Shown here: positions 1 through 64,000 of the stretch, piece by piece | How positions within the stretch are numbered: the first letter of the stretch is position 1 | Layout: each line of letters begins with the position of its first letter | Notes under the pieces: model-generated | Told to the model about the DNA's origin: nothing | Seen by the model: the letters and a program-made list of their open reading frames with translations, nothing else | Database searches by the model: none | Assembly (NCBI RefSeq): GCF_003086295.3 | Contig: NC_092038.1 | Coordinates: 101,339,837-101,403,836 of the forward strand | Origin: Arachis hypogaea | Lineage: Eukaryota > Streptophyta > Magnoliopsida > Fabales > Fabaceae | Direction of reading: 5' to 3' | Length of the DNA stretch: 64,000 bases | Made by a program: the position numbers and the translations under genes

Positions 1-815
1 ATCCTTCAGTTGATCAACTGTGGTTCTCAGGTCATCTGTAATCTTCTTTTCCTCGACAATCTGCTGGATAGCTGTGTCCTTCTCCAGTGTCAAACTATCT
101 TTTTCTGTCTTCAAGTCCTCCAATCTTTGACTCAGCTCCGCTTCTGTCTTACCAGCAACATCCAGTTGATTTTTTAGTTCAGCATTCTCTTCCAAAAGTT
201 TTGATCTTTGAATACTCGATGCTTCAGCATCAGTTTTCAAATCCATGTTTATTTTGTCTACTTCTTCTATTTTGCTCAATGCTGCAACATGTTCCTCCTT
301 TAACTGACTCAATTCGTCTACAAGTTCTTGAACTCTTCTGTGAGAAAGCTGGACCTCATCAGAAGCCTGTGAAAGTTTCAATTTCAATGATTCATTTTCT
401 TCCTCAGTGACTCTCAGGTTGTTGTTGACCTTTGTCATTTCCTCATCTGCATGCTCTAACTGCTGTTTTAGAATGAAAATTTCCCCTGTCACGACTTGTA
501 ATTCTTTCTCAAGAGAGAATTTCTCATCCTTCAGTTGATCAACTGTGGTTCTCAGGTCATCTGTAATCTTCTTTTCCTCGACAATCTGCTGGATAGCTGT
601 CTCCTTCTCCGATGCCAAACTATCTTTTTCTGTCTTCAAGTCCTCCAATCTTTGACTCAGCTCAGCTTCTGTCTTACCAGCAATGTCCAGTTGATTTTTT
701 AGTTCAGCATTCTCATCCAAAAGTTTTGATCTTTGAATACTCGATGCTTCAGCATCAGATTTCAAATCCATGTTTATTTTCTCTACTTCTTCTATCTTGC
801 TCAATGCTGCAACAT
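1..815 (-). repeat. 175-codon internal duplication within the CIP1 coding exon
   Basis: Bases 1 to about 290 repeat at 526 to about 815 with a 525-bp period, an exact multiple of three, so the frame is kept. About ten differences were counted by eye over 290 bp. The copies then diverge near 291/816. The repeat adds one 175-residue coiled-coil block, suggesting a recent unequal exchange within the gene. Confidence 0.85.
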
Positions 816-1464
816 ATTTCGAATTAAGATCCTCCTTCTCTTCATGAGTACTTGTCAACCTCTGGTTTAATTCAGCAACTTCCACACTAGCCATTTCAAG
901 TTCTTGCTTTAAGCCTTCAATTATCTTTTGAAAGTCACTTTCCAGCTGTCCATTTTTTCTGACTTTGTCTCTTGAAGAATAATCTGAATCTGAGTCTGAA
1001 CTGGACGATGAGCTCTCATTTTCTCCTTGCTTGCCATGAATCTTTTTCCTTAACTCACCTGTCAAATGATCATATCGTGCATAGAGCGATTGGTACTGAT
1101 TGTGGAAATCCTCAATCAGTTCAACAAGTGGTTCCTTCTTAGATTGCTCTAAAGGGGGGCCATCCTCTTCAAGGTTGTCATCTTTAATAAGTTTCAATAT
1201 CCTTTTCACTTTGTCATCAATTTCTGTAGGAAAAAAAAAAGAGCAGCAAAACACGAAATCATTTGTTTAATCATTACAAGGTGATTGATAAGTTGTGGAA
1301 AATTATTTATCATTATCATTGTGATGTCATGGTGGCAGCTGAGCTTTTAATCTTGGGATAGAAATTGTACCTGTTTTAGCTCCCTGCAGTTGCTCTTCTT
1401 TCTCAGGGTCAAGATGACTTCCAAACAAAGATTTTATAGACTCTCTAAAGCGATGTTTCACCAT
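1..1464 (-). CDS. CIP1: COP1-interactive protein 1 (CIP1)-like, N-terminal 439 codons
   Basis: Two coding exons are visible: 1464-1371 (94 nt, ATG at 1464) and 1223 to beyond the left edge, joined by a GT/AG intron (1370-1224) in phase 1. The protein opens MVKHRFRESIKSLFGSHLD and carries a NAB/KIP1-like actin-binding region over roughly residues 1-90 (key run LIEDFHNQYQSLYARYD). A Ser/Asp linker (SSSSSDSDSDYSS) follows, then continuous heptad-rich coiled coil. Arabidopsis CIP1 is a long coiled-coil protein reported to bind the light-signalling E3 ligase COP1; NAB proteins associate with actin and membranes. The visible part is uninterrupted. A five-codon uORF (ATG TTG ATG CGT GCG TGA) lies just upstream. 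The C-terminal coiled coil and stop are outside the window. Family assignment is firm; the COP1 link is by homology only. Confidence 0.9.
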
Positions 1465-3345
1465 CTTCTCTATGGATCTTCAACTTATCAGCAGTCACGC
1501 ACGCATCAACATAATCTGCTCCCCATGATCCCAAAAAGTCAGGAACTGAAAAAATTAACACTTTTTTAGCACTATTTTCTTCATGCTTAAATTTGCAGGT
1601 AATTACCATCTGTAAGGAATTTCTAAGTAAACATCATTAACAAGATTAACGCAGATTATCGCTACTATTTTATTCTAAGTGTTATGGATATTTGTCAAAC
1701 TTTAGAGGGGGGGAGGGGGAGGAGAAAAAGTTATGTATAGCAACTAAAAAATGTAGAAAGTATTGTCGAAAAGTGTAGTTTATTATTGCTGTCATTACAG
1801 AAAGAGTACATATTCTTTTCTGGTCGGTCTGAGCTTTCATCAGCGCTTTTCCATAAAGAAATTTGTAGTCCGTATAGTTTATATGTCATCAAAGAAGATG
1901 GTGGAAAGCAATAGTAGATGTGCCACACAAACGGGATTTATTAATCGATTTGATATGATATTATTATATATAGCCGTCAGGAAAATGCAAAGGCAACACA
2001 TTTTAACGAGAGATAAATGATCATAAAATATGGGGAATGATCATAACGGTGTCTCATCGCAACAAGGACATAGTACATACAATTTCGTAGAACTCGAATC
2101 GATCCAGTAACAAAATGAATATTCCGTTCCACTATTGAAATCGAGGGTAATTACTAATTATGAGAATAATTAGCCGTATAGTGATGTAAAAATAGAGAAA
2201 CAAAGGAAAGGGATACGTGAAAAAGATATCTGGATTCTCCATTGATAAGTGAAGAAAGATACAATTGTCATCATCAATTAACCAATACTTGATTCTCTCA
2301 GCTTTTCGGAGATTGCAATAAACGTACCGTCAAACCACCATTTTACGCTATCAGGATTAAAATTCAATTATTGAATGCGGAATAATTAAACTAAGCTTAA
2401 ATAATTAACTCAAGAAAATGATTAAAATTATAGAGAAGGAAACAGAGACACTTGAAGTAGGCGCCAAGAACTAACAATGGTGCGCCAAGTCAACAACCCC
2501 GGGAATCTTCGCCAGAAGCTGAGTCGGATTCAGATGAGAGAGTATGAGACAGCTCACGAACAACCGGGATCATGCCACGTTTTTTTTTTTTTTTTTTTGG
2601 TAACAAATTTTTTTGTCATTATTTAACAACAAAAACGAAATACCTTTGTAAATTGTAGATTTGTAATTTACCGAAAGATGACCGGATAAAACAAGAAATG
2701 ATAATTGCAAATCATGATCTCTAAATCACAATTTCGAGAAATAAGTTAGGTACCTGAGGTACAGGGTCAGTCAGTATTCTTTCTACTCTTGAGAATCTTC
2801 TTGTTGAACTCCTCAAATGCAAAACTGCAGCAGCTGAAAGAGAAACAAAAGTATTCAGAGCTAATTGATCTTGGACCTGTATGTGCAGCTTTAGAAGTAA
2901 TACGATCAAATTCAATGAATTCATATATCACTAACAGCAAGAGTTCTTTCGTAGTTCTGACTAAGAAAAAAGATATACTAAGCGCAGAATTTTCAAAGAT
3001 CGTCATCATATAGAAAAGGAAAATCGATAGCAAAGTAAACTATTCGAATTGTTCAGGGAGAATTACAGGAAGAACAAGTAAAGATGAGAAAACGAGAGAA
3101 GTAAATTGAAGCATGCATGATATCAGTCTTAGAGCATAGGAAGTTGATCGGATCGAATCCGAAAGCTGAAACGATTCGGGAGAACCACGCAGAATCAGAA
3201 AGAAGAAAGGAACAACAGAAGGAATCGAGAGTTACCTACCTGTGAAAAACGAAGAGAGGATGAAGCAGAGAATCGATGCTTAGAAAAAATCGAAAAGAAA
3301 GGAAGAGGAGTGAATGAGTGAGAACGTTCTTCAATTAATGCGAGA
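1465..3345 (-). other. CIP1-like 5' UTR with a 1.7-kb leader intron
   Basis: On the minus strand a pyrimidine-rich leader ends in CACAG/GTAGGTAAC, giving a predicted donor at 3240/3239. A good acceptor (TTTTTTCAG) places the next exon at 1545, which carries 81 nt of leader before the ATG at 1464. The intron (3239-1546) holds a T run near 2581-2598 and no credible ORF. The first exon (about 3345-3240) has a CT-rich start of the kind common at plant core promoters. The exon borders are predictions from splice signals. Confidence 0.6.
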
Positions 3346-3799
3346 GAGAGAGACAGGGAGGCTAAGCTTGAGTTTTATTTTCTGACACATGATGAATGAA
3401 TAAATAAATAAATAAATGAAAGAAATATAGTGGCATGAAAAGTGGCTTTGTTTGGATTAGAGCGCTGAAAAGGGACGCCAGCATTGTGCACCTTCAAATT
3501 TCGGGGATGGAATCTTTGGAATGTATTTTCAGATGTATGTCCCTCTCGTTCTATTTTTATTACATGCACTGCCACGCGATTTCTCGCGCCTCATTAGGCT
3601 GGCCACTTCTGTCCTGTTTCGTGCGAGAGAATCCAATCAGACTCCAATCACACTATTGGCCTCTGGGATTATTACTGTCTACTGTTGCCAAGAAAGGTTA
3701 CAGAAACTTTTAGTAAATAAATAACACGTACCCAAAAGATTCTAGTGTTAACAATCTAAACAATTGTTTACGATTCATAAGATATGGTAGCGTTATCGA
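3346..3799 (-). promoter_or_regulatory. Probable CIP1 proximal promoter, bounded by a MULE end
   Basis: This is all the non-repetitive DNA left upstream of the CIP1 leader before the MULE-1 inverted end begins at about 3800. It contains a GA/CT tract at 3338-3358, an (AATA)n run near 3397-3420 and mixed-composition DNA to 3720. No strong TATA box was recognised. Promoter status is inferred from position. Confidence 0.4.
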
Positions 3800-3976
3800 T
3801 ACGATGAGTTAAGTCTTTTTGAAACTTATGAATTGTACTGATTTAATCTTTTAGATTTTGATTGTATTAAATTAATCTTTTAAATTTAAAAAAATGTATC
3901 ATGTTAATTCTTGTTTTATTTTTCATCATCGAAACATTGCACTATTAGTGACGTAGTCCATTGTGACTACATTGGA
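3800..3976 (+). repeat. Left terminal inverted repeat of MULE-1
   Basis: Read on +, it aligns with the reverse complement of 39068-39243 over about 175 bp at roughly 70% identity by eye. Shared landmarks include GATTGTATTAAATTA versus GATTGCACTAAATTA and a conserved ATTAGTGACGT near the inner end. Nearly all differences are C to T in this copy, as expected from decay of methylated cytosines. Confidence 0.65.
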
Positions 3977-4339
3977 CACAATGAAACCACGTCATTTTTA
4001 ATTTGGTACTAAAAGTTCCTTTAAGCAATGTCAGTTTGTATGTGATGAGAAATAAAACGTTTGTATTTCTCTTTTTTTTATTCTTTGTCTTTAACTTTTT
4101 CATAAATGACACAGTAAAAAAAATTTATCTTCCATGAGTGACACAAAATAGGAATTGGTAACTGTAATAGAATTTTTGGAGACTGTTAGAACACGTGTGA
4201 ACACTATACAGTTGTCTGAAGAGTTGGTTTGCCGCTATAAGGATCTTCTATTTTGTCACCAAGGTTAGTGAAGAGAGTAAAATTTTATGTTTTTAAATTT
4301 TAGGGAAAGTATTGATGATTGGTGATCAGGGTTTATTGC
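3977..4339. other. Unassigned MULE-1 5' remnant up to the retroelement A break
   Basis: AT-rich DNA with no convincing ORF. A CACGTG sequence lies near 4193. The left limit of recognisable retroelement A is somewhere around 4300-4380 and could not be fixed, because A has lost its 3' half and 3' LTR. Confidence 0.35.
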
Positions 4340-4381
4340 TTTGTATATTGTTATTTCCTAAGTTTTGTAGTGGATTTTGTG

Positions 4382-6709
4382 CTAGGATTTTATTGCGATG
4401 TTGTGTGGGATTATTTTTAGGGGTTTCTTTTCATGCTCTATTCTGATGGTGGACAACTGTGTTTTATTTTGATATTTTTCTGTGCCATGTATGGTGGACA
4501 ACTCTGTTTGACTCTGTACTGAGAGAAGCTCTGCATGCTTACTCTCCCTTGTTACAGAAGGATAGCCGTGTGCCTTAAACACAAGGTAGTCCCCATTCAA
4601 TTGAAGGACTAATTCTCCTCTGTTAACATCTATCACAGCTTCTGCTGTGGCTAGGAAAGGTCTTCCAAGGATGATGCATTCATCATCCTCCTTCCTAGTG
4701 TCTAAGATTATGAAATCAGCAGAAATGTAAAGGCCTTTAACCTTTACCAACACGTCCTCTACTAATCCATAAGCTTGTCTTACTGACTTGTCTGCCAATT
4801 GTAATGAGAATAAGGCAGGTTGTACCTCAATGATCCCCAGCTTCTCCATTACAGAGAGTGGCATAAGATTTATACCTAACACTAGGTCACACAGAGCTTT
4901 TTCAAAGGTCATGGTGCCTATGGTACAAGGTATTAAGAATTTCCCAGGATCTTGTTTCTTTTGAGGTAAAGTTTGCTGAACCCATGTATCAAGTTCACTA
5001 ATGAGCAAGGGAGGTTCACCTTCCCAAGTCTCATTACCAAATAACTTGGCATTCAACTTCATGGTGGCTCCTAGATATTGAGCAACTTGCTCTCCAGTTA
5101 CATCTTCATCCTCTTCAGAGGAAGAATAATCTTCAGAGCTCATGAATGGCAGAAGGAGATTTAATGGAATCTCTATGGTCTCTATATGAGCCTCAGATTC
5201 CTTTGGATCCTCAATAGGGAACTCCTTCCTTCTTAAGAGACGTCCCATGAGATCTTCCTCATTGGGATTCGCGTCCTCTCCCTCCTCCTTGCATTCGGCC
5301 ATATTGATTATATCAATAGCCTAGCACTCTCTTTTTGGATTCTCTTCTGTATTGCTTGGGAGAGTACTAGGAGGGGTTTCAGTGATTTTCTTACTCAGCT
5401 GGCCCACTTGTGCCTCCAGATTTCTGATGGAGGACCTTGTTTCATTCATGAAACTTAAAGTGGCCTTAGAGAGATCAGAGACTAAGTTTGCTAAGTTACA
5501 GGTATTCTATTCATAATTCTCTGTCTATTGGTGAGAAGATGATGGATAAGGCTTGATATTGCTGAGCCTATTTCTTCCACCATTATTAAAGCCTTATTGA
5601 GGCTTTTGTTGATCCTTCCATGAAAAATTTGGATGATTTCTCCATGATGAATTATAGGTGTTTCCATAAGGTTCACCCATGTAATTTACCTCTGCCATTG
5701 CAGGGTTTTCAGGATCATAAGCTTCTTCTTCAGAAGATGCCTCTTTAGTACTGTTGGATGCATTTTGCCATCCATTCAAACTTTGAGAAATCATGTTGAC
5801 TTGCTGAGTCAACACTTTGTTCTGAGCCAATATGGCATTCAGAGCATCAATTTCAAGAACTTCCTTCCTCTGAGGCGTCCCATTATTCACAGAATTCCTC
5901 TCAGAAGTATACATGAATTGGTTATTTGCAACCATGTCAATAAGTTCCTGAGCTTCTGCAGGCGTTTTCTTTAGGTAAATGGATCCACCTGCAGAGTGGT
6001 CCAATGACATCTTGGAAAACTCAGATAGACCATAATAGAATATATCTAATATGGTCCATTCTGAAAACATATTAGAAGGATACTTTTTGGTCATCTGCTT
6101 GTATCTTTCCCAAGCTTCATAGAGGGATTCACCATCTTTTTACTTGAAGGTCTGAACATCCACTCTAAACTTGCTCAGCTTTTGAGGAGGAAAGAATTTA
6201 TCCAAGAAGGCCGTGACCAGCTTATCCCAGGAGTCTAGGCTATCTTTAGGTTGTGAGTCCAACCATGTTCTAGCTCTGTCTCTTACAGCAAAAGGGAAAA
6301 GTATGAGCCTGTAGACTTCAGGATATACTCCATTCGTCTTAATAGTCTCACAAATCTGCAAGAACTCAGTTAAAAACTGGTAAGGATCTTCAAATGGAAG
6401 TCCATGAAACTTGCAGTTCTGTTGCATTAGAGCAACTAATTTAGGTTTCAACTCAAAATTGTTTTCTCTAATGGCAGGAATTGAGATGCTTCTTCCATCA
6501 AACTTAGACGTGGGTTTAGTAAAATCACCAAGCATCCTCCTTGCATTATTGTTGTTGGGTTCGGCTGCCATCTCCTTCTCTTGTTCGAAAATTTCAGAAA
6601 GGTTGCCTCTGGGTTGTTGTAATTTAGCTTCTCTTAGTTTCCTCTTCAGAGTCCTTTCAGGTTCAGGATCAGCTTCAACAAGAGTGCTTTTTTCCTTGTT
6701 CCTGCTCAT
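4382..6709 (-). pseudogene. gag-protease pseudogene of retroelement A
   Basis: One reading frame, opening MSRNKEKSTLVEAD, runs through Athila-type Gag. Landmarks are the capsid-like helices with FPFAVRDRARTWL and SEWTILDIFYYGL, and LDHSAGGSI. It then reaches a retropepsin-like region with the ILGRPFLATAEAVIDV block. In-frame stops occur near 6137-6139, at 5591-5593 and between about 5490 and 5303. The protease active-site stretch reads LCDLVLGINLMP, so the usual Gly of the D-x-G triad is displaced. No CCHC zinc knuckle was seen. Gag N-terminus closely matches the open gag at 63629. Non-functional. Confidence 0.85.
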
Positions 6710-6713
6710 ATGA

Positions 6714-8235
6714 AAGAGAAGAGAACAAGAAAAGAAGAGGAATCCTCTATGTCACAGTAAAGAGGATCCTTATTATTAGTAGAAGAAGAAAAGAATAAAT
6801 AAAGGAGAATCCAAACACAAGGGTAAGAACAGAGGCATTGATTGGAGATGAAGAGAGGTGAAAAGAAGTGTTAGTAAATGAATAAATAAATAGAAAAAGA
6901 TGAGAGAGAGAATTCGAAAATTAATTTTGAAAAGGAGTTAATTATTTTCGAAAATTAAAGATGAGATAGAATTAAAATTAAAATTTAAAACAATTAGTTA
7001 ATTAAAAAGAATTTTTTTGAAAAAGAGGGAGGTATTTTCAAAAATTAGAGAGGGGAGAGTAGTTAGGTGGTTTCGAGAAAGATAAGAAACAAACAAAAAG
7101 TCAAATAATTAGTTGGAAGAGATATTAAAATCAAATTTGAAAAGATAAGAAGATAAGAAGTTACATAAGATATTTTAAAATCAAATTTTTGAAAAAGATA
7201 AAATTTTGAAAAAGATATGATATAAAAGATAGGATAAGATAGATTTAATTTTTTAAGTTAAAATTAATTACTTAACTAACAAGAAACTAAAAGATAAGAT
7301 TTTAGAATTTAAAGATTGAACCTTTCTTAACAAGAAAGTAACAACTTCAAATTTTTGAACCAATCACATTATTTGTTAGCATAATTTTCGAAAATAAAGA
7401 TAAAATTAAGAAAAACATTTTTTTTAAAAGAAAATTTCGAAAATTAATAAGAAAAATGAAAAAGATTTGATTTTTGAAAAAGTTTTGAAAAGATAAGATT
7501 TTTAAAATTGAAAATTTGACTTGACTTGTAAGAAACAACTAATTTTAAAAATTTTTGACTAAGTCAACTCAAATTTTCGAAAATTATGAGAAAATTAAGG
7601 AAAAGATATTTTTTTTGAATTTTTAATTATGAGAGAGAAAAACATAAAATGACTCACAACATGAAAATTATGAATCAAAACACATTATGCATGCAAGAAC
7701 ACTATGAATGTCAAGATGAACACCAAGAACACTTCAAAGATCATGATGAACATCAAGAACCTATTTTTGAAAATTTTTTATGCAAAGAAAACATGCAAGA
7801 CACCAAACTTAGAAATCTTTAATGTTTAGACTCTATGAATGCAAGAATGCACATGAAAAACAATAAAAGACACAAAACAAGAAAACATCAAGATCAAACA
7901 AGAAGACTTACCAAGAACAACTTGAAGATCATGAAGAACACTATGAATGCATGAATTTTCAAAAAAATGCAAGAGATTTTTAAAACATGCAATTGACACC
8001 AAACTTAAAAATTGACACAAGACTCAAACAAGAATCATAAAATATTTTTTATTTTTATGATTTTATGATTTTTTTTTTGTATTTTTATTATTTTTTTTTG
8101 AAAATATTCTTTAGAAAAATGAAAATAAAGACAAATTTTTGAAAGATTTTTGAAAACTTTTTTGAAAAGAAAATAAAAAGAAAATTACCTAATCTGAGCA
8201 ACAAGATGAACCGTCAGTTGTCCATACTCGAACAA
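6714..8235 (-). other. Untranslated leader of retroelement A
   Basis: AT-rich DNA between the primer site and gag, full of AAAATTTTCGAAAATT-like runs and short oligo-A/T blocks. The same texture appears between primer site and gag of the 60-kb element (62123-63628). No ORF is supported. Confidence 0.6.
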
Positions 8236-8253
8236 TCCCCAGCAACGGTGCCA
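8236..8253 (-). other. Primer-binding site of retroelement A (tRNA-Asp)
   Basis: The + strand reads TCCCCAGCAACGGTGCCA, the 3' end of plant tRNA-Asp with two changes relative to the intact sites at 34778 and 20434. Both are at CpG positions (CCGG to CCAG, GGCG to GGTG). A 6-nt spacer separates it from the LTR end at 8260. Confidence 0.8.
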
Positions 8254-8259
8254 AAAACT

Positions 8260-8955
8260 TGGTGGACGAAATTGTGATCATTAACAATGGCTCCAAAGAC
8301 TTGGTGCTCTCAAACATAAATCACACTTTGTCACAACTCCGCACAACTAACCAGCAAGTGTACTGGGTCGTCCAAGTAATACCTTACGTGAGTAAGGGGT
8401 CGAGCCCACGGAGATTGTTGGTATGAAGCAAGCTATGGTCATCTTGAAAATCCCAGTCAGGCGGATTCAATTATATTAAGATATTATTAAATTTTCGAAT
8501 AATAATAATAAATAGACAAAAAATAAAGATAGAGTTACTCATGTAATTCAATGGTGGGAATTTCAGATAAGTGTATGGAGGTGTTGTGTTCCTTCCGAAT
8601 CTCTGCTTTCCTACTGCTTTTATCCAATCTTTGTCACTCCTTTCTATGGCAAGCTGTATGTAGGGCATCACCGTTGTCAATTGCTACATCCCATCCTCTC
8701 AGTGAAAATGGCCCAAATGCTCTGTCACAGCACGGCTAATCATCTGTTGGTTCTCGATCATGTTTGAATAGAATCCCTTGATTCTTTTGCGTTTGTCATC
8801 ACGCCCAGCAATTGCGAGTTTGAAGCTCGTCACAGTCATTCAATTCCAGAATCCTACTCGGAATACCACAGACAAGGTTAGACTTTCCAGATTCCCATGA
8901 ATGCCGCCATCAATTCTAGCTTATACCACGAAGATTCTGATTAAGGAATCTAAGA
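8260..8955 (-). repeat. LTR of retroelement A, 3' (U5-side) portion
   Basis: Starts on + with TGGTGGACGAAATTG, the complement of the LTR 3' end, and aligns with 24749-25380 of the E3 LTR. It stops abruptly at the first base of element B (8956). Confidence 0.75.
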
Positions 8956-10007
8956 TGATTGAATTTTGGCCGGTATAGAAATTATCAAGTAATCAATCGT
9001 AGTATAGTCTAAACCGACGCAAAATCCATCATCAAACAATTCTACAATCTATAACCGAGAGTATTAGTCCCGAGTCGTTCTTCCCTAGGAATGCTACAAA
9101 GATGCATGTTATTGGTTAAGTGGTCTTTTGTGGCTTGAAGAGTGTAGCATAAAAATGCTAATAAAAGAAAACAACAATCAATCAATATTAAAAACCTTGG
9201 CCAAGGTTGAACATTGGAAGTTCCATCACTATAGCTTCTTTTAATTGTGATAACAAAGGAGTGTTGCTTCACTTAGTTAACCCCTAATTATAGAGGAAAG
9301 TCAAGTAAAAGTAACTAACTTGAGTCACAAGTCCTAGTCTTACCCTAGGGAAGTCTAGCTTTAGTGCACTCTAAGTCAATTAGCAATTCTCAATTCTTAA
9401 TCAACAATTGACATCCACTATTCAAGTGTCTCCAATGACTCAACCACTAGGCCAAGTGAGGGGATGCTACTCCATATCTAAAGTTGGCATTTTCTCAAAC
9501 AATTGGAGAGCAAGAATGAAAGACATAGTAAAATTGAGAAGAGGTTTAGAATCAAAGTGATTCAACACAAGAGATTAACAAGAATCAACAATGAACAACA
9601 ATGAAAATGAAATCTTCAATGAATTAATAGAATCCAAAACAACAAAGTTAAATCTAAGATCTATGAGAATTGAACAATTACAAACACTAATTGAGATTAG
9701 AGAAGATGATCTACAACATGAACAAAGTAAAATGAGAGTTGCAATAGATCTCACCAAGGAATGGTTGAGAATTAAGAAAATGAAGATGAATCCTAGAGAG
9801 AGGTTGGAGTTTCTCTCTCTACAAATGTAACTAACTAAAAATATCTAAGAAAACTTGTAAAATGAGTCTATGGATGTGAATGTGTGTCAATCCCCTTCAA
9901 TCCTTGGCTCTTATATGCATTTTGGCGCCAAAGTTGGTTGCTGAAACCTTCCAAAATTGCCAGGCACGTGTTGCAATAACAGAATCACGTGTGGACTACG
10001 GCGCGTG

Positions 10008-11561
10008 TGACGATTGGATTTTTAATGGTTTAGAATTTCACAAATGAATTCTCGTTGCAAGTATAGTTCCTAAACCAAGCAATAATCCTTTCATGCAAAA
10101 AGTGGTTTGTCACTAAAACAAACCCCTAAAATTTATAAACCGAAGTATTCAAACCTCGGGTCGTTCTCCCTAGGAATTGTAATGAAGTGTCTTGTTATTG
10201 GTTGTGAATTATATTTGGGGTTTTTAAGCTTTTGGACAAGAAATATAAATGGCAAAGAAAATAAATCTAACAACTAACAAAGCTCTTGGCAAGATATGAG
10301 AATTAGAAATCCTATCCTAGTTATCCTTCTCAATTGTGATGAGAATTGTTCATTGCTACCACTTAGTTAACCCTTACTAAAGAAAGGAAAGTCAAGTGGA
10401 TGAATTGACTTGAGCCACAAGTCCTAGCCAACTCCCAAGGAAAGACTAGCTTTAGTGCACTCCAAACCAATTAGCAATCTCTCCAATTACCAATTAACAA
10501 AGGAATTAGATAACTCAAGTGTTACTAATTACTCTACCTAGGCCAAGAGGAACAAAACCTACACTATATCTAGAAGAGGCATTTCAACAAACACATAAAA
10601 GGCAATAAAAGTAAACAACATAAATTGCAAGAATTAAAGAGAGATCTAACTACAAAGGCAAGAGATCAACAATAGAAAAGCAAAGAAGAACAATTATTAT
10701 GAATTACCTCTTATTGAATTGAAAGGAAATGGAAGAAACAATAGTAGATCTACAACAAAGTATAAGAACAATCATAAAGGAAATTACAATAAAAGAATGG
10801 AAGAAAAGTGAATGTAACAACAAGGAATTGAGAAGATAGAAGTAGAAGAAGATGAATTAAAATCTAGATCTAAGAACTAAACCTAATCCTAATCCTAATC
10901 CTAGAGAGAAGTGAGAGCTTCTCTCTCTAGAAACTAATTCTAACTACTAAACTAAACTAATGGTAACTAACATGTGTTTCCCTCTTCACTCTTTGGGTTA
11001 AATAGCATCATAAATGAGTTGGATTGGGCCCACAAGGCTTGAGAATTCGCTGGCCCACGGATTGCATTAAGTGAACTAGGTGGCACAACGATGCGTACGC
11101 ATATAGTGCGCGTACGCGTCCCTATCTTCGGTGCAACTAGGGCAAATCTTATATCGTTGCGAAGCCCCGGATGTTAGCTTTCTAACCCAACTGGAACCGC
11201 ATCATTTGGACCTCTGTAGCTCAAGTTATGGTCGTTTAAGTGCGAAGAGGTCGGCTTAACAGCTTTCCGGTTCTTTCATTTCTTCATGAGTTCTCCAACT
11301 TTTCATGCTTCTTTCTTCATTCCCTTGATCCAATCTTTGCCTCCTAAACCTTAAATCACTTAACAAACATATCAAGGCATCTAATGGAATCAAGGTGAAT
11401 TAGATTTAGCTATTTTAAGGCCTAAAAAGCATGTTTTCACTCTTAAGCACAATTAAAGGAGAATATACAAAACCATGCTATTTCATTGAATAAATGTGGG
11501 TAAAAGGTTATAAAACCCCCTAAAATCAATACAAGATAAACCATCAAATTGGGGTTTGTCA
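10008..11561 (-). mobile_element. Solo LTR C, B-related family, 1554 bp
   Basis: On + it runs TGACGATTGG to GGGGTTTGTCA with TG/CA ends and has GCGTG on both sides (10003-10007 and 11562-11566). No primer site, polypurine tract or coding region is attached, so it is a solo LTR left by recombination. End sequences and orientation resemble the B LTR, but the interior differs, indicating a sister family. It holds one GC-rich unit near 11090-11130. Confidence 0.85.
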
Positions 11562-11583
11562 GCGTGCGCGCACGGTACGCGTG

Positions 11584-13113
11584 TGATGAGCGGATATTTT
11601 ATACGCTTTTTGGGGGTAATTTCATGTAGATTTTAGTATGTTTTAATTAGTTTTTAGTAAAATATTATTCGTTTTTAGGCAAAAATCATATTTCTAGACT
11701 TTACTATGAGTTTGTGTGTTTTTCTGTGATTTCAGGTATTTTCTGGCTGAAATTGAGGGAGTTGAGCAAAAATCTGAGTTAGGCTGAAAAAGGACTGCTG
11801 ATGCTGTTGGATCCTGACCTTCTTGCACTCAGAATGGAATTTTTGGAGCTACAGAAGTCCAATTGGTGCGCTCTCAACGGCGTTGGAAAGTAGACATCCA
11901 GGGCTTTCCAGCAATATATAATAGTCTATACTTTGCACGAAGATAGACGATGTAACTTAGCGTTGAACGCCAAGTACATGCTGCTGTCTGGAGTTAAACG
12001 CCAGAAAAACGTCATGATCCGAAGTTGAACGCCCAAAACACGTTATAACGTGGAGTTCAACTCCAAGAAAGGCCTCAACTCGTGGATAGCTTTAGTCTCA
12101 GCCCCAGCACACACCAAGTGGGCCCCAGAAGTGGATTTCTGCACCAATTATCTTAGTTTACTCATATTCTGTAAACCTAGGATTACTAGTTTACTATTTA
12201 AACAACTTTTAGAGATTTATCTTGTACCTCATGACATTTTTAGATCTGAATTTTATACACTTTGACGGCATGAGTCTCTAAACTCCATTGTTGGGGGTGA
12301 GGAGCTCTGCAGCGTCTCGATGAATTAATGCAATTGTTTCTATTTCACTCAAACGTGTGTGTGTTCCAATCTAAGATGTTTATTTGCACTTAATTGTGAA
12401 GGAGGTGATGATCCGTGACACTCATCACCTTCCTCAACCCATGAACATGTGCTTGACAAATACCTCCGTTCTATATCAGAATGAATAAGCATCTCTTAGC
12501 TTCCTTAATCAGAATCTTCGTGGTATAAGCTAGAACTGATGGCGGCCATTCTTGAGGATCCGGAAAGTCTAAACCTTGTCTGTGGTATTCCGAGTAGGAT
12601 TCAAGGATTGAATGGCTGTGACGAGCTTCAAACTCGTGATTGCTGGGCGTGATGACAAACGCAAAAGGATCAATGGATCCTATTCCAACATGATCGAGAA
12701 CCGACAGCTGATTAGCCGTGCTGTGACAGAGCATCTGGAACATTTTCACCGAGAGGATGGGAAATAGCCACTGACAATGGTGACACCCTACATACAGCTT
12801 ACCGTAGACGGGCTTTACAAACAATTGAGTTGAATATTACATTGCAGAAATTCAGAAGACAAAGCATCTCCAAAACCCCAACATATTCCCCATTACTGCA
12901 CAACAAGTAACGATTTTATTCTCTTTTATTTTTTTTAATCTAATAATTCCAATTGATAATTTTGATTGACATCCTGACTAAGAATAATAAAATAAACATA
13001 GTTTGCTTCAAACCAATAATCTCCGTGGGATCGACCCTTACTCACGTAAGGTATTACTTGGACGACCCAGTGCACTTGCTGGTTAGTTGTACGGATTACA
13101 AATTCGTGCACCA
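11584..13113 (+). mobile_element. Solo LTR D, A/E3 family, 1530 bp
   Basis: Runs TGATGAGCGG to TTCGTGCACCA on + and is flanked by GCGTG (11579-11583 and 13114-13118). Its length equals that of the E3 LTRs. It carries four 31-bp-spaced palindromes (11959-12064) and a TATA-like TATTTAAA at 12195-12202. No internal sequence is present. Confidence 0.88.
11959..12064 (+). promoter_or_regulatory. 31-bp-spaced palindrome row in LTR D
   Basis: Four copies of a 13-bp odd palindrome start at 11959, 11990, 12021 and 12052: AGCGTTGAACGCC, GGAGTTAAACGCC, GAAGTTGAACGCC and GGAGTTCAACTCC. Spacing is exactly 31 bp each time. The last copy ends 130 bp before the TATA-like box. Confidence 0.8.
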
Positions 13114-13479
13114 GCGTGGGCGTCCATGGCTAATTCTGCGATGTGCGCGCGAGCGCCTTGTACGCGTACGCGTGCTTGGCCGAGATCAATTCTTTGGCTT
13201 TTTGTGCTTTTCTCCACTTGCATGCTTCCTTCCTTGCTTCCTTTGATCCATGCCTAGCCTAATTCACCCTGAGATTACTAGCAAACACATCAAGGCATCT
13301 TATGGAATCAAGGATGAATTAAAATTATCAAATTAAAGGCTTAAAAGCATGTTTTTACACTTAAGCACAAATACGGGAGAGATTACAAAACCATGTCAAT
13401 TGATAGGCTAAATGCGAGAAAATGTTATCAAAATACTCTAAATTCAATACAAGATAAACTCTAAAAATGGGGTTTATCA

Positions 13480-13494
13480 ACCTCCCCACACTTA
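13480..13494 (-). other. Polypurine tract of element B
   Basis: The minus strand reads TAAGTGTGGGGAGGT immediately before the 3' LTR (TGATAAACCCC). This is a standard position and composition for plus-strand priming. Confidence 0.8.
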
Positions 13495-15244
13495 AGCCTT
13501 AGCATGTCCTCATGCTAAAATAAGAAGGAACTAAGGGTATGACATTTATTAAATGCAACTAAGCTATATGAACTTATCTAAATGCAACTACCTAAAGCAA
13601 TTGGAAATGCTTAGTTCAAACAAATCAATTCCCAAGAGACATGCATAAGCACAAGAGCTAGGGCAATAGGAATTAAGTCCCAACCACAATTGTATTGAAT
13701 TATCAAAAAGAGTTCAAACTTGCAAGAATATAGATAATATGGGTGAATACATGTAATTGAACTTTTGAACCCTCACCAGATGTGTATGCGCTCTATTCAC
13801 TTAAGTGTTTAAGGGTTAATTCACTCAATTCTCTTCTAATCATGCTTTCCAAAATTTGATTCTCTTCTAACAATCAACACTTATTCAATGCATGCATACA
13901 TCCATCATGAGGTCTTTCATTTAGGTTGAAATGGGGTTAGGGTCAAGGTAGGTTCATTTATGGTTAAGTGGACTAGAGTTTGGATCTTGGATTAGTATAG
14001 ACTTTCCCACCTAACCTATATAATGACCTATACAAATTCAAACTACTCTACTAACCATTCTTCACTTTTTCTTACATACTCATGCATTCTTATTTAATTC
14101 ATAACACTTATGCATTGATTACTTTTTGTTGAACTTCACCTTGGGGCATTTTGTCCCCTTTTTATTATTTTTCTTCTTTTCTTTCTTTTTTCTTTTCTTT
14201 TTTTCTTTTCTATTCTTTTGTTTTTCTCATTTCCAATCTTATTTCTTTTTCTTTTCACTATACACAAGAACATCAATGCATAAGGTCTATACATTTAATC
14301 AATACATGAGTATGTACCCAATTCCTAAACATGAAAGTGCACTACCCTTTTTATCCCATCCAATGTTCCCAAGCCTCACCAACTTTGAATAATAAACACT
14401 CTCACTAGCCTAGGCTAATCAAAGATCCAAACAAGGGACTTTTCATTGGTTTTCCGCCTTGGGCTTGTAATGTGCTAAATTGAGAATAAGTTGGTTAAGC
14501 GTAGGCTCAAAATTGGCTAACAATGGAGAGTAAAAGGTTGGCTATTTGGGTAAGTGGGCTAATGAAATAATGGCCTCAATCATACAAATGTATGAATACA
14601 AGAAATAAATGGACATATAGAATCAAACAAATCAAGGATCACAATCATAGATAGAGAACAATTTCACACAAGAATGGAAAATAAGTGGTTATAAAATGTA
14701 ACCACATCAATAGGTTCAAGTCTCACAAGCTTGTGTTCTTAATTCAATACATGCTTCACAAAGTGTGAATTCAAGCAAGTTTCACCAAAAATTTTCTTCA
14801 ATCAATTGGGTTAGTGCCCTATGCCCTATAATTAAAATTCTTGGAAAATCTCAATATTTAACTAAGCATTGTTGTGATTGAAAAATTCAAAAATTTTCCC
14901 TAGTTTACCCTTTTCTTTTTCACTTAAAACCAATTTCTTATACAAAAAGGGTGACTAAGTTTTTGCAATTCAAAATAAGATTTCTAATCACAACCACAAA
15001 CTAAAAAGAAAGATATGCAAAAATTGTATAAAGACAAATCCAACTAAAAGTATGGAATCTATCATCCAAACATCTAAAAATATCCAAAAGCATCAAAATA
15101 TCTAAAATCCAAAATAAGCAGTAAAAGTATCCAAAGTAAACTAAAAATGCATCAAAATATATACAAAAGATATGCAAAATGAGATAACTAGAAAAGTGCT
15201 ACCGGTGACCTCCCCACACTTAAGATCAAGTATCGTCCTTGATG
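13495..15244 (-). other. 3' untranslated internal region of element B
   Basis: About 1.75 kb between ORF3 and the polypurine tract. It is AT-rich, with a C/T-rich run at about 14160-14260, and no ORF is supported. Short repeats of CCCCACACTTAAG type occur at both ends (13485 and 15213). Confidence 0.6.
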
Positions 15245-16597
15245 CTAAACTGGAGGATCAGTGGAAGGCACAACGGTAGGTGCTGAATCTGTCTGAGGCT
15301 GTGGAACTGGCTCCGCATGAGTCTGTGGTGTCTTTGTGGTGTCCAGAGCAACTGGAGGTGCATCCTGCTGAGTCGGCACCTCCGCATCCTCCTCCTGATG
15401 ATCCTGCTCATCGGAGGCCGGAGAGTCTGGAAGCGGGGGTAACTCAGCACCCAGAGAAATGAGCGCCTGGTCCATCCGATCCAGTCAGCGTCTGACATGG
15501 CGCCTCTCGCGCTCTAAGAACCGGAACAGGCGCTGGACCAGTAAGTAGGTGGGCTCAAGTGCTGCAGAAAGAACTGTCGATGAAGAGGGAGCTGCTGCTG
15601 TAGAGGAAGATGGGGCTGTTGTAGGGGCTGATGGTCCAGCTTTCCCCACTACTGCTCTAGCCTTGGAACGGCGTCTGGCTGGGGGCTTCTCGTGCACCCA
15701 ACCACCCCAAGGAATAGTAACCTCCCTGTCATCTGCATCAGGGGGTGGTGGTATCACATCATCGTCTAGCCATGTGACCTCAGCTAGGGCCGCCATACTC
15801 GTGACCAAAGTAGGAAATGGAAGTAGGCCACGAATATGTGCCCGCCACATACACTGTCGGATAAGTCGAGGAAAAGAGACATCCTTCCCCTCCATAACAC
15901 ACCCAATCAGCAGAAGCATCTCCATAGGGATCTCAGAGAAGTGAGTGGTAGGCAAGACATAGTGGGCAAAGATCATCTGCCAAGTCTTGGCCTCTCTAGT
16001 CAAGTGAGCAAATAGCATTCCCTTAGACTTGGTATTGTTGGCATCCATAACCCATGTAGCATCCGGTAAACCGATCACACGCCTAAGCGCCTCATAATCA
16101 AAATTCATGCTATGTATGGCCAACTCGGCCTGCTGATGGGCACACATGTCATCAGTAATGTGCCGACACTGTAATGCCTCCTCTATAGCAGTCTCAGTAA
16201 TCACAACCTCTCTACCCCTCAACTGAACCGAATCCAAAGTAGGGCGGAAGAAGTTGCAATAGAATTCCTTCACCCAAGAGATGTTAATATCCCCCAAATC
16301 TCTGTCAACAAAATGGATACCCAACTCAAGGATCCGACTAGTAATGGACCGGCGGACATCATTGGGTAGAAGCAATTTCTTCTCAGTATTCAGCTTCGTT
16401 GTGCGATATTTGGAAAATCGAAGCTCACAGTAGAGATTGGGGAACTTTGTTGGGTCAGTAGAAGGTAATGACTGATTTTTCTTTTCTTCGTTATTCAAAG
16501 GATTCTTAGCATAATTCTTGTAAATGGAGGGAAGAGAGGGGGCAGAATGTTTTCTCTTCTTGGAAGAGGTGGCTATAGCCTTTCCTTTATCCGACAT
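15245..16597 (-). pseudogene. Element B ORF3: putative plant transposon-domain protein, one internal stop
   Basis: The frame opens MSDKGKAIATSSKKRKHS and runs to 15245 (about 450 codons) with one in-frame TGA at 15485-15487. The N-terminal basic stretch resembles a nuclear signal. The middle (SRILELGIHFVDRDLGDINI, WVKEFYCNFF, the ATWVMDANN region, MLLLIGCVMEGKDVSFPRLI) matches, as I recall it, the family named putative plant transposon protein domain, common in legume retroelements in the env-like position. The C-terminus is Pro/Ser/Thr/Ala- then Asp/Glu/Pro-rich, probably disordered. The counterpart in E3 is at 27242-28354. Its function is unknown. It is not an envelope by sequence: no signal peptide or credible membrane anchor was seen. 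Confidence 0.75.
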
Positions 16598-17784
16598 CCT
16601 GAAAGAGAAATATAATGGAATATAAGCAATAAAGCATGTAGCACAAAGCAAAGAAAGCATATTCAAGATGTAGAATGGATGACAAGCTAATGACCACAAT
16701 TTCATAAGGAATAAGCATGTTCATCATCAATGCTCAAAGAATGGTTAAAAGAGTTAAAATGCAGGTTGGGAAGGAAAGGGGGCAGTGAGTTAGAGAGGAA
16801 AAAAAATGGGGTTAAAAATTAGGAGCATGATGAGAGATGAATATTTCAAGAATACAAATCATGGCACAACATATCATGCAAATCCCGGAAGTCGAAAATA
16901 ACGAAAGGTAGCCCAAATTCATGATAGAGAGCAGAATGAAATTGAATTTCTCAAAAATTGGGCAGCATTTTGGCTTAAAATTTGACGTTCCCAGGTTGCA
17001 AAATGGCACAACAATCATGATTACAATATCAATTAATCTCAGCAGCAAAAAGATAGCATACAGGCAACACAGAACGCACACAGAGCAACTCAAATGTGGC
17101 ACTTATCAAACAAATGAACAAGCAGAAAATAAACACAAACGGAGCACTTATCAGGCCTAGAATCCTCTATCCAGCCCTAGCTACCTAACAGCAGATATTT
17201 CTAACTAATCCTAACATGCAACATTTGAATTCAAACTAACTAATAGACAATTATAGTAACTAACAGAAATGAACAATAAAAAGGAAAAACAGAAAAATAG
17301 AAATTAAGTAGGAACCTGGGAGCTGGGAGGAACTGGGACTGGAAAGGGAAATTGGGATTGACCGGAATGGGTGGGGGAGGTAGAAGTCTGCACCGCCGTG
17401 GACGGTGGCCGGGAAGATGGATGGCTGCAGTGGTTTAGGTTTGGCCGAGAGGAAGATGGGAGAGTGAGTGGATGAGAGAGAGAGAACGAAGTGAATGGAT
17501 GAGAGAGAGAGGGTTGATGGTGAACGATGGCGGCCGCGGTGATGGCAGCGACGGCGGTTGCTGCGGCGGCTGAGGGGAACTGGATGGGTGAGAGGGAGGG
17601 AGAGAAAGAGAGGTTGGGCGGTGATGAGAGAGGAAGAGAGGATGGCTGTCCGGTGGTGGCTGCCGGCGGAGCAACAGCGGCGGCTGAGGTGGGAAGAAGA
17701 AGAAGGAAATGGTGTGAAGGGAGGGGATAGTGCGTGACTGCGCAGCGCTCATCGCGTGCTAGGGTTATCTCGTTTTTTTGAATC
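16598..17784 (-). other. Spacer between ORF3 and GC-rich array of element B
   Basis: AT-rich to about 17290. It is followed by a G/GA-rich block (about 17310-17730) whose long open frames on both strands are low-complexity (Pro/Ser-rich or Gly/Glu-rich) and not taken as genes. Confidence 0.5.
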
Positions 17785-18302
17785 GGCGCGAGCGCGCACC
17801 TTGCGCGTTCGCGTGCATTGAGGAAAACGGAGATCCACGCATGAGCGTGCAGTGCACTCTAGCATGGGTTGGCAATTTATGCAAGGGCGCGTGCGCGTAC
17901 AATGCGCGCACGCGTACATGGGGTTGGGTCTGAGGCTTAGAGTGGGCTTGACGCATGCTCAACTCTCGGGGCGAAGCCTAGAGTGGCGGCAGCATGTAAG
18001 GGACGCGCGCGCGGCAAGTGCGCGTCCGCGTACGTTGGTAATCTATGATAAGGCGCGCTAGCGCGATGCGTGCGCTCGCGTCTGTTCCTCTCTGGGCATA
18101 TGGGCGCGCACGCGGCAAGTGCGTGTCCGCGCAAATTGAGTTGGGCTGGGGGCTTGAAGTTGGCCCAAATCCCGCACAACACTTTGGGGCTTGGCTCAAA
18201 ATTTTGCAGCAGCAGATCGACGCGGACGTGTCAGGGGCGCGTCCGCGTGTACTTCCGTGTTCTCATAATCTACGCGCACGCATGTAGTGCGCGTCAGCGT
18301 GG
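17785..18302 (-). repeat. GC-rich semi-palindromic array in element B
   Basis: About eight imperfect units of roughly 30 bp, rich in CGCG, GCGCGCA and TGCGCGTNCGCGT, start near 17785, 17836, 17886, 18001, 18052, 18103, 18217 and 18271. Most steps are about 51 bp, with two of about 115 bp. Related units occur in B's LTR (21504-21530 and 21552-21582) and in solo LTR C. The array lies 5' of ORF3 in element orientation, the place occupied by the palindrome array in E3. Confidence 0.7.
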
Positions 18303-18574
18303 TTTTTTTTTTATGAAAATGCCTAAAAGCTCTAAATTGCCCAAGGACTCCCCATGGTGCCTACAACTCCTTATTTAGTCAAAATCACACATTTTCTAAA
18401 ATGCAAGTTGGTTTTGAGATTTATTCTATTTCTACTGAGCACAACATACATGTTAATATGCTAGCAACCACTGTACACAAACAAGCTAATTATGAGATGA
18501 AAAACTACCTACAATGGTAACTCGCATCACTTATTAAGCCAAATTAAAAGAGTATGGAAAGAGTTTACCATGGT

Positions 18575-18595
18575 GGGGTGTCTCCCACCTAGCAC
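18575..18595 (-). promoter_or_regulatory. Small GGGAG-loop hairpin after ORF1 of element B
   Basis: In element orientation it reads GTGCTAGGTGGGAGACACCC; GGTG and CACC can pair around GGAGA. It lies just after the ORF1 stop at 18742. The counterpart in E3 is at 29177-29197 after the integrase stop. The function is unknown and the role is inferred from position and likeness. Confidence 0.5.
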
Positions 18596-18741
18596 TTTTA
18601 GTTTAAGTCCTTAAGTTGGACATTTAGTGGAGTCCTTGCTAGGGTGGCTTATGCTTGAACTCTTCTTCGAATCCCCACCAGTGTTTGCTCTTCCAATAGC
18701 CTCTGGGATCCCAATTTAAGCATACAAGGCCATCAAGGGGC

Positions 18742-20307
18742 CTAAGCAAGTAACAGGTCCCCAAGTTGATAGTGCTCTATGTATGTTCCGGGGTCCCATA
18801 CTTTATTTGTCAACCCCTTTTCTTCTTGATCTTCATGCTTCCAATAGGGTGACAAACTTTTTGAATTCTCCTTGTAACTCATACTCATCATCCTAATTCC
18901 ATTGAATTTGGCTTCACTCCACTTTTGAAACTCAAAGTTTGATCTTCCATCCTTTATGCACCTTGATTCAAATTGTCCACCAACATCTAATCCGTTCTTA
19001 CTCTCTAGCCCACAAAGAGTTCTAAGTTGACCGTCCGTTTCTAACAACGCATATTGATATGGGCCAAGAAAATTAAAGGATGAGATGATTACCCACTCAA
19101 TTTGTAATTGGGACGGCGACTTAGCAAGGAAGATGTCTAATGGTCTTGACATTGTAGGTTCCACTTTCTTTGGCTCCTCCATGATGATTTCCATCTTTTG
19201 AAAACTTTCTTTAAATTCTTCTTGTTTGCAAACTTCCTCCAAACCTTTATCATTGATCAAGTCATGTGTTGGAGGTTGCGCAACCTCCTCGACATCGGTT
19301 TCACATTCGATGGGGGAAGCTTCAACAAGATCACCATTGTCACTTCATGTAGAGTTATTTTCGTCGATGGAACTTCCTTCTTGTTTAACCTCCTCTAGGT
19401 CTTCTTCCACTTCTTTATCTTCAACAATCTTCATTTCCTTCGCTTGTTGCAACACACACTCCATTTTCTTGTGCTCAACTTGAGACTCTAAAGTCTCCCT
19501 CATACCTCCCTCTTTGGTTGCTTTTTCACAATCATCCGTGAACTCATTTCACTTGTGATATGAATCCCAAGAATCCATCTTTTGACGGATGGTTGCTTGA
19601 AGTCGATCCATTTCTTCCTTGAAACGATCCCTTAATTCTTGTTCCGCTTTACTAACATAAGTAGGATCATATTGCTCTTGGATTAATGGACATTGATATG
19701 GTTCCATGGAGGTTTGTGGCGGAGAGGGAAAATCATGATATAGTTGGAAAGGAGGTTCATCAACGCTTTGAGGTGGGAAGTTATTTTGGTTATTGGTAGA
19801 GGGTGGAATTATACGGGACGTAAATTCTTGGAGGGTAGAGGTGAAACAAGTGAGTGCGGTTTGGAGCTCTTCTTGCTCTTGAAGAATGATACCAAGTGTA
19901 TCATCCATGGGAACTTGGTGTGGAGGGTAAAGATGTTGGAGTGGTGGTGATTCAAGGGTTACTTGTTCATAATGGTCACAAGAGTATGCATAGGGAGAAT
20001 ATAGACTTGGATCATATGTAGGCAATTGGTGGAAATAAGGTGTGGGTTGAGAATATGGTGTATAGAATGATGGTGGTTGAGTGGTATAACCATGATAAGA
20101 ATCATCATATCCATAGGAATGATATGCATTATAGGAAGGACTACCATCATAGTAACTTAAAGGGGAAGGTTGCCATGATGATTGCTCATATGGATATGGC
20201 TCTCTTCCTAAGAATTCATCTCTTCCATAATGTGAGCCATCATTCAAGTTTTCATCGCCTACAACATAGTCATAGTCATATCCAAAACCACAAGGATGAG
20301 AATTCAT
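18742..20307 (-). pseudogene. Element B ORF1: Tyr-rich low-complexity protein, two internal stops
   Basis: One frame opens MNSHPCGFGYDYDYVVGDEN at 20307 and runs to 18742 (about 521 codons), with in-frame TGA codons at 19549-19551 and near 19346. Residues about 1-130 are strikingly rich in Tyr, Ser, Pro, Gly and His (YDGSPSYNAYHSYGYDD, FYTPYSQPTPYFHQLPTYD), a prion-like composition. A coiled-coil-prone Glu/Gln/Lys region follows, then a C-terminal part with IEWVIISSFNFLGPYQYALL and WDPGTYIEHYQLG. No retroviral domain was recognised. It occupies the gag position, so a structural role in particle formation is possible but unproven. Confidence 0.65.
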
Positions 20308-20433
20308 AGTGGCAAATAGGAACAAAACTAATAGAGATCTAAAACTAATGAAAACTAACAAACAAACAAAAGACAAACATATTCACAATATTCACATATT
20401 TACATTAACCAAAAACCTGGCACTCATGTGTAT

Positions 20434-20451
20434 TCCCCGGCAACGGCGCCA
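20434..20451 (-). other. Primer-binding site of element B (tRNA-Asp)
   Basis: The + strand reads TCCCCGGCAACGGCGCCA, identical to the 3' end of plant tRNA-Asp as I recall it. A 6-nt spacer (20452-20457) separates it from the 5' LTR. Confidence 0.85.
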
Positions 20452-20457
20452 TTTTGA

Positions 20458-21887
20458 TGATTGAATTTTTGCCGGTATAGAAATTATCAAGTAATCAATC
20501 GTAGTATAGTCTAAACCGACGCAAAATCCATCATCAAACAATTCTACAATCTATAACCGAGAGTATTAGTCCCGAGTCGTTCTTCCCTAGGAATGCTACA
20601 AAGATGCATGTTATTGGTTAAGTGGTCTTTTGTGGCTTGAAGAGTGTAGCATAAAAATGCTAATAAAAGAAAACAACAATCAATCAATATTAAAAACCTT
20701 GGCCAAGGTTGAACATTGGAAGTTCCATCACTATAGCTTCCTTTAATTGTGATAATAAAGGAATGTTGCTTCACTTAGTTAACCCCTAATTATAGAGGAA
20801 AGTCAAGTAAAAGTAACTAACTTGAGTCACAAGTCCTAGTCTTACCCTAGGGAAGTCTAGCTTTAGTGCACTCTAAGTCAATTAGCAATTCTCAATTCTT
20901 AATCAACAATTGACATCCACTATTCAAGTGTCTCCAATGACTCAACCACTAGGCCAAGTGAGGGGATGCTACTCCATATCTAAAGTTGGCATTTTCTCAA
21001 ACAATTAGAGAGCAAGAATGAAAGACATAGTAAAATTGAGAAGAGGTTTAGAATCAAAGTGATTCAACACAAGAGATTAACAAGAATCAACAATGAACAA
21101 CAATGAAAATGAAATCTTCAATGAATTAATAGAATCCAAAACAACAAAGTTAAATCTAAGATCTATGAGAATTGAACAATTACAAACACTAATTGAGATT
21201 AGAGAAGATGATCTACAACATGAACAAAGTAAAATGAGAGTTGCAATAGATCTCACCAAGGAATGGTTGAGAATTGAGAAAATGAAGATGAATCCTAGAG
21301 AGAGGTTGGAGTTTCTCTCTCTACAAATGTAACTAACTAAAAATATCTAAGAAAACTTGTAAAATGAGTCTATGGATGTGAATGTGTGTCAATCCCCTTC
21401 AATCCTTGGCTCTTATATGCATTTTGGCGCCAAAGTTGGTTGCTGAAACCTTCCAAAATCGCCAGGCACGTGTTGCAATAACAGAATCACGTGTGGACTA
21501 CGGCACGTGCGCGCACGGTACGCGTGCGCGTCCCTGGCTAATTCTGCGATGTGCGCGCGAGTGCCTTGTGCGCGTACGCGTGCTTGGCCGAGATCAATTC
21601 TTTGGCTTTTTGTGCTTTTCTCCACTTGCATGCTTCCTTCCTTGCTTCCTTTGATCCATGCCTAGCCTAATTCACCCTGAGATTACTAGCAAACACATCA
21701 AGGCATCTTATGGAATCAAGGATGAATTAAAATTATCAAATTAAAGGCTTAAAAGCACGTTTTTACACTTAAGCACAAATACAGGAGAGATTACAAAACC
21801 ATGTCAATTCATAGGCTAAATGCAAGAAAAGGTTATCAAAATACTCTAAATTCAATACAAGATAAACCCTAAAAATGGGGTTTATCA
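20458..21887 (-). repeat. 5' LTR of element B, 1430 bp, uninterrupted
   Basis: Runs TGATTGAATTTTTG to GGGGTTTATCA on +. It aligns along its full length with the three pieces of the 3' LTR, with about 18 differences counted. The stretch around 21500-21530 is the intact version of the GC-rich site that took solo LTRs C and D in the other copy. Confidence 0.9.
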
Positions 21888-22828
21888 GCGCCCGGTCTAA
21901 GGTAGAACAGAAGTGGTTGTCAGTCACGTGTTTATAGGTGAGAATGATGATGAGTGTCACGGATCATCACATTCATCATGTTGAAGTGCAACGAATATCT
22001 TAGAATAAGAACAAGTGGAATTGAATAGAAAATAGTAGTAATTACATTGAAACTTGAGGTACAGCAGAGCTCCACACCCTTAAGCTATGGTGTGTAGAAA
22101 CTCCACCGTTAAAAATACATAAGTGATGAAGGTTCAGGCATGGCCGAATGGCCAGCCCCCAAAACATGATCACAGGATCAAAAATACAATCCAGGATGTC
22201 TAATATGATCGTAAAAAGTCCTATTTATACTAGACTAGCTACTAGGGTTTACACAAGTAAGTAATTGATGCAGAAATCCACTTCCGGGGCCCACTTGATG
22301 TGTGCTTGGGCTGAGCTTGATTTTTACACGAGCTGAGACTTCTCTTGGAGTTGAACGCCAAGTTGTAACGTGTTTTTGGCGTTCAACTCTGGTTCGTGAC
22401 ATGTATCTGGCGTTTGACTCCAGAATGCAGCATAGAGCTGGCGTTGAGTGCCAGTTTACATCATCAAATCTCGAATAAAGTATGAACTATTATATATTTC
22501 TGGAAAGCTCTGGATGTCTTCTTTCTAAATCCATTGAGAGAGCGCCATTTGGAGTTCATTAGCTCCAGAAAATTCATTTCGAGTGCAGGGAGGTCAGATG
22601 CCAACAGCATCAGCAGTCCTTTGTCAGCCTTTTATCAGAGTTTTGCTCAGGTCCCTCAATTTCAGCCAGAAAATACCTGAAATCACAGAAAAACACACAA
22701 AATCATAGTAAAGTCCAGAAATATGAATTTAGCATAAAAACTAATGAAAATATCCCTAAAAGTAGCTAGATTATACTAAAAACTATCTAAAAACAATGTC
22801 AAAAAGCGTATAAATTATCCGCTCATCA
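21888..22828 (-). repeat. LTR of retroelement A, 5' (U3-side) portion
   Basis: Ends at 22828 with TCCGCTCATCA, the complement of the A-family LTR start. It contains a TATA-like CTATTTATAC (22221-22230) and four palindromes at 22347, 22378, 22409 and 22440. The first bases (GCGCCCGGT) do not continue cleanly from 8955, so a small deletion or rearrangement accompanied the arrival of element B. Confidence 0.75.
22347..22452 (-). promoter_or_regulatory. 31-bp-spaced palindrome row in LTR A
   Basis: Four degenerate copies start at 22347, 22378, 22409 and 22440: GGAGTTGAACGCC, GGCGTTCAACTCT, GGCGTTTGACTCC and GGCGTTGAGTGCC. Spacing is exactly 31 bp. The row lies about 117 bp upstream (element orientation) of the TATA-like box. 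Sequence has drifted, but spacing has not. Confidence 0.8.
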
Positions 22829-24748
22829 ATGAACCTGACGATGAATCCCTACCAAACAAGATCCCAAACCAAACTAATATACCTACTACCCCTGCTAATA
22901 ATACCTCACCACCCAAGAGCACAGAACCAACAAATCTTGGTGCTAATAACCCAACACCCTAAAAAAATAATCTCACTACCACATCCAACTCTAATCCTAG
23001 CCAATATACTACTGCAACGCCTATTAGCAAGACTCCTCTAGTTATCCCAAAAACTAAATCCAATTTAAAGGCCAACCCAAAGCCAAAATCCAATATCATA
23101 TCTTCTTCCAAGCCCAAGGCCAACCCGAAGAATGCGTCCAAACCCAAGCCCAACCCAAATTCTGTGTCCAATCCCAAAGTAAATCCAAAGCCCAAAACCA
23201 ATACTAAAGCCTATTGCACAAGGTCTGCTTCAAGAATGAAGAAGATACAGTAACATCACAAGAAAAAAAGTTCTGATATTGTCTTTTTCTAAAGATTAAT
23301 ACACCAGGAGGATAGTTCATATGAACTTGGGAGAGATGATAGCTCAAGTAATGATGACATAGTTGAAAAAAATTGTCAAGCTAAGAAAAGAGACTCTAAG
23401 TTGAAGCATTCACCTACTGAGGCACTTGCAAAGTCTAAGAGAAAGTTTATTAACGATGATGATGCATTGGTAATGGATGATGAGGAGTGTGAGGTGGACT
23501 TAAGCTTCTTAGAAGTTTCTGTCACAAGAGATGGAGATCTGGACAATGCTTTGGATCCTAGAGCAGAGTTTGATGGGGCCAACTATTCGCACTCCGAAAA
23601 AATGAAGACTCCTCCTTTTTTAGAAAATGAATTTTTTGAAGAAGAGCCAAATGATGTATTTCCGGTATTTAGAGATGGTATTCGGTTTGGTGATTTAAAA
23701 CTTGAGGTGGGAATGAAGTTTAATACAATTTTTGAGTTTAGAGAGGCAGTGAGAGAGATTACAATTCAAGAAGGTAGATGAATTCAGTTTATTAAGAATG
23801 ATGTCGTGAGATGTAGGGCTGTGTGTAAGGTTGAAGAGTGCAATGGGTGGTTTATGCCTCACGAGATCATGATAAAACATGTTGGCAGATAAAAATTTTC
23901 AATGACGACTACACGTGTCCTAGAGAAGCCACCAACCGAGTTGCAAATAGGAACTGGTTGACTAGCAAGTTAGTAAAGAAGATTAGGAAATATCCTAACT
24001 TTAGACAATGTAAGGTAGCTGTGTACTTCAAGTCTAAGTGTGACCTGGTGTTAAACAGAAATTCAATTTCTAGAGCCTTGGCAGATGCTAGAGCTGTGGT
24101 ATATGGGGATGAGAAGGCCCAATATGCAATGGTGAGGGACTACGGAGAAACACTCTTAAAGTGCAATCTGAGATCAACAGTTAGAATTGGCACCATCCCA
24201 CAATCAGATGGAGAGGTGATCTTTCAGAGGATGTATGTATGTCTTAGTGGGTGCAAGAATGGTTTTAACTTTTAAGGCAGGGTGTAGGCAACTGATTGGT
24301 TTAGATGGGGCATTCCTTAAAACATAAATTGAAGGCCAAATTTTATCAGCAGTGGGTTAGGACGCAAATCATCACATATATGTTATAGCTTGGGCAATTG
24401 TGAATGTGGATAATATAATACGGAGAACTGAAGGTGATTTTTGGAGCTACTCCATGAGGACTTCGGAGACTATAAAGAAAACAAATGGAGCTTCATGAGC
24501 GACATGCAAAAGGTAAACATTGCCCTTTCATAGTACACTCTATTATTACAAAAGTGGATTTGTCATTATTATTTATTATAGGTAGTGGATTTAAGGTTTA
24601 CAATTGCTAGTTAATGTAACTTCTTCAGTTATTTGTTTACATGTTGGCCTGAAAAGCTGTGTATTGACTGAAGAGAATATTTTGCATGATTCTTTATGGG
24701 TAATGTGACATAGGAATAGAAATAGGGAACGATTTAAATGTAGGGGAT

Positions 24749-26278
24749 TGGTGCACGAAATTGCAATCACACTTTTGCAATCCCGCACAACTAACCAGCA
24801 AGTGTACTGGGTCGTCCAAGTAATACCTTGCGTGAGCAAGGGTCGATCCCACAGAGATTGTCGGCTTGAAGCAAGCTATGGTTATCTTGTAAATCTTAGT
24901 CAGGATATCAGAAATTATCAGGATTGATTGTGAAAAGCAAAAGAACATAAAATGATTACTTGTTTTGCAGTAATGGAGAATAGGTTGAGGTTTGGAGATG
25001 CTCCATCTTCTGAATCTCTGCTTTCCTACTGTCTTCTTCTTCAAACACGCAAGTCTCCTTCCATGGCAAGCTGTATGTAGGGTTTCACCGTTGTCAATGG
25101 CTACCTCCCATCCTCTCAGTGAAAACGATTGCATATGCTCTGTCACAGCATAGCGGAATTCATCTGTCGGTTCTCAATCAGGCCAGAATAGAATCCAGTG
25201 ATTCTTTTGCGTCTGTCACTAACGCCCCGCCTTCAGGAGTTTGAAGCACGTCACAGTCATTCAGTCATTGAATCCTACTCAGAATACCACAGACAAGGTT
25301 TAGACCTTCCGGATTCTCTTGAATGCCGCCATCAGTCTAGCTTATACCACGAAGATTCCGGTTAAAGAACCCAAGAGATAACTACTTAATCTAAGGTAGA
25401 ACGGAGGTGGTTGTCAAGCACGCGTTCATAGTTGAGAATGATGATGATTGTCATGGATCATCACATTCATCCGGGTTAAGAACAAGTATTATCTTAGAAT
25501 GGAAGCAAGCATGATTGAATGAGAAACAGTAGTAATTGCATTAATCCATCAAGACACAGCAGAGCTCCTCACCCCCAACCATGGGGTTTAGAGACTCATG
25601 CTGTAGAAAGTACACAAAGAAGGGTGTAAAGTGTCATGAGGTCATAAGGTACTGATACAATGTCAAAAGATCCTATTAATAGTAAACTAGTAGCCTAGGG
25701 TGTACAGAAATGAGTAAATGACGTAAAAATCCACTTCTGGGTCCACTTGGTGTGTGCTTGGGCTGAGCAATGAAGCAATTTCGTGTAGAGACCTTTTCTG
25801 GAGTTAAACGCCAGCTTTCATGCCAGTTTGGGCGTTTAACTCCAAGTTTTATGCCAGTTCCGGCGTTTAACGCTGGAATTTCTGAGGCTGTTTTGCCACG
25901 CCGGTTTGGGCCATCAAATCTTGGGCAAAGTATGGACTATCATATATTGCTGGAAAGCCCAGGATGTCTACTTTCCAACGCCATTGAGAGCGCGCCAATT
26001 GGGCTTCTGTAGCTCCAGAAAATCTACTTCGAGTGCAGGGAGGTCAGAATCCAACAGCATCTGCAGTCCTTTTTGGTCTCGGAATCAGATTTTTGCTCAG
26101 GACCCTCAATTTCAGCCAGAAAATACCTGAAATCACAGAAAAACACACAAACTCATAGTAAAGTCCAGAAAAGTGAATTTTAGCTAAAAACTAATAAAAA
26201 TATACTAAAAACTAACTAAATCATACTAAAAACATACTAAAAACAATGCCAAAAAGCATACAAATTATCCGCTCATCA
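24749..26278 (-). repeat. 3' LTR of E3
   Basis: Runs TGGTGCACGAAATTG to TCCGCTCATCA on +. Differences from the 5' LTR are single bases, mostly transitions, for example near 24811, 24863, 25195, 25457, 25853 and 26018. The DNA beyond 26278 (ACAACACCAAACTTAA) is the internal 3' terminus. Confidence 0.95.
25800..25874 (-). promoter_or_regulatory. 31-bp-spaced palindrome row in E3 3' LTR
   Basis: Three units start at 25800, 25831 and 25862: GGAGTTAAACGCC, GGCGTTTAACTCC and GGCGTTTAACGCT, exactly 31 bp apart. The row sits about 115 bp upstream (element orientation) of a TATA-like region near 25671-25690. Confidence 0.8.
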
Positions 26279-27241
26279 CAACACCAAACTTAAATTGTTG
26301 CTTGTCCCCAAGCAACTGAAAATCAAAATAGGATAAAAAGAAGAGAATATACTATAGACTCCAAAATATCAAGGAAACATAGCTCCAATTAGATGAGCGG
26401 GACTAGTAGCTTTTTGCCTCCGAACAGTTTTGGCATCTCACTCTATCCCTTGAAGTTCAGAATGATTGGCATCTATAAGAACTCAGTACTCAGATAGTGT
26501 TATTGATTCTCTTAGTTGAACATAATGATTCTTGAACATAGCTAGTGTATGAGTCTTGGCTGTGGCCCAAAGCACTCTGTCTTCCAGTATTACCACCGGA
26601 TACATACATGCCACAGACACATAATTGGGTGAACCTTTTCAGATTGTGACTCAGCTTTGCTAAAGTCCCCAATTAGAGGTGTCCAGGGTTCTTAAGCACA
26701 CTCTTGTTGCCTTGGATCACAACTTTATTTCTTTTCCTTTTCTTCTCTTTTTTTTTTTGTTCGAAAATTTTTTTTTCTATGTTTTTTTTTTCACTGCTTT
26801 TTCTTGCTTCAAGAATCAATCTAATGATTTTTTAGAACCTCAATAACAGTTCTCTTTTTCTTTCTTCTTTCAAGAGCCAACAATTTTAACATTCTCAAAA
26901 CAACAATTTCAAGAGACATATGCACTGTTCAAGAATTCATTCAGAAAGCAAAAAGTATTGTCACCACATCAAACTAATTCAACTAGTTTCAATGATAAAT
27001 TTCGAAATCCTGTACTTCTTGTTCTTTTGTGATTAAAGCATTTTTCATTTAAGAGAGGTGATGGATTCATAGGACATTCATATCTTTAAGGCATAAAATT
27101 TCAATTTTATTAATTATGAATTAAGAACAAGACTCAAAAATAGATATAAGACTAAAAAAATAAAAATAAAAAACAAAACAAAAGAAGAAAAAACGCAAAA
27201 ACATAGGCTCCTAATGATAGAGATTTTCACAGAGTTAGGAC
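26279..27241 (-). other. 3' untranslated internal region of E3, with an atypical polypurine tract
   Basis: About 0.96 kb between the ORF3 stop and the 3' LTR. The last bases before the LTR, in element orientation, are TTAAGTTTGGTGTTGT: the expected position for a polypurine tract, but broken by several T residues. The segment 26300-26700 is homologous to 59930-60320 in the 60-kb element. A T-rich run lies at 26730-26800. No ORF is supported. Confidence 0.7.
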
Positions 27242-28354
27242 TCAACAACCTTGATTTTGAGAAGTGGATGCTCCCTCAGCTTGAGAGGAGAGCTTTTGGC
27301 GTTTCAACTCTTGGAGTTCACGCCCCTGCTTCTCTTGTTCCTTCAGTAATTTGCAGAGCATGCAGTTCTGATTCTGCTGTTCTTCCTTCAGTTGCTCCAT
27401 AGTCTCTTGCAACTTGATGATAGATGCTTCTAGGCTGGTCCAGTAGTCAATTCTTGGGAATTCAGGGAGGAATTCCTGCGCCCTCCTCTTGATAGAGTTG
27501 TCTTGCACTTGTCCTTCCATTGACTTCTTGGTGATTGGGTGTTCAATGGGTATGAACTCATCTACTCCCATCTTCACCCCAGCCTCTTTACAGAGCAAGG
27601 AGATCAGGCTTGGATAAGCCAATTTGGCTTCAGTGGAATTCTTATTTGCAATTGTGTAGATCTCACAAGCAATCACATGATGGACCTCCACTTCTTTTCC
27701 AAGCATAATGCAATGAATCATCACTGCTCTCTTGATGGTGACCTCAGAACGGTTGCTAGTGGGCAATATGGAACGCCCTATAAAGTCTAGCCAACCTCTT
27801 GCAATTGGTTTGAGGTCTCCCCTCTTGAGTTGGTTTGGGACACCCTTTGAATTGGTTATCCACTTAGTCCCAGGGAGGCATATGTCCTCTAGAACTTGAT
27901 CCAACCCTTTATCTACTCTCACCATCCTCCTATTGAAGGAATCAGGATCATCTTGCAGTTGAGGTAGTTTGAAGATTTCTCTTATTTTGTCCAGATGGAA
28001 GTACATAACTTTCCCTCTGACCATGGTTCTGTAGGTATGGTAAGCAGTTCCAGTCATTCTCTGCTTATCTGTCAGCCACATATTAGAGTAGAATTCCTGA
28101 ACCATGTTCCTTCCAACCTTTATTTCAGGATTGGTCAGAACTTCCTATCCTCTGTTTCGAATTTGCTCTTGGATCCCTGGATATTCATCTTCTTTCAGAT
28201 CAAATTTAACTTCCGGGATCACTGACCTCAGACCCATTATTTTGTGATAATGGTCTTCATGTTCTTTGGTTAAGAACTTCTCTTGATTCCAAAGATTCTT
28301 TGGATTATTCTCTTTCTTTCCTCTTAAATTGGTTTGTTTTCCTTTAGGAGCCAT
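27242..28354 (-). pseudogene. E3 ORF3: putative plant transposon-domain protein, one internal stop
   Basis: The frame opens MAPKGKQTNLRGKKENNPKN at 28354 and runs to 27242 (370 codons) with one in-frame TAG at 28142-28144. The core (VQEFYSNMWL, GTKWITNSKGV, GWLDFIGRSILPTSN, RAVMIHCIMLGKEVEVHHVI) matches the type in element B ORF3. The C-terminal third is a Gln/Glu/Lys coiled coil (LQETMEQLKEEQQNQNCMLC) followed by a short Ser-rich tail. It sits in the position of the env-like gene of Athila elements, but no signal peptide or fusion-protein feature was seen. Its role is unknown; DNA- or RNA-binding is possible given the basic N-terminus. Confidence 0.8.
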
Positions 28355-28770
28355 GATCTTGATGAATCTTGGCTTAGTGATCACGGAAAAGCACACCAAA
28401 CTTAGAGGTTTGCTTGTCCTCAAGCAAAAAGAAAAGAAAGAAGAGAAGAGAGAGAGAGAGAGGAAGAGGAAATTCGAATGGTGTGGGGAATGAGGGGTGA
28501 GAAACATGTATTTATAGAGTGGGGGGAAGAGATTTTCGAAAAAAAGAAAAATTTGAAAGGAGATTTGAGGAGATATGGAAAGAAATTGAAAGAAGGGTGA
28601 GTTTTTGAACAAAATTTGGGAATGATTTGGAAGATTTGAAGAATGATTTTGAAAATTTGAAAGTGAATGATGAGAGATTGAAATGTGTTTTTGTAGAAAA
28701 ATATGGGAAAGAAAAGGAAAGTATGAAAAAATCTGAGTTGAAAACAAAATTGTGGTCCCCCCACCTTTCT
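28355..28770 (-). other. Spacer between palindrome array and ORF3 of E3
   Basis: About 415 bp, mainly AT-rich with a GA/CT tract at 28436-28470. In element orientation it is the leader of ORF3. Open frames on minus continue through it but are low-complexity (Phe/Ser/Leu-rich) and not credible coding sequence. Confidence 0.55.
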
Positions 28771-29065
28771 GGCGTTAAACGCCCAGAATGGCACTCATTC
28801 TGGCGTTTAACGCCCAATTGGCACCCCTTTTGGGCGTTTAACGCCCAGCCAGGTGCCCTGGCTGGCGTTAAACGCCAGAAATCCTTTAGCACTGGGCGTT
28901 TTTCTGAACGCCCAGGATGCTGCACACCTGGCGTTAAACGCCCAGAATGGTGCCCATTCTGGCGTTTAACGCCCAAAATGGCACCATTCCTGGCGTTAAA
29001 CGCCCAGAATGGTACCCATTCTGGCGTTTAACGCCCAAAATGCACCTTACTGGCGTTTTTTCGCC
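28771..29065 (-). repeat. Ten-unit palindrome array between integrase and ORF3 of E3
   Basis: Units start at 28771, 28802, 28833, 28863, 28894, 28930, 28961, 28992, 29023 and 29052. Eight are exact GGCGTTAAACGCC or its complement GGCGTTTAACGCC. The unit at 28894 has a 5-bp insertion that explains its 36-bp step; the unit at 29052 is degenerate. The usual period is 31 bp (13-bp palindrome plus about 18-bp spacer). Neighbouring units often alternate in orientation, and spacers such as CAGAATGG and CCATTCTG are complementary. Pairs of units therefore form near-perfect inverted repeats of about 45 bp that could fold as strong RNA hairpins. Confidence 0.9.
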
Positions 29066-29176
29066 AGTAAGCTCATTTTCTCTGCTTTTTGAGCTGAATC
29101 CTTCTGTAACTCTGTGAATTCCTTCATTTTTGATATTTGCCTCTGTAAGAACTAATCATATAACCTCCTAATGATT

Positions 29177-29197
29177 GGGTTGCCTCCCAGCAAGCGC
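29177..29197 (-). promoter_or_regulatory. Small GGGAG-loop hairpin after the E3 integrase
   Basis: In element orientation it reads GCGCTTGCTGGGAGGCAACC; TTGC and GCAA pair around TGGGAG. It lies about 35 nt after the pol stop. The loop GGGAG is kept in element B (18575-18595), while the stem bases differ but still pair. Confidence 0.5.
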
Positions 29198-29232
29198 TTC
29201 TTTACTGTCTTTAGCTGGACTTTCACTGAGAA

Positions 29233-32200
29233 TCACTCAAGCCTCAGTTTTGAGCATTCCTGCTCAAAGTTTCCTTCAAGATAATGCTTGATTCTCTGTC
29301 CATTAACAATGAACTTCTTGTCAGAATCAATATCCTGAAGCTCAACATATCCATATGGTGACACTCCTGTAATCACATACGGACCCCTCCAACGGGATTT
29401 GAGTTTTCCTGGAAACAGTCTGAGCCTAGAGTTGAAGAGCAGAACTTTTTGTCCTGGCTCAAAGACTCTGGTTGACAACTTCTTGTCATGCCATTTCTTT
29501 GCCTTTTCCTTATAAATTTTTGCATTTTCAAAGGCATTGAGTCTGAACTCCTCTAGCTCATTTAACTGGAGCAATCTTTTTTCACCAGCTAACTGTGCAT
29601 CCATGTTTAGGAATCTGGTTGCCCAGGAGGCTTTATGTTCCAGTTCCACAGGCAAATGACAGGCCTTCCCATACACCAGTTGGTATGGAGAGGTTCCTAT
29701 AGGAGTCTTGAATGCTGTTCTGTATGCCCACAGAGCATCATCCAAGCTCTTTGCCCAATCCTTTCTTCGGGCTATCACAGTCCGTTCTAGGATTCTTTTT
29801 AGCTCTCTGTTAGAGACCTCAGCTTGCCCATTTGTCTGTGGATGATACGGAGTTGCCACTTTGTGGCTAATTCCATACCTAACCATAGCAAGGTGTAGCT
29901 GTTTATTGCAGAAATGAGTGCCCCGTCACTGATTAGCACTCTGGGAACGCCAAACCTGCTGAAAATGTTTTTCTGGAGGAATTTCAGTACGGTCTTGGTA
30001 TCATTAGTGGGTGTAGCAATCGCTTCTACCCACTTAGATACATAGTCTACTGCCACCAGAATGTAAGTGTTTGAGTATGATGGTGGGAATGGCCCTATGA
30101 AGTCAATTCCCCATACATCAAACAATTCTATCTCTAATATCCCTTGTTGAGGCATTGCATATCCATGAGGCAAGTTACCAGCTCTTTAGCAACTGTCACA
30201 GTTACGCACAAACTCTCGGGAATCTTTATAGAGAGTAGGCCAGTAGAAGCCACATTGGAGGACTTTAGTGGCTGTTCGCTCACTTCCAAAATGTCCTCCA
30301 TACTGTGATCCATGGCAGTGCCATAGGATCCTTTGTGCTTCTTCTCTGGGTACACATCTGCGGATCACTCCGTCAGCACATCTCTTAAAGAGATATGGTT
30401 CATCCCAGAGGTAGTACTTGGCATCTGAAATTAATTTCTTTCTCTGCACGTAGCTGTACTCTTTTGGAATGAACCTCACAGCTTTAAAATTTGCAATATC
30501 TGCAAACCATGGAGCTTCCTGAATGGCAAAGAGTTGCTCATCTGGGAAAGTCTCAGAGATCTCAGTAGAAGGGAGGGACGCCCCAGCTACTGGCTCTATT
30601 CGGGACAGATGATCAGCTACTTGGTTCTCTGTCCCTTTTCTGTCTCTTATTTCTATATCAAACTCTTGCAGAAGCAACACCCATCTTATAAGCCTGGGTT
30701 TTGAATCCTGCTTTGTGAGTAAGTATTTAAGAGCAGCATGGTCAGTGTACACAACCACTTTGGACCCCACTAGATAGGATCTAAACTTGTCAATGACATA
30801 GACTACTGCAAGTAACTCTTTTTCTGTGGTTGTATAGTTCTTCTGTGCGTCATTTAGAACACGGCTGGCATAGTAAATGACGTGCAGAAGCTTGTTATGC
30901 CTCTGTCCCAACACTGCACCAATGGCATGGTCACTGGCATAACACATTAGTTCAAATGGTAATGTCCAATCTGGTGCAGAGATAACTGGTGCTGTGACCA
31001 GCTTAGCTTTCAGGGTCTCAAATGCTTGCAGACACTGTGTGTCAAACACAAATGGTGTGTCTACAGCTAACAGGTTACTCAGAGGTTTTGCGATTTTTGA
31101 AAAATCCTTTATAAACCTTTTGTAGAATCCTGCATGCCCCAGAAACTTCTGATTGCCTTAACATTGGCAGGTGGTGGTAATTTTTCAATTACCTCTACCT
31201 TTGCCTTATCCACCTCTATTCCCCTGCTTGAAATTTTGTGCCCAAGGACAATTCCTTCAGTCACCATAAAGTGACATTTCTCCCAGTTTAAAACCAGATT
31301 AGTCTCTTGGCACCTTTTCAAGACAAGTGCTAGGTGATTAAGACAGGAGCTAAATGAGTCTCCATATACTGAAAAGTCATCCATGAAGACTTCCAGAAAT
31401 TTTTCTACCATATCTGAGAAGATAGAGAGCATGCACCTCTGAAAGGTCGCAGGTGCATTGCACAGACCAAAAGGCATCCTCCTATAGGCAAACACGCCAG
31501 AAGGGCAGGTGAATGCTGTTTTCTCTTGGTCCTGAGGATCTACTGCAATTTGGTTGTAGCCTGAATAGCCATCCAAAAAGCAGTAATAATCATGGCCAGC
31601 TAGTCTTTCTAGCATTTGGTCTATGAATGGTAAAGGAAAATGATCCTTTCTGGTGGCTGTATTGAGCCTTCTGTAGTCAATACACATGCGCCACCCTGTG
31701 ACTGTCCTTGTAGGAACCAGTTCATTTTTTTCATTATGAACCACTGTCATGCCTCCCTTTTTGGGAACAACTTGGACAGGGCTCACCCAGGGGCTATCAG
31801 AAATGGGATAAATAATCCCAGCCTCTAGTAATTTAGTGACCTCTTTCTGCACCACCTCCTTCATGGCAGGATTTAGCCTCCTCTGTGGTTGGACCACTGG
31901 TTTGGCATTATCCTCCAATAGGATCTTGTGCATGCATCTAGCTGGGCTAATGCCCTTAAGATCACTTATGGACCACCCAAGAGCTGTCTTGTGTGTCCTT
32001 AGCACTTGAATCAGTGCTTCCTCTTCCTGTGAATTTAAAGCAGAGCTTATAATCACTGGAAAAGTGTCACCTTCTCCCAGAAATACATATTTCAGGGATG
32101 GTGGTAGTGGTTTGAGTTCAGGCTTGGGAGGCTTATCCTCCTCCTGAGGAATTTTCGAAAATTCCTTTGCCTCCTCTAGTTCTTCTTGATCAGGCTGAGC

Positions 32201-33066
32201 ATCTTTGAAGATGTCCTCAAGCTCTGATTCTAGGCTCTCAGCCATATTGATCTCTTCTACCAGAGAGTCAATAATGTCAGCGCCCATGCAGTCATTTGGT
32301 GTGTCTGGATGCTGCATGGCTTTTACAGCATTCAACTTGAACTCATCCTCATTGACTCTCAAGGTTACTTCCCCTTTTTGTACATCAATGAGAGTTCGTC
32401 CAGTTGCTAGGAAAGGTCTTCCTAGAATGAGAGTTGCACTCTTGTGCTCCTCCATTTCCAGCACCACAAAGTCAGTTGGAAAGGCAAATGGCCCAACTTT
32501 GACAATCATGTCCTCAATTATGCCTGATGGGTATTTAATGGAGCCATTAGCAAGTTGGAGGCATATCCGGGTTGGTTTGACTTCTCCAGTCAACCCAAGC
32601 TTTCTGATAGTGGGTGCAGGTATTAGATTGATGCTTGCTCCAAGATCACATAGAGCTGTCTTGGTGCAAGCACCTTCTAATGTGCATGGTATCATAAAGC
32701 TCCCTGGATCTTGAAGCTTTTCTGGTAAGCTCTTTAATATGACTGCACTGCATTCTTCAGTGAGAAACACTTTTTCAGTTTCTCTCCAATCCTTCTTATG
32801 ACTTAAGATTTCTTTCATGAGCTTAGCATAAGAAGGTATTTGCTCAAGTGCCTCTGCAAACGGAATCTTTATTTCAAGAGTCCTTAGATAGTCTGCAAAG
32901 CGGGCAAATTGCTTATCCTGTTCCGCTTGGCGGAGTTTTTGAGGATAAGGCATCTTGGCTTTATATTCTTCAACCTTAGATGCTGCAGGTTTATTCCTTA
33001 CAGAAGTGGTTGAAGAAGCCTTGTTAGAGGTATTACTGTCAGCACTTTCAGGTGTCTGATCCCCCT
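29233..33066 (-). pseudogene. E3 pol pseudogene: protease, RT, RNase H, integrase
   Basis: Domains in order: retropepsin (ALCDLGASINLIP, LILGRPFLATGRTLIDV; about 32700-32360); reverse transcriptase (WRMCIDYRRLN, FLDGYSGYNQI, MPFGLCNAPATFQR, active site FMDDFSVYG; 31830-31140); RNase H (31020-30600, [11 protein letters not shown]); integrase with an HHCC finger ([17 protein letters not shown]) and DDE core ([16 protein letters not shown]), ending with a C-terminal domain ([26 protein letters not shown]). The first RNase H acidic position is Tyr ([13 protein letters not shown]). Breaks: frameshifts near 33066, 31148 and 29925, and a stop at 30185-30187. The order PR-RT-RH-INT and the tRNA-Asp primer place it in Ty3/Gypsy, Athila-like. 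It is not active as it stands. Confidence 0.92.
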
Positions 33067-34236
33067 AGGCGTCTGAATGCCAGGATTGGGTGGAAATTGG
33101 GCGTTTAACGCCAGCTTTTCCCCCTTTTCTGGCGTTTGAACGCCAGAACTGGGCAAGGAATGGGCGTTTAACGCCAGCTTTCCTTCCCTTTCTGGCGTTT
33201 GAACGCCAATAACATTCCTCTCTGGGCTCTTACTGTCCTCAGAGGGATTTTGAACAGTGGTTTGGTTGTCCTCTGTCAATTGTTCCTTGTTTGGCTTTTT
33301 ACTCTTTTGAGCAGTGTTATTCAGGGTCTTCCCACTCCTCAATTGAACTGCTTGACATTCCTCTGTTATCTGTTTAGATAATTGCTGTTTTGCTTGGTTC
33401 AACTGCAGTTCTATGCTCTTGTTAGCAACTTTAGTTTCATGGAGCATCTCTTTAAAGTCTGCTAACTGTTCTGTCATCAGGAGCAATTGTTGATTAAGCT
33501 CAATTATTTGTTCTTGAGGACTAGGGTCAGTGACTACTGTCATGACTTCCTCTTTTGGAGAGAACTCATTGCTAGAATACAAATATTGGTTTCTAGCAAC
33601 AGTGTCTATAAGCTCTTGAGCTTCTTCAATTGTCTTCCTCATGTGTATAGATCCACCAGTTGAGTGGTCTAAAGACATCTGAGCTTTTTCTGTAAGCCCA
33701 TAGTAGAAAATGTCTAACTGTACCCACTCTGAAAACATTTCAGAGGGACATTTCCTTAGCATACCTCTATACCTCTCCCAGGCATTATAAAGGGATTCAT
33801 TATCCTCTTGTTTAAAGCCTTGGATGTCCAGCCTTAGCTGTGTCATCCTTTTGGGAGGGTAAAAATGATTCAGGAATTTGTCTGACAACTGTATCCATGT
33901 CTTTATGCTTGCTGTAGGTTGGTTATTCAACCACCTTTTAGCTTGATCTTTTACAGCAAATGGAAACAGTAATAGTCTGTAGACATCCTGATCCACCTCT
34001 TTATCATATACTGTGTTAGCAATTTGTAAAAACTGTGCCAGAAACTCAGTAGGCTCTTCCTGTGGAAGACCGGAATACTGGCAGTTTTGCTGCACTATGA
34101 TAATGAGTTGAGGATTTAGTTCAAAGCTGCTTGCTTTGATGGGAGGTGTACAGATGCTACTCCCATATGCAGCTGTAATGGGGTTAGCATATGACCCCAG
34201 AGTCCTTTTGGACTGATTAATCCCACTTAGGTCCAT
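32998..34236 (-). pseudogene. E3 gag (412 aa, out of frame with pol)
   Basis: The ATG at 34236 gives MDLSGINQSKRTLGSYANP. Athila-type capsid motifs follow: QQNCQYSGLPQEEPTEFL, LLFPFAVKDQAKRWLN, SEWVQLDIFYYGL, LDHSTGGSIHMRK. A coiled-coil region (residues about 220-290) leads to a Ser/Lys/Glu-rich tail containing repeated GVQTPE and KLALNA. The tail is encoded by palindromes of the 31-bp family. No CCHC zinc knuckle is visible. Homologues run straight into pol in one frame; here a frameshift near 33066 sends Gag to a stop at 32998. Gag would form the particle and bind genomic RNA. Confidence 0.85.
33100..33207 (-). repeat. Palindrome units inside the E3 gag tail
   Basis: Units start at 33100 (GGCGTTTAACGCC), 33131 (GGCGTTTGAACGCC), 33173 (GGCGTTTAACGCC) and 33194 (GGCGTTTGAACGCC). 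Steps are 31, 42 and 21 bp, each close to a whole number of helical turns. Translated on minus, the two forms give LALNA and GVQTP, so the DNA motif shapes the protein tail. Confidence 0.8.
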
Positions 34237-34777
34237 AATAGACAAAAGGGAAATGATAATGATTGTAAGTGGATAAATTTTGTTTTTTTTTTTTTGAATT
34301 AAACGAAAAAGAAAATAAAATAAAACAAACGAAAATTAAGGTGAAAATTCGAAAATCAAAAAGAAAATAAGATCAAAGCAAATTGAGAACTGAATCAATT
34401 AGTTAATTAAAAAGATTTTGAAAATAGCAATTAGAAAGATATGATTGAAAAATTTTTATGAAAAAGATTTGATTTTTGAAAAGAGGAAAGAGAAAAACAC
34501 AAAAGACACCAAACTTAAAACTTTAGAAAATCAAACACAAAATTTTCTAAAATTTTTAAGGAAAAAACACAAAGAGTACACCAAACTTAGAATTTTTATG
34601 AATCAAAAAGGGACTAAGAACATGCAAAATCGAAAATTAAAAGAAAAACAAAAGCATGCAACTGACACCAAACTTAAAATATGAAACTAGACTCAACTAA
34701 AAGACTCTAAACCAACAAAAATAAAACAGTCCTAATCTAAGCAACAAGATAAGCCGTCAGTTGTCCAAACTCAACAA
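34237..34777 (-). other. Untranslated leader of E3
   Basis: AT-rich spacer between primer site and gag with recurring ACACCAAACTTA motifs, the same short word seen at the internal 3' terminus. No ORF is supported. Confidence 0.6.
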
Positions 34778-34795
34778 TCCCCGGCAACGGCGCCA
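34778..34795 (-). other. Primer-binding site of E3 (tRNA-Asp)
   Basis: The + strand is TCCCCGGCAACGGCGCCA, an 18-base match to the tRNA-Asp 3' end, 6 nt from the LTR. Confidence 0.9.
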
Positions 34796-34801
34796 AAAAC
34801 T

Positions 34802-36331
34802 TGGTGCACGAAATTGCAATCACACTTTTGCAATCCCGCACAACTAACCAGCAAGTGTACTAGGTCGTCCAAGTAATACCTTGCGTGAGCAAGGGTCGAT
34901 CCCACAGAGATTGTCAGCTTGAAGCAAGCTATGGTTATCTTGTAAATCTTAGTCAGGATATCAGAAATTATCAGGATTGATTGTGAAAAGCAAAAGAACA
35001 TAAAATGATTACTTGTTTTGCAGTAATGGAGAATAGGTTGAGGTTTGGAGATGCTCCATCTTCTGAATCTCTGCTTTCCTACTGTCTTCTTCTTCAAACA
35101 CGCAAGTCTCCTTCCATGGCAAGCTGTATGTAGGGTTTCACCGTTGTCAATGGCTACCTCCCATCCTCTCAGTGAAAACGATTGCATATGCTCTGTCACA
35201 GCATAGCGGAATTCATCTGTCGGTTCTCAATCAGGCCGGAATAGAATCCAGTGATTCTTTTGCGTCTGTCACTAACGCCCCGCCTTCAGGAGTTTGAAGC
35301 ACGTCACAGTCATTCAGTCATTGAATCCTACTCAGAATACCACAGACAAGGTTTAGACCTTCCGGATTCTCTTGAATGCCGCCATCAGTCTAGCTTATAC
35401 CACGAAGATTCCGGTTAAAGAACCCAAGAGATAACTACTTAATCTAAGGTAGAACGGAGGTGGTTGTCAAGCACGCGTTCATAGTTGAGAATGATGATGA
35501 TTGTCACGGATCATCACATTCATCCGGGTTAAGAACAAGTATTATCTTAGAATGGAAGCAAGCATGATTGAATGAGAAACAGTAGTAATTGCATTAATCC
35601 ATCAAGACACAGCAGAGCTCCTCACCCCCAACCATGGGGTTTAGAGACTCATGCTGTAGAAAGTACACAAAGAAGGGTGTAAAGTGTCATGAGGTCATAA
35701 GGTACTGATACAATGTCAAAAGATCCTATTAATAGTAAACTAGTAGCCTAGGGTGTACAGAAATGAGTAAATGACGTAAAAATCCACTTCTGGGTCCACT
35801 TGGTGTGTGCTTGGGCTGAGCAATGAAGCAATTTCGTGTAGAGACCTTTTCTGGAGTTAAACGCCAGCTTTCATGCCAGTTTGGGCGTTTAACTCCAAGT
35901 TTTATGCTAGTTCCGGCGTTTAACGCTGGAATTTCTGAGGCTGTTTTGCCACGCCGGTTTGGGCCATCAAATCTTGGGCAAAGTATGGACTATCATATAT
36001 TTCTGGAAAGCCCAGGATGTCTACTTTCCAACGCCGTTGAGAGCGCGCCAATTGGACTTCTTTAGCTCCAGAAAATCCACTTCGAGTGCAGGGAGGTCAG
36101 AATCCAACAGCATCTGCAGTCCTTTTTGGTCTCGAAATCAGATTTTTGCTCAGGACCCTCAATTTCAGCCAGAAAATACCTAAAATCACAGAAAAACACA
36201 CAAACTCATAGTAAAGTCCAGAAAAGTGAATTTTAGCTAAAAACTAATAAAAATATACTAAAAACTAACTAAATCATACTAAAAACATACTAAAAACAAT
36301 GCCAAAAAGCATACAAATTATCCGCTCATCA
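34802..36331 (-). repeat. 5' LTR of E3
   Basis: A 1530-bp copy offset exactly 10,053 bp from the 3' LTR with no indels detected. Palindromes lie at 35853, 35884 and 35915. It is followed by target duplication GGGAT at 36332-36336. Confidence 0.95.
35853..35927 (-). promoter_or_regulatory. 31-bp-spaced palindrome row in E3 5' LTR
   Basis: Same three units as in the 3' LTR, at 35853, 35884 and 35915, in the U3 region that would drive transcription of E3. Confidence 0.8.
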
Positions 36332-38260
36332 GGGATCATGTCAGGTTCATTAAACAAATGTTAGAGACAATTATGGGTTCATTTATTGTATCTCAAGGAC
36401 TATTATGTATCATGACAAAAGTTACTTCAATGTTGTGTTCACATGCAGGACCTGCTTTCTATTGTCCAGGAGGTTATGCCTCATGTCCACCATAGGTTCT
36501 GCATGTGGCACTTATGGAGAAACTTTAACAAGCAGTGGAAAGATTTAGAGTTAAGGGAGTTGGTTACTCTGGGAATGCGCAAGATCAATCACTTATCAAG
36601 ATTTCTCTGACAACATGAAGAAGATTAAGAAAATTAATGAAGATGTCTGGAATTACCTGAACAAGTGACCTAGGGACTTGTGGACAAAGTCAGCATTTAG
36701 TCATAGTCCAAAACTTGATAATATCTGCAATAACACACATGAGGTCTTTAATGCAATAATTAAAGAAGCAAGGGCCAAGCCAATCATCACTCTACTTGAG
36801 GAAGTCAGAATGTTTGTGATGAAAACAATCGCTAAAAACAAAGTTAAGCTAGCCAACCATGCGGGAAAGCTACCACCAGTGGTTTAAAGTAGGTTGGACA
36901 AGATCAGAAAGGCCTCTAAAAATTAGATGTCAATCTGGACTGGAAATGATTAGTATGAAAAGTTTGAAGTGCATGGTCATCCAACAAACATGATAGTGGA
37001 TTTGAGCAAGCGACTGTGCACATGTCAGTTTTGGATGTTAATAGGTAATTAACCAGCCTTTAGATCCTCTTTTTTTCGAATAATTGATTACTTTAATAAC
37101 ACATTTGTTTGTTAATTACTTCAGGCATGCCTTGTGTGCATGCGTGTGCAGCTCTCGCAAGGGTAAATAAGAGACCTAAAGATTTCTGTCATAAGTGGCT
37201 CACCATAGACGCATATAGAGACACTTTTGCACATTATATAAATTTATTGCCTGGACAATCTCTGTGGGAGAAATCTGAGTAGAATAAGCCACAATTTTCA
37301 AAGACCAAGAAAAAGACCGAACCACTCACAAAGAAAAGGAGAAAGGATGCAGATGAGAGCAATAGAGGAAGCAAGAAATCCAAGATGACTGGGACCCTAA
37401 AGAAACAACTTAAATCCTTTACTTGTAGATACTACCTACAGAAGGAGCACACCAAGAGGAGTTGTCCAAAAAAGAGAGCAGCTGATGTTGCTGCTGCTCT
37501 TGCAGCTGCAGCTGCAGCTGTCGCTGCTGTTAAGAAAAAGCCCAATGCACAAGGAAATGCTGTTGATGCACCTGCTCAAGCTCTTCCAGAAAAACCTGCT
37601 CAAACTTCTCCAGAAGCACCTCCTCAAGCTCCTCCAGATGCACCTCCTCAATCTCCTTATGTTACTGCACCGGTTGATATCCAGGTGGTTGAGATCGACC
37701 TCTCCCAACCAAACTACTCGAATGCACAACAGTCACAACAGTCTCAAGAGGTAGTTGCATTTAGTTTCATAAATCACATTTAATATTGTTATGCACATTC
37801 AAAATAAAATTATGTATTATTTAAATGAAACAGGATCCACCTGCGAGACCATCCAAGTTGCAGACCAGAAAGAGGTCATCACCACCACTATCATGATCGG
37901 CCACTATGGATCCATTATAAGAATCAAGCTCAGCCACAGCTTTTAAACTGGTTAACTTCCTGAAATTTGTCGCAACACCTGGCTTCAAGCCACCAAAAAA
38001 AAGGAAGATGTACTTGATCTGTGCAGCCTATTTTGGATGATACTGTGAATCTTTTTGTGAATCGTACTTTTGTTTTGTGGCCTAAATTTTTGGCAGTAAA
38101 TTGTTTATATATTTGGATACAATATAAGAATGATTGGCACTCTCTATCCTTGCTATGGGTGTATTTTGAAGTTAGGACTAGTCTTTACTCTTTTAGGAGA
38201 GTTGTTATTAATATGACAGAGGTACTGTTACTTTTGTTAAAACTTATTGATATGGTAATA

Positions 38261-38297
<37 letters not shown>

Positions 38298-38319
38298 GTT
38301 ATTATTATTATTATTATTA
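38261..38319. repeat. (ATT)n microsatellite
   Basis: About 59 bp of ATT/TTA triplets with one G interruption near 38298, between the transposase 3' end and the GRF ORF. Confidence 0.95.
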
Positions 38320-38506
38320 CAATTTGTTTCGCGTTAATTATGCTACTTTAGATTTCTTTTTGCAATTTTTTCCAACAATTTTATTGGATGACAGAAAACA
38401 ACTTGCTTCAGTTTATACAATGACTAACAACTTAAAAATTTGACAAGAACATTTTGTCTTTCTTCTACTACACATTAACCCTAACCACAGTAAAACAAAA
38501 TCATCT

Positions 38507-38977
38507 TCAAGTTTTAACTACCAACATGAAACCAGCAACAAACACTATAAACAGAACCAAAAATAAAATGAACATCTTTGGGGTTCTAACTTCAGCATCT
38601 AATTTTTCATTTCTCCAAATCAAGTTCACCCTCACTTGGTCACCATCCTCGATAGAAATTATCCTTCCTCCGAGGCCTTCTTCTCTAATGTCAGCCCAGA
38701 CAAACAAACGACACCACCTTTTTCCATTAACATTGTAGTTAGGACACCCAAAGAATGACTTGTTAGGGTTAGCCTCTATTGTGGACCACTGAAGAACAAG
38801 GGGGTAATCACACCCACACCACCGTAAAACGCGCGATGCTCTACTTTGACTGAAAATCCTTGTGTTGGATCGCATGAAACTCTGGCTACCACTTGAAATT
38901 ATGATTCTAAACTCAGAAGGGCATAGGAAACGAAGAACCAAAAAGAAATGGGAAGAAGAAGAAGAGGATGAAGTCAC
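38507..38977 (-). CDS. Small GRF-zinc-finger/TM protein, second ORF of MULE-1
   Basis: An intact 156-codon ORF. A Ser-rich N-terminus is followed by a GRF-type zinc finger around residues 50-95 (CGCDYPLVLQWSTIEANPN, SFFGCPNYN, WCRLFVWAD). A single C-terminal membrane segment (MFILFLVLFIVFVAGFMLVV) follows. GRF fingers bind single-stranded nucleic acid; small GRF-TM proteins of the At4g04775 type are common in legume genomes. The ORF starts about 90 bp inside the right end of MULE-1 and converges with the transposase, the layout of mudrA/mudrB in maize MuDR. It has survived while the transposase decayed. The N-terminal start is uncertain; the Met before RSNTRIFSQSR (residue 35) is an alternative. 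Function is not known. Confidence 0.6.
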   Translation of the reverse strand: MTSSSSSSSHFFLVLRFLCPSEFRIIISSGSQSFMRSNTRIFSQSRASRVLRWCGCDYPLVLQWSTIEANPNKSFFGCPNYNVNGKRWCRLFVWADIREEGLGGRIISIEDGDQVRVNLIWRNEKLDAEVRTPKMFILFLVLFIVFVAGFMLVVKT

Positions 38978-39067
38978 GGAATCAATTTAGGTTATAAAAA
39001 GGGGATAAAGACTAAATTGGAGCTAATCAAATTTTATGCCACCTCATCTAACCGTTAGTGTGTCCAG

Positions 39068-39243
39068 CGTAGCAACAATTGGCCACGTCACTAATGCCGT
39101 CAGTGTTCCGGTGATAAAAAATAGGACAAGGAATAATGTGGTACATTTTTTCGAATCTGGGGGACTAATTTAGTGCAATCAAGATTTGGAGGACAAAATC
39201 AGTGCAACTCGCCAATCTTAGAGACTAAAGTGGGGTTCTCAAC
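39068..39243 (-). repeat. Right terminal inverted repeat of MULE-1
   Basis: Ends near 39243 with CTAAAGTGGGGTTCTC. Its reverse complement aligns with 3800-3976. It keeps many C/G bases that are T/A in the left end. Confidence 0.65.
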
Positions 39244-40037
39244 CATACCATACAAATGTAATGAAATTAATTAAGATTATAACTATTATACGATTTAACT
39301 GTTCCGTTATATATAAGTGTATGTTTAGATTGATATTTTGTGGAGTTTAAATAAAAGTAATTTATAAAATTAATCTTGGATAAAGATAAATTTGTATTAA
39401 TATGATTTATGTTTGACAATTTTATATTAAAATTAATTTTAATAAAATAAATATTATTTAAATAATATTAATTAAAATAATTTTTAGATAAATAATTACC
39501 AAAAAATATAATATTAAATTATAATATTATTTTTTTAAATATATTTAATTTTTTTATACTTTTTTAGTATGACTTTTATATAATATTTTTTTAGTATGTT
39601 ATAATTTTTTACTATTATAATAAAAATTAATATTTATTTATTAAATTAAAAATAATATAAAAATTGATAAAATATATTTTATATTAAAAATAAAAATAAT
39701 ATATGAATAAATTAATAATTATTTTAGTATTTTTTATAAGTACCCTCAGTAATTTTATTTTTATTACTGTTTTGGATTCAGCTATTTTATTATTATTTAT
39801 AGCTAATTTTTTATTTAATTTATTATTTTTAATAAGAACAATAATACATACTATAAAATTAGAATAATAAGTCGTACACAAATTATAATGATAAATTTTA
39901 TAATGTCAAATAAAAAAGTATTTTATAATTTTTTTAATACTTTCAGTATTTTTTATGTAATATTATTTTAGACTATAAATTTTTATTATTTATGACTCTA
40001 TTATTTGTTATGTATGATCAATTTTTTATTTATCTTA

Positions 40038-40335
40038 TCTTTTTTAATAGGATCAATAATTCATATTACAATAAAATTACAATAAAAAATTTAATAAAAA
40101 TAAATAAAAAATTAAAATATAAAAGAGAGTACTAAAATGATTAAAAAATTGAAATATTTACGTGTCTAAAAGTGACTACAACAAATCTTTTTTAATGGAA
40201 TCAATAATTCATATTACAATAAACTTACAATAAAAAATTTAATAAAAATAAATAGAAAATTAAAACATGAAAGAGAATACTAAAATGATAAAAAAAAATT
40301 GAAATATTTACGTGTCTAAAATGACTACAACAAAT
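40038..40335. repeat. Tandem duplication, two copies of about 149 bp
   Basis: TCTTTTTTAATAGGATCAAT near 40038 and TCTTTTTTAATGGAATCAAT near 40187 begin two aligned copies. Both contain ATTTACGTGTCTAAAA and end in GACTACAACAAATCT. The copies differ by a few bases and small indels. Confidence 0.8.
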
Positions 40336-41140
40336 CTAAAAATTCTTATCGAAAAAACTATTAGAACCAATAAGGACTAGAAAAATCAAATGTAAATATA
40401 CATTAAGTGAATGCAGAAGCTATAACTTCTTCTTGCTTCAGGTGAACAAGCGCATTTAGGACGAAAAATCAATGTCTGCGTGCAGAGTAAAAAAAGTTAC
40501 CAAACACAAAAGGAAAGCGTTAAAAAATATAAATGCATTGAAATTCTTACACTGAAATTTTGCTACAAAAACATAAAAATCTCTTTTTTAATATTACATT
40601 TTTTTTCTTCTTATTATTTTTCTTTCTTTCTATCTTTCTTCTTTTTCTGTTGCACTTAGTTCTTTTTTTAAGAGTATTGCTTCTCGTATTAGATTTAAAT
40701 GAATATGTCTATACTATATTACAATCATATTTAGTTAAATGAATTCTTACTAGAAATTAAAATAATACCAAAATTTATTATATAACGCAGTGAAATTAAG
40801 TAGAACAAGTAAAAAAATTCGAAAAAGAATTAATAATGTCATTTACGCGTAAGAAGGAGATGATGTATCTAATATATAAAACAATACATAAATTTTTAAA
40901 GAATAACACCAAAATATCTTTACTTTAACACCGAAATTTCCATCTAAATGATGTGATAGAATTAAAAATTTATTTCATGAAAACTTGACTTGTAGAGTCA
41001 CAAATTTTAATAGAAAAAAATACCTGAAAAAATTTGAAGATAACGCAGCAAAAGTAAGCACAATAAGTGCAAAATTAGATAGAGAATGAATAATATTTTT
41101 TGTGTATAAGAAGCTAAGACGATGATGACTATGATAACAA

Positions 41141-41167
41141 TAATGATAATGATAATGATAATGATAA
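41141..41167. repeat. (ATGATA)n microsatellite
   Basis: A short run of ATGATA hexamers, giving Met/Ile repeats if translated; not coding. Confidence 0.85.
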
Positions 41168-42689
41168 AGATGGAGAAGGAAAAGGAGAAAAAGAAAGGAA
41201 GAGGAGAAATTCAAATGAAAAAAAAAAGACTAAAAGATGGTAGTAGTGATGATAGTAAGTTAGTATCGACGACGACAATAACAAAAAAAATGAAAAAAAA
41301 GAAAGAAGAAAAAAAGAAAAAGTAATAGCAGAAATGTAAGTAAGTATTAAAAAGAAAAATTAAAAAAAAAGAAAAGCATGCGTATAAAATACCAAACACA
41401 TTAATCACTTGATTAAATTTGGTTAACTATTCTACTTAATTAAAGAGTTTTTTTCATAACTTAACTAGGATGATTTAGATTTTAAATAATATATTTTGTC
41501 TAGATTATATGTAATAAAATATATTTTAGGAAAAGAAATAATGTACCAACCCTTCTCGTATTTTTCTTATGCATGTATAGATAAATTTAAGAAAATAATA
41601 ATTCATTGTAATTAAGAATCACTCACCATAATAAATTATTGCCTATTTAAGATATATTATTATTATTGTGATTATTATTATAATTAAATTTTGTAAATTT
41701 ATATTATACTTAACAGCATAATCTTTACAGCAGACTATTATTTATCTGTCATTTCGATGCTTTATCATTTTTCCTCCTATTTTTTGTTTATGCATCTATC
41801 TATCTATTCTATTTTTTATTAATTAATATGGTCAATATAATCGCATTTGTTTACAGACATAAAAAAAATAAAATAAGAATAAAGAGACACTAAATTATAT
41901 TTAATTGGTAAGATATAAATAAAGATATTATGATTTAAGATATTAAATTAGTATATTTTGTATTTATTTTGATAAAAAAAATATAAAAATGTAAACAAAG
42001 AGATATAATTTATTTTTTATTATTTTTATTAATTTTTTATAATGATATTTTTATTATTATATATTTTTTTAATTTTTTAAATAAAAATGAATTAAATTTT
42101 TATAATTTATTTTAATTTATTACCAAATAAAATATAAAAATATTAATTTTTGTATCTTGATCTTTTGTATCTTATTTTAATATCTTATTTTATCTATTTT
42201 TAAATGTCTTATCTTATCTGTTTTTAGAACTGAACGTAATTTAAAATATTAAATGTTCTCTAAGTCCTTTCAAGCAACTGTTATTAATTATTAAAAATAA
42301 TTATTTAATAATTTAATGAGTAATCAAGAAAATCATAGGATTAATACATAAATAATAAATAATAATTATTAAATAGTAAAAATTTCGTTAGCGAGTTTAG
42401 AACTCCGCTAGGGAGACAATGGAAAATCTTTATAACGTATATAATGGACTGATTATTTAGTCCAATAGGAATAAATAGTAAAAACTAGCCCACAGATTAC
42501 TCTAAATTTAAAAATTTCAATTTCGTTATTTCACAAAACCAACCATCTAATCTTAATTACGACCCCCTTTTTACCCCAAATTCTCCTTCCTCCAAAACGG
42601 CACCCACCCACCGCCTTCTCCATCGAACATCCAATCTCATCGGAGTGCAGCTTCCACCTCAATTAGCCCGCCTCTCTTGCATGCGTGTG

Positions 42690-43600
42690 TCTCCCTCTCA
42701 TCCCCCGGCAGCCCAGGTTGAGCCCTCCACCGTCGTTCCAGTTGCGCGTTCTGGTGAGTGGCTCGCCACTCTCTCTTGTGCCGGTACCCAGCCTAGTCGT
42801 CCTGTCCTCCCTCCGCCGCCATAACTCCGTAAATCATCACCGTCGTGTACGCTGAACAAGTTGGCCCTCTTGCTGCCATGGCATCCACCCCCAACTGAAC
42901 AGGTTGGTTGATGAATATGTTTATTTGATGAATTTGGTTTTACTTGTAACTGGATGTTCATGCTAAGAATTTGTTGTTGAGTTTCTTGATGTTCTTTTCA
43001 TAATTAAGAACACCATGGTAGGGATTTGAATTTTTTGGAACGTATTGACCAAGTCGATGCTATTGATGGTTGCATTGGTGTTTATTTTAGCACAAAAAAA
43101 TTTTCAGATGCTCATTTTAGTATGTACAGTAGTTTTGGCTTGCTATGTTGATGTTTGCGTCCCTTAAATTTTAGCGCGGGTCTCTTGTGTCATCCGCAGG
43201 ACGCCTTCTTCGTCATTCTAGTTGCATGTCGCTGCTGACTGTGTCGCCGCTCTCTCGCACGCCGGCATCCATCCTGAGGTTTGCGTCCTGCGTCGCCGCC
43301 CTAGCCTCCCAGCCCGTCGAAGCCATGACCGCTGAACAGGTTGCCTTCCTTGCTGCTACGGCACCCACGACCAGCCATACCTGCTACCAAAGGTTAGTTG
43401 ATTAATATGGTTAGTTGATGATAATGATTTTACTTGTAATTAGATATTCATGCTCTAAATCTTTCTGACTTAGTTGGTTGTTCATAATTAAGAATATGAT
43501 GGTTGGAATTTGAATGTATTGGAACGTATCGAACAAGTTGTTGATGTTGACAGTTGCATTGGATTTAATTAAGAACACTATATTGATTGCTGTTTGTTTT
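42690..43600. repeat. GC-rich direct repeat pair, about 490 bp apart
   Basis: Segments about 42690-43085 and 43180-43570 share order and wording: GCCGG followed by CCATCC/CCCAGCC, GCTGAACA(A/G)GTTG, TTGCTGC, a TTGATG/TTAGTTGATGA block, TTTTACTTGTAA, CATAATTAAGAA, TGGAACGTAT and GTTGCATTGG. Identity is moderate. An upstream motif (CTCCGCTAGGGAGACAATGG near 42402) looks like a dispersed repeat. It may be the end region of an uncharacterised transposon; no ORF is convincing. Confidence 0.55.
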
Positions 43601-44449
43601 GGATTTAGCAATGTAATAACATATCTATTATAACTTAATCACTTATATCTAACTGCAATAATTTCAAGCATACTTGAATTCAGTGAATGGTAAACTAAAT
43701 CCAATTCAACAGTATGACCACGTTCCGTCTCATCAATTTCTAGCTCAGTCACATCCATCACTTCCACAACCTGCAATCGAACGTAAACAAAAAAACTAAC
43801 CAAAGGAATTAAGTGACATATGGTACTATGACATAAATATCAACAATATAAACCACCAAGAAAATGACTAACTTAAATTGGATTAAGTATGTTAGTAAAA
43901 TTTTAGTTTATATAATAGACACCATGCTCACAATATTTTTTAAAAAATTCTTATAATTAGTCAAAATTATGTTAAATTCAATCCAAATCAAATAAATATC
44001 CAAATTAGAATGAAAATAACTATCAGCCTACCTAGTAAAATGAACATCCGATTTTGTTTAAAGGGCTTAAAGAAAAATACAGTTTAGTATTTGTTTCACA
44101 AACCTAAATGTCACATAACCCTATTATTTATGTCATTGTCTCAATCGACATAAAAGGAAGGAGCTAGTCAGGATCAAATGAGTATTTAGTATGAATCAAT
44201 ATCAATATCACAGTGCAAAAATAGTACATAAGAAAATGTTGAATAAATAAGATTAGGCAAAAAAGAGTAGCCAAAGATAGTTAGCAATAAATACAATAGC
44301 CACACTTTACACATATACATGAATATACTAAAAACAGCAACTGATATGTTTATATTCTCAACTTCTGATGTTCTCTTAGAGAAAAAAGTAGGTAATGGAA
44401 AGCTGATATAAGATTTACATAAAATTAAATTGAACTAATCTTTGCATAA
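43601..44449. other. AT-rich DNA, possible 3' UTR of the senescence-domain fragment
   Basis: No ORF is supported. The DNA directly after the stop at 44450 (read on minus) is unique-looking and could be transcribed 3' UTR carried with the fragment. Confidence 0.35.
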
Positions 44450-44650
44450 TTACTTGAAACTTTTGACCTTAAATTCCTCAGCTGCAGCTTTAACACCAGT
44501 TTTGGCCAGGGAGGTAGGTTTAAGCACACTCGTAGGGTTAAGAGCCTTCCTAATCTTAACAGCAGTCCAAGCAGCACTCAAAGCATGACCAACAATACCA
44601 AACTCTTCTTTTGCCGCCTCAGCAGCCTGATCTCCATATTTAAAGTATAA
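44450..44650 (-). pseudogene. ERD7/senescence-domain gene fragment (C-terminal exon)
   Basis: Minus-strand translation gives KYGDQAAEAAKEEFGIVGHA, then AWTAVKIRKALNP, LKPTSLAKTGVKAAAEEF and a stop at 44450-44452. This is the C-terminal end of the plant senescence domain (ERD7 and relatives, dehydration- and senescence-associated lipid-droplet/membrane proteins). Only the last ~60 codons are present. Upstream on the same strand the sequence switches, with no splice acceptor, to LINE ORF2. It is a captured or orphaned fragment, not a gene. Confidence 0.65.
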
Positions 44651-44669
44651 AAATGTCCAATATCACTTC

Positions 44670-44935
44670 CGAACTCTTAGAGAATGAATGGAAATTCAAT
44701 CACACATCTTTTGCTTGTGGACTCCACGTACTCCCATCCCATCGTACTATACCCCCAAATCCGTGCAACATCAAATTTAGCGATCACCCTCCTCTTTGTT
44801 TCAAGAAAACCTAACATGTTTAGTTTATAGTTTTTTTTCAAAGATTTCACCATGCTCAATTTGCATTCCCTCTCAATCTCCGAATATTCCAACAGTTAAA
44901 AATCATTCAAACAAATTTTTACTCACTTTATTGTG
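44670..44935 (-). pseudogene. LINE ORF2 endonuclease N-terminus, truncated
   Basis: The segment reads KLSMVKSLKKNYKLNMLGFL, then ETKRRVIAKFDVARIWGY and GWEYVES, the opening of the AP-endonuclease domain of plant LINE ORF2, including the catalytic Glu of ETK. The upstream start is degenerate. Translation stops at 44677 or runs into the senescence-domain fragment out of register. Confidence 0.55.
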
Positions 44936-47089
44936 ATTCTTAGGCCGATTCCTTCGTACTTTTTCTTTTTGTTTCTCAATCTTTCTCTTCATCGCTATTT
45001 TTTCATGCTGAGCTGGTAAGATTGTCATAATATCCTCTTGTTCATCATATAAAACAGCACCCTACTCCACTGCCAATGCCCAAGTATCCTCATTTGCCTT
45101 TATCTGTTCTTGTTTTGTTAGTCTGTCTTCATCTATCCCGTTTCGTCGATCTGCCTCCGTCTCAGACCCTACATCATCCATCAAACTTCTCTCTCTATTG
45201 GCTATACCTTGTATCCCTATACTACCCTTGTGCCGGGTTGCAAAATTTTCTCATTCCCTTTCACTCGTGCCAAGTTCTCCGAACAATTTCCATAAGAGGG
45301 TCGAACCTCTCCTTCACCGTCCATTTCCCTTGGATCTCGCGTCATCCCTGCCGCACTGGGACTGTCTCCGCCACCAGTCGTAACGCCCCCGGATCTCCCT
45401 CACCAACATCCCCACTCACGATTTCGCAGCCTCCCAGAACAACCATGGGTCCATGAACATCATCTCCCCAAGGTCCCTGTTCTAGCGGCCGATCCCCAAG
45501 GCCCCACCTGCATAACTGTAGCAGCCCGAGGCCCATCTTCCATTTCTTTGATAATTGGGTCACTTGGATCCAAACCCAATTTACACCCATCAGAAAAATT
45601 GCACTTAGTTGGGCACTTATAGGAGAATGCCAATGGATTAAAGCCACAATTCCTTATATCCCTATTAAGCACCCCACCTCTACACATTTCAAACTCCTGC
45701 ATTACAGTTCTTTCTGACCCCACCTCCTTATTCAAACCAAATCCCCTATAATCTGCCTTTTCATTACCCTCAGTACAACTAACAAAATCAATTAAGTTAA
45801 TTGCGGTATTCAAATTTAAATAATCAACATTTAAATAATTCAAAAAGACATCCTAAATGACCATTCTATCTTTCTCATCATCGATGACCTTTGCCTCTAA
45901 TTCCATCAGGTCAGCCACCGAATCCCACAACATCACTCCCTTTGTCAGATCACTGCTACAAGAATCAGCATTTCCGATCACAATACAGTCAATTTGTCCC
46001 CCATCGTACTTTTTGCACCACATACCTCAATATCGATCTCCTTCACAAAGACATCAAATCCACAATTACCAACAGTGACGTAAACCCAATCTCTAATGAC
46101 GTCAAAAATACACGTATCAACTTGAACCCGTCCAACCGTAAAAGATGAACCTGCTTCTGTTGCTACGTCACACCTAATCACGTCTCCCCATTGTCTACCT
46201 ATTATTTTAAACATTTCTGATGACTAGACATGTAAAGGCATCCCACAACACTCCAACCAAACTCTCCTAGTCTCACAACATTCAGACTCCTCCCACCTCC
46301 AAACCTTAATGTAGCAGTCTATCCAATCTGAAAGTAAAAGTTTTGTCTGCATGCTTCGCAGTATCGAACATCAATAAAACTTTATAAGCACCTATCTCTT
46401 TGACTTCCACAATCTGAGGCAGATTTCAACGATTGGAGGTCTATGAGTTTCAATGTGCTCCTTACTAAACTCCGCACCAACCAATCCATATTCTCCTCTA
46501 CTATTGGCACTTTAACCCTCTTCGTCATTCCACTCTCATTTTGGTCAATGACTTGTGTGCCCATCTTCGTCCCATCCGCCCTTTGAGTAGTAAACACCTC
46601 TTTCCCATGAATAGATTCTTTAGGCCCTCCCTCATGCTGAACTATTGGCTCCACATGCACCATTCATTCCTTGTCCTGTGGATGCTTTCTAAATTTAGCT
46701 TTCCCTACAGATATAAGCTTACCTCGTAGTCTCATATGATTCATATTTGCAATAGCCTTCAGAGCACCCTCTTTTGTCGTGTACCGTACAAATGCAAACA
46801 GATAAATCATTTCATTTTTATGTTTCTGAGAAAAATAAATGTCGTTAATTCTTCCCGTCCAACAGAACAGGTGAAATAATTTTTTCTTCGATATATTTTT
46901 TGGGAGATTATCCACAAACATAGAAAAAGATTCATTTTCCAATTGATGATACTTCTCTCGATTCCAAATCCTAAAATTCTTTTTACGTGGTTGCCAAACC
47001 CTAATCTTACTTTGTCCAGTGTTTCTTCTCCTCTCAAACTCTCGTTCTCTCATTCTCTTTTTTTTCTCTTTTTTTATAAATGTTATCAT
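44936..47089 (-). pseudogene. LINE ORF1 with RRM domain, broken
   Basis: Met at 47089 or 47053 begins a basic Arg/Glu-rich leader, then an RRM with RNP2 (MFVDNL) and RNP1 (LFAFVRYT). After an in-frame stop at 46664-46666 the same frame continues (DWLVRSLVRSTLKLIDLQSL) to 46382. A frameshift leads to FKIIGRQWGDVIRCDVATEA and VGRVQVDTCIFDVI (46214-45978), another to 45843-45460. The end is a Lys/Arg-rich tail near 45060-44936 (GAVLYDEQEDIMTILPAQHE). Such proteins bind element RNA. At least one stop and two frameshifts make it non-functional. Confidence 0.7.
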
Positions 47090-47802
47090 CTGATATTTTT
47101 TTCTTCACAAATTCAAATATGATAATATAATATCATAATAATTTTATCTGTTATTGATAACAGTGTTGTCCCTTATATCTCTCGAGCATGTTTACTAGTT
47201 ACATATATAATTTAATTATAGTATTACTTTAGAAATTTGTGCTAAGTATACTTAAAAGTAAAAACTTTGATATAAATAAAAGAGTGACTATGATTATGAT
47301 GATTAGCGTACTTATAAAGTTTTGAAAATATTTAACAATATAACTAAAATTAAAGTTATATTTTTTTATTTGATAGTATTTTTTAATTTGAAAAAAATAA
47401 TTAAATAATAAGTATTGTCAAATAATAAAAGATTGTACTATTAATTTTAGGTATATTTTTAAATATTAACAAAATGTTATAACTTCCATATTCATAGATG
47501 TACCTAAGTAAAAAGTTTCTTAATTTGCTTAAAACATAAGCTTGACATATAGAAAAGAAAGAATTTCAAGCCATTTTATCATAGTAATATCGTTATAAAT
47601 TTAATTTTAATGTATTATCACTATAAAATTATTTTATACTTATATTTATTCACGTAATATCATGTCAATTGAACGAATATAATTTGATAAATAATAATCT
47701 TATGCGTAAAAATTAAACTTTATTACTATATTATTTTAAAAAAAAAAGACCCATATTTGAGTTACAGATTAGATCCATTCAAATTAAGTAAAGGTCTAAA
47801 GT
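47090..47802. other. AT-rich intergenic DNA between LINE and MULE-2
   Basis: No gene is supported. The part next to 47089 may include LINE 5' UTR. Composition is strongly AT-rich. Confidence 0.5.
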
Positions 47803-47902
47803 CCATTCCTCTGGATTTTTTATTTTTATAAATAAAATAAATATAATATTTACTAAAATAAATAATTTTTAGAGAAATTACCAAAATAAATTTTTTTGTC
47901 AT

Positions 47903-48005
47903 ATCTCGTTTACAGTGTAAATGAGATGGCATTGCACATATCTCGTTTATACTGTAAACGAGATATAACACGTAAGAGTGACACGTGCATATCTCGTTTA
48001 CATGG
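47903..48005. repeat. Left subterminal palindromes of MULE-2
   Basis: Palindromic units at about 47903-47927 and 47940-47964 (TCTCGTTTATACTGTAAACG type) and a half-unit at about 47991. Counterparts at the right end lie near 49961, 49999 and 50051. They are likely transposase-binding or hairpin-forming sites, by position only. Confidence 0.65.
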
Positions 48006-48036
48006 CCCGTATGCCCCTCAATGCATCTATATACAC

Positions 48037-49796
48037 CTAACTTGGACTGTAAGTAACATTTATGAGATATCGCTTGTCCTCGACTGACTTGAACCAACTC
48101 ATGAAATTCGCAATCATATGTCTGATACAGTAAGCATGGAAGGCCCTAGGGGGATGCCACCCACTATCATCAGCTCCAAGGGCGGCCTTGATGGCTTGAA
48201 ATCTGTTCGATATAACCAGCAAGCCGTCTTGTGGGGTGACGTGGCGCCTCAAATTAGTAAGAAGAACGAGCATGACTTGGTGCTCTCAGACTCAACAATG
48301 GCAAAAGCAATTGGCAGTATGTTGCTGTTTCCGTCTTGTGCCACTGCTATAAGCAACACTCCACCGTACTTGCCATACAGATGCGTGCCGTCTACAGAGA
48401 AAAATGGCTTGCAATGGTTGAAGGCCTCAACACATGACAAAAAAGCCCAAAAAACTTTGTCGAACATGCAGCAGTCGCGCACCATGAGGTGACCTTCATA
48501 ATACGGTTTGACGCATAGGCCACATATAGTGCCTGGAAAACAGCTCTGCAGTGCCTGAAGTAGTTTTGGCACCTTGTTGTACGACTTTTTCCAATCACCG
48601 TAGATCCATGCAATGGCCTTCTGCTTCGCCATACACATCTTTTTGTATGAGGGTTTGAAGTGATAGCTTGCGTGGACCGCACTTTGTAAGACCGGGATAC
48701 TGATAGATGGGTTGGACTGAATCATGGGCAAGATCACTCTGCAGATGAGACTGCTATCTAACTGACGATGGTCTTGAGACATGGTGGGTGCCATGCAGCT
48801 GTGTGGTCCACCAAATCTCCGAACCTCCTAGTCACAACAACAAAATATATTCTTATTACACAATATGTCTAACCACAATAATATATCATACAAAACTACT
48901 CAAATTCACAACTAAACTTGAACTTACCAGTATCCGAGATTCTGACGAAGGGCCACACGGAGGCTCCATTTACACCCACTGTCGGCTTGACGACACTGCA
49001 CATGGTACTTTAACCGGTCACACTCGATCACCCGGAACTCAGCACTCCTGCAAATACTGTAGTTCTTCAAACCTTGAAGCACCGCCTCTCGGCTTCTGAA
49101 CCTGTGTCCAACCCGAAACTCCACACCGCTGTCTAGATTGCAATCCACTCCACAGGTGTCAGAAACTGAAATCCTCTCATGCATGGCGTCCAGATCTAGA
49201 CTGTGATAGTGACTTGGCACAACCGATAGTACTGGAATCGGATGAGGTGGAGGTAGCACATGGCGTGACACAGCCCCTGCAGGTGTCTCCGGCACAAACT
49301 CATCCTCATCGTTGTCATCGGAAGACTCACTGTCTCCACTGTCCGCCACGTAGTCCTCGTCTGACTCCTCCTCACCCTCCTCTGCCTCATTCTCCAGAAT
49401 CGTGATATGAATCGGCGGTGGTGCGAGAGGTCGGTTATCCTGCACATACGTGTCCTGTGCAGAACTCCCACTACCACCGTGACCCACCTCGGCGGATAGC
49501 TCCATTACCTGTTCACTCATGATCCTCCCATGAATGTCGAACATCAGTCGCACATGCTCGTCCCCGTGAAGTCGGAATAGCCGAAACCGGAAGACTCCAT
49601 TTTCTATGGGTGCCAGCAACCTATAGGCCACCCTTCCGATTTTACTCGCTTGTGTTCCCCAAAGCTTGCTCAATATCAAACTCTTCAAATCCGACAATGT
49701 CTCCACACGCTGAGTGCGAAACAATATCGGATCCTGAGACTCAAATATCACTCCGTTATCGCCATTTCTCATACGACAATTCGGACAAAGCTCCAC
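48037..49796 (-). pseudogene. MULE-2 transposase, truncated and broken
   Basis: Exon 1 (49796-48927) has the N-terminal region of Arachis-type MULE transposases (VELCPNCRMRNGDNGVIFES, LMFDIHGRIMSEQVMEL), an acidic linker and the DNA-binding segment (FRVGHRFRSREAVLQGLKNY, VQCRQADSGCKWSLRV). A GTAAGT donor and an acceptor near 48831 define an intron whose junction is off by one base. Exon 2 carries the catalytic-core start (FFSVDGTHLYGKYGG). A frameshift near 48270 leads to LLVISNRFQAIKAALGADD, where the usual second catalytic Asp (ISDR) is Asn. The protein ends soon after RHMIANFMSWF. The rest of the core and the SWIM finger are missing, and no ATG is evident at the 5' end. Confidence 0.8.
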
Positions 49797-49922
49797 AACT
49801 ATGAATGGATTGTTACTGGTTATTCAGCTTTGTTTTCTAGAGAAAGGAGATAGAGAAAGGATATGAAACGTGTGTGAAGAATACCAAAGATTACACATCT
49901 TTTTATAGATGGTGAATAAAGT

Positions 49923-49924
<2 letters not shown>

Positions 49925-49961
<37 letters not shown>
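49925..49961. repeat. (TA)n microsatellite in MULE-2
   Basis: About 37 bp of TA repeats directly beside the first right-end palindrome. Confidence 0.95.
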
Positions 49962-49963
<2 letters not shown>

Positions 49964-50174
49964 TTTACAGCGTAAACGAGATGAGGCTTTCACGTATCTC
50001 GTTTATAGCACTGTAAACGAAATACACACGTCTCAGCCATACTTGTCATATCTCGTTTATACTGTAAACAAGATATGGTAGGATTATTTAAAACGGTAAA
50101 TACTCGTAAAAATATTTATTTTGATAAATATTATATTTATTTTATTTATAAAAATAAAAAATCCCCATTCTTCT

Positions 50175-51132
50175 CGGGAGATTATGAGAAAATAAAAATG
50201 GCGTCCAAAATAGAGTTGAAAATAGAATTTGGGTAAGTAGTTCCAGAAGGATAGTAACGGAAGGTCCCGGAAGTGGCGTCTTTTAGCATTTTAAGGTTGA
50301 TCTGGCACCAGTTGCTGCACGTAATTGCTGTTCAAGGTCCTTTCATGTTTCGTAAGGCTGCCAGCGTTTACATGTTACTTACTGTACATGATTAATTATT
50401 AATTATTATTAGGGGAACAACCTGATTCGTTGTGCTCTTTCTTTTTGTTGCATTTGTCTTTTATTTTGAATCTTCTTTATTTATTTTAGAACGTTGACGG
50501 AATGTGTTTACAACTTTACATTATCACATCAGTCATCAGTCTTGTATTTCCTTTTTCCTTAATCGGTGGATTCGGTGCTAATTTTGGTCTTTTATTCTTT
50601 TTCTTCCCACCTTTTGCCAAGAACGAATTATCTCTCGACATTTCGCTGCTGCAATTATCTGCATACCATAAAATTAAGAATTTTAATAGTTAAAACGACA
50701 ATGTAGAATTTTCCAAAGTTTTTAGCTACGCATAGTAATAAATTCTCCTGTTATGTCAATATTTTATTCAATTCAAATATTTTACTCTACAAGTAAGCAA
50801 CTCTAGCTGAATCAGTGATACAAACCTTATTATTGCCTACTGGACTATAGTAACATACGTAGTTAATTCAATACGGGTACATATAACGCTTGAAATGATA
50901 AATAGTTAAATTACGGTAATACTAACAATCCATACAAATTCAAATAAATGAGAAAAAGAAAAAGAGCTACAGGGATACAAATATATCATTTCGTATATTT
51001 ACATACTTGTTACCATTTCATTGCTGGCGGTCCACTAAGACCTGCGCTGTGACATGTGCACCTCAAGAAATGGGGACACCCCAAGAACAGTGTTGGTGTC
51101 TGCTCTGTGTGTATTCAAAATCCCATCATCAT
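50175..51132. other. Intergenic DNA downstream of the CIP1-like paralog
   Basis: No gene is supported. The part nearest 51132 should include the 3' UTR of the minus-strand gene. No clear repeat was seen. Confidence 0.5.
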
Positions 51133-53473
51133 TTATTTCTTGGTGTTAGTGTTGTTGTTGGCCCCCATCTTGATGACCAAATCTTTGAGATCCCTACAAC
51201 GTTCTCTATGAAACTCAACAACAAAACAAAGTTGCTTTATTGCTTCCCTCTTCTTCTCACCAAGGCTAACCAAATCTTCCTCCTTCTCCTTCAAAGCGTT
51301 CTCCAACCTTGCCACTTTCTTCTCTAACTGGCTCACCGCATTCATCAAGTTAAGTTTCTCCCCAGCTTCTTTACTCACCTTGGCCTCCAACTTCCACACC
51401 TTCTCCCTCAGCAAGAACTCCTGCTCCTCCTTGCTGTCCAGCAGTGCCCTCAGACACTCCGCATTGTTCTTCGTTTCTTCCCATTCACGGTTTCTTTTCT
51501 TAATCCATTCTTTACCGTACTGAACCTCTCCAATCATTTTAAACACGCGGCTCACGACGTGTTTCTTCTGTTCCTCAACGTCCCCAACTATTGAGTCCAA
51601 ACGGTTCATAGTGACCATTTCTAATTCATTTAGAGCTTCAAAAACCAAAGCGTGTTGTTCCCCACCCAAGGGCGCAATATCAAACTTTGGCACCTTCAGC
51701 TCTTCTTCGTAAATTGCGATTTTCTCTTGGAGCGTCTTGTTCTCTTCGTGGTACCTCTGATTGACGATCTTGAAATTGTTTTTGTTCTCGTTGTTCATCT
51801 GTTCGGCCACGTGGATCCTCTGGTGCAGAAGCCGGATGTTGTCTTCCATTTTCCTCCGGAACTCCGTTGCCAGCTCAATCATTTTCCTTTCGGCCGTTTG
51901 GCGGGACAGCTTGTTCTTATTCAACGCAACTTTGGTCTGTTTATGCTCCTCGTTTATTCTCTGAATGGTTGCTGCTTGTTCCTCTATGGTTTTCTCGCGT
52001 TCTACTATTTGGCTCGATAACTTGCTGCTCAAGTTTCCCAAATTTTCTTCATATTCCTTCCGGTTTCGCTCAATTTGCTGCTCCAACTTGCTTCTCTGTG
52101 CATACAGATTGTCCATCTCTAATCTCATAATATTCATTTCTGCCTTTAGGGCCATGGCCTCCATAGAAGCCGCGTCCTTCTGGGTCTCCGGTACCCTCAT
52201 AAGTGCGGTTATCTCTTCGCCACTTTGGTGCATTGCTTTCTTCAGTTCACTGTTTCTGTCCTGCAGAGTCCTGTTTTCTTCCTCCACAAGCTTCATATCA
52301 TAATTCCTGTCTCTTAACTGAGCTTCCAGTGCATTCTTCTGCATGCTTTCTGCTTCCAATTCAAATTCCAAGTCCTTTATTCTTGCCAGGAATTGCTCTT
52401 TGTCGTCCATTAAACTCTGCTTATCCAAACTTGTCTCCGCCAAATCTTGGCTCAGGTTTTCAATCTGAATCAGGTATCGGAGTATCAGCTCCCTGTCATT
52501 TCTGACCTGAGCATCTAATTCTTTGTTCTGTGTGTTTACAGAGTCCAACTCTTCCTGCATGGAATTGAGCTTGTCCATCAAGTCCTTCATTTGAGCTAAT
52601 GCTTTATCTTTGATACCTTCTATTTCCTCTTCCGTTTGATCTTTCTGTGTACGCAGTGTCTTTAACTCCAGATTGAGCTTGTTGACCTGTGTCATCAATG
52701 CTTCAATGTTGGACTTGGCTTGATTCTCATTGATTTTCAGTTTTTCCTCCCAAACAGACACCACACCTTTTTCCTCTTTCAACAACGATTCCAGATCCAA
52801 GACCCGATCATGCAGCCTGGTATTATTTGCGCTTAGCTCTTCGAATTGGAGCGATTGGCTTTCAATTTGATTTTCTAGATTCGTCTTCTGCTGGCTCAGG
52901 CTCTCCATCTCTTTCATCTGTGAATTCAACTGCTCCTCATATTCCTTTGCATCATCATTCTTGAGAACATCATCGAATGAAAACTTGGTATAGTTTTCTA
53001 GTTCCTCTGAGGAGAAGTACTCTGACTCTGAGTCTGTGTTAGAGCCGGTACCCCTTCGGCTTCTTCTGCGAGAAATCGCTCTCATAAACTCTCTGTTCAA
53101 ATAATCACACAATTGAAAGAGTGATTGATACTGGCTGTTTAAGTCCTCAATTAGCCCCACAAGTTCTGCCTCTTTTCTAACAAGCCGTGGATTCCTATTC
53201 TTTTTGCTTTGATCATCGTTCTTGACAAGCTTAAGCAGTTTTGTGATATTGTTCTCAATCTCTGCATGCAATGAGAGAAAGAAAATGATATATTTAAATA
53301 CTTAATAAGTCCAATTAAATTCATGGAGTTCAAAATTAGAAATGTGAACCTGTTTTGGTCTTTCTAAGGTCTTCATCTTTGTCAGGGCTCCCAAAGAACC
53401 TGAATGATTCCCTTGATGAGCGGCTAAGGCTACGACTATGCATTTTTTTGTTTTTCACTTGGGTTGGGACCAT
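51133..53473 (-). CDS. CIP1-like NAB/coiled-coil protein, about 750 aa, complete
   Basis: Coding exons are 53473-53350 and 53261-51133, joined by a GT/AG intron (53349-53262) in phase 1; the lengths sum to a whole number of codons and end in TAA. The first in-frame Met is at 53473 (MVPTQVKNKKM); Met at 53443 (MHSRSLSRSSRESFRFFGS) would give 740 aa and a coding exon of 94 nt, exactly as in CIP1. A NAB-like region (IENNITKLLKLVKND, VGLIEDLNSQYQSLF) is followed by Arg- and Ser/Asp-rich linkers and then unbroken coiled coil. The C-terminal part contains KMIGEVQYGKEWIKKRNREW. Arabidopsis has shorter myosin-heavy-chain-like relatives at loci next to CIP1 (AT5G41780/AT5G41790, from memory), which this resembles. 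A role in cytoskeletal or membrane tethering is inferred. Confidence 0.85.
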
Positions 53474-55399
53474 TCCACAAATATTGCACTTAGAAGGATG
53501 TGTCAATCATGGAAATCTCCATTGTTGTATGCATACATGATGGAACCCTGGAATTGAGAAATCAAGGTAGACATGAGAAACTGATGAATGTGAAAAAGAA
53601 AAAAATTTGAAAAAAATAAAATCTTATTTTTCATTTTTCATTTTTTATTTTCTTCTTCTTTACAAAATTTTAGAAACAGAAAATATGAAATAAAAAATAA
53701 AAACGACTGTTTTTTTTATATGAAAATTATTGTTGTGTTATTTTCGGTTATGAAAAAAGAATGTGTTTTAATTTAATATGGAGATAATCACAAATAGGAT
53801 GGTAGGTTTTGTGTTAGTTTACAAATTGGAGAGAAGAGTAGATTTTGTGTCACTTCACAAATTGAAAGGTAGGTTGTATTTTAAAAATAAAAAAAATTTA
53901 CAAATCAGAGGATTAGATTTGTGATTTCTATATAAAAAAACACACCAAATTTCACACATTATTAAAAACCACTAATATAAACCCAATATCAAAATTAAAA
54001 TCTCCAAATAAACATAAACTTTTTACAATCATGCTAAAATTTTTTATTAAGATTTACCTGTAGTTTACTTTTGTGATAATTGTTGTTATTTCTTTCATGA
54101 TGCAACCAGAAACCATCAACCTGCGTTGATTACAATAGATGGTCCAAACTTAGTAATAGTAATAATCTAATCATTCCATTTTCAGTAATATGCTATGTAC
54201 TTTAACATGTTGAAACATTAAAGGGAAATTAAAGCACAAAAAAGGAATAAAGTGTGGCACGAGCGGCACGTGCACTGAGGACAGTACTCATCATAATGAA
54301 AGATTTTACCATCAGAAACAATAAAAATAATCTAAATCCACTCTGGTACTTCTAATTACTCCACTTGTGCTCCTGGGATTCTTCGATGTTGACAAACATT
54401 TACATCATGGGCTGACCCACAGCACATGAGAATGAATTTAAGAATGGTATTGACTATTGATCATCAAAGAAAATATAGTAATTAAAAATTTTTAGATGAT
54501 AGGTATGTCTGGTGTGGCCATTGAGCATATGTCACTTCCCACTTTGATCAATTTGAAAAATTGAAACCATTCAATGCCATATTTCCTCCTTGAATAAATA
54601 AAAGAAGATAAGCTTATTCAAACGCCTTATCATCTGGTGTTTTCCTGATTTGTTGAACTAACTTGGTGCTGTTTTCATACTGAAAAAGACCCTTACCCTT
54701 GCATCTTTCCTTCAAAGAGTGTACCAATTCTATTGTCTATCATATAAGAATGTTCACAAACTGGAACAGCTATATATTGCTTACTTACATTTCCTAAATA
54801 ATTTTAAGACCTTACGAGGCCACGACCATGCAACAGTGATTGCCACGGACGTACGCTTGTTCCTATTCAATCTGGCCATCACTTTCAGGTTTTTACACAA
54901 AATAATCTACAATGAGATTCAATTCATTCTTCAAACCTTAATTTTTGGAATATTTACATAGGAAAACACAAGCACAAAGGCTTAACCAATCAACTTAATA
55001 TTTAACTTGGGAATATCAATTTTAAGAAAGAAACGCGGTGAAATCAGCTTATAGAGGAGGAAAAAACAAGAAGACAAATTGTCAATGTCGGTAACATCAC
55101 AATCAAAATCTACAGGATGGAAGTACATGTACGTATGTATGCCAATGCAATCCCCAATGGAAACCCTAAAATTCTAAATAATCATGATTCATACCTGAAA
55201 GCTGGAAGCACAAATAATAGTTTTCGATTGAATGGTAATTATCATACAATTATTATATCAATATCATTGGTAATGATCAGCAATTTATGTTGTCACATTT
55301 TTTTTAAAAACATTGATTAATCCAAATCCAAAGAACGAACAATTTTGGTCATTTGAGAAGGATTATGCCTAGCAAATTTGAGCACGCATCCCTCTCCCC

Positions 55400-55448
<49 letters not shown>

Positions 55449-55600
55449 AAGATGAAAAAAGAAACTACGAAGAAAAAACAGTTGTACTACCTGGAATGCA
55501 ACTCGATGTTCAGCAAACCGATTTGATCAGGAAACAATGGTAGGCGAAGGGAAAATAGAAAAGAAAAATGGAGGAAATGAAATGAACATTTTTTGGGATG
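53474..55600 (-). other. 5' UTR and leader intron of the CIP1-like paralog
   Basis: Acceptor TCAATTCCAG places a UTR exon at 53547-53474. It contains two short uORFs of 11 and 10 codons. A donor TTCCAG/GTAGTACAAC at 55491/55490 marks an upstream non-coding exon of about 100 nt. The inferred intron is about 1.94 kb, matching the long leader intron of CIP1. A CACGTG G-box lies inside it at 54267-54272. TATA-like AAAAATATAATT near 55612-55625 would suit a start site close to 55590. These borders are predictions. Confidence 0.55.
55403..55446. repeat. (TA)n microsatellite in the leader intron
   Basis: About 44 bp of TA repeats, 45-90 bp inside the predicted leader-intron donor of the CIP1-like paralog. 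Confidence 0.95.
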
Positions 55601-55885
55601 AAATTTAAAAAAATTATATTTTTTTACAAAGAAAATGAATGATATTATTGTAAAGATGGCAGTCCTTGTCCTTGTGTGTGGGGAGGGTGAGGAGGTAATA
55701 TTGGCACATAGTTGTAATAAAATGCCCTTCGAGGTGTGGCATTATTACAGCTGCGGAACACTTCAATATTATCTCACGACTCACGAGTGATTCCACGATT
55801 CCGGGATCAGATACGAAGAAAAGCGGTATCCGTTACCCAAATATTTCAATTCCTCACACTTTTCTTTTTATTTATTTATTTTTAG

Positions 55886-56103
55886 AGTAAAACTACCATT
55901 TCTACTCATAAAAGATGAAAATACTGACATATCTATTCATAAAAAACAGAAATTACTATTTATACCCATAAAAAATAGTTTTTACAAGCAAAATTATTCA
56001 AACCCTAAAAAATTAAATAAAATTCCTAAATTATCCTTCTCTCCATCACTACCACTATCATCTCCTCCCCTCCCTCCTCTCCTCTCTCTCTCTCTCTCAA
56101 TGT
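55886..56103 (+). repeat. Left TIR of the Pack-MULE
   Basis: Aligns with the reverse complement of 57029-57232 at roughly 85% by eye. It ends in a CT-rich tract and CAATGTTC. Confidence 0.8.
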
Positions 56104-56234
56104 TCTCATCTTTTTTCACCACCACCACTAACCCATCATCTCTTTCTCCTTCTATTTTTTGAGTTCGTCGCCGCCGCCATAATCCGTCAACTCTGCCAAC
56201 TCCTTCATCTTTTTCTTTCTCTCGCTTTCTTTAT

Positions 56235-56555
56235 GTGTTTTGCTTTTTTCTCTATCTTCTGCTTCTTCGAATTCTCAACCCAGAAAAAGGGTTTCACCAT
56301 CATCAACAACAACAGAACCATCTTCAGATTTTTTACCCCCACACTCTCTCTTACCTGCAAAATCTCTTGGAGTTGACTCATAATCCATTTGTCCCTCCTC
56401 CTAGTGTATCTCAAACCCTAACCCTAATTCCCAACTCCAATATTGGAATCGACAATCTCAGGAGATTAGGGTTTTCAGTCGAAACTGCCACTACTACTAC
56501 TACTAATATAAGCAATAACATCAACACTATAGTTGATGCTTTTGTTGTGCAATAG
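56235..56555 (+). pseudogene. Unrecognised captured gene fragment
   Basis: An open frame on + reads like real plant protein rather than random sequence: NPEKGFHHHQQQQ, NLLELTHNPFVPPPSVSQTL, TLIPNSNIGIDNLRRLGFSV, then a Thr/Asn-rich run and a stop. Similar wording continues after the stop (ELKLKFGSFAKEVED). I do not recognise the family. It lies between the Pack-MULE TIRs beside the MYB piece, so it is probably a second captured fragment. Confidence 0.4.
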
Positions 56556-56643
56556 GAGCTGAAGCTAAAGTTCGGGTCTTTTGCTAAGGAGGTTGAAGAT
56601 TGAGTTATAAAAAGGAGTGAGAAGAAAATAAAAAACAGGAAAC

Positions 56644-57021
56644 TCAAAGTGGTGAAGGGCATGGATGAGTTGAGCCACGGCCCGCCACCTCCGTCGTCGC
56701 CATCACCGTCGGCAACGAGTACCTCACCACCACCGTTGACACGGGTACGACAGCGCTGGTGCTGACGGAGCGTTTGAGTGGCTGCGCAAAGTGAGGATCG
56801 TCGATGGGGCCCATGGAGGCGCACTTGTGTTTAAGGGTAGAGTTCCAGTAGTTTTTAATGGTATTGTCGGTTTTGCCAAAAAAGAGTCGGACTATGGTGG
56901 CCCACTTGTTGCCGAACCGAGCGTGAGCTCTGATTATGGTGTCATCCTCTTCAGGGGTGAAGGCCCGATACTCCACGGATAGGGAGAGCTGGTTGTACCA
57001 TCGAAGCCTGCAAGACTTATT
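56644..57021 (-). pseudogene. R2R3-MYB fragment (MYB44/73/77 type) captured by a Pack-MULE
   Basis: On minus, directly inside the right TIR, the sequence reads KSCRLRWYNQLSLSVEYRAF (end of R2), then a full R3 repeat (FTPEEDDTIIRAHARFGNKW, ATIVRLFFGKTDNTIKNYWN, STLKHKC) and the subgroup-22-like MGPIDDPHFAQPLKRSVST. It then drifts into unrelated Thr/Val-rich sequence and stops at 56644. The first R2 half and the C-terminal regulatory region are missing. An in-frame TAG precedes KSC. It may be transcribed from the TIR but could not make a complete MYB protein. Confidence 0.85.
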
Positions 57022-57028
57022 CTAGCGG

Positions 57029-57232
57029 AATATTGAGAGAGAGAGGAGGGGGAGGAGATGATAGTGATAGTGGAGGAGAGAAGGGTAGTTTGAGAATTTT
57101 ATTTAATTTTTTAGGGTTTGGATAATTTTACTTGTAAAAACTATTTTTTATGGGTACAAATAGTAATTTCTATTTTTTATGAATAGATATATCAGCGTTT
57201 TCAACTTTTATAGATAGAAATGGTAGTTTACT
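57029..57232 (-). repeat. Right TIR of the Pack-MULE
   Basis: Inverted partner of 55886-56103; its outer end is GGTAGTTTACT at 57222-57232. Confidence 0.8.
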
Positions 57233-57243
57233 TTTATTTTTAT

Positions 57244-57780
57244 TTTGAGTTTAGCTAACAAACATATATGCTATTGGTAAAAAGAATTTATATCAAAATT
57301 TTAAAATTTGAATTTTTAATATATATATATATATATATATTACGTAATTATTAAAAATAAATTAAAAAATTTATACTAATAATAATTTTAACACGTGTAT
57401 GTCTTTATTAAAATATATGTCAGTAATAAAATTTGTTTAGTTGTTATACTAATGCCAATAAAAAAGAATTTTTTGTTGCCATTAAGGTTATATTCGATAA
57501 ATTCGTAAGTGATTTTTTTATTTTTAACTTATAAAAATTATATTGCTAATATTTAATACAATTTTTTAAATTTATCTTGTGACTATTTAAAAGGTTATTT
57601 AAAATATTTATCAAAAGATTAGAAAAAAAAGTAACTTTTTATATAATAAAAATTATTTTTACAAATTCTATTATACATCTAATTATCAATGTTATCGCTT
57701 TATTAATATTTGTATGTCAAAAGTTATCCAATAACTATAACTGAATCAAATTTGTAAAGTTTGAGTATTAAATAAAAGTT
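57244..57780. other. AT-rich intergenic DNA
   Basis: No gene or clear element was recognised; it contains a short TA run near 57319-57341. Confidence 0.5.
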
Positions 57781-58690
57781 AGGGATGGCACGATAATGGA
57801 GTGAGTAGGATTGTGATTTTGCCTTATCCATCTCCATCTAATTTACAATAATCTGCATAGATTCGTCTCACTCCTACCTGCAAACAGTAAATAGTTAAAC
57901 CCTAATTCGTAGGGGTTAGCACAGGTCGCAGATACTCGATTACCCATTTGAACCCGAAGCGAATCAATTAAATTGGTTCTGGAACTAATGGGTAATTAGG
58001 TCCAACTCGAATCAAACTAATAACTCTCTCTAATAAATGGTTCAGGTAACAGTTCTGGGGGTGTGGAATCCGAATCAATTCATAGATCTGACCATATATT
58101 AATTAAATAAAAAATAAAAATTTAAAAAATATATATACCTTTTAATATGTTTGGATTTTAATGTATTTAGTTTTTAATATATTTGGTGTTTAACATGTTT
58201 AGATTATTTCTATTAATGTTATATTTTATTGTACTTACAGAATTTTTAAGATAAAAATTTTATTTTTTTATTTTTTTATGAATTTTTGTTTCATCGGATG
58301 CACAAAAAAAATACAAATCCAAACCAAACCGAACCAATTACAATTCAATTGGTTTGATTCTAATTTCACCTTAAATCCGAACCAACTCGACCTGTGTTCA
58401 CCCCCTATTAACCCACTCGTCTCCTATTGGCCTATATAATTATTAAAATCTAATAAATTAAATTAAATTTTAAAATTTATATTACCATCATCAAATACAT
58501 AATATAAATTAAAATAAAAATTTACATATGATACAATATTATTAATTATTTTATACATATTGCATATATTATAATCCAACGTTGTTCTGACCCCACCCCA
58601 CTAAGCTAAAAACCTTATTTAGCATCGGAGCAGGTGATTACTGCCCCGAACAGATAGGGACGCAGTGATATTTACAAATATTGTCATCCT
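57781..58690. mobile_element. hAT-like repeat enclosing a second hAT-like MITE (57910-58407)
   Basis: The inner unit starts TAGGGGTTAGCACAGGTCG at 57910 and ends, inverted, with CGACCTGTGTTCACCCCCTA at 58407 (498 bp). These are short TIRs of the hAT kind, with internal GAACCAATT and GGTTCGGTTTGG-like wording. Flanking blocks (57781-57909 with ATCCATCTCCATC; 58408-58690 with ACCCACTCGTCTCC and GCATCGGAGCAGG) resemble the two halves of another hAT-type element it may have entered. An 8-bp duplication could not be verified. Confidence 0.5.
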
Positions 58691-58959
58691 TGCTAAAACT
58701 TTAGCAACTAAATTAAAACTTGCATATAAGTTTATAGACTAAATTAGGTATTACCTTAGGTAAACAATTAATTATTTCATTATAATTATGTTGCTAGTTT
58801 TTTTTATTATATATATAACTTATATCTTAATAAATTATCACAATCATATATGTATAATTAAGAACATAATTAGCTTGATTGATAATGATAAATATTAATT
58901 TATTGGGTTAAACATTCAATTAGTTTTAATTATTTTTTATTAGTATTACAGGCCAAAAT
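58691..58959. other. AT-rich DNA between hAT-like repeat and LTR element
   Basis: No ORF or repeat was recognised. The left limit of the retroelement to the right is not sharp. Confidence 0.4.
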
Positions 58960-60320
58960 TAAAGTAACAGCTGCCCAAAGAGATAAAAACAAGAAACAAA
59001 ATTGTTGGTGGGCTCTCTAACTCTCAAAGGCCGAAGAAATGAAACAAGGAAATTAATTGGGTTGAATGGAGAGTCAAGCCAATCCAAACCCAAGTTAATC
59101 CATTCAAGTTGAAGCCCACAAAAGCAACATTCACAATATTCTCTTCGGTCAGACTTACGAAGAAAGAAAGAGAGCTTCTTCTTGGTTTATTCACTAGAGA
59201 AGAAAGAAAGAGAAAGATAAATCACAAAAGCAAATGTCTAATCACCCTAATCAAAGTAAGCTACGTTAAGTCAAAGGATAAAGGTAATTTATTTCCATTT
59301 GCATGCAATTTATTTTCTTCACTCCTTCTTTAAATTTCTACAACGCCAATTTGTGATAAACGAAAAAAGTGATTTCTGATAATCACTGCTGTGAATTAAA
59401 GGCTCAAATTGTTTCTTGAGGACAAAACATTATTTCAAGGGTTTGGATTTAGGTTTACCATTAAAAAATTTCTTTTTGCTGCTCTAAGGTCTTTGGTCAA
59501 GAAAAAGGACCAGCTTTAAAATCCCTAATTTAAGGTTAAATGAAGAAAATGAGATGACAAGCGAAAGGAGCTCAGAGTTCAAAGAGTTAACTTAGGAGAA
59601 ATCAAAACGGTGACTCTGCAAGAGGGACAAAAAGAAAAATATTTTTCTGATTTGAGCAAGGAGAGAGAGAACCTGAATAAAAAGTTGTGTGTGAAATCTC
59701 ACTACTAAGTTTTGAAGTCTTGAAAGTATTGTACCTACACTAAAGGCTTTGAGCATCAATGGATAGAAGGGCCCAAGGAAATTAAAAGTCCAGGCCTAAG
59801 CGGCTAAATCAAGCTGTCCCTATTCATGTGCTTGTGTCATGAAGGTCCAAGTGAAAAGCTTGAGACTGAGTGGTTAAAGTCGTGATCCAAAGCTAAAGAG
59901 TGCGCTTAAGAGCTCTAGACACCACTAACTGGGGACTTTAGCAAAGCTGAGTCACAATCTGAAAAGGTTCACCCAGTTATGTGTCTGTGGCATTTGTGTA
60001 TCCGGTGGTAATACTGGAAGACAAAGTGCTTAGGGCCACAGCCAAGACTCATAAGTAGCTGTGTTCAAGAATCAACATGCCTAACTAGGAAAGTCAATAA
60101 CACTATCTGAAATTCTAAGTTCCTAGAGAAGCCAATCACTCTAAACTTCAAAGGAAAAAGTGAGATGCCAAAACTGTTCAGAAGCAAAAAGCTACAAGTC
60201 CCGCTCATCTAATTAAATTAATATTCATTGATATTTTGGAATTTATAGTATATTCTCTTCTTTTTATCCTATTTGATTTTCAGTTGCTTGGGGACAAGCA
60301 ACAATTTAAGTTTGGTGTTG
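58960..60320 (+). mobile_element. 3' internal end of an A-family retrotransposon
   Basis: The segment 59930-60320 is homologous to the reverse complement of 26279-26700 in E3. Shared wording includes GGGGACTTTAGCAAAGCTGA, CACAATCTGAAAAGGTTCAC, TTGCTTGGGGACAAGCAACA and the terminal TTAAGTTTGGTGTTG. It abuts the LTR start at 60321, so it is the end of an element whose coding region is missing. The part from 58960 is assigned by continuity only. Confidence 0.65.
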
Positions 60321-60696
60321 TGATGAGCGGATAATTTATACGCTTTTTGGCATTGTTTTCATATAGTTTTTAGTAAGTTTAAGCTACTTTTAGGGATGTT
60401 TTCATTAGTTTTTATGTTAAATTCACATTTCTGGACTTTACTATGAGTTTGTGTGTTTTTCTGTGATTTCAGGTAAATTCTGACTGAAATTGAGGGATTT
60501 GAGCAAAACTCTGAAGAAGGCTGACAAAAGGACTGCTGATGCTGTTGGATTCTGACCTCCCTGCACTCGAAATGGATTTTCTGGAGCTACAGAACTTCAA
60601 TTGGCGCGCTCTCAACGGCGTTGGAAAGTAGACATCCAGGGCTTTCCAGCAATATATAATAGTCCATACTTTATTCGAAGAATGACGACGTAACTT

Positions 60697-60802
60697 GGCG
60701 TTAAACGCCAAGTACACGCTGCTGTCTGGAGTTAAACGCCAGAAAAACGTCATGACCCGGAGTTAAACGCCCAAAACACGTCATAACTCAAAGTTTAACG
60801 CC
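60697..60802 (+). promoter_or_regulatory. 31-bp-spaced palindrome row in the 60-kb LTR
   Basis: Units start at 60697 (GGCGTTAAACGCC), 60728 (GGAGTTAAACGCC), 60759 (GGAGTTAAACGCC) and 60790 (AAAGTTTAACGCC-like, degenerate), exactly 31 bp apart, ending about 118 bp before TATATATA. Confidence 0.8.
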
Positions 60803-60919
60803 AAGAAATGCCTTAGCTCGTGGAATGATCAAGCTCAGCCCAAGCATACACCAAGTGGGCCCCGGAAGTGGATTTATGCATCAATTACTTACTCATGTAA
60901 ACCCTAGTAGCTAGTCTAG

Positions 60920-60927
60920 TATATATA
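60920..60927 (+). promoter_or_regulatory. Probable LTR TATA box
   Basis: TATATATA followed by GGACATTTA. The aligned position in LTR A is TATAAATAG and in LTR D is TATTTAAA, supporting a conserved core promoter about 600 bp into the LTR. Confidence 0.65.
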
Positions 60928-62104
60928 GGACATTTATCTATTGTATTAGACATCCTGGATCCTGGATTGTATTCTGAATCCTGTGATCACGTTAGGAGAG
61001 GGCTGGCCATTCGGCCATGCCTGAACCTTTTGCTTATGTATTTTCAACGGTGGAGTTTCTGCACACCATAGATTAAGGGTGTGGAGCTCTGCTGTACCTC
61101 AAGTATTAATGAAATTCTATCTTCTTTTATTCAAATCTCTCTTATTCTTATTCCAAGATATTCATTCGTACCCAAGAACATGATGAATGTTATGAGTCAG
61201 ATTACCCTCATTATCATTCTCACTTATGAATGCGCGTGATTGACAACCATGTCCGTTCTACATGCAACAGAGCTTGAATGTATATCTCTTAGATTCCCCA
61301 ACAGAATCTTCGTGGTATAAGCTAGATAGATGGCGGCATTTATGAGGGTCCGGAAAGTCTCACCTTGTCTGTGGTATTCCGAGTAGGATCCTGGGAATCC
61401 GGAAAGTCCAACCTTGTCTGTGGTGTTCCGAGTAGGATTCCGGTAATGAATGACCGTGACGTGCTTCAAACTTTAACCTGCTGGGCGTTAGTGACAGACG
61501 CAAAAGAGGGATTCTATTCCAGTAGGAGCGGGAACCAACCGGTGATTAGCCGTACTGTGACAGAGTGCGTTAGCATAGTTTTCACTGCGAGGATGGGATG
61601 TAGCCATCAGCCATGGGTGATGCCTCCAGACTGGTTAGCTGTGCGAGTGACAGCCGCACAGGTTATTTCCCCGTGAGGAATGAAAGTAGCCACAGTTGAT
61701 GGTGAACCCCTATACAAAGCTTGCCATGGAAAGGAGTAAGAAGGATTGATTAGAAGCAGTAGAAGAGCAGGCGTCCAAGAGCTCTACAGCATCTCCATCC
61801 GCTTATCTGAAATTCCTACCAATGAATCTGCATAAGTATCTTTATCCCTTTCATTATTTCTATTTTCGAAAACCCATAAACTATTTTAATCTGCCTAACT
61901 GAGATTTGCAAGGTGACCATAGCTTGCTTCATACCAACAATCTCTGTGGATTCGACCCTTACTCACGTAAGGTTTATTACTTGGACGACCCAATACACTT
62001 GCTGGTTAGTTGAACGAGATTGTGAAGGAAATAAACAATGCCCTCAGAGTATACATCCCATAAGTCGAAAGAATAAGTGTTCACAATTTCGTCCACCAAG
62101 TTTT

Positions 62105-62122
62105 TGGCGCCGTTGCCGGGGA
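62105..62122 (+). other. Primer-binding site of the 60-kb element (tRNA-Asp)
   Basis: TGGCGCCGTTGCCGGGGA, complementary to the 3' end of tRNA-Asp, 6 nt after the LTR. Confidence 0.9.
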
Positions 62123-63628
62123 TTGTTCGAGTATGGACAACTGACGGTTCATCTTGTTGCTCAGATTAGGTAATTTTCTTTTCAAAATCTTTTTCAAAAA
62201 TTTTTCTTTTTATTTTTCGTTTTTCCAAACTATGTTTTTCGAAAAAAAAATCAATAAAAATACAAAAAAATTAGAAAATCATAAAAATCAAAAATATTTT
62301 GTGTTTCTTGTTTGAATATTGTGTTAATTTTTAAGTTTGGTGTCAATTGCATGCTTTAAAAATTTTTCTTGCATTTTTTCGAAAATCCCATGCATTCATA
62401 GTGTTCTTCATGATCTTCAAGTTGTTCTTGACAAGTCTTCTTGTTTGATCTTGATGATTTCTTGTTTTGTGTCTTTTGTTGTTTTTCATGTGCACTTTTG
62501 CATTCATATTTTCCATGCATTAAAGATTTCTAAGTTTGGTGTCTTGCATGTTTTATTTGCATCAAAAATTTTTCAAAATTATGTTCTTGATGTTCATCAT
62601 GATCTTCATAGTGTTCTTGGTGTTCATCTAGACATTCATAGCATTCTTGCATGCATCTTGTGTCTTGATCCAAAATTTTCATGTTTTGGGTCATTTTTGT
62701 GTTTTTCTTTAAAAATTTAAAAATCAAAAATATCTTTTCCTTATTTCCCTCCAAAATTTCGAAATTTTGGGTTGACTTGGTCAAAAATTTTTAAAATTAG
62801 TTGTTTCTTACAAGTCAAGTCAAAATTTCAATTTTAAAAATCTTATCTTTTCAAAATCTTTTTCAAAAATCATATCCTTTTCATTTTTTATATAATTTTC
62901 GAAAATTTCAAAAATTATTTTTCAAAATATTTTCAAAATCTTTTTCTTATCTTTTTATCTAATTTTCGAAAATTAAGCTAACAATTAATGTGATTGGTTC
63001 AAAAATTTGAAGTTTGTTACTTTCTTGTTAAGAAAGGTTCAATCTTTAAGTTCTAGAATCTTATCTTGTAGTTTCTTGTTAGTTACGTCAATTTTAAAAT
63101 TAAATCTTTTTCAAAATATCTTTTTCAAATATATCTTTTATCTTATCTTTTTCAAAAATTTTATCTTTTTCAAAATTTGATTTCAAAATATCTTATCTTT
63201 TTCTTATCTTCTTATCTTTTTTAAAATTTGATTTCAAATCTTTTTCAATCAGCTAACTAACTTTTTGTTTGTTTCTTATCTTTTTCAAAACCAACTAACT
63301 ACCTATCCCTCTCTAATTTTCGAAAATTCTCCCTCTCTTTTTCAAAAATTCTTTTTGTTTTAAATTTTAATTTTAATTATATTTTATCTCTAATTTTCGA
63401 AAATACTAACCCCTTTTTCAAAAATTATTTTCGAATTTTTCTCTCCCTCTCATCTCTTCTTCTATTTTAATTATTTAATTACTAACACTTCTCTTCACCT
63501 CTCCTCATCCAAAAATCCGAATCTCCTTCTTCATTCTTCTACCTCTTTCTTCTTCTACTAACATAAGGGAATCTCTATACTGTGACATAGAGTATTCCTC
63601 TTTCTTTTCTTGTTTTCTTCTCTTTCTT
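62123..63628 (+). other. Untranslated leader of the 60-kb element
   Basis: AT-rich, with many TTTTCGAAAATT-type words, matching the leader of retroelement A in texture. Repeated GTGTTCTTGATGTTCAT-like units lie near 62400-62660. No ORF is supported. Confidence 0.6.
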
Positions 63629-64000
63629 ATGAGCAGGAACAAGGATAAAGGCACTCTTGTTGAAGCTGATCCAGAACCTGAAAGGACTCTGAAGAGAAAA
63701 TTAAGAGAAGCTAAATTACAACAATCCAGAAATAACCTTTCAGAAATTTTCGAACAAGAGAAGGAGATGGCAGCCGAAAATAATAATAATAATAATGCAA
63801 GGAGAATGCTTGGTGACTTCACAAAGCCAACATCCAAGTTTGATGGAAGAAGCATCTCCATTCCTGCCATTGGAGCCAATAACTTTGAGCTTAAGCCTCA
63901 ACTAGTTGCTTTAATGCAACAAAACTGCAAGTTTTATGGGCTTCCATCTGAAGATCCCTATCAGTTTTTAACTGAGTTCTTGCAGGTCTGTGATACTGTA
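63629..64000 (+). CDS. Athila-like gag, N-terminal 124 codons, open to the window edge
   Basis: The ATG at 63629 begins MSRNKDKGTLVEADPEPERT, then KLREAKLQQSRNNLSEIFEQ, an Asn run coded by AAT repeats, RRMLGDFTKPTSKFDGRSIS, and the start of the capsid-like domain (LVALMQQNCKFYGLPSEDPY, QFLTEFLQVCDT). It is close to the gag of retroelement A but has no stop in the visible part. The rest of gag and pol lie beyond the window, so whether this copy is intact cannot be judged. Confidence 0.85.
   Translation, partial: MSRNKDKGTLVEADPEPERTLKRKLREAKLQQSRNNLSEIFEQEKEMAAENNNNNNARRMLGDFTKPTSKFDGRSISIPAIGANNFELKPQLVALMQQNCKFYGLPSEDPYQFLTEFLQVCDTV

Follow-up and report, generated by a model that had tools for sequence, protein, structure and literature searches.

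Why do the long terminal repeats (LTRs) of peanut retrotransposons carry rows of short palindromes set almost exactly 31 bp apart, and what might read them? The question is raised by four 13-bp units on the forward strand at 60697–60802 of a 64,000-nucleotide stretch of Arachis hypogaea DNA (the window; contig NC_092038.1, positions 101,339,837 to 101,403,836). The original prediction took this row and those of three other LTRs as an enhancer for a dimeric transcription factor or as a product of selection on RNA or DNA structure.

Palindrome arrays in the window

All 15 unit coordinates on which that prediction was based are correct, and each of the 11 steps between them is exactly 31 bp. In addition to the array at 60697 (U3 region; steps 31/31/31), they describe U3 arrays at 11959–12064 (plus strand, LTR D, four units, steps 31/31/31), at 22347–22452 (minus strand, as is LTR A that contains it; four units, steps 31/31/31) and at 25800–25874 (minus strand, three units), the last of these in the 3′ LTR of an element designated E3. 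Two of the 15 units are perfect palindromes, eight match at five of six positions, four at four and one at three, and the imperfect units often have A for C at position 3 or T for G at its mirror. When up to three mismatches are allowed, the window contains 31 units, compared with 7–13 in five mononucleotide shuffles.

Three arrays, all on the minus strand of E3, were absent from the earlier list. The first is the U3 array of the 5′ LTR (35853–35927; three units starting at 35853, 35884 and 35915). The second, at 28771–29035, lies in the linker between the end of pol and an extra open reading frame (ORF) and comprises eight perfect 13-mers; six of its seven steps are 31 bp and one is 66 bp, the break being a unit with a 6-nt centre (28894–28913). 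The third, at 33068–33207, falls within the gag reading frame and has five units, the last with two mismatches. Its centres alternate between 2 and 1 nt and its dyads are 31.5 bp apart; 14- and 13-bp units alternate, so that two steps equal 21 codons. A similar array, with steps of 31 and 31.5 bp, occurs in an open 1,278-amino-acid frame beside a similar flanking peptide in L039, one of the loci retrieved from the genome (L numbers).

The claim that the arrangement is found in every LTR of the family, with a step that never changes, was too strong. The 31-bp step is present in all of the rows first noted, but there are exceptions among 23 LTR rows: L031 has one 30-bp step, L033 has steps of 30, 30, 20 and 51 bp, and in L002, which holds the second LTR of the 60.4-kb element, a short deletion (around position 1860) has removed one unit that the partner LTR keeps. 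A 28-bp step leads to a decayed first unit in six FIDEL-type loci, and steps are irregular in L030 as well as in L033.

Other repeats were seen alongside the arrays. A 148-bp tandem repeat (40062–40367) lies in a region (39.4–42.4 kb) with many AT tandem repeats, and perfect TA dinucleotide runs occur at 49925–49961 (18.5 copies) and 55403–55446 (22 copies). A separate repeat consists of GGAGTTAAACTCC pairs 37 bp apart, with three copies in 21 kb among the matches listed (C1:9542701, 9547318 and 9563073).

Element E3 and the positions of the arrays

E3 (25.6–36.4 kb) encodes, on the minus strand, a gag ORF (PF03732; 32998–34335) with the coding array at its 3′ end, a pol ORF piece with aspartic protease and reverse transcriptase (31109–33064) and a second piece with RNase H and an integrase zinc-binding domain (30186–31157), which is the Ty3/gypsy order. 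The extra ORF that follows the linker array (27242–28144) matches PF20167, a putative plant transposon protein; a PF20167 ORF is also found downstream of the linker array in L021, these being the two loci checked. Extra ORFs are frequent in the Athila clade, which is described as belonging to the OTA superclade and lacking an additional RNase H (aRH) (PMC6317226).

We consider E3 to be related to FIDEL, judging from primer sites: the published FIDEL412 primers map to 35854–36036 (two mismatches in the forward primer, none in the reverse), which gives the published product size of 183 bp, and they map again to 25801–25983. The amplicon spans the U3 array. An expression ratio of 1.74-fold (up) is given for FIDEL412 in water-limited roots of Arachis duranensis (PMC3496627).

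Taken over the window and the retrieved loci, arrays occupy U3, a presumed 5′ leader (the array of L014 is probably a leader array), the 3′ end of gag and the linker that follows pol. The sequence AAGTTTGGTGT occurs upstream of the L014 array (around 1275) and again in L016 (around 2050), where it closely precedes the extra ORF, and could be a shared signal.

A 31-bp step across the genome

Neighbouring GGMGTTNAACKCC pairs with gaps of 8–38 bp number 168,867 across the genome of 2,557,474,382 bases, and in 161,652 of them the gap is exactly 18 bp, a step of 31 bp. A chance origin of the pairs is ruled out by the reversed-pattern control, which gave 0 pairs in the same genome-wide search. The palindrome ladders are real and far more numerous than was first reported. 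Pairs were counted separately at gaps of 1–17 bp (5,038) and 19–48 bp (6,429), ranges that partly overlap the first one. The step is 30 bp in 42 of the 50 matches listed for the shorter gaps; among the 50 listed for the longer gaps it is 32 bp in 19 and a double step of 60–61 bp in 21. Pairs with G/C centres are at step 31 in 20,370 of 24,933 cases, and all pairs with other centres, by subtraction, in 141,282 of 143,934. The step is strict, not absolute, and is looser in the G/C-centre class.

The suggestion that 31 bp, as about three helical turns, places all dyads on one face of the DNA does not account for this distribution. A pure helical-face rule would predict steps near 21 or 42 bp, which are rare among the matches listed, and we reject it.

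Anatomy of the rungs and spacers

Each unit, or rung, consists of two copies of the half-site GGMGTT in inverted orientation, usually around a one-base centre (GGMGTT-N-AACKCC). The 7-base arms GGGCGTT and AACGCCC form 58,879 pairs, 47,516 of which have a 1-nt centre and 11,363 a centre of 2–12 nt; the enlarged centres are mostly 3 or 6 nt among the matches listed. Beyond the 13-mer, offset 7 pairs in 69 of 123 distinct units, compared with 52.0 expected (1 of 500 shuffles), so palindromy reaches slightly past the 13-mer. Changes from C to A outnumber those from C to T in the rungs, a count biased by the unit definition, which accepts A at no cost. Linker-array rungs with a 5- or 6-nt centre and both arms intact were seen at 28894–28913 of the window and in L029, L032, L034, L035 and L039; the rungs that flank them are 64–67 bp apart, or 103 bp in L034, where two occur in a row.

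A second, weak dyad lies in the middle of the spacer, 15.5 bp from each rung (centre 22.5). Pairing at this centre is 0.42 in the set from retrieved loci (76 pairs) and 0.57 in the listed G/C set (34 pairs). Other spacer centres are mostly near 0.2, and the next highest values, 0.38 (centre 28.0) and 0.41 (centre 28.5), are near the spacer end. Spacers of the two sets have a mean identity of 0.42 in the best orientation, compared with 0.31 for shuffled spacers of the first set; both sets were chosen for matching rungs, so that rung constancy within them is partly data selection. Overall, mean spacer identity after drift ranges from 0.42 to 0.49.

Among distinct spacers that were not used in choosing a locus, 86 of 113 are exactly 18 bp, a count biased against 31 by fifteen loci (L024–L038) chosen for an irregular pair. 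The commonest length is 18 bp in 16 of 26 spacer clusters. The exceptions are concentrated in three settings: rungs whose centres are enlarged, the decayed unit that comes first in FIDEL-type LTRs, and the loci L030 and L033. The families differ in what their spacers contain: A-type LTR spacers contain ACGTCAT (for example, at 60747–60753), which we take to be bZIP-like, and FIDEL-type spacers contain forms of TGGTGCCAG.

TATA-like boxes downstream of the arrays

The array at 60697 is followed, 117 bp past its last unit, by a TATA-like box (TATATATA; 60920–60927, plus strand), and the array of LTR A, at the same distance, by another (TATAAATA; 22222–22229, minus strand). The original placement of the row about 115–130 bp upstream of a TATA-like box holds for part of the 14 distinct U3 arrays: TATAWA lies 117–119 bp past the last unit in seven and at 124 bp in one. 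The strict pattern is absent from the other six (D, both E3 arrays, L020, L023 and L031), which have looser AT-rich forms at the aligned place. Between array and TATA, the aligned LTRs also have GTGGGCCC or a near variant of it (60855–60862 in the window), presumably a TCP-like site.

The linker array of E3 has a TATAAA about 255 bp downstream (28511–28516, minus strand). In 10 of the 14 linker arrays that have a pol-end marker within 500 bp upstream, the first TATAWA lies 253–343 bp downstream; its surroundings are C-rich in nine of these, all but L036. Searched on the antisense side, the same 14 arrays have TATAWA within 700 bp in nine cases and at 240–350 bp in none; among random 700-bp pieces of the retrieved sequence, 38% contain it and 5% have the first one at 240–350 bp. 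Because TATAWA within 700 bp is common anyway, we rejected its mere presence there as evidence and used only the shared distance of 253–343 bp, which does not represent many independent events because the linker loci are related.

A candidate regulatory ladder

We tentatively propose that the arrays are promoter-proximal, cis-regulatory ladders of abundant Ty3/gypsy elements (FIDEL and its relatives) read by a dimeric DNA-binding factor, a plausible account that we hold with less than firm confidence. A factor of the host, or less likely one encoded by the element, would bind each rung as a dimer, and the 31-bp step, roughly three helical turns, would bring neighbouring dimers into contact. 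Once bound, the factor, most simply a transcriptional activator, would activate the promoters downstream, namely the U3 TATA about 118 bp away and, for many linker arrays, the TATA 253–343 bp away that precedes the extra ORF. Protein binding at the rungs and action on transcription are what we infer; the arrays, their genome-wide step, their U3, gag and linker positions, the independent half-sites and, in part, the downstream TATA-like boxes were observed directly.

Support comes from the half-sites. Positions 3 and 11 pair in 93 of 123 distinct units, and 92.9 would be expected if the two arms were independent. Such independent variation is as expected for a dimer, and this part of the original enhancer proposal stands; its 31-bp step does not amount to four independent observations. 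Because half-site variants do not covary, a dimeric protein is favoured over a folded stem. The step is, furthermore, shared by pairs whose centres differ and whose spacers are largely dissimilar. Against a rigid dimer, the 11,363 arm pairs with 2–12-nt centres should be poorly tolerated, and against a promoter role, arrays are also found within gag coding sequence, far from any known promoter.

If a factor does read the lattice, this would go some way to explaining the activation of very abundant peanut retrotransposons, for instance in drought, and that factor would have very many potential binding platforms across a crop genome. The idea of palindromic cis-arrays known from Sireviruses would then extend to Ty3/gypsy elements, which would offer a clean system for studying binding-site register.

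Possible inheritance of the spacing

The main rival to the dimeric-factor reading is neutral descent, which we regard as possible but somewhat doubtful. Here, the arrays would be ordinary, functionless tandem repeats: slippage, or a switch of template in the course of reverse transcription, would have multiplied a 31-bp unit containing a palindrome, recombination would have carried it between positions and families, and the step would simply record descent from one ancestor. The LTRs of the window and those of the retrieved loci can be aligned from upstream U3 through the array to the TATA box. The four insertions were originally counted as independent evidence; their LTRs are homologous and share an ancestor, and we reject four independent origins of the spacing. 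Because of this homology, the 31-bp spacing of the window LTRs appears to be at least partly inherited.

Nor does the spacing appear more constant than that of the upstream U3, which goes a good way towards the outcome that the original prediction named as refuting it. A control pair of 13-mers separated by 18 bp in the upstream U3 of the same LTRs occurs at 36,063 places with gaps of 8–38 bp (17,992 and 18,071 by strand), and the gap is 18 bp in all matches listed, which favours neutral repeats. So does the ratio of indels to substitutions, which in the array equals that of the upstream U3. Between the 60.6-kb and E3 LTRs, one of 28 LTR pairs computed, we counted 41 substitutions and 0 indels in the upstream U3, 46 and 1 in the array, 34 and 3 from there to the TATA box, and 71 and 9 beyond. 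The array does not differ from the upstream part (Fisher P = 1.0) and is weakly poorer in indels than the downstream part (12 per 105 substitutions; P = 0.11). When the reference is L033, an outgroup chosen because its step is irregular, indels number 4 per 29–33 substitutions in the array and 2–3 per 67–85 in the upstream part, a contrast that counts against selected spacing. Among the matches listed, most steps other than 31 differ from it by a single base (30 or 32) or are double steps, as neutral repeats would give. In addition, Ty3/gypsy elements of the Tat lineage often have tandem arrays between pol and the 3′ LTR, for which the function is given as unknown (PMC11963269, PMC7004042).

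Neutral descent fits less well with spacers that have drifted so far in sequence and are yet so often exactly 18 bp, with the recurrence of one rung in U3, gag and linker, and with a mid-spacer dyad, which would be unexpected in drifting filler. On the factor reading, the spacing would be selected, not merely inherited. Slightly more weight falls on neutral descent, and less on the factor reading, because of the TATA control on the antisense side and the contrast with L033. Even if neutral, the ladders would clearly illustrate how a single short palindrome can settle at several sites in several families of elements and largely retain its period.

Possible lattice, folded-RNA and silencing roles

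A stricter form of the protein reading, which we think unlikely, is a lattice of two dyads, strong every 31 bp and weak at 15.5 bp, that abundant retrotransposons would have laid out at more than 160,000 steps in a crop genome and that would be read by a single oligomeric protein and maintained at several positions per element, even in gag. We know of no name for a transposon-built regulatory lattice with a fixed protein–protein register.

Less likely again is a role in folded RNA or single-stranded cDNA, in which rows of hairpins in the genomic RNA would serve packaging, dimerization, translation or nuclear export. The internal arrays fold far better than their dinucleotide shuffles (z = −9.1, −8.4, −9.8 and −9.1 for four arrays) and the LTR arrays do so more weakly (−3.4, −2.6, −4.6 and −4.3), although palindromes fold well by construction and these scores do not separate the causes. 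Such a role is consistent with arms that stay intact around centres enlarged to 3 or 6 nt, with the array in the gag frame and with pairing that extends one base past the 13-mer. Selection on stems, in line with the originally suggested selection on RNA or DNA structure, would make the arms covary, but no compensatory change is seen at positions 3 and 11, and spacer self-complementarity does not exceed that of shuffled halves (z = −2.3, +1.0 and −2.4 for 21, 45 and 34 spacers). We therefore reject compensatory RNA pairing in rungs or spacers. A one-base centre, moreover, cannot close a hairpin unless pairs open, and hairpins need no fixed 31-bp step. A known Rfam RNA is likewise rejected for the window, which has 0 matches at the gathering score.

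It is very improbable that the arrays are a target of host silencing by siRNA or methylation: self-complementary transcripts could feed small-RNA pathways, and palindromic LTR regions of maize Sireviruses are reportedly such a target, but the fixed step would be left unexplained.

Comparison with known systems

A full-text search of the openly licensed PMC literature for six of the 13-mers returned no paper, and among the papers listed there on Arachis LTR palindromes, on palindromic tandem enhancers in plant Ty3 elements and on FIDEL with Athila, no title or abstract opening describes such an array. The array may already be in print, in the original description of FIDEL or in that of the maize Sirevirus palindromes.

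Tnt1, a Ty1/copia element of Solanaceae, has a few tandem U3 boxes that act as stress-responsive enhancers. These boxes and the peanut ladders are both repeated U3 elements, but Tnt1 is not known to have a palindrome ladder at internal positions. Its LTR is described as containing several cis-acting elements (PMC3496627). For FIDEL of Arachis itself, the FIDEL412 primers bracket the exact U3 stretch that holds the array; the available part of the same report treats expression, not the array.

The dimeric plant factor VOZ recognizes GCGTNx7ACGC (PMC6321167). This site and the rung both contain inverted GCGT and ACGC, with a centre of 7 nt in VOZ and of 3 nt in the standard rung (GCGT-N3-ACGC), larger centres being a minority. 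By this analogy, VOZ may be taken as a lead only.

Ogre and Retand, Ty3/gypsy elements of the Tat lineage with extra ORFs, resemble the peanut elements in having tandem arrays between pol and the 3′ LTR. In the available parts of the two reports, the Tat-lineage repeats are family-specific and variable in monomer sequence and length, whereas in peanut one rung and one 31-bp step are found across families and also in U3 and gag (PMC11963269, PMC7004042).

The nearest described system is that of the Sirevirus repeated motifs (RMs), short palindromes with at least eight copies per element and a proposed cis-regulatory role (PMC2829016). In the LTR they cluster ahead of the TATA box, and in the linker ahead of the extra (ENV) gene, whose start also carries them in two of the elements (PMC2829016). 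A CpG island flanked by the RMs and multiple polypurine tracts are further marks of that class. The peanut palindromes likewise lie upstream of the LTR TATA (at 117–119 bp in 7 of 14 U3 arrays and at 124 bp in one), with further copies in the linker after pol (14 loci) before an extra ORF, here PF20167 (E3 and L021). A fixed step, a mid-spacer dyad and copies in gag are features of the peanut arrays, and the available part of PMC2829016 makes no mention of them for the Sirevirus RMs. Sireviruses are Ty1/copia elements, whereas E3 lacks the Ty1/copia order (integrase before reverse transcriptase), and the RM core is CGG-CCG, compared with GGMGTT-N-AACKCC for the peanut rung. Because E3 is a Ty3/gypsy element and the motif core differs, the peanut arrays are comparable to Sirevirus RMs in layout and not members of that class.
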